Source of the DNA: a virus
IMG/VR virus record: IMGVR_UViG_3300036770_005426
Span: 1-24,063 of that record
DNA length: 24,063 bases
Direction: 5' to 3' (one strand)
The notes below the pieces were generated by a model. The model was not told the DNA's origin. It searched no databases and worked only from the letters and a program-made list of their open reading frames with translations. The position numbers and the translations under genes were made by a program. Below are positions 1-24,063 of the stretch, piece after piece. Within the stretch, counting starts at the first letter, position 1; each line of letters opens with the position of its first letter.

Positions 1-592
1 ACCAAGCTTTCATTGTAAATGTAAGAGTCCAGATGATCGCGCGCGTGGTCTCATAATTGCCTTCATAGTCTATCGACTGATTGATACTATTCAGAGTTAT
101 TGGAATTGTTCTGAATTCATTTGGTGTTGATGGATTAAGATTTATGGACATTGAGTATGCGGGAGCAAAATATGGAATTATCTGCTCTACTATTTGATTA
201 CCATCCTCAATATTTCTTACCATGATAGACAATTCAAAATTGATATCATAAGGCGTATCGACGTATGAACTGGTTATTCTGTTTGAATATCCAGGAGTTA
301 CAAACTTTCTCTTCAGATTTGTTTCTTGTTTTCTCATTGGGTCGTAACTAATGCCGACCATTTCAAATGCCATTCGCGGAAGAATTATCTGCACATTACG
401 ACTCAAGTCCGGATCTTGTTGTAGAGGCGAAATAAACTTTTCTTTTGGAGCGTATGAAATTGGAACCTTTATTCTGTCTTGTTCCGTAACTCCATCGCTT
501 TTGTATCTTACCATAGTAATATTATTAAATAGTGTGCCAAACGCAACAACGTATTTGCGAAGAAGACGATTATAAAAAGGTGCGCCGAACAT
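1..592 (-). CDS. 15: T4-like gp15-type tail sheath stabiliser (partial, C-terminus missing)
   Basis: This open frame runs off the left edge of the window; 197 codons are visible. The ATG is at 592-590, preceded on the minus strand by GGGAG inside the end of gp14, a good ribosome site. The visible protein starts MFGAPFYNRLLRKYVVAFGT and continues with the segments APKEKFISPLQQDPDL and LPRMAFEMVGISYD. That pattern is typical of T4-type gp15 in environmental T4-like phages, the protein that caps the tail tube and sheath and contacts the neck. It follows gp14 after only 5 bases, in the canonical T4 order 13-14-15, and is probably co-transcribed with them. The assignment rests on recalled family patterns plus gene order. 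The T4 protein is about 270 residues, so roughly a quarter is probably missing. Confidence 0.82.
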   Translation of the reverse strand, partial: MFGAPFYNRLLRKYVVAFGTLFNNITMVRYKSDGVTEQDRIKVPISYAPKEKFISPLQQDPDLSRNVQIILPRMAFEMVGISYDPMRKQETNLKRKFVTPGYSNRITSSYVDTPYDINFELSIMVRNIEDGNQIVEQIIPYFAPAYSMSINLNPSTPNEFRTIPITLNSINQSIDYEGNYETTRAIIWTLTFTMKAW

Positions 593-597
593 TTTTA

Positions 598-1482
598 CTA
601 CGGTCTCCCAAATGGATTTACTTCAGTTGAATTAATGATTGAGTTCGCCTCAACCTGAAGTATTTTGTTATCATTGTACTCATAGTACACATAGTTTTCT
701 AGCGGATCATATGTTGTTACCTGATATGACGTATTGGAAGTTACTCCAATAACATTTTGACCAGGTACAAATTCTCCTTTTACATGTATCACGTCCAGAT
801 TGCCAGTAGGTCTGTCCCAGTATGCAACTTCTGCGGTTGCGGTAGCTGTATTAAAACTTGCGCCTTGGTATACTTGCTCTTCTGGTATGTAATCAAGAGT
901 TGCGCCATTTGTAACAAGAGGAAGTCGTATTGTATACGTGTCTTCTGTGACTGCCTCATCGATATCTGGAAATCCAGTGTCGATCTTGTTCTGACTAAAT
1001 TTCCACAATTCGGTATACAACTCCCAGAAATATGCGTCCCGTCGGCCTAGCTGATAGAAGTTTTTGTCTTTATCTACGAATTTAATTTCAAATATCTTGC
1101 CAAAAACTGGTACCCATATCAGATCGCCTTCTCTTGGACGATCCGCATAATTTGGAGGAACATGACGATTCCATGCGCGCTGTGTTACCAGAAAGTTTGC
1201 ACCTTGTCGCGCTTCGAGTCCAAATTTTGACAGAAACTCTCCATCTCCTCTGTACGACTCCACATCAACAATAAACATATCGATCAGATATGCTCTTTGA
1301 AAATATGCCAGAGGATCTTCACCGAAGAGATCATCAAATTTTTCGTTTTGACTCTCTCGAACAATATAATACACATCCGAACCATGAATGCGAATTGCCT
1401 CGTTAAGCAAGTCTTCGACAAGAAGTTGCTCAGGAGTTCGATTTAGCTGAGAGTAATTGTTAAAATACTTATTTGTGACCAT
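598..1482 (-). CDS. 14: T4-like neck protein gp14
   Basis: A 294-residue protein beginning MVTNKYFNNYSQ. It has a charged N-terminal segment (ELLVEDLLNEAIRIHGSD-like, residues about 18-37) and the segment DDLFGEDPLAYFQRAY (about 51-66). It also has FLSKFGLEARQGANF (about 83-97), EGDLIWVPVFGKIFEIKFV and YQLGRRDAYFWELYTELWKFS. These are hallmarks of gp14 in T4-like phages, which forms the neck ring with gp13 and seals the DNA-filled head before tail joining. T4 gp14 is about 256 residues, so this one is somewhat long. It starts 9 bases after the gp13 stop and ends 5 bases before the gp15-like start, suggesting one late operon. No signal peptide or membrane segment is visible, as expected for a virion part. 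Confidence 0.87.
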   Translation of the reverse strand: MVTNKYFNNYSQLNRTPEQLLVEDLLNEAIRIHGSDVYYIVRESQNEKFDDLFGEDPLAYFQRAYLIDMFIVDVESYRGDGEFLSKFGLEARQGANFLVTQRAWNRHVPPNYADRPREGDLIWVPVFGKIFEIKFVDKDKNFYQLGRRDAYFWELYTELWKFSQNKIDTGFPDIDEAVTEDTYTIRLPLVTNGATLDYIPEEQVYQGASFNTATATAEVAYWDRPTGNLDVIHVKGEFVPGQNVIGVTSNTSYQVTTYDPLENYVYYEYNDNKILQVEANSIINSTEVNPFGRP

Positions 1483-1491
1483 TACACAGAT

Positions 1492-2235
1492 TTATCCAAC
1501 AAAAAAGTCTGGTGGTAACTCATTTTCCAGTCGTAGTTGCTGCTCTAGTTTTTCCAGTTCTGCAACAGCCTTGTCGTATAGTTCCAGACCATTTAGAGTC
1601 GTACCTCCAACCAATTGAATGCCAGAATATTTGGAAAGATTTTCTCCCCATTGACGTTTAAAAAGAGCGGACGTATATTTCTTGAGCCAACGATCTCCCC
1701 ATATTCTTGTATTGGTATCAGGATCGACGGCTACGTAGCATTTGATAATAATCCAGTCGCCCTCTTTGACAGTATTTCCCCAATCTGCGTCCAAATACAA
1801 TTTTTCCGTCAGTCGATTGAATCTGATAGGCGTCTCTCCAGAAAACAACATTTCGATATTTCGTAGATGCTGCTGAGTGATCACATATCCAGTATAAGAC
1901 GTGGCGTTATAGTTGTAGATTTCATTCAAGAAAATCTGATACTTTACGTTCCACATGGAAAGTGGATTTGTAGAGGGAAGAACAAGAATTTTTTCTATTC
2001 CCGTGACAAGCGGATTGGTAATCGGAATGTATTTGTTTGTTACGTCATCTGCCGTGATCTGATACTTTACATATGATGGAACGAGACCGTCAAAGTGAAA
2101 TTCTCTAAACATGGCAAGGGCTTCATCGATCCGATCTTCTAGCTGATCGTCGTCCACGTTAATTTCGATGACTGGATGTCCCAAGTGCCTGAGGCAGTAC
2201 TGCTTCAGTTTTTCTCTAGTATTGACGGTGCCCAT
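1492..2235 (-). CDS. 13: T4-like neck protein gp13
   Basis: A 247-residue protein starting MGTVNTREKLKQYCLRHLG, then VIEINVDDDQLEDRIDEAL (about 22-40), FHFDGL, YIPITNPLVTGIEKI (about 69-83), RFNRLTEKLYLDADW (about 138-152) and ALFKRQWGENLSKYSGIQL (about 190-208). This pattern is characteristic of the shorter gp13 proteins of marine and freshwater T4-like phages (T4 gp13 is about 309 residues). In T4, gp13 acts with gp14 to complete the packaged head and receive the tail. It is first in the 13-14-15 run. Upstream is a 121-base gap carrying two late-promoter-like CTAAATAT motifs and an AAAGGTAG ribosome site, so it probably has its own late promoter. The C-terminus is charged and probably helical (AELEKLEQQLRLENE). 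Confidence 0.88.
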   Translation of the reverse strand: MGTVNTREKLKQYCLRHLGHPVIEINVDDDQLEDRIDEALAMFREFHFDGLVPSYVKYQITADDVTNKYIPITNPLVTGIEKILVLPSTNPLSMWNVKYQIFLNEIYNYNATSYTGYVITQQHLRNIEMLFSGETPIRFNRLTEKLYLDADWGNTVKEGDWIIIKCYVAVDPDTNTRIWGDRWLKKYTSALFKRQWGENLSKYSGIQLVGGTTLNGLELYDKAVAELEKLEQQLRLENELPPDFFVG

Positions 2236-2261
2236 ATATTTTACTACCTTTAAAATTCCTA

Positions 2262-2281
2262 ATATTTAGTAAAATATTTAG
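2262..2281 (-). promoter_or_regulatory. Candidate late promoter(s) for gp13-14-15
   Basis: Reading the minus strand, CTAAATAT occurs twice, at 2281-2274 and 2269-2262. T4 late promoters have the -10-like box TATAAATA, and related phages use variants with xTAAATA. The upstream copy ends 39 bases before the gp13 ATG, the same distance as similar motifs before other genes here. The rest of the 2236-2356 gap is AT-rich (including a doubled AATTAATT at 2342-2358), and I see no clear terminator in it. Confidence 0.5.
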
Positions 2282-2356
2282 ACTACTTCAAATTTTGAAA
2301 TATGGCTCCTAACATTTTGGCTTTTCTTTCTGTTTTCCAACAATTAATTCAATTAA

Positions 2357-3322
2357 TTACAAATTTGTGGGATTCTTCGGAGTATACATAAAAAAATCAG
2401 AAAATTCTGGATTTTCCGTTAGTTCTGCCGGCAATAAATCATTCGAAACTAGTACCAATATAGTTCCGGACTCTCCACTCATCGACTCTCTGCCTGGATA
2501 TGGATCTACGTCAAGACTGTCCAAAAATTCCTGACTATTATAGCTTTTCGTTGTTAAAAACCCATATGTCTCGTCTCTATGAGTAAATGCGTTAAGCTTC
2601 TCTCTTCTTCGTTGGCTATTGCCTATCCAAGAAAAATGCCAACCCATATCTTCGATTCGTTTACCATCCTGAACCAAATACTGAATATCAAGAGGGCAGT
2701 ATAAATTTTTAAACGCGGATGACCTAATATTTCCAACTTTTGTTCTGCTCAAATGTTGTTTTGTACAAATAAACATTGCTCCGTCCCAAGGTTTTGGACG
2801 TAAGGGATCTTTGTAGTATATTCTTAGATTTGCCTTTCCTTCCATATACATGAGAGGAATCTTAATAACAAAGTCTGTACGGGCCGAAACAAAATTTGTT
2901 ATAAAGTCTAAATTTTTTGGATTAATAATTTCGTCTATGTCGCTTACAATTATAAATGCATCATCGTCTATGAGATTCAAAACATTATGTATTCCATTTT
3001 TTTGCATTCGCTCTCGCGCGCGAGCCTTGAAAGAATGCATGTTTTTGTTTTCATATGAATTAAATATGTCGATACTGAGAACATCCAAATGTTCATCATC
3101 TGGTATCTCATTAGCGATTATTATAAATTTTTCCAAGGGAAGACCAAATTCAATAATTCGATCTTTCACTTTATATGGAATAGGATCTCCCAGACTCGTT
3201 CGACTCGATTCGCATATTACGAACTTATGTACATAATCTTTCAATATGCTATATCTAAGTTTTAGCATTTCTTGACCGGTTGGATCATAATACGTAAAAT
3301 AATCAAATATTTTCTTGTTCAT
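2357..3322 (-). CDS. GT17-like glycosyltransferase
   Basis: A 321-residue protein resembling glycosyltransferase family 17, the family of eukaryotic MGAT3 (bisecting GlcNAc transferase), which also occurs in bacteria and large viruses. The family pattern is visible in order: IFDYFTYYDPTGQEMLKLRY at the N-terminus; VICESSRTSLGDPIPY (about 35-50); the acidic SDIDEI (127-132), probably the metal/nucleotide-sugar-binding site; PWDGAMF (178-184); and MGWHFSWIG (226-234). No signal peptide or membrane helix is seen, so it should act in the infected cell's cytoplasm. It starts 2 bases after the last base of the preceding GT2-type stop codon, with AGGA at the end of that gene as ribosome site, implying translational coupling. 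Donor and acceptor are unknown. It could modify fibre proteins, host surface glycans or DNA. Confidence 0.8.
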   Translation of the reverse strand: MNKKIFDYFTYYDPTGQEMLKLRYSILKDYVHKFVICESSRTSLGDPIPYKVKDRIIEFGLPLEKFIIIANEIPDDEHLDVLSIDIFNSYENKNMHSFKARARERMQKNGIHNVLNLIDDDAFIIVSDIDEIINPKNLDFITNFVSARTDFVIKIPLMYMEGKANLRIYYKDPLRPKPWDGAMFICTKQHLSRTKVGNIRSSAFKNLYCPLDIQYLVQDGKRIEDMGWHFSWIGNSQRRREKLNAFTHRDETYGFLTTKSYNSQEFLDSLDVDPYPGRESMSGESGTILVLVSNDLLPAELTENPEFSDFFMYTPKNPTNL

Positions 3323-3323
3323 A

Positions 3324-4697
3324 TTAAAATCCTGTGTGCTTGAATCTCATGAAATCCAAATCAAAGTCCGAATGCTCCTCGCCATTAAATGGAGTTTTAA
3401 AAATATTTAATTGTCTCCAAGAAGGTCCCCACTTTTTCATAAAATATTTATTTTCGTTGTGCCATCTAGATCGATACATTTTCTCTTTCATTTGACCGCT
3501 ATCATCGCTTCTCCAAGTTTGAGATCCGGTTTGCGAATAATCATTTGTCCCTCCGTGCAAATATGGAGTCGTACAAAACTCTCTTTTTATTGGATTTGGA
3601 TCATTTAGAATTCTGAAAAAATAATCCAAGTCTTCACAATATGCGGGATATAAATTTTCATCGAACAGACCATATTTTTTCAATGCAAAATCTTTTATTA
3701 GAAAACATTCAAATCCTCCTATATCATGACCTCCTAGAGAGCAATGAACTATTCCTACCTCAGGGTCCTGAGATTTTTTGACCATTTCTTCTAAAAACCC
3801 TGGAGTAAATTCAATATCGTTTGTCGCCAATATCCAATATGGAGAAGTTAGAAAACTTTTAAAAACGAGATTGAATGATCCAGGAACTCCAAGATTTGAT
3901 GGAAGATGCGTGACATGAAACTTCTTGATAAAATTATGGGGCGTTTCAACAAGATCATTTAATTCTTTTGTTATTTCTCCACGACCATTATTGTTGATTA
4001 TGAAAAAATTGTCAATAGGATAGTCAATGCTGTTGATAAGTCTGCGAAGCCAATGTACTCCGTTTACTATAGGAACTCCCATCACCGGAATACTTTTTTC
4101 AAATATTATTTCTAGATTTAATTTTTTTGCAGTATCCATTATGTAATTCTTATCGTTCAGCGATAATTTATTCCAATATTCATCGTTATTACAAAGAGTT
4201 GAATACGTATCCATACACTCCTTAACTTTCCCCATGTACCAAGAGGATTTGGCCTTCAGTAATAATAAGTCATGTTTTCCTTTATATTCTAAAATATCAC
4301 AGACGAAAACGTCTTCTTGTAATAGAGAAAGTGCTAAGGAAGAAAAAGTATAACATTCGCAATATTTTTGCTGACTTTCATAAAATTTGGCCATGTAGAA
4401 ATATGCTTCAGGTCTTTCTGGACATAAAGTAATTGCCTGTGACAACATACTTTTCGTACTGGCATCTCGATTTTTTTGTAAATCAAAACACTTGGCTGCA
4501 TATAGTAAACATTTATATGCACTTTGATCTGGATGATAATTTTTTTCCTGATATATCTCTGCCGCTCTAAGAAAGAAAGAAATCGCCGCGGCAGTTTGGC
4601 CAATATTGTAGTATTGAAGAGCTAGATTATAATTTTTTTCTGGATTGTCACAATCAAGAGAGTAATCAACCAATGTAGTTTGAAAAATATTATCCAT
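3324..4697 (-). CDS. TPR plus GT2-type glycosyltransferase
   Basis: A 457-residue two-part protein. Residues about 20-170 are helical with TPR-like repeats, for example NLALQYYNIGQTAAAISFFL and EAYFYMAKFYESQQ. Residues about 203-395 look like a GT-A (family 2) transferase: MGVPIVNGVHWLRRLINSID opens the fold, NLGVPGSFN (268-276) follows, then ATNDIEF (291-297) where a DxD-like acidic site is expected, and CEDLDYFFRI (354-363) as the catalytic acidic motif. The start codon overlaps the last 8 bases of the upstream propeller gene (ATGGATAA), and GT17 follows directly, so the three genes form one translationally coupled cassette. TPR domains fused to transferases often bind a protein partner (as in O-GlcNAc transferase), which suggests, without proving, a protein acceptor. 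Confidence 0.78.
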   Translation of the reverse strand: MDNIFQTTLVDYSLDCDNPEKNYNLALQYYNIGQTAAAISFFLRAAEIYQEKNYHPDQSAYKCLLYAAKCFDLQKNRDASTKSMLSQAITLCPERPEAYFYMAKFYESQQKYCECYTFSSLALSLLQEDVFVCDILEYKGKHDLLLLKAKSSWYMGKVKECMDTYSTLCNNDEYWNKLSLNDKNYIMDTAKKLNLEIIFEKSIPVMGVPIVNGVHWLRRLINSIDYPIDNFFIINNNGRGEITKELNDLVETPHNFIKKFHVTHLPSNLGVPGSFNLVFKSFLTSPYWILATNDIEFTPGFLEEMVKKSQDPEVGIVHCSLGGHDIGGFECFLIKDFALKKYGLFDENLYPAYCEDLDYFFRILNDPNPIKREFCTTPYLHGGTNDYSQTGSQTWRSDDSGQMKEKMYRSRWHNENKYFMKKWGPSWRQLNIFKTPFNGEEHSDFDLDFMRFKHTGF

Positions 4698-5676
4698 TTA
4701 AAAATATATCCTCAATGATATTTTCGGGACATTCGAGAACAAACGCACAGTTGTCTTGAAATCCAAAAGAAATCAGATACTTATTTTCCCATTTTGTCAT
4801 TCCACCGCAAAATTCGATGCTGCCGCCGAGAAAAGAAAATTCTTTTGATTTCTTTATCATGGTCCACTCCGAATCCCAGAAAATAAATCTGTGTCTATAT
4901 TTTCCATTTTTGCGGCCGGCAGGGCTATTGTACAAATCTACCTCATGAGTTATGCAAAAGCGTATTCCATTTTTCCAGGGAACTACGTGAGAAGATCCTC
5001 TCAAATCCCTCTCAAATCCTAAGTGCCTATTATCAACAAACGCCGTTCTAATTGTTTTTTTGTTTTCTATATCGGCTTTGACCACTTCTGTTTCTGTGCA
5101 CCATTTTACAAATTCATATGGCTTATCGACAACTGGCATCCAATTTTTCTCACAATAGGATTCAGCGTCATTTAAAACGGGAATTCTGTATCTAGATATT
5201 TCTTCTACCGAATCTTCTTTAAGATCCAGCTGTGATAATTCCATTCGCCCCTCACCATTTGGGGTGGTATCTCGTCTCACTCCACAAATATAAAGATTGC
5301 CATTCCATCTAAAGAGTCTGCAATCTTCCAATCCTATAAAGTTCCATGCAGGAGTGGTGTTGAACTTAGACATATCAATTTTCAATATTTTTTTTATCGA
5401 TATATCTTCGTTTAATAGCAAAAGATAATTTGTTGTAGTCAATGTCCAATCATTTTCTGGATGTACATATATGAGTGGGCCCCATTCGTGTTCAAAAATA
5501 CTTTTTTCGGAATGAAAAAGGGTTACCTGGCAATGTCGAACAACCGCCATGAGTTGTCCGTTATCATTGAATATAGAGGGGTTGAAGGTGCCGGTGCCAT
5601 TTGTTAAGTTGGATGGAATTATCAGAGGCTTAATTTTTCCTGCACCAGATTCTAAAACTCTTTTAACAAAATTCAT
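4690..5676 (-). CDS. GH130/GH43-like five-bladed beta-propeller protein
   Basis: A 328-residue soluble protein with features of the GH130/GH43-type propeller superfamily: GTFNPSIFNDNGQ (29-41), GLEDCRLFRWNGNLYICG (115-132), EKNWMPV (176-182), LRGSSHVVPW (225-234), THEVDLY (243-249) and GGSIEFCGGM (284-293). The acidic and His residues in these motifs sit where such enzymes hold sugar and phosphate or the catalytic acid. Similar proteins lie beside glycosyltransferases in bacteria and large viruses. GH130 members are mannoside phosphorylases or hydrolases, but the exact reaction here cannot be called. It heads the three-gene sugar cassette and overlaps the next gene by 8 bases. A late-promoter-like AATAAATA ends 36 bases before its ATG. 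It could also be a non-catalytic glycan-binding propeller. Confidence 0.6.
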   Translation of the reverse strand: MNFVKRVLESGAGKIKPLIIPSNLTNGTGTFNPSIFNDNGQLMAVVRHCQVTLFHSEKSIFEHEWGPLIYVHPENDWTLTTTNYLLLLNEDISIKKILKIDMSKFNTTPAWNFIGLEDCRLFRWNGNLYICGVRRDTTPNGEGRMELSQLDLKEDSVEEISRYRIPVLNDAESYCEKNWMPVVDKPYEFVKWCTETEVVKADIENKKTIRTAFVDNRHLGFERDLRGSSHVVPWKNGIRFCITHEVDLYNSPAGRKNGKYRHRFIFWDSEWTMIKKSKEFSFLGGSIEFCGGMTKWENKYLISFGFQDNCAFVLECPENIIEDIFLNG

Positions 5677-5711
5677 TCTCGCACTCTTTCATCTATAAAC
5701 AAGACTAATTT

Positions 5712-5719
5712 TATTTATT
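5712..5719 (-). promoter_or_regulatory. Candidate late promoter for the sugar cassette
   Basis: AATAAATA on the minus strand differs from the T4 late box TATAAATA at one base. It straddles the stop codon of the 60-residue gene and ends 36 bases before the ATG at 5676, similar to the spacing of other candidate boxes here. Assignment is by motif and position only. Confidence 0.4.
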
Positions 5720-5897
5720 CTTGAACGTTCAGTTTAACGCCCTTTTCGTCTGAATCTGAAGAAATTTTTCGAAGCGACTGAAGCACCTGGATTCCCTGAG
5801 CGACCTCGGCATAAGGACGTGTTGCTAGATATCCTAGAATGGTCTTTAGTACGGACTCTGGAATTGCATATTCTGGTTCAACGGGGGTATTCAGCAT
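5715..5897 (-). CDS. Small phage protein of unknown function (60 aa)
   Basis: A 60-residue protein starting MLNTPVEPEYAIPESVLKT, with segments ILGYLATRPYAEV and GIQVLQSLRKI. It resembles short conserved proteins found among phage tail and baseplate genes, which usually read as a 'P-x-x-x-x-x-x-x-YLATRPY-x-E-V' pattern with predicted helices. I recall no function. The start is supported by GGAGA 10 bases upstream and by its tight position between the terminator at about 5925-5949 and the sugar cassette. The C-terminus is charged and the protein has no membrane segment. Confidence 0.7.
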   Translation of the reverse strand: MLNTPVEPEYAIPESVLKTILGYLATRPYAEVAQGIQVLQSLRKISSDSDEKGVKLNVQE

Positions 5898-5924
5898 TTT
5901 GTCTATTCTCCATTATTGTTTATC

Positions 5925-5949
5925 AAAAAAGCAGGCTACTCTGCCTGTT
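5925..5949 (-). terminator. Rho-independent terminator after the 115-aa gene
   Basis: On the minus strand, CAGGC pairs with GCCTG around a six-base AGAGTA loop and is followed by C and six Ts. It lies between the stop of the 115-residue gene (5972) and the start of the 60-residue gene (5897). It is the only clear hairpin-plus-T-run found in the gaps of this window and would end the fibre/spike transcript. The 5-bp stem is short, so termination may be partial. Confidence 0.6.
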
Positions 5950-5971
5950 ATATATATGCAGTTTTCTTCAA

Positions 5972-6319
5972 TTAGTCAATCAGAGGAGGAAATTTAACTA
6001 CAACGGAAGGTTTGCTATTTTCAAAATCTATTTGGTCCACTATACCTTGCCATTTGCGAGCATGTAATTCTTCTATTTCATTGGTATTAACGAATTGTGT
6101 GACCTGGTCAATCGCCCACTGTTTGGTAATCTGATCGAATGGAACAAAGCTTTCTGGATCGCTTTCGGGAAGAGGAGTGCTTCCGTACGTGTCGGCAAAA
6201 TAACCCTGTTCGTCAGTTCCTCTATATCTCCAATGAATTGTTTTTACCACATCTGAAAGTCCGTTTTCCGAAAGGGCGACCTCAAATCTCGTAAATAACC
6301 AGGTGTATGTAATAGTCAT
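5972..6319 (-). CDS. Phage protein of the DUF7936 type (115 aa)
   Basis: A 115-residue protein beginning MTITYTWLFTRFEVALSENG, followed by GLSDVVKTIHWRYRGTDEQG, then DPESFVPFDQITKQWAIDQV and a C-terminal VVVKFPPLID. This matches a small, widespread, uncharacterised phage protein family that I recall as DUF7936, usually encoded near tail-fibre or structural genes. Its role is unknown; it may be a minor virion or assembly protein. It follows the second tailspike by 26 bases, has a weak AAAGGAAAA ribosome site, and is followed by the predicted terminator. Confidence 0.72.
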   Translation of the reverse strand: MTITYTWLFTRFEVALSENGLSDVVKTIHWRYRGTDEQGYFADTYGSTPLPESDPESFVPFDQITKQWAIDQVTQFVNTNEIEELHARKWQGIVDQIDFENSKPSVVVKFPPLID

Positions 6320-6345
6320 TTTGTTTTCCTTTGTTTTTATTTTTC

Positions 6346-6353
6346 TTATTTAG
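6346..6353 (-). promoter_or_regulatory. Candidate late promoter for the 115-aa gene
   Basis: CTAAATAA on the minus strand overlaps the final codons and stop of the upstream tailspike gene and ends 27 bases before the ATG at 6319. It shares the TAAATA core with the other candidate late boxes. Because it overlaps coding sequence, chance occurrence is possible. Confidence 0.33.
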
Positions 6354-7869
6354 TGGCATTATTAGCAAATATTTTTGTACTACTTAATGTGGGTCCTATA
6401 GTATAACTTCCAGTAATAGAAGCATTATGCATATTTCCCATAACTACAAAATTATTTGCGCTACTGCCATTTATAAATATTCCATAACCTGTAAAAACTG
6501 AATAATTGAATAAATTTTTTTGGCTTCCTGTGCTGTTTCCTACTATAGAAAACCCTCTAGAATTAGCGGAGTCGGGAATTGCAATGTCGTGAAATGTTCC
6601 TAGTGGAAAAAAGAAGGGTCCCGGAGTTGATGAATTAACACCATTTTGTATAACAAAATTATTATCTATTTTAAAATCTGGGCCTCCATTAATCAATATT
6701 CCAAATTGCCCACACGCAGCTATCCTTCCGCCTTCTATTTTAATATCTCCTGCAAATTCGGCTGCCGCTTGTATTCCATTTCCTACATAAACGCTTCCTA
6801 TCCACGGCATTGTCAGATGGAATCCATATCCTCTTTGTAGATCGACGCCGACATCATACGGATGATCAATTTCTATGTTTATGCCTCTAAATCCAGTGGG
6901 AATTATTTTTCCAGGGATATATATATCCTCTCCTGTTGCGGAACTAGTTGTTCTTATTGCGCAGCTACCATCTATAAGAGCGGAATTTAAAACAAGTGTA
7001 TCATTTGTGTAATCATCGATTAGAATCCATGTAAGAGGTTCGAGGTGAATCGGACGAACAGTCATGGTTCCATTTGTCACGCGCGACTGTCCCCAATTGG
7101 TTTGTGTGGGCGCTGGAGGCGCCGTTGCTCCGGACGTTCCCGCAATAAAAACCTGAAATACCCAGCCACTTACTTTAAAAACATCCCCCGCAGCATAGGC
7201 GGTGTTAGTATTCCATGTTTTAAGATTTTGATTAAAAACCCCGCCTACTGCGGGCAGAGGCCCTTCTGGACCATCGGGGTCCTCAAAAATAAACGGGTTA
7301 TCGGCAACAAGATGTTTGATCTGACAATTGTAAACGGGCTTAGCCGCCGTTCCTTTGCAATAAATTCCTCGACTGCCATTTAAATACCTAAGATAAATAT
7401 CTTCAATTTTGCAATTACGAGCTTCTTTTACCCACAAAAAATTATAACAGTAGTAAGAAAAAATATCTCTTACAAGGCAGTTATCTCCTCCATTTATTAC
7501 AATATCATATCCAGAAGTTCTAAAAGCGGATCCCTGCATTGACAAATTTTGAATTCCACAATTTGACGCACTAATAGTAATAACATCACCACTAGCAAAA
7601 TTTACCAAAATCTCAGTATTCCAATTTCCCTCTCCTCTAATGTAGACACCATCTTTAGTAATATTTGACAGTGCCGAGTTTAACTTATAACTTCCAGCTG
7701 GAATATATATTGAGTACCCCGTGATATTTGCATCGTCAATTGCAGAATTAAACGCGGATGAGCTATCTGCACTTCCTGTTGGATCTGCTCCATAATCCGC
7801 AACAATATTGTAGAAAGGAGTTACGGGTCCCGGCGTAGTTCCCGATCTATATGGAGGAATGTATGACAT
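6346..7869 (-). CDS. Tailspike, beta-helix (pectate-lyase-3-like), copy 2
   Basis: A 507-residue protein. After a short Pro-rich leader, NIVADYGADPTGSADSSSAF (21-40) and YSIYIPAGSYKL (52-63) are the standard entry of right-handed beta-helix phage tailspikes (Pectate_lyase_3 type). Asn- and Gly-rich rungs continue to the end. Residues about 215-273 interrupt the helix with TAYAAGDVFKVSGWVFQV and TSGATAPPAPT, resembling the small Trp-rich carbohydrate-binding module (CBM5/12-like) often found in tail proteins. It probably binds or cuts a host surface polysaccharide; the catalytic residues cannot be named from sequence. It is a diverged paralogue of the 504-residue protein upstream. The start at 7869 is set by an excellent ribosome site, GAGGTGAT, at 7880-7873. 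Confidence 0.82.
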   Translation of the reverse strand: MSYIPPYRSGTTPGPVTPFYNIVADYGADPTGSADSSSAFNSAIDDANITGYSIYIPAGSYKLNSALSNITKDGVYIRGEGNWNTEILVNFASGDVITISASNCGIQNLSMQGSAFRTSGYDIVINGGDNCLVRDIFSYYCYNFLWVKEARNCKIEDIYLRYLNGSRGIYCKGTAAKPVYNCQIKHLVADNPFIFEDPDGPEGPLPAVGGVFNQNLKTWNTNTAYAAGDVFKVSGWVFQVFIAGTSGATAPPAPTQTNWGQSRVTNGTMTVRPIHLEPLTWILIDDYTNDTLVLNSALIDGSCAIRTTSSATGEDIYIPGKIIPTGFRGINIEIDHPYDVGVDLQRGYGFHLTMPWIGSVYVGNGIQAAAEFAGDIKIEGGRIAACGQFGILINGGPDFKIDNNFVIQNGVNSSTPGPFFFPLGTFHDIAIPDSANSRGFSIVGNSTGSQKNLFNYSVFTGYGIFINGSSANNFVVMGNMHNASITGSYTIGPTLSSTKIFANNATK

Positions 7870-7872
7870 TAT

Positions 7873-7880
7873 ATCACCTC
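7873..7880 (-). promoter_or_regulatory. Strong Shine-Dalgarno of tailspike copy 2
   Basis: GAGGTGAT lies three bases before the ATG and just after the previous tailspike's stop codon. It is one of the best ribosome sites in the window and fixes the start at 7869. Most neighbours have weaker GGAGA or AAGGAAA sites. Confidence 0.7.
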
Positions 7881-7881
7881 G

Positions 7882-9396
7882 TTATGTATTCGCATTATTG
7901 GTAAATATTCGCTGTGCACTGGCTGACGGAGATATTAAATAATTTCCAGTTCTGTTTCCTCTTGTCATATTACCTATGATGGCATAATTGTTGGCTAAGC
8001 TTCCCACAGAAATTGCGTACGCGGTGTATCTATCTGGTAAGTTGTTTTGAAATCCAAAATTATTTCCAATAATTGTAAAACCTCTGCTATTGGCAGAACT
8101 AGTAACGGTTATATCATTTGCGGTATATGTTGCGCTCAGCGCCGCCAACATTCCATTTCTGGCAAAAAAGTTACCAGAAATTTTAAAATCTGGACAACCA
8201 TTCACAAAAATTCCATTGTTTGCACAAGAAACTATTCTTCCTCCATTTATCAATACTTCTCCCGCATATTGGGGATCGATGGTGATACCATTCCCATTAA
8301 TGACATTTCGAATACATGGATTTGTTGCCATGTAGCCGTATCCCCTTTCTAAACTCACTCCTGCGCTATAAGAATCTGCGATTTCGGTATTATAAGAAAA
8401 TATCCAAGTAGGGATAGTGTCGCCGGGAGTGTAAACGAATGTCGATCTGAGAGTGGTATTAGAAACATTGGATTTTATTCCTACGTCTCCTCCGACTAAA
8501 TTGCACCCCAACATTGTCATACTGTATGCCCTGGCATCGTGATAAAACCAAGTAAGATCGTTTCTGCATATAGCCCTAAATGTTGCGGTACCACCTGTTA
8601 CTGAAACGTTTGAGTTATACCAAGTATTTGCGCTCGGTTCTGCAGGAGCGGAAGTTCCTGATGTTCCGCCTTCGGCAACCTGCCATGTCCAATTTGTTGT
8701 TCGAACAATATTATTTGCGGCGTAAGTAGCTCCGGAAGTCCAATTTCCTTTTACTTGAACAGCCTGGTTTGTTATCGGATAAATATAAGGATTTCTGGCT
8801 ACTAGGTTTTTAAATCTACAACCAAAAGTTCCAGAACCGACTATTCCCGATTCTGATGAACACACGTACACTCCAGTGTTTCCAGTAAAATATTCAAATA
8901 CTACGTTATCGACGACGGTTTCGCTTCCTGCTTGAACATATATTCCACCAAAAGAAAATTTATGATATAGATTTAAAAGTCTTACGTTAGAACTCTTAGA
9001 TACAATATCATATCCGCCGGTGCGAAAGACGCTGGATTCAAATGCTAAATTTTGTACGGTTATAAATTGACCAACGCCACTTGGCAACTGACCAAGTGTA
9101 AAAATATCTCCGTTTTGAAAAGAGGCCTGAATAACAGAAGATAATCCATCTCCTCTTACGTGTACTCCATTACGAGTAATTGCCTGCAATGGTGCGCCTA
9201 TGTTGTATTTTCCCGCGGGAATATAAATCGCATAGCCGCTTTGATTTGAATCGTTTATGGCATTATTAAATGCGGTAGTAGAATTGGCAACTCCAGTTGG
9301 GTCTGCTCCATAATCAGCAACAACGTTGTTCCATGGAGTGATGGTAACAGGTCCTTTTCCGGCAGTATTAGATAAAAAAGCAGGTACTGGTGGCAT
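7882..9396 (-). CDS. Tailspike, beta-helix (pectate-lyase-3-like), copy 1
   Basis: A 504-residue protein with NNVVADYGADPTGVANSTTA (23-42) and YAIYIPAGKYNIG (55-67), the entry of the pectate-lyase-3-type beta-helix. Repeated rungs follow, such as FRTGGYDIVSKSSNVRLLNL and INGGRIVSCANNGIFVNGCP. Residues about 214-276 form an inserted Trp-rich module (GATYAANNIVRTTNWTWQV, then TSGTSAPAEP) at the same place as in copy 2. It aligns along its whole length with copy 2, including the C-terminal part (ANSRGFTIIGNNFG, YAISVGSLANNYAIIGNM), so the pair arose by tandem duplication. Its ATG overlaps the stop codon of the 824-residue fibre by one base (TAATG), implying translational coupling. It probably forms a trimeric receptor-binding or depolymerase spike. 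Confidence 0.82.
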   Translation of the reverse strand: MPPVPAFLSNTAGKGPVTITPWNNVVADYGADPTGVANSTTAFNNAINDSNQSGYAIYIPAGKYNIGAPLQAITRNGVHVRGDGLSSVIQASFQNGDIFTLGQLPSGVGQFITVQNLAFESSVFRTGGYDIVSKSSNVRLLNLYHKFSFGGIYVQAGSETVVDNVVFEYFTGNTGVYVCSSESGIVGSGTFGCRFKNLVARNPYIYPITNQAVQVKGNWTSGATYAANNIVRTTNWTWQVAEGGTSGTSAPAEPSANTWYNSNVSVTGGTATFRAICRNDLTWFYHDARAYSMTMLGCNLVGGDVGIKSNVSNTTLRSTFVYTPGDTIPTWIFSYNTEIADSYSAGVSLERGYGYMATNPCIRNVINGNGITIDPQYAGEVLINGGRIVSCANNGIFVNGCPDFKISGNFFARNGMLAALSATYTANDITVTSSANSRGFTIIGNNFGFQNNLPDRYTAYAISVGSLANNYAIIGNMTRGNRTGNYLISPSASAQRIFTNNANT

Positions 9397-11870
9397 TATT
9401 TATTTTCCTTTATCTTTTCAATCTCACTCTTAAGTTCTTTGACGGCTTCAACTAGCACCGGCACTAATTTTGCATAATCGAGAGTCAGATAATTTTCTCC
9501 ACTTTTTGAAATTAAATTATCTTCTTCGTCGCGCGCCATATCAAATGGGGCAAGTGATACCACCTCAGGAAGTACTTTTTGAACCTCTTGAGCGGAAAGA
9601 CCTATCTGTACTGAATCCGATTCATATCCTAAAGTCTTTGCAAGATCATTATTTTTGTACTTGAATCCATTGAGTGACTGGATAATTTCAATTGAATTGT
9701 TTACATTACCAAGTTTTTCCTTTAATCTTTCATCTGAATAAGATGCGGTTATTGTTCCTGTTGCAGCTATATTTCCTGAAATAAATAATCTTTCCGGTGG
9801 TGCAGTATTAGCAATTCCAACTCTTCCTGTATCCGTTATAGTCAATATTTCTTGGTTGCTGTCCTTGTTTTTAAAATACACCCTTCGACTAGAAGGTCCC
9901 GCGGCACCAATAACCCAATTGTTCGAACTGGTCTTACTTAGCTGTATGATATGCTCATTTGACCCAGCATCTACATGTAGAAATTCTCCAGGGCTAGATG
10001 TTCCCATTCCTATTCGAGAAGACGATGAGCGAAGGGAGATGAGGGTTGTTGAGCCGTGTCCTATTCCGACCCCGTGATCTGCGGTAACTCCATCTATTCC
10101 AAAATCAATGAATCCTTGAGGAGTGGCGTCAACGGTTTTTTGTATTCGTATGCTTGTATTTGTCCAATCGGAACCTGCCAAAAATCTTCTCGCTGAAATG
10201 TCCAGATAATTAGCATTTCCCGTCGTGGTGTTTATACGAACTGATCTGACATTAGAACCTGCTGATGTTCCAAGATCGTCCGATTTAACGTATAATTTTG
10301 CCTGACTTAACGAGGGTGCATCCGTTGCACCTATGCCCAAAACTCCAGTTGGAATTGTTACGTTTGCGTTTGCTCTTAACGTTCTATTAGATTCAATTCT
10401 GGCGCCTTCGACACTCCCGTTTGTCTTAAATATAAGAGTGTTGGCCACGCCAAAACCTCCAATGGCCCAGTGTTCATATTGTCCAGCGTTCGACTGATTC
10501 GATGCGATTGCATTAAACGCGGTATATGTGGCATCGGGTGCAATAAGTCGAAAAACTGACGCTCCAGCAGATTTTGCAACGACTGCACTAATGACATCTC
10601 CCGTCGTGTTTGATACCTCTAATTTATATCCAGGAGTATCTGTGCCTATTCCAACTCTTCCATCAGAATTGATTCTTAATCTTTCTGTAGAATCCAAGCC
10701 AGTATAAAATATGTGAGTATTTCCAGGAAAATCGTATGTCCATATTCCAGAAACATAACTGCCAGTATTGGACCATCTGGATATGGCTGCTGATGCGCCG
10801 TTGGTTGGACTTGCTCCTTTATTGTATACATAAAATCCGGCGCCGCCGGCGGGAGTCAAACCGGTAATACCGGCACCCGCAAATTGGGCCTGGCTAGTAT
10901 TTTCAATAAAGGTACCAACATCTTGTGTAGTAGTATATTTGAAATGCACATTGGTTAGTGGACTTAATGTTCCGACACCAATTCGCCCCGCACCAGTTAG
11001 TATCATTCTCTCTGTACTATTTGTTCCCCATACTATAGGTATATCCGCTTCTGTTATTGCTCCATAGTAAGTAGATCCGTTAAACCAGGAAGAATATGCT
11101 ACTCTTACTCCAGTTCCTCTATAGTTTTCTATGGCAGAAGTAAGATTGGTACCTGTTGCAGGAAGAGACGTTATTTGAATGTACCCATTTGCGTCGGACC
11201 GACCTCGCACTCGAATTGCATCAGTTGCTCTTATTGTACCATTAGCATCTAAAAGAAACTGAGGATCACTTCTTCCTATTCCAACTCTTCCAGTGTCAGT
11301 AATTCGCATGTGTTCGGTTCCATTGGCACCAAGTAACAAAGGTGGCGCTAACCCTCCACCTGAATTGGAAGATACAAGAAAAGTATAGCCCAATCCGGCA
11401 CGAATTTCTAAGGTAGATCCTGTTCCAAATTGGGCAGTAAAGAACGCAATGTTTGCACCAGTCGTTGCTGAAGAATAGGCGCGAACTCTGGAATTTACAG
11501 GTGATATAACATCCAAGTTTGCTTCGGGGCTGGCAGTGCCTATTCCAACTCTTCCTAAAGAATTTATTACAAAAGGTGTGGAGTCTGGATTTGTTTCGTC
11601 TTCGATCAGAAGAGAGTGTCCTGATCCTCTTTGTGTGACCCTTAGGGCAGGATCAGAAGTAGACACATCTATAATAACATTCGACGAGAATACATTACTT
11701 GAACTGCTCACGCCAGCAAAATAGCTTAACGAGTTCCAGTTTGTTACGCCATCGCCAACTTTTGCCTTATTTGTGTCTGTTTCGAAGCCCAATTCTCCCG
11801 CAGCAAGAATAGGATTCGAAGTGGACCAATTGCTGGCCGTACCTCGTTTAAGTTGAAATTTTATGGCCAT
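9396..11870 (-). CDS. Tail fibre with Mtd_N-like start and S74 intramolecular chaperone
   Basis: An 824-residue fibre. Residues 1-52 (MAIKFQLKRGTASNW, NPILAAGELGF, KVGDGVTNWNSL) are an Mtd_N-like N-terminal domain that usually anchors or folds fibres. The shaft repeats GRVGIGTxxP-type beta-triplex motifs, for example RVGIGTASPEANLDV, RVGIGRSDPQFLLDANG, RIGVGTLSPLTNVHF, RVGIGTDTPGYKLEV, RIGMGTSSPGEFLHV and RVGIANTAPPERLF. The C-terminus from S712 is a peptidase S74 chaperone. SDERLKE places Ser712 and Lys717 as the likely self-cleavage dyad, followed by IGLSAQEVQKVLPEVV and YLTLDYAKLVPVLVEAVKEL and a final coiled coil. Cleavage before S712 would release 113 residues after trimer folding. A cassette of about 205 residues is nearly identical in the neighbouring 1059-residue fibre. 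A late-type box and GGAG ribosome site lie upstream. Confidence 0.9.
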   Translation of the reverse strand: MAIKFQLKRGTASNWSTSNPILAAGELGFETDTNKAKVGDGVTNWNSLSYFAGVSSSSNVFSSNVIIDVSTSDPALRVTQRGSGHSLLIEDETNPDSTPFVINSLGRVGIGTASPEANLDVISPVNSRVRAYSSATTGANIAFFTAQFGTGSTLEIRAGLGYTFLVSSNSGGGLAPPLLLGANGTEHMRITDTGRVGIGRSDPQFLLDANGTIRATDAIRVRGRSDANGYIQITSLPATGTNLTSAIENYRGTGVRVAYSSWFNGSTYYGAITEADIPIVWGTNSTERMILTGAGRIGVGTLSPLTNVHFKYTTTQDVGTFIENTSQAQFAGAGITGLTPAGGAGFYVYNKGASPTNGASAAISRWSNTGSYVSGIWTYDFPGNTHIFYTGLDSTERLRINSDGRVGIGTDTPGYKLEVSNTTGDVISAVVAKSAGASVFRLIAPDATYTAFNAIASNQSNAGQYEHWAIGGFGVANTLIFKTNGSVEGARIESNRTLRANANVTIPTGVLGIGATDAPSLSQAKLYVKSDDLGTSAGSNVRSVRINTTTGNANYLDISARRFLAGSDWTNTSIRIQKTVDATPQGFIDFGIDGVTADHGVGIGHGSTTLISLRSSSSRIGMGTSSPGEFLHVDAGSNEHIIQLSKTSSNNWVIGAAGPSSRRVYFKNKDSNQEILTITDTGRVGIANTAPPERLFISGNIAATGTITASYSDERLKEKLGNVNNSIEIIQSLNGFKYKNNDLAKTLGYESDSVQIGLSAQEVQKVLPEVVSLAPFDMARDEEDNLISKSGENYLTLDYAKLVPVLVEAVKELKSEIEKIKENK
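10672..11290 (-). repeat. Direct repeat copy A (fibre shaft cassette, in the 824-aa fibre)
   Basis: About 619 bp that aligns with 12823-13441 at a constant offset of 2151 bases, so without net insertion or deletion. It encodes the shaft segment from GRVGIGRSDPQFLLDANG through STERLRI. By eye about 16 of roughly 205 amino acids differ between copies, and long blocks of DNA are identical. It probably arose by recent duplication or gene conversion. Confidence 0.88.
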
Positions 11871-11912
11871 CCGAAAATATTCTCCAAGTTATTATTATTG
11901 TTTTGATAGACA

Positions 11913-11920
11913 TATTTATC
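11913..11920 (-). promoter_or_regulatory. Candidate late promoter for the 824-aa fibre
   Basis: GATAAATA on the minus strand, extended to AGATAAATATGTC, lies in the 81-base gap between the two long fibre genes and ends 43 bases before the ATG at 11870. It is one base from TATAAATA and nearly identical to the box before the 1059-residue gene. A TTGGAGAA ribosome site lies between it and the ATG. Confidence 0.6.
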
Positions 11921-11951
11921 TTTCTTGTGCGACCATATTTTTTTGAAAAGA

Positions 11952-14900
11952 CTATGTGGTTGTCGTACTTACGTTTCTCCATGCTCCGTTGATGTATATA
12001 CGTAATCTATGCTGCGAAATGCTATCGTCATAATACATGTCTCCGTTTTGAGGATTGGAATCTGGAGTTCCGGAACGAGGAACTATTCTTACTGCTCCGT
12101 TTGATTTGAGTCGAAATCTTTCGAATCCTCCAAAGTTCCATCTCACGCATTCAACTCCGATTCCCATATCATACGAGTCTACGGACAAGTTTCTGGTATT
12201 AGATGCTTCGGTATGATATAGCGTCCAATCGCAATATGCATTGGGGCGGCCACCAACTTTAACAAGCATTGCTTTCGCGTTGGCAGTATCGGATGCATTT
12301 GCGATACCGAATTGAGAATCCCCGTCTATATTTTGTCTTCCAAATATTCTCCAATTACGACCATATTCGTTAGGATCAGATGAACCAACTATAAAATCAC
12401 CGTTGTCGGTAATTCTTGCGCGCTCAACTCCACCTGCCGTCTTAAACACAATCGTGTTTGCAACACCATTGCCGCCAATATAGAATTGCTCCACACCCGA
12501 CGTGCCATTATACGAGCGAAATGCATTAAATTGTGATAAGGAAGATCCTATCAAATCCAAAAGAGAAGCGTTTTCCGCGCGCGATCTTAGTATGGTATCG
12601 GTACCAGATTGAATAGTGAACTTTTCCGAGGCACCGGTTAGCAGTCCTTTATTGGTTGTGAAAAATCTTAAAGTATTGGCACTTAAATCTATATTAAAGT
12701 CTACGCCAGCATTTGTGGCGCCTCTAAGTTTTATTTCTCCCCCTTCGCTTGCCCCATCGACCGCGCCAATGTCAAGCTTGGTTACTGGAGTAACTCCAAG
12801 TCCTATGAAACCTGTGTTTTCAATTCTTAATCTTTCTGTAGAATTCAAGCCAGTATAAAATATGTGAGTATTTCCAGGAAAATCGTATGTCCATATTCCA
12901 GAAACATAACTGCCAGTACTGGACCATCTGGATATGGTTGCCGAGGCACCATCTGCCGGCGCCGCCCCTTTATTGTATACATAAAATCCTGCTCCTCCAG
13001 CTGGAGTTAAACCAATTATTCCTCCACCCGCAAACTGGGCCTGGCTAGTATTTTCAATAAAAGTACCAACATCTTGTGTAGTATTATATTTGAAATGTAC
13101 ATTTGTGGATGGAGCTAATGTTCCTACAGCAATTCTCCCCGCACCAGTTAATATCATTCTCTCTGTACTATTTGTTCCCCATACTATAGGTATATCCGCT
13201 TCTGTTATTGCTCCATAATATGTGGTACCATTAAACCAGGAAGAATATGCTACTCTTACTCCAGTTCCTCTATAGTTTTCTATGGCAGAAGTAAGATTGG
13301 TACCTGTTGCGGGAGTGGAAGTTATCGATATGTAACCATTTGCATCAGACCGACCTCGCACTCGAATTGCATCAGTCGCTCTTATTGTACCATTAGCATC
13401 TAAAAGAAACTGAGGATCACTTCTTCCTATACCAACTTTTCCGTCGGTCAACAGTCTTATTCTTTCTACACCATTGGTACTTAATACTAGAGGATGATTT
13501 GAATATGTTCCTATTAATCCGACGTTGGAAGTTTCTCCAAGCGCAGAAATTCTCGCATCTACGTTTGATCCTGTCGCAAACAGGCGAAGTTGAAAATTAT
13601 TGACAGAATGCAAATCAAACTCAGTTGCAGGTGAATCGGTTTTAAAACCAAATCTTCCCGTTCCTAGATCTCCACGTAAAGTAAGAAGTTCGGTCCAAGA
13701 AGCACTATTTAATCTATATCCGATTGCTAGAGGAGTGCCTCTTGATGTTCCTGCTCGATCCGGAGCTATTATTCTCCATCCATAACCAGACTGAAAAGAT
13801 GATGTTTTGAACTCTAAACCTGTAGATCCTGTAGAAAAATCGCCGCTAGCCGCTAGCTGAAGCATTCCTCTTGCCGTAGCTTCTCCGGTTCCAGGGGCCA
13901 GGCTGCCAATACTGAAAAGTGCTTGAGGGCTGGTTACTCCGACTCCAATATTTCCGGCAGAATTAATTCGCATCGCCTCCGTACCACCAGAAGGATAAAA
14001 GTATAATCCTCCAGATACGGTACTTCCCGTTTTTGCCTCGGCGATTGCTCCAATTCCACCAGCAGTCCTTAGCGTTCCTCCAGTGTCCGCAAGTTGAAAT
14101 CTGATTCCCGCGCCGGTACTAGCCGCAGTTCCGGAATTTTCAAAAAGAGCAACGGGATGGTTTAATATTCCAGTTTGGCTGGAAGAAGTTCTGGCCAGAA
14201 GACCAAGCGCAAATTGATTGGTTTCTTGAATATGAAGTTTTGCTGCTGGTGTAGATGGATTACCAAACCCAATTCCTATATTTTCAAAAAAGGTTGCATT
14301 TCCTGAACTGACCTGTGCAAAATATCTCTCGATTCCTGGTGATCCATTTGTAGATCCATTAAAATACGTTACGGTATGTCCACCTACTTCTGAAGTAACT
14401 TTTATATCATATCGATAATCAAGAAATGTTGTATAGTTTTGTATTTGTATTTCATAAACTCCGTTTGCGGTTTTAACGGCGCTTATAACATTTGCTGGTC
14501 CTCTCACTGCACAGGCATCTGGATTGTCCAATATTGAACCTGCTCGATTACAAACTACAGTGTATGTTTCTTTAAAATTATTATTAGCCGAAGTTAGTGT
14601 ACCATAATTTGCTCTGTTATCGTACACATCAATATTAAATGTTATTCCTTTAAATGATGCATTGGCACTGGATACGTTTGCTATCGTGCGCCAGGTGCCC
14701 GCGGTAATATTGTCCCATCTAACAATTCCCGAATAATCTCTATATCCTTTTATATTTCCTGGCTCAATACCTACGTTTGCGGTTAGCCTTTCATTAAACA
14801 GATTTGTGCCTGTAAATATGTTATTGAGAGGTAGTATCGACGCACCTGAGGTTCCCTGTGTTCCTGCTCCTGTTATTCCTTGCACTCCTTGTACACCTTG

Positions 14901-15131
14901 TGTGCCTTGTACGCCTTGTACGCCTTGAATTCCTTGACTACCTGATGCGCCTGATGTGCCTTGAATTCCTACGTACGGAAGATTACTCCAAGTGTTTGCT
15001 CCATCACCAATCTTAAATAGTCTGTTTCCTCCGGCTGTAATCTCTATTCCCATTTCTCCTTCGGCCAAAATAGGATTTGCACCGGTCCATGCGGAGTTGT
15101 TTCCTCTACGAAATTGAAATTGTACAGGCAT
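11952..15131 (-). CDS. Long tail fibre with Mtd_N-like start, short collagen run and beta-triplex shaft
   Basis: A 1059-residue fibre. Residues 1-56 (MPVQFQFRRGNNSAW, NPILAEGEMGI, LFKIGDGANTWSNLPY) are an Mtd_N-like domain. A short Gly-X-Y run follows (about 58-97, [13 protein letters not shown]-like), then a beta-rich domain of about 180 residues with two Cys (VVCNRAG, DACAVRG). After that come shaft repeats such as NIGVGVTSPQALFSIG, KVGIGRSDPQFLLDANG, RIAVGTLAPSTNVHF and FIGLGVTPVTKLDIG. The end is TPDSNPQNGDMYYDD then LRIYINGAWRNVSTTTT, a common phage-fibre tip segment. Unlike the next fibre it has no S74 chaperone. It carries repeat copy B. Its own late-type box lies 37 bases upstream, with a clear GGAG site. 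It is probably a trimeric shaft; its place in the virion is unknown. Confidence 0.85.
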   Translation of the reverse strand: MPVQFQFRRGNNSAWTGANPILAEGEMGIEITAGGNRLFKIGDGANTWSNLPYVGIQGTSGASGSQGIQGVQGVQGTQGVQGVQGITGAGTQGTSGASILPLNNIFTGTNLFNERLTANVGIEPGNIKGYRDYSGIVRWDNITAGTWRTIANVSSANASFKGITFNIDVYDNRANYGTLTSANNNFKETYTVVCNRAGSILDNPDACAVRGPANVISAVKTANGVYEIQIQNYTTFLDYRYDIKVTSEVGGHTVTYFNGSTNGSPGIERYFAQVSSGNATFFENIGIGFGNPSTPAAKLHIQETNQFALGLLARTSSSQTGILNHPVALFENSGTAASTGAGIRFQLADTGGTLRTAGGIGAIAEAKTGSTVSGGLYFYPSGGTEAMRINSAGNIGVGVTSPQALFSIGSLAPGTGEATARGMLQLAASGDFSTGSTGLEFKTSSFQSGYGWRIIAPDRAGTSRGTPLAIGYRLNSASWTELLTLRGDLGTGRFGFKTDSPATEFDLHSVNNFQLRLFATGSNVDARISALGETSNVGLIGTYSNHPLVLSTNGVERIRLLTDGKVGIGRSDPQFLLDANGTIRATDAIRVRGRSDANGYISITSTPATGTNLTSAIENYRGTGVRVAYSSWFNGTTYYGAITEADIPIVWGTNSTERMILTGAGRIAVGTLAPSTNVHFKYNTTQDVGTFIENTSQAQFAGGGIIGLTPAGGAGFYVYNKGAAPADGASATISRWSSTGSYVSGIWTYDFPGNTHIFYTGLNSTERLRIENTGFIGLGVTPVTKLDIGAVDGASEGGEIKLRGATNAGVDFNIDLSANTLRFFTTNKGLLTGASEKFTIQSGTDTILRSRAENASLLDLIGSSLSQFNAFRSYNGTSGVEQFYIGGNGVANTIVFKTAGGVERARITDNGDFIVGSSDPNEYGRNWRIFGRQNIDGDSQFGIANASDTANAKAMLVKVGGRPNAYCDWTLYHTEASNTRNLSVDSYDMGIGVECVRWNFGGFERFRLKSNGAVRIVPRSGTPDSNPQNGDMYYDDSISQHRLRIYINGAWRNVSTTTT
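12823..13441 (-). repeat. Direct repeat copy B (fibre shaft cassette, in the 1059-aa fibre)
   Basis: This copy pairs with 10672-11290 at a constant offset of 2151 bases. It encodes the same shaft segment with scattered substitutions, for example ISITSTPATG against IQITSLPATG and GRIAVGTLAPSTN against GRIGVGTLSPLTN. Both copies are in the same orientation and the same reading frame. Confidence 0.88.
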
Positions 15132-15167
15132 TTTTATTATTTCTCCAAAATTATTAAATTGTCTGTA

Positions 15168-15175
15168 TATTTATC
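15168..15175 (-). promoter_or_regulatory. Candidate late promoter for the 1059-aa fibre
   Basis: GATAAATA on the minus strand, extended to TTGATAAATATACAGAC, sits in the 59-base gap before the gene and ends 37 bases before the ATG at 15131. It closely matches the box at 11913-11920, including the following AT and a downstream GGAGAA ribosome site. Confidence 0.6.
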
Positions 15176-15190
15176 AAATGTTTTGAATTA

Positions 15191-15634
15191 CTAGTTGTTA
15201 ACATTTAATTGCAGCGAGAATGTAACGGTCGAAGTCGCTTCGGCAACAAAATCGGATGAAGAGCTTCCTATCTGTCTAATTTGTAGTGCACAAATTGAAC
15301 TACCAATTGCAGGGTTTCCTGATATGCTTAATTCCCACGTTCTGTTTGTACTAAGAGGAACCCAGCTGTCCATAGTACCTGATGTGGGCGTTGATCCAAA
15401 TGAGACTGTCATTCTTGCTTCATAATATTGTCCCACACCAGTAAATGCCGGACGAACCCAGTTAAAGGTTTGATCGTTTGTAGTGCTGCCGGTACCGTTA
15501 GAGTTAATGACAATGCTTGCCGAGGCAGGCCCTGGAGCGTCCTGAGCATCGTTAGGATTTGTTGATGCCGGAATAACAACCGTAAAATTGTTCCAGCTAC
15601 CAAATCCTGTTAAATGTGTCGTGCGAAAGGTCAT
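15191..15634 (-). CDS. Small beta-rich structural protein of unknown function (147 aa)
   Basis: A 147-residue protein starting MTFRTTHLTGFGSWNNFTVV. It is rich in Ser, Thr, Asn and short hydrophobic strands (TFNWVRPAFTGVGQYYEARM, WVPLSTNRTWELSISG) and ends with a strand-like TVTFSLQLNVNN. No catalytic motif, membrane segment or coiled coil is seen. It resembles small beta-sandwich proteins near phage fibres, but I cannot name a family. It begins 11 bases after the stop of the 380-residue collagen-like fibre, sharing its transcript, so it could be a fibre tip, adaptor or cap. The ribosome site is weak (AGAGAAA). Confidence 0.7.
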   Translation of the reverse strand: MTFRTTHLTGFGSWNNFTVVIPASTNPNDAQDAPGPASASIVINSNGTGSTTNDQTFNWVRPAFTGVGQYYEARMTVSFGSTPTSGTMDSWVPLSTNRTWELSISGNPAIGSSICALQIRQIGSSSSDFVAEATSTVTFSLQLNVNN

Positions 15635-15645
15635 ATTTAATTTCT

Positions 15646-16788
15646 CTATGTGTCATCATATGTTGTTACTGAATATATTAATCTTATTCCGATCAGTCGA
15701 GCGTCTGCATTTAATGTATCGCTTCCGTCAGAGGTGTTTCTCTTAATCTGGAAGTATACAATATCTCCTTCTGCTGGGCTTCCCGCAATTGTTATCGCGG
15801 AACTTTCTGGACCTACGTGGACATCGTTTGCGGCAATGAAGGTATCGGTAGATGTTTGTTCAGCGCCAAATGCGGCATCTATTGGATCATCATTGGATAT
15901 TGCAACCGCCTGAACTGCCCAGACTACTCCACCGCTTCCAGATCCTGCTGTCCAATAAGGAACAAACGTGACATTATTGCTTTGTTCATTCCAACCTTTC
16001 GGGAATGCCACGGTAAATTGAGCAAATTCCTGAGTGGTCGTATCAAAATCCAATGTTCTATTCATGACTTTATTTGTGCTGGATTCAGTTGTGGATGATC
16101 CCGCTCCGGTGGTTGTTCTTGTTATCATTGCCGTGGCAGGAACCCAGATTGTTGCTTTTCCAGAAGTAGGGCCAGATGTACCTGTTGTTCCTTGGATTCC
16201 TTGTCTTCCTTGTATTCCTTGTCTTCCTTGTATTCCTTGAGTACCTTGGGCCCCATTGGACCCAGAAGATCCTGACGTACCTTGTATTCCTTGAGTACCT
16301 TGGGCCCCATTGGACCCAGAAGATCCTGACGTACCTTGTATTCCTTGAGTACCTTGGGCCCCATTAGACCCAGAAGATCCTGACGTACCTTGTCTTCCTT
16401 GTATTCCTTGAGTACCTTGGGCCCCATTGGACCCAGAAGATCCTGACGTACCTTGTCTTCCTTGTATTCCTTGAGTACCTTGGGCCCCATTGGACCCAGA
16501 AGATCCTGACGTACCTTGTATTCCTTGTATTCCTTGAGTGCCTTGTGCACTGCCGGCCACGCCTTGTGTGCCTTGGGTGCCTGCGCCTATTATTCCTTGT
16601 ACGCCTTGAACTCCCTGTACGCCTTGAATTCCACCATATGGAAGATTATTCCAATTATTTACTCCATCGCCGAGTTTAAATTGTTTTAAAGTGGTGTCGA
16701 TTGCCATTTCTCCGTTGGCGAGAATGGGGTTGTTGCTAGACCATTCACTTGTGGTACCTCTTCTTAATTGAAATTGAATAAACGGCAT
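15646..16788 (-). CDS. Collagen-like fibre with Mtd_N-like start (380 aa)
   Basis: Three parts are visible. Residues 1-52 (FIQFQLRRGTTSEW, NPILANGEMAIDTT, FKLGDGVNNWNNLPYG) are an Mtd_N-like domain. Residues about 53-211 are uninterrupted Gly-X-Y, including five copies of an 18-residue unit [18 protein letters not shown], some with an extra RQG triplet. Residues about 212-380 form a C-terminal domain (KATIWVPATAMITR, FAQFTVAFPKGWNEQ, DTFIAANDVHVGPESSAIT, SPAEGDIVYFQIKR). I recall that domain type from many phage and prophage proteins, without an assigned activity. The ATG follows directly on the TAA of the 1835-residue fibre, and its ribosome site GGAGGAG is inside that gene's last codons, so translation is coupled. 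It is probably a trimeric fibre carrying a globular head. Confidence 0.85.
   Translation of the reverse strand: MPFIQFQLRRGTTSEWSSNNPILANGEMAIDTTLKQFKLGDGVNNWNNLPYGGIQGVQGVQGVQGIIGAGTQGTQGVAGSAQGTQGIQGIQGTSGSSGSNGAQGTQGIQGRQGTSGSSGSNGAQGTQGIQGRQGTSGSSGSNGAQGTQGIQGTSGSSGSNGAQGTQGIQGTSGSSGSNGAQGTQGIQGRQGIQGRQGIQGTTGTSGPTSGKATIWVPATAMITRTTTGAGSSTTESSTNKVMNRTLDFDTTTQEFAQFTVAFPKGWNEQSNNVTFVPYWTAGSGSGGVVWAVQAVAISNDDPIDAAFGAEQTSTDTFIAANDVHVGPESSAITIAGSPAEGDIVYFQIKRNTSDGSDTLNADARLIGIRLIYSVTTYDDT
16231..16515 (-). repeat. Tandem 54/63-bp array in the 380-aa collagen-like fibre
   Basis: Five near-perfect copies share the core GGGCCCCATTGGACCCAGAA (plus-strand reading), starting at 16248, 16302, 16356, 16419 and 16482. 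Spacing is therefore 54, 54, 63 and 63 bases. The third copy has ATTAGA instead of ATTGGA. The 9-base difference is one extra Gly-X-Y triplet (RQG). All units keep the reading frame. Confidence 0.93.
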
Positions 16789-19700
16789 TTATACTACTCC
16801 TCCGCAATCGAAAACGGGTCCATATGAATAAGAATTTGAAGGAACTCCCCCATCCAATATATATGCACTAGTTGTCCCCTGAATCCCTTGAGTTCCTTGA
16901 GTGCCCAGGCTTCCCAGAGTTCCTTGAATGCCCTGTAGGCCTGTTGTTCCTTGTCTTCCTTGTATACCTTGTATACCTTGAGTGCCTTGAGATCCAGTTG
17001 AACCAGTTGAACCTGTTGTTCCTTGGGTACCTTGTGAACCAGTTGATCCTGTTGATCCTGTTGATCCTTGGACACCTTGTCTTCCTTGTATACCTTGGAT
17101 TCCTTGGGTACCTTGTGATCCTGCTGAACCAGTTGAACCTGTTGTTCCTTGGGTACCTTGAGATCCAGTTGAACCAGTAGAACCTGTTGTTCCTTGGGTA
17201 CCTTGTGAACCAGTTGAACCTGTTGTTCCTTGGGTACCTTGTGAACCAGTAGAACCTGTTGCACCAGTTGATCCTTGGATGCCTTGTGTTCCTTGTATAC
17301 CTTGGATTCCTTGGGTACCTTGTGATCCTGCTGAACCAGTAGAACCTGTTGTTCCTTGGGTACCTTGAGATCCAGTTGAACCTGTTGCACCAGTTGATCC
17401 TTGGATGCCTTGTGTTCCTTGTATACCTTGGATTCCTTGGGTACCTTGTGATCCTGCTGAACCAGTTGCACCAGTTGTTCCTTGTCTTCCTTGTATTCCT
17501 TGGATACCTTGTGATCCCGTTGCACCTGTTGTTCCTTGAGTGCCTTGGGATCCCGTTGCACCAGTTGCACCAGTTGTTCCTTGTATTCCTTGGATACCTT
17601 GTGATCCTGTTGCACCTGTTGTTCCTTGAGTGCCTTGAGATCCAGTTGCACCGGTTGAGCCTGTTGTTCCTTGGGTGCCTTGTCTTCCTTGTACGCCTTG
17701 GATTCCTTGGGTACCTTGAGATCCAGTAGAACCAGTTGTTCCTTGAGTGCCTTGGGATCCAGTTGCACCGGTTGAGCCTGTTGTTCCTTGGGTACCTTGT
17801 GAACCAGTAGAACCTGTTGCACCTGTTGATCCTTGGATGCCTTGTGTTCCTTGTATACCTTGGATTCCTTGGGTACCTTGGGTACCTTGAGATCCAGTTG
17901 CACCAGTTGCACCTGTTGTTCCTTGGGTGCCTTGTGATCCCGTTGCACCAGTTGTTCCTTGGGTACCTTGTGAACCAGTAGAACCTGTTGCACCTGTTGA
18001 TCCTTGGGTTCCTTGTATACCTTGGATTCCTTGAGTTCCTTGAGATCCAGTTGAACCGGTTGTTCCTTGGGTACCTTGTCTTCCTTGAATTCCTTGGATA
18101 CCTTGGGAACCAGTGTTTCCTTGTAGACCTAAAGTTCCTTGGATACCTTGTGAACCGATCGTACCTTGTATTCCTTGTGCGCCCTGTTCGCCAGCTTGGC
18201 CAGTGGCGCCAGCAAGATTGACGGCCCAGTCTGAATATGTTCCGCTTCCGCTTGTAACAGAAACATTAACATTCATTGTCCCTGTTGTGCTGTTATAGCT
18301 GAGAACGGCTCCTTCCATGAAATTCAGTTCGGTATTTGCAATCTTTGCAGTTTGCGAAACAGAGTATGCAAGACCCGTGTTTACAGTTAGTGACTTTACC
18401 CCAGTTCCGATTAATAGAGATGTGTTGCTAGTTGTTTGGTATCTATCACCGCTAGCACCTAAGGTGCCTTGAATTCCTTGTGCCCCTATCCCTCCTTGGA
18501 CGCCTTGCGTGCCCTGAAAGCCTGAAACCCCTTGAACACCCTGAACACCTTGTGTGCCTATGTTTCCGGTGCGAGAAAAATTCAAAACAATTTTAGAATC
18601 GTTTGATGGAGGAGAGCCGGTGCCTCCTGTTACGGGAATTTTATAATATCCAGATGCAACGGTCACACTTCCTGTAATACTGAAAATATTTGTTACAGTG
18701 CTTGACGAATCATTTCCTATTATGTAGAGATAACCCTTTTGCCCTGGATTTGTACTATCGTCCCAAGTATTATACCAAGATGTTTGATCATTTGATAAAA
18801 AGTCTAAATTATCGATATAAATCTCGGTGACAGACTCGATGGTAGAATTGTTATATCTGATGGTTCCAAGACCAGGATCACTGTCGTTTATACTTGTGGA
18901 GAAGTTGTATAAGGCGCCACCTTTGTTTCCAGTGATACCAATTGTTCCTTGAGTTCCTTGAGATCCAGTTGAACCGGTTGTTCCTTGGGTACCTTGTCTT
19001 CCTTGTACACCTTGAGTTCCTTGAGTGCCTTGAGATCCAGTTAAACCTTGTATGCCTTGAATGCCTTGCGATCCGGTTGCCCCAGTCGTACCTTGAGTGC
19101 CTTGTGATCCGGTTGCACCTGTTGATCCTGTTGATCCTTGAGTACCTTGTACGCCTTGGATTCCTTGAGTACCTTGAGAACCAGTTGCACCTGTTGTTCC
19201 TTGTCTTCCTTGTACGCCTTGGATTCCTTGGGTACCTTGAGATCCAGTTGCACCTGTTGCACCTGTTGTTCCTTGGGTACCTTGAGATCCAGTTGCACCT
19301 GTTGCACCTGTTGTTCCTTGAGTACCTTGAGATCCAGTTGCACCTGTTGCACCTGTTGTTCCTTGGGTACCTTGTGAACCAGTTGCACCGGTTGAGCCTG
19401 TTGTTCCTTGGGTGCCTTGTGAACCAGTAGAACCTGTTGCACCTGTTGTTCCTTGAGTTCCTTGAGATCCAGTTGCACCAGTTGTTCCTTGGGTGCCTTG
19501 TGAACCAGTAGAACCTGTTGCACCTGTTGTTCCTTGAGTGCCTTGTACGCCTTGGATTCCTTGGGTACCTTGAGATCCAGTAGAACCAGTTGCACCTGTT
19601 GTTCCTTGAGTGCCTTGAGATCCCGTTGCACCTGTTGTTCCTTGAGAGCCTTGGGGACCTTGTCTTCCTTGTATTCCCTGAGTACCTTGAGATCCTGTTG

Positions 19701-22296
19701 TTCCTTGGATTCCTTGAGTACCTTGAGAACCAGTTGCACCAGTTGTTCCTTGAGTACCTTGTGATCCCGTTGCACCTGTTGCGCCTGTTATTCCTTGAAT
19801 ACCTTCTCTTCCTTGTACACCTTGGATTCCTTGAATTCCTTGTGATCCCGTTGCACCTGTTGTTCCTTGAGTACCTTGAGATCCGGTAGAACCAGTTGCA
19901 CCTGTTGTTCCTTGGGTTCCTTGGGATCCCGTTGCACCAGTTGCACCTGTTGTTCCTTGGGTACCTTGTGAACCAGTAGAACCTGTTGCACCTGTTGATC
20001 CTTGGATGCCTTGTGAACCAGTAGAACCAGTTGCACCTGTTGTTCCTTGGGTACCTTGTCTTCCTTGTACGCCTTGGATTCCTTGGGTACCTTGAGATCC
20101 AGTTACACCTGTTGCACCTGTTGTTCCTTGAGTGCCTTGTGATCCAGTTGCACCAGTTGTTCCTTGGGTACCTTGTGATCCAGTTGATCCTTGGGTTCCC
20201 TGAACTCCCTGTCTTCCCTGTACTCCTTGAATGCCTTGTGATCCAGTTGATCCTTGGGTTCCCTGAACTCCCTGTCTTCCCTGTACTCCTTGAATGCCTT
20301 GTATTCCTTGAAGTCCCCCATATGGCAATAAATTCCATGCAGTAACGCCGTCGCCTATTTTAAACAATCTTGGATTTGTTGTCGTATCAATACCAATTTC
20401 ACCATTGGCAAGAACAGTATTTGCAGTAGACCACTGTGAAGTTGTTCCGCGCCTAAATTGAAATTTGATTGTCTCAGGAGAATCAAATTCTCCAAGATCT
20501 ATTCCAGGGCCGTAGTCATAGACATCATCTGGATCGCCGCCATCAAAAATGTACGCACTAGTATTTCCTATTGCGCCCTGAATTCCTTGTGCGCCTTGAG
20601 TTCCTTGATTTCCCGCTGCTCCTTGTGTTCCTTGTATTCCTTGTGTTCCTTGTGCACCAGTAGCGCCTGGTGCACCAGAAATATTAATTGCCCAGTCGGA
20701 GTAGGTTCCCGATCCTCCTGTGGAGGTAATAGTAAGAGTTAAGGACGTTGAAGAGTAACTTGTGACAGTACCAATCATAAAATTGTTGGGATTACTAGAA
20801 GAAGATATTTTGGCTTCCTGGCCAGGTGAATATGCAAGTCCAGAATCAACTGTAAAAGTTTTTGAGCCAGTTCCTATTGTATGAGATGTGGCACTAGTTG
20901 TTTGATATCTGTCTCCAGCAGTACCTGTTAGTCCTTGTGTTCCTTGTATACCTTGAGATCCAGTTGTTCCTTGTCTTCCCTGAACGCCTTGGATTCCTTG
21001 GGTACCTTGTGAACCAGTGTTACCTTGCAGACCTAAAGTTCCTTGGGCTCCTTGAGAACCAGTTGTTCCTTGTCTTCCCTGAACGCCTTGAGTTCCTTGG
21101 ATACCTTGTGAACCAGTATTTCCTTGTAGGCCTAACGTTCCTTGAGTCCCTTGTGATCCAGTCGCACCTGTTGCACCTGTTGTTCCTTGAGTACCTTGTG
21201 ATCCAGTCGCACCTGTTGCACCTGTTGTTCCTTGGGTACCTTGTGAACCAGTTGATCCTGTTGATCCTGTTGATCCTGTTGTTCCTTGGGTACCTTGTGA
21301 ACCAGTTGATCCTGTTGTTCCTTGGGTTCCTTGGGATCCCGTTGCACCAGTTGCACCTGTTGTTCCTTGTCTTCCTTGTATTCCTTGGGTACCTTGTGAT
21401 CCCGTTGCACCTGTTGTTCCTTGGGTTCCTTGGGATCCCGTTGCACCAGTTGCACCAGTTGTTCCTTGTCTTCCTTGTATTCCTTGGATACCTTGTGATC
21501 CCGTTGCACCTGTTGTTCCTTGAGTGCCTTGAGATCCAGTAGAACCAGTTGCACCTGTTGTTCCTTGTCTTCCTTGTATTCCTTGGATACCTTGTGATCC
21601 CGTTGCACCTGTTGTTCCTTGAGTGCCTTGGGATCCCGTTGCACCAGTTGCACCAGTTGTTCCTTGAGTGCCTTGGGATCCCGTTGCACCTGTTGTTCCT
21701 TGGGTACCTTGGGATCCAGTAGAACCAGTTGCACCTGTTGTTCCTTGAGTGCCTTGAGATCCAGTAGAACCAGTTGAACCTGTTGTTCCTTGGGTTCCTT
21801 GGGATCCAGTAGAACCCGTTGCGCCGGTGGATCCTTGAATACCTTGTCTTCCTTGGACTCCTTGAGCACCTTGTGATCCAGTTGCACCAGTTCCACCAGT
21901 TGTTCCTTGAGTGCCTTGAGAACCAGTTGAGCCTGTTGTTCCTTGTCTTCCTTGTATTCCTTGAGCACCTTGTACACCAGTTGCGCCTTGAGGTCCTGAG
22001 GACCCTTGAGTACCTTGCGGTCCCTCACTTCCTTGCACTCCTTGAATTCCTTGTACTCCAGATCCTCCAGCAGTCTTTAATACCAAGTCAGAATTTGCGG
22101 TGCCTTCGGCAAACCAATATTCAACAATTCCGCTTTCTGTCTGAATACCAACAGTTAGACCTTTGTAGCGCCTTCCCGGAACAACACCAGCTAAAGCATC
22201 TGCTGTACTACTCCATGCAATACTGCCGTTGCTGTACCGATCATCTACTGGTCGATTTGCATCAACTTTTATATTATCCGAGAAATAAACGGGCAT
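16789..22296 (-). CDS. Giant collagen-like fibre, apparently two fused fibre genes (1835 aa)
   Basis: Domains in order: 1-78, a globular start ([40 protein letters not shown]) seen at the head of other phage collagen-like fibres; 79-461, Gly-X-Y; 462-540, a DRYQTTS beta module; 541-577, Gly-X-Y; 579-606, the tail motif TSAYIFDGG...YGPGIDLG; 609-660, an internal Mtd_N-like domain ([28 protein letters not shown]); 661-1123, Gly-X-Y; 1125-1243, a unique domain ([26 protein letters not shown]); 1244-1283, Gly-X-Y; 1284-1362, a second DRYQTTS module; 1363-1807, Gly-X-Y; 1808-1835, a second TSAYILDGG tail. Tail motif followed by Mtd_N in mid-protein indicates fusion of two genes. Gly-X-Y triplets carry almost only Gln or Thr at Y. 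The ribosome site is AAGGAAAT. It probably forms a very long trimeric fibre. Confidence 0.9.
17474..17583 (-). repeat. 110-bp exact direct repeat, copy 1
   Basis: This segment is identical base for base to 21557-21666, which lies 4083 bases away. The distance is a multiple of three, so exchange between copies would remove 1361 codons in frame. It encodes Gly-X-Y triplets, including GRQG flanked by GTTGATG. Confidence 0.85.
20176..20301 (-). repeat. Two-copy 63-bp tandem duplication
   Basis: The 63-base unit starting TGATCCAGTTGATCCTTGGG (plus-strand reading) at 20176 is repeated at 20239 without visible change. It encodes two copies of a 21-residue unit, [20 protein letters not shown] in cyclic register. 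This is a recent in-frame expansion just after the internal Mtd_N-like domain. Confidence 0.88.
20476..20495 (-). other. Relic gene junction inside the 1835-aa fibre
   Basis: On the minus strand TTGGAGAA (20495-20488) keeps the form of the ribosome sites in front of the 824- and 1059-residue fibres. Codon TCT (20481-20479) sits where the intact junction at 16789 has TAA, and CCT (20478-20476) sits where it has ATG. Both flanks align without gaps: a DxG tail codes on one side and I-K/Q-F-Q on the other. The neighbouring gene pair therefore gives a template for the ancestral stop/start. Confidence 0.75.
21557..21666 (-). repeat. 110-bp exact direct repeat, copy 2
   Basis: Partner of 17474-17583, in the same orientation and frame, in the first collagen run of the same gene. 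Such long exact identity in a low-complexity region points to recent duplication or conversion, not only shared codon habits. Confidence 0.85.
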
Positions 22297-22314
22297 TAAT
22301 ATGATTTCCTTGTT

Positions 22315-24063
22315 TTAGAATCCAAATTCGTATGGAACAGTTGAAGGAGGTGCAAATCCACTAATATATATTTTATATGTTTGATTACTCCAGTAACCTT
22401 GTGGTGAATTCGCTGTATTTGAAACAGGAGAAACAAAAAATTCTCCAGGGCCGATAGGACCTTTATTTTGAGTAGATCCTTGTTCTCTCCATGTTTTCTT
22501 TTCTGTCGCTGAAGAGATATGAGCAAACCAAAGCCATTTATCAGTCGATCCAAAAGTAATAAACAAGTTTGCGGATGCGTCAGACACAACTTTAGTTGCA
22601 GTACCGGCTTCAATTGCTGCCACAATATTTGAAGCTGTTGGTTGTGAAGAAGTATTTCCATAAAAATAAGGATAAACTCCTGTGACACTAGTGGTGGCGT
22701 TAAACGCCGTACATGCAGCCTGAGGTGCACTAGCTGATCGCACTGCCGCAGTTCTTGTGTCGGTTACTCCTTTATTGTTTTTCTTTGGATCGCCTGCTCC
22801 ATAACTTCCTCTTGCAGTCCATGTTGTAGCTCCCGCGGTTACAACATGCGAAGAAGTATTTTTTCCAGTATAGTCAAAATTTGGATTATTTGGATTTACA
22901 TATCCAAATAGATCAGGAACGTTAGGTACAGATACTATGGTGAGATTTGTATTTGTCTCTAAAGTTGTTCCTCCTCGCAAGAATATAATTTGCGTAAATG
23001 CGTTTGCATCATTTTTTCTGCCTGTGGCAGTTAAGGACTGTGTTACAGTATTTCCGATTTCTTGTGTGGCTGCTAATGCGCCACTGACAGATAGTGTTGG
23101 AATGGTATATGTGGGCAGAATATCCGGAAACAAAATTGTATCCAAAACTTCAACAATATTTTTTGTTTTCCATACTGCCGCATTTGCAATTGGGGCGCCG
23201 CCAACAGCGACACTATTAACAGTATCTTCAATAGAAGTATTATAAATCGTGGATAACACATTTGTTGTTGTGTTGAATTCGAGAGCAGTATTTGCGGCAA
23301 CGGTTATTGTTCCGCTTCCTGATCCTGGAGGACCAGCTGGTCCTTGAGTTCCTTGTACTCCCTGAGTTCCTGTTCCTTCAATACCTTGAACGCCTTGTAC
23401 ACCTTGAGCGCCTGTATTTCCTTGAATGCCTAGAGTTCCTTGGATGCCTTGTGATCCAATTGCTCCAGAAGTTCCTTGTCTTCCTTGTACGCCTTGAGTT
23501 CCTTGAATACCCTGTGAACCACTGGCACCCTGCGCGCCTAGAGTTCCCTGAATTCCCTGAGAACCAGTTGTTCCCTGAATTCCCTGAGAACCTGTATTTC
23601 CTTGAAGTCCAGAAGAACCTGTCGCACCTTGCGTGCCCTGTCTTCCTTGTACACCTTGCGTTCCTTGTGTGCCCTGTGAACCATTGGCTCCCGCAGTACC
23701 TTGTGAACCACTGGCACCCTGCGTGCCTAGAGTTCCTTGAATTCCCTGAGAACCAGTTGTACCCTGTGGGCCTAGCGTTCCTTGTGTACCTTGTGCGCCG
23801 CTCGTTCCCTGAATACCTTGAATACCTTGGTCGCCCTGATCACCTTTTACTCCCGCTGCACCAGCAAGATTGACTTGCCAGGAAGAATAGGTACCACTGC
23901 CGAAAGTACTTGTAACGTTTGCCGTCATTCGTCCGTTGGCCGAATTATACGATACGACAACACCATCCATGTAATTTGCGGAAGTATTGGCAATACGAAC
24001 AGGCTGTGAAACTGAATATGCGAGTCCAGTATTTACATTGAAACTTTTTACTGCAACACTTAT
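22315..24063 (-). CDS. Collagen-like fibre, 5' end outside the window
   Basis: The frame is open to the right edge, and 582 codons plus the stop are visible. The ATG at 23970 is internal: upstream codons read [20 protein letters not shown], the middle of a third copy of the DRYxTTS module, which ends around 23866 (GTYSSWQVNLAG). Gly-X-Y repeats follow (about 23320-23865), with a final GPAGPPG. Then comes a C-terminal domain of about 340 residues: NTALEFNTTTNVLSTIYNTS, AVWKTKNIVEVLDTILFPD, PTYTIPTLSVSG, VTQSLTATGRKNDANAFTQI, DKWLWFAHISS and YWSNQTYKIYISGF. I recall this type of C-terminal domain from uncharacterised phage structural proteins, where it is probably a globular fibre tip. It ends 18 bases before the 1835-residue gene and is probably in the same operon. 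Confidence 0.85.
   Translation of the reverse strand: MSVAVKSFNVNTGLAYSVSQPVRIANTSANYMDGVVVSYNSANGRMTANVTSTFGSGTYSSWQVNLAGAAGVKGDQGDQGIQGIQGTSGAQGTQGTLGPQGTTGSQGIQGTLGTQGASGSQGTAGANGSQGTQGTQGVQGRQGTQGATGSSGLQGNTGSQGIQGTTGSQGIQGTLGAQGASGSQGIQGTQGVQGRQGTSGAIGSQGIQGTLGIQGNTGAQGVQGVQGIEGTGTQGVQGTQGPAGPPGSGSGTITVAANTALEFNTTTNVLSTIYNTSIEDTVNSVAVGGAPIANAAVWKTKNIVEVLDTILFPDILPTYTIPTLSVSGALAATQEIGNTVTQSLTATGRKNDANAFTQIIFLRGGTTLETNTNLTIVSVPNVPDLFGYVNPNNPNFDYTGKNTSSHVVTAGATTWTARGSYGAGDPKKNNKGVTDTRTAAVRSASAPQAACTAFNATTSVTGVYPYFYGNTSSQPTASNIVAAIEAGTATKVVSDASANLFITFGSTDKWLWFAHISSATEKKTWREQGSTQNKGPIGPGEFFVSPVSNTANSPQGYWSNQTYKIYISGFAPPSTVPYEFGF

Follow-up and report, generated by a model that had tools for sequence, protein, structure and literature searches.

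The proteins of the T4 long tail fibre (gp34-gp35-gp36-gp37) are joined end to end, and their domains differ from those described below. In general, the order in which fibre proteins assemble is hard to deduce from phage genomes. Among the closest described systems is Mtd of Bordetella phage BPP-1 (PDB 1yu0-1yu4, 2iou; PF18454), whose N-terminal domain, Mtd_N, is of the same family as the domain analysed here. A putative tail-fibre gene lies just upstream of mtd, and the Mtd trimer is presumably anchored to the tail-fibre protein through its beta-prism (PMC10743442). The Mtd_N protein of phage AXL1, gp44, is encoded next to and after the central hub protein gp43 (PMC9206674). The streptococcal phage hyaluronidases (PDB 2c3f, 6x3m) are trimeric fibres in which an N-terminal domain is followed by the enzymatic part, without a collagen shaft as long as that of the present protein. 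Pelagimyophages and cyanomyophages have a host recognition cluster, and in the former it combines collagen and major-tropism-determinant domains, glycosyltransferases and fibres close to T4-like neck genes (PMC7029224). As far as the accessible part of that account goes, our locus resembles this layout, and neither a tail motif nor a fusion is described there.

The DNA that we analysed (the window, 24,063 nt) is a 24-kb contig from an uncultured T4-like bacterial virus. Genes for T4-like neck and tail proteins (gp13-, gp14- and gp15-like) lie on the minus strand in the left part of the contig. They are followed by genes for glycosyltransferase-like proteins and for two spikes with a pectate-lyase fold, and then by several fibre genes in a row, the largest of which encodes a collagen-like protein of 1835 aa. 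The fibre genes are separated from gp13 by GT17-like and GT2-like (with TPR) glycosyltransferase genes (2357-5676), as reported for the pelagimyophage clusters. Inside the 1835-aa protein, a tail-like motif (hereafter the DGG tail) is directly followed by an Mtd_N domain (Table 1). We consider it likely that this protein arose by fusion of two formerly adjacent T4-like fibre genes, whereby a putative docking joint between DGG tail and Mtd_N became covalent.

Table 1. Positions of the fibre genes and of the parts of the 1835-aa protein in the window.
Feature	Position	Strand	Remark
Collagen-like tail-fibre gene P0001, 1835 aa	16789..22296	-	Pfam Collagen E 1.7e-202
NT1 N-terminal domain, residues 1-76	22069..22296	-	Starts separate genes elsewhere (L083-L098)
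Collagen tract 1, 129 Gly-X-Y triplets, residues 77-463	20908..22068	-	
GDRY globular domain, copy a, residues 461-544	20665..20916	-	
Collagen tract 2, 13 triplets, residues 541-579	20560..20676	-	
Internal DGG tail motif, residues 579-605	20482..20562	-	Putative former gene end
TCT CCT, residues 606-607	20476..20481	-	In register of TAA and ATG
Internal Mtd_N domain, residues 610-659	20320..20469	-	Gene start elsewhere
Collagen tract 3, 156 triplets, residues 661-1128	18913..20316	-	
FS globular domain, residues 1126-1247	18556..18921	-	
GDRY globular domain, copy b, residues 1283-1366	18199..18450	-	
Collagen tract, 149 triplets, residues 1363-1809	16870..18210	-	
C-terminal DGG tail motif, residues 1809-1835	16792..16872	-	
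Intact TAA ATG junction with upstream GGAGG	16786..16791	-	Comparison for the fused junction
Next fibre gene P0002, 380 aa	15646..16788	-	Mtd_N start, collagen, C-terminal domain common to many phages
Preceding fibre gene P0003	22315..24063	-	P3C C-terminal domain, also precedes the NT1 gene in L083-L098

The collagen tracts of the 1835-aa protein comprise 129, 13, 156, 14 and 149 triplets, which places it among the collagen-like phage fibres. The collagen triple helix rises by 0.286 nm per residue; judged from the sequence, the collagen would extend over roughly 0.4 micrometre if all 461 triplets were triple-helical. Exact repeats of 100-119 nt occur within the tracts, the longest between residues ~211 and 1572. 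At the start of the gene, the order of a P3C-ending gene followed by an NT1-starting gene (window 22296-24063) recurs in nearly all of the loci L083-L098 and thus forms a conserved pair.

The internal domain was identified by several comparisons. Pfam Mtd_N (PF18454) matched an 84-aa junction piece with an E value of 1.4e-11 (44.5 bits; curated cut-off 26.3). This match is absent from the full-length Pfam scan of the 1835-aa protein, where it is probably hidden by the repeats. Against an HMM built without it, the internal copy scored 79.3 bits, within the 5-95% range of the N-terminal copies (68.7-92.6). The AlphaFold monomer had a pLDDT of ~72-92 over most of the domain, and a Foldseek comparison of this model with the PDB matched the N-termini of the trimeric phage hyaluronidase (6x3m, E 2.3e-4; 2c3f) and of Mtd (1yu1, probability 0.97; 1yu2). 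The hyaluronidase domain also matches the P0002 copy by sequence, whereas it matches the internal copy by fold. In the same model the DGG tail is of low confidence, and gives docking no support. An N-terminal placement is typical of PF18454 and is that of Mtd, whereas the present domain occupies residues 610-659 of 1835. Mtd also goes together with a diversity-generating retroelement (C-type lectin, reverse transcriptase, variable region); no such element was seen near the window's domain, and Pfam matches to a C-type lectin, a variable repeat or a reverse transcriptase were absent from the main window genes. The other three Mtd_N copies of the window all open genes, in agreement with what the earlier note had said of this domain.

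We compared the internal junction with the real gene junction at the end of the same protein, codon by codon. The former reads GAT (D600, 20497-20499) CTT GGA GAA TTT GAT TCT (20479-20481) CCT (20476-20478) GAG ACA ATC (I610, 20467-20469), and the latter GAT (D1830, 16807-16809) TGC GGA GGA GTA GTA TAA (16789-16791) ATG (16786-16788) CCG TTT ATT (16777-16779). Both run without a gap in one register through the tail and the next 35 residues, with TCT and CCT standing opposite TAA and ATG; five of these six bases differ. The equal spacing and the replacement of TAA by TCT and of ATG by CCT, as noticed earlier, are thus confirmed. The repetition of the tail motif in mid-protein also holds, with its limits corrected to residues 579-605 and 1809-1835 (the earlier note had begun the second copy at 1808, off by one). 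The two copies share 15 of 27 residues and 48 of 81 bases. A tail HMM built without window sequences found only these two sites along the whole protein: the terminal copy at 28.4 bits and the internal one at 16.0 bits, above all of the ~1930 shuffles scored (best 14.9). In the internal tail, the second half-motif has degenerated (DLGE vs DCGG). Its loss would be expected if the covalent link had relaxed the constraint on it, and is compatible with drift also.

The junction lies outside repeat DNA, as the longest repeat is 8 nt in residues 578-612 and 16 nt over residues 571-670. No in-frame ATG, GTG or TTG occurs between residues 561 and 643, and therefore no second start would preserve the Mtd_N domain. 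From the unique DNA at the junction and the lack of an in-frame start, one long product is expected.

We then compared the boundary across ~190 virus loci, 19 loci from bacterial and archaeal genomes and annotated regions of 21 phage isolates. Among about 240 related loci scanned, we counted 100 distinct gene-starting Mtd_N copies, and found the domain in mid-chain only in the window and in three isolate proteins. In Arthrobacter phages BruhMoment (gp36, residues 359-405) and Ranunculus (gp34, residues 296-342) it comes directly behind a DGG tail, as in the window, and a second Mtd_N stands at the N-terminus; their neighbouring genes carry the boundary in split form. Unlike the window protein, these are non-collagen fibres with short one-part tails (IDGGTP, IDGGS), and they bear no fusion annotation. 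In Gordonia phage Yakult, the mid-chain Mtd_N of gp30 (residues 389-432) follows collagen, as in our protein, but no DGG tail stands between. Two further candidates for an internal domain (L211, 152-197; L224, 67-113) proved to begin their genes, with the frame remaining open further upstream, and were excluded from the count.

The earlier note had counted homologues lacking any split form as evidence against a two-gene origin. In fact, the T4-like relatives L003, L004 and L006 have the boundary split between two genes by a stop and a start, as do L005 and many other phages. In L003 and L006, a collagen gene ends in YDGGTPTTDFSVGLNINCGGVT (or a near copy) and a stop, the tail pattern before the stop being DGGTP/DGGRP...NCGGVT. 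The adjacent second gene starts with MAYIQLQFRRGT and continues with collagen and then an FS domain, as after the internal Mtd_N of the window. Genes of this second-half type (Mtd_N, collagen and FS) stand separately in L003, L006 and L114, and NT1 genes do so in L083-L098, so that counterparts of both halves exist as separate genes. A gene corresponding to residues 1-606 and adjoining an Mtd_N gene was not found among the loci compared. The first gene of L003 and L006 has another N-terminal domain than the window protein; separate NT1 genes (L083-L098) end without the motif, and no NT1-type gene was found with a DGG tail at its end and an Mtd_N gene next to it. The near relatives found by gp14 (L205-L210) stop short of the fibre genes or are without the 1835-aa gene, and P0005 as a query for relatives gave no match. 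A zero-gap, same-frame stop and start, as at 16789, was observed in L005 and L032; two genes in this arrangement could be fused by point changes. In a domain tree, the nearest neighbours of the internal copy (P0002, L005, L003, P0004 and L006) were all gene starts, although this tree is poorly resolved (50 columns, few supported forks). A single clade for the internal Mtd_N copies was not rejected (p-AU 0.355).

FS domains also occur in another arrangement. L101-L113 contain single frames of ~4200-4420 aa (e.g. L112:1763-15025) in which collagen tracts alternate with many FS domains; we read them as giant collagen-like fibres.

From the exact register, the split boundary in relatives, the similar fusions in Arthrobacter phages and the gene-starting tree neighbours, we concluded that the earlier suggestion of a two-gene origin is largely right. 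On sequence grounds, gene fusion at the internal junction is well supported, and it likely came about in place, as the stop and start were lost. The first ancestral gene would have comprised residues 1-605 and ended in the DGG tail. The second (607-1835) would have opened with Mtd_N and, as today, ended in a DGG tail meeting the Mtd_N of the next gene; stop and start may have been lost by substitution. The main rival is domain shuffling, by which tail and Mtd_N were imported already joined through recombination between collagen repeats. The collagen tracts do share exact repeats of 100-119 nt, the NT1, GDRY, FS and P2C domains are freely reshuffled among loci, and the exact split parent was not found among the loci compared. 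Nevertheless, we consider this route unlikely, since the joint lies in non-repeat DNA and matches the stop and start in register, with no gap; moreover, a joined form would still be required somewhere.

Two other explanations appear weaker. The mid-chain domain could be an old, independent architecture from which the nearby gene-starting copies were derived by gain of stop and start, and Yakult gp30, with its Mtd_N after collagen and no DGG tail, might be taken as an example. This is very improbable given 100 distinct gene-starting copies against four confirmed mid-chain cases, the gene starts that are nearest to the window copy in the tree, and the terminal-type motif directly preceding it. 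An assembly artefact, in which two genes of a repeat-rich metagenome were joined into a chimera, has to be considered for a single contig with repeats of more than 100 nt within the gene. Such a chimera is extremely unlikely, since residues 571-670, around the joint, are encoded by unique DNA with no repeat longer than 16 nt. At the junction itself only one of six bases agrees with a stop and start, and a single frame stays open on both sides for 1835 codons.

The recurring boundary itself, rather than the fusion, is the larger yield of this comparison, and we found no paper on it in the literature searched. We scored the tail as [DN]GG in the last residues, and took an ORF as preceding an Mtd_N gene when it ended within ~60 nt of the Mtd_N start. 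The tail was present in 32 of 52 such ORFs, compared with 96 of 4836 other ORF ends (2%), an enrichment (odds ratio 79, Fisher p 3e-39) that is uncorrected for kinship and has unreal frames in its background. In total, 47 distinct tails stood beside 90 distinct Mtd_N starts. As these tails form 42 clusters at 60% identity, the association is not one family counted repeatedly. Read from the tail side, Mtd_N follows 43 of 50 tails (four by eye), a figure biased by the choice of tails and loci near Mtd_N. The boundary occurs in T4-like, crAss-like, Arthrobacter, Gordonia, Pseudomonas and Synechococcus phages.

The full consensus of the tail is x-[ILFY]-DGG-x-[AP]-x-x-x-Y-x(5-8)-[IL]-DGG-x, and a short form reads [VI]DGG-[TGS]-[PA] followed by the stop. 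Its carriers preceding an Mtd_N gene are diverse: collagen fibres, the tail hub of Pseudomonas phage Epa19, a tail protein of Xanthomonas phage FoX4, crAss001 gp24 (before gp25), gp09 of Synechococcus phage S-CBS1 (before gp10) and proteins of 65-70 aa in Arthrobacter phages. Phage Pureglobe5 has a serial relay in which gp41 ends in ..LIDGGTP, gp42 starts with Mtd_N and ends in ..TIDGGTP, and gp43 starts with Mtd_N again. Before mtd of BPP-1, we observed only a weak tail-like end (DLGGIA). The literature searched holds no paper that names the DGG motif, tails like DGGTP or the pairing of DGG tail and Mtd_N in phages.

One family is an exception to this pairing. In L008, L009, L010, L015, L020 and L022 (near 4500-5540), proteins of ~110-130 aa end in a DGG tail, ..LLDGGEIGN, and an Mtd_N start was not found within 250 nt of them; in L015 the next frame begins MAGHAALHGNVNDALEAIQ.

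Alternatively, the DGG codons might be kept because the following gene needs them for ribosome binding, so that the tail would mark coupled translation, with no docking peptide involved. In 21 of the 47 tails, the last DGG codons, close to the following start, indeed include a GGAGG-like core, but 26 have none. The first DGG is too far upstream of the next start and rarely contains the core (4 of 20), and only 2% of the other ORF ends carry the motif. DGG tails make use of all four Gly codons. As the Gly codons vary and fewer than half of the tails form a ribosome site, the constraint looks protein-level, and we regard the translational explanation as quite improbable.

The most plausible mechanism is a docking of trimers, in which the trimeric Mtd_N beta-prism of one fibre segment would receive the three DGG tails of the segment before it. 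Segments docked in this way would join end to end, in gene order. The earlier note had treated Mtd_N as a general anchor; the comparison suggests, in addition, that its partner is probably the DGG tail carried by the protein before it. Fused gene pairs are a classical hint of protein interaction, and partners that dock C-terminus to N-terminus can fuse with little harm because both ends are already close. In the present phage, plug and socket would be adjacent in one chain and the first joint thus covalent. The product would be a single trimer with one long collagen shaft and a rigid trimeric node at residues 580-660, its first segment running NT1, collagen, GDRY, collagen, DGG and its second Mtd_N, collagen, FS, GDRY, collagen, DGG. 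P0002 would then be the next segment, still separate, docking at the end of the 1835-aa fibre.

We propose tentatively that DGG tail and Mtd_N may form a widespread plug-and-socket by which tailed phages of many groups chain their appendage proteins in the order of the genes, the window and the Arthrobacter proteins being natural fusions that expose the pairing. If so, a signature of 10-25 residues would identify the docking partner of an appendage protein, in isolates as well as in metagenomes, and would help to explain the exchange of segments between fibres of unrelated phages. The window would offer a natural covalent version of the joint, convenient for structure determination.

Finally, we noted the following on the neighbouring sequences. 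The C-terminal domain of P0002 (15646-16170) recurs in at least 164 virus stretches at up to 75% identity and appears to be a widely exchanged fibre domain with no Pfam name. The contig L205, which the gp14 search indicated to be the same phage (100%), is identical to the window over positions 1-1561 and extends it. Its T4-like large terminase frame (L205:2521-5667) is 1049 aa long, compared with 639 aa in L206 (L206:2610-4526), which is 94% identical; the additional length is possibly an intein or another insert.
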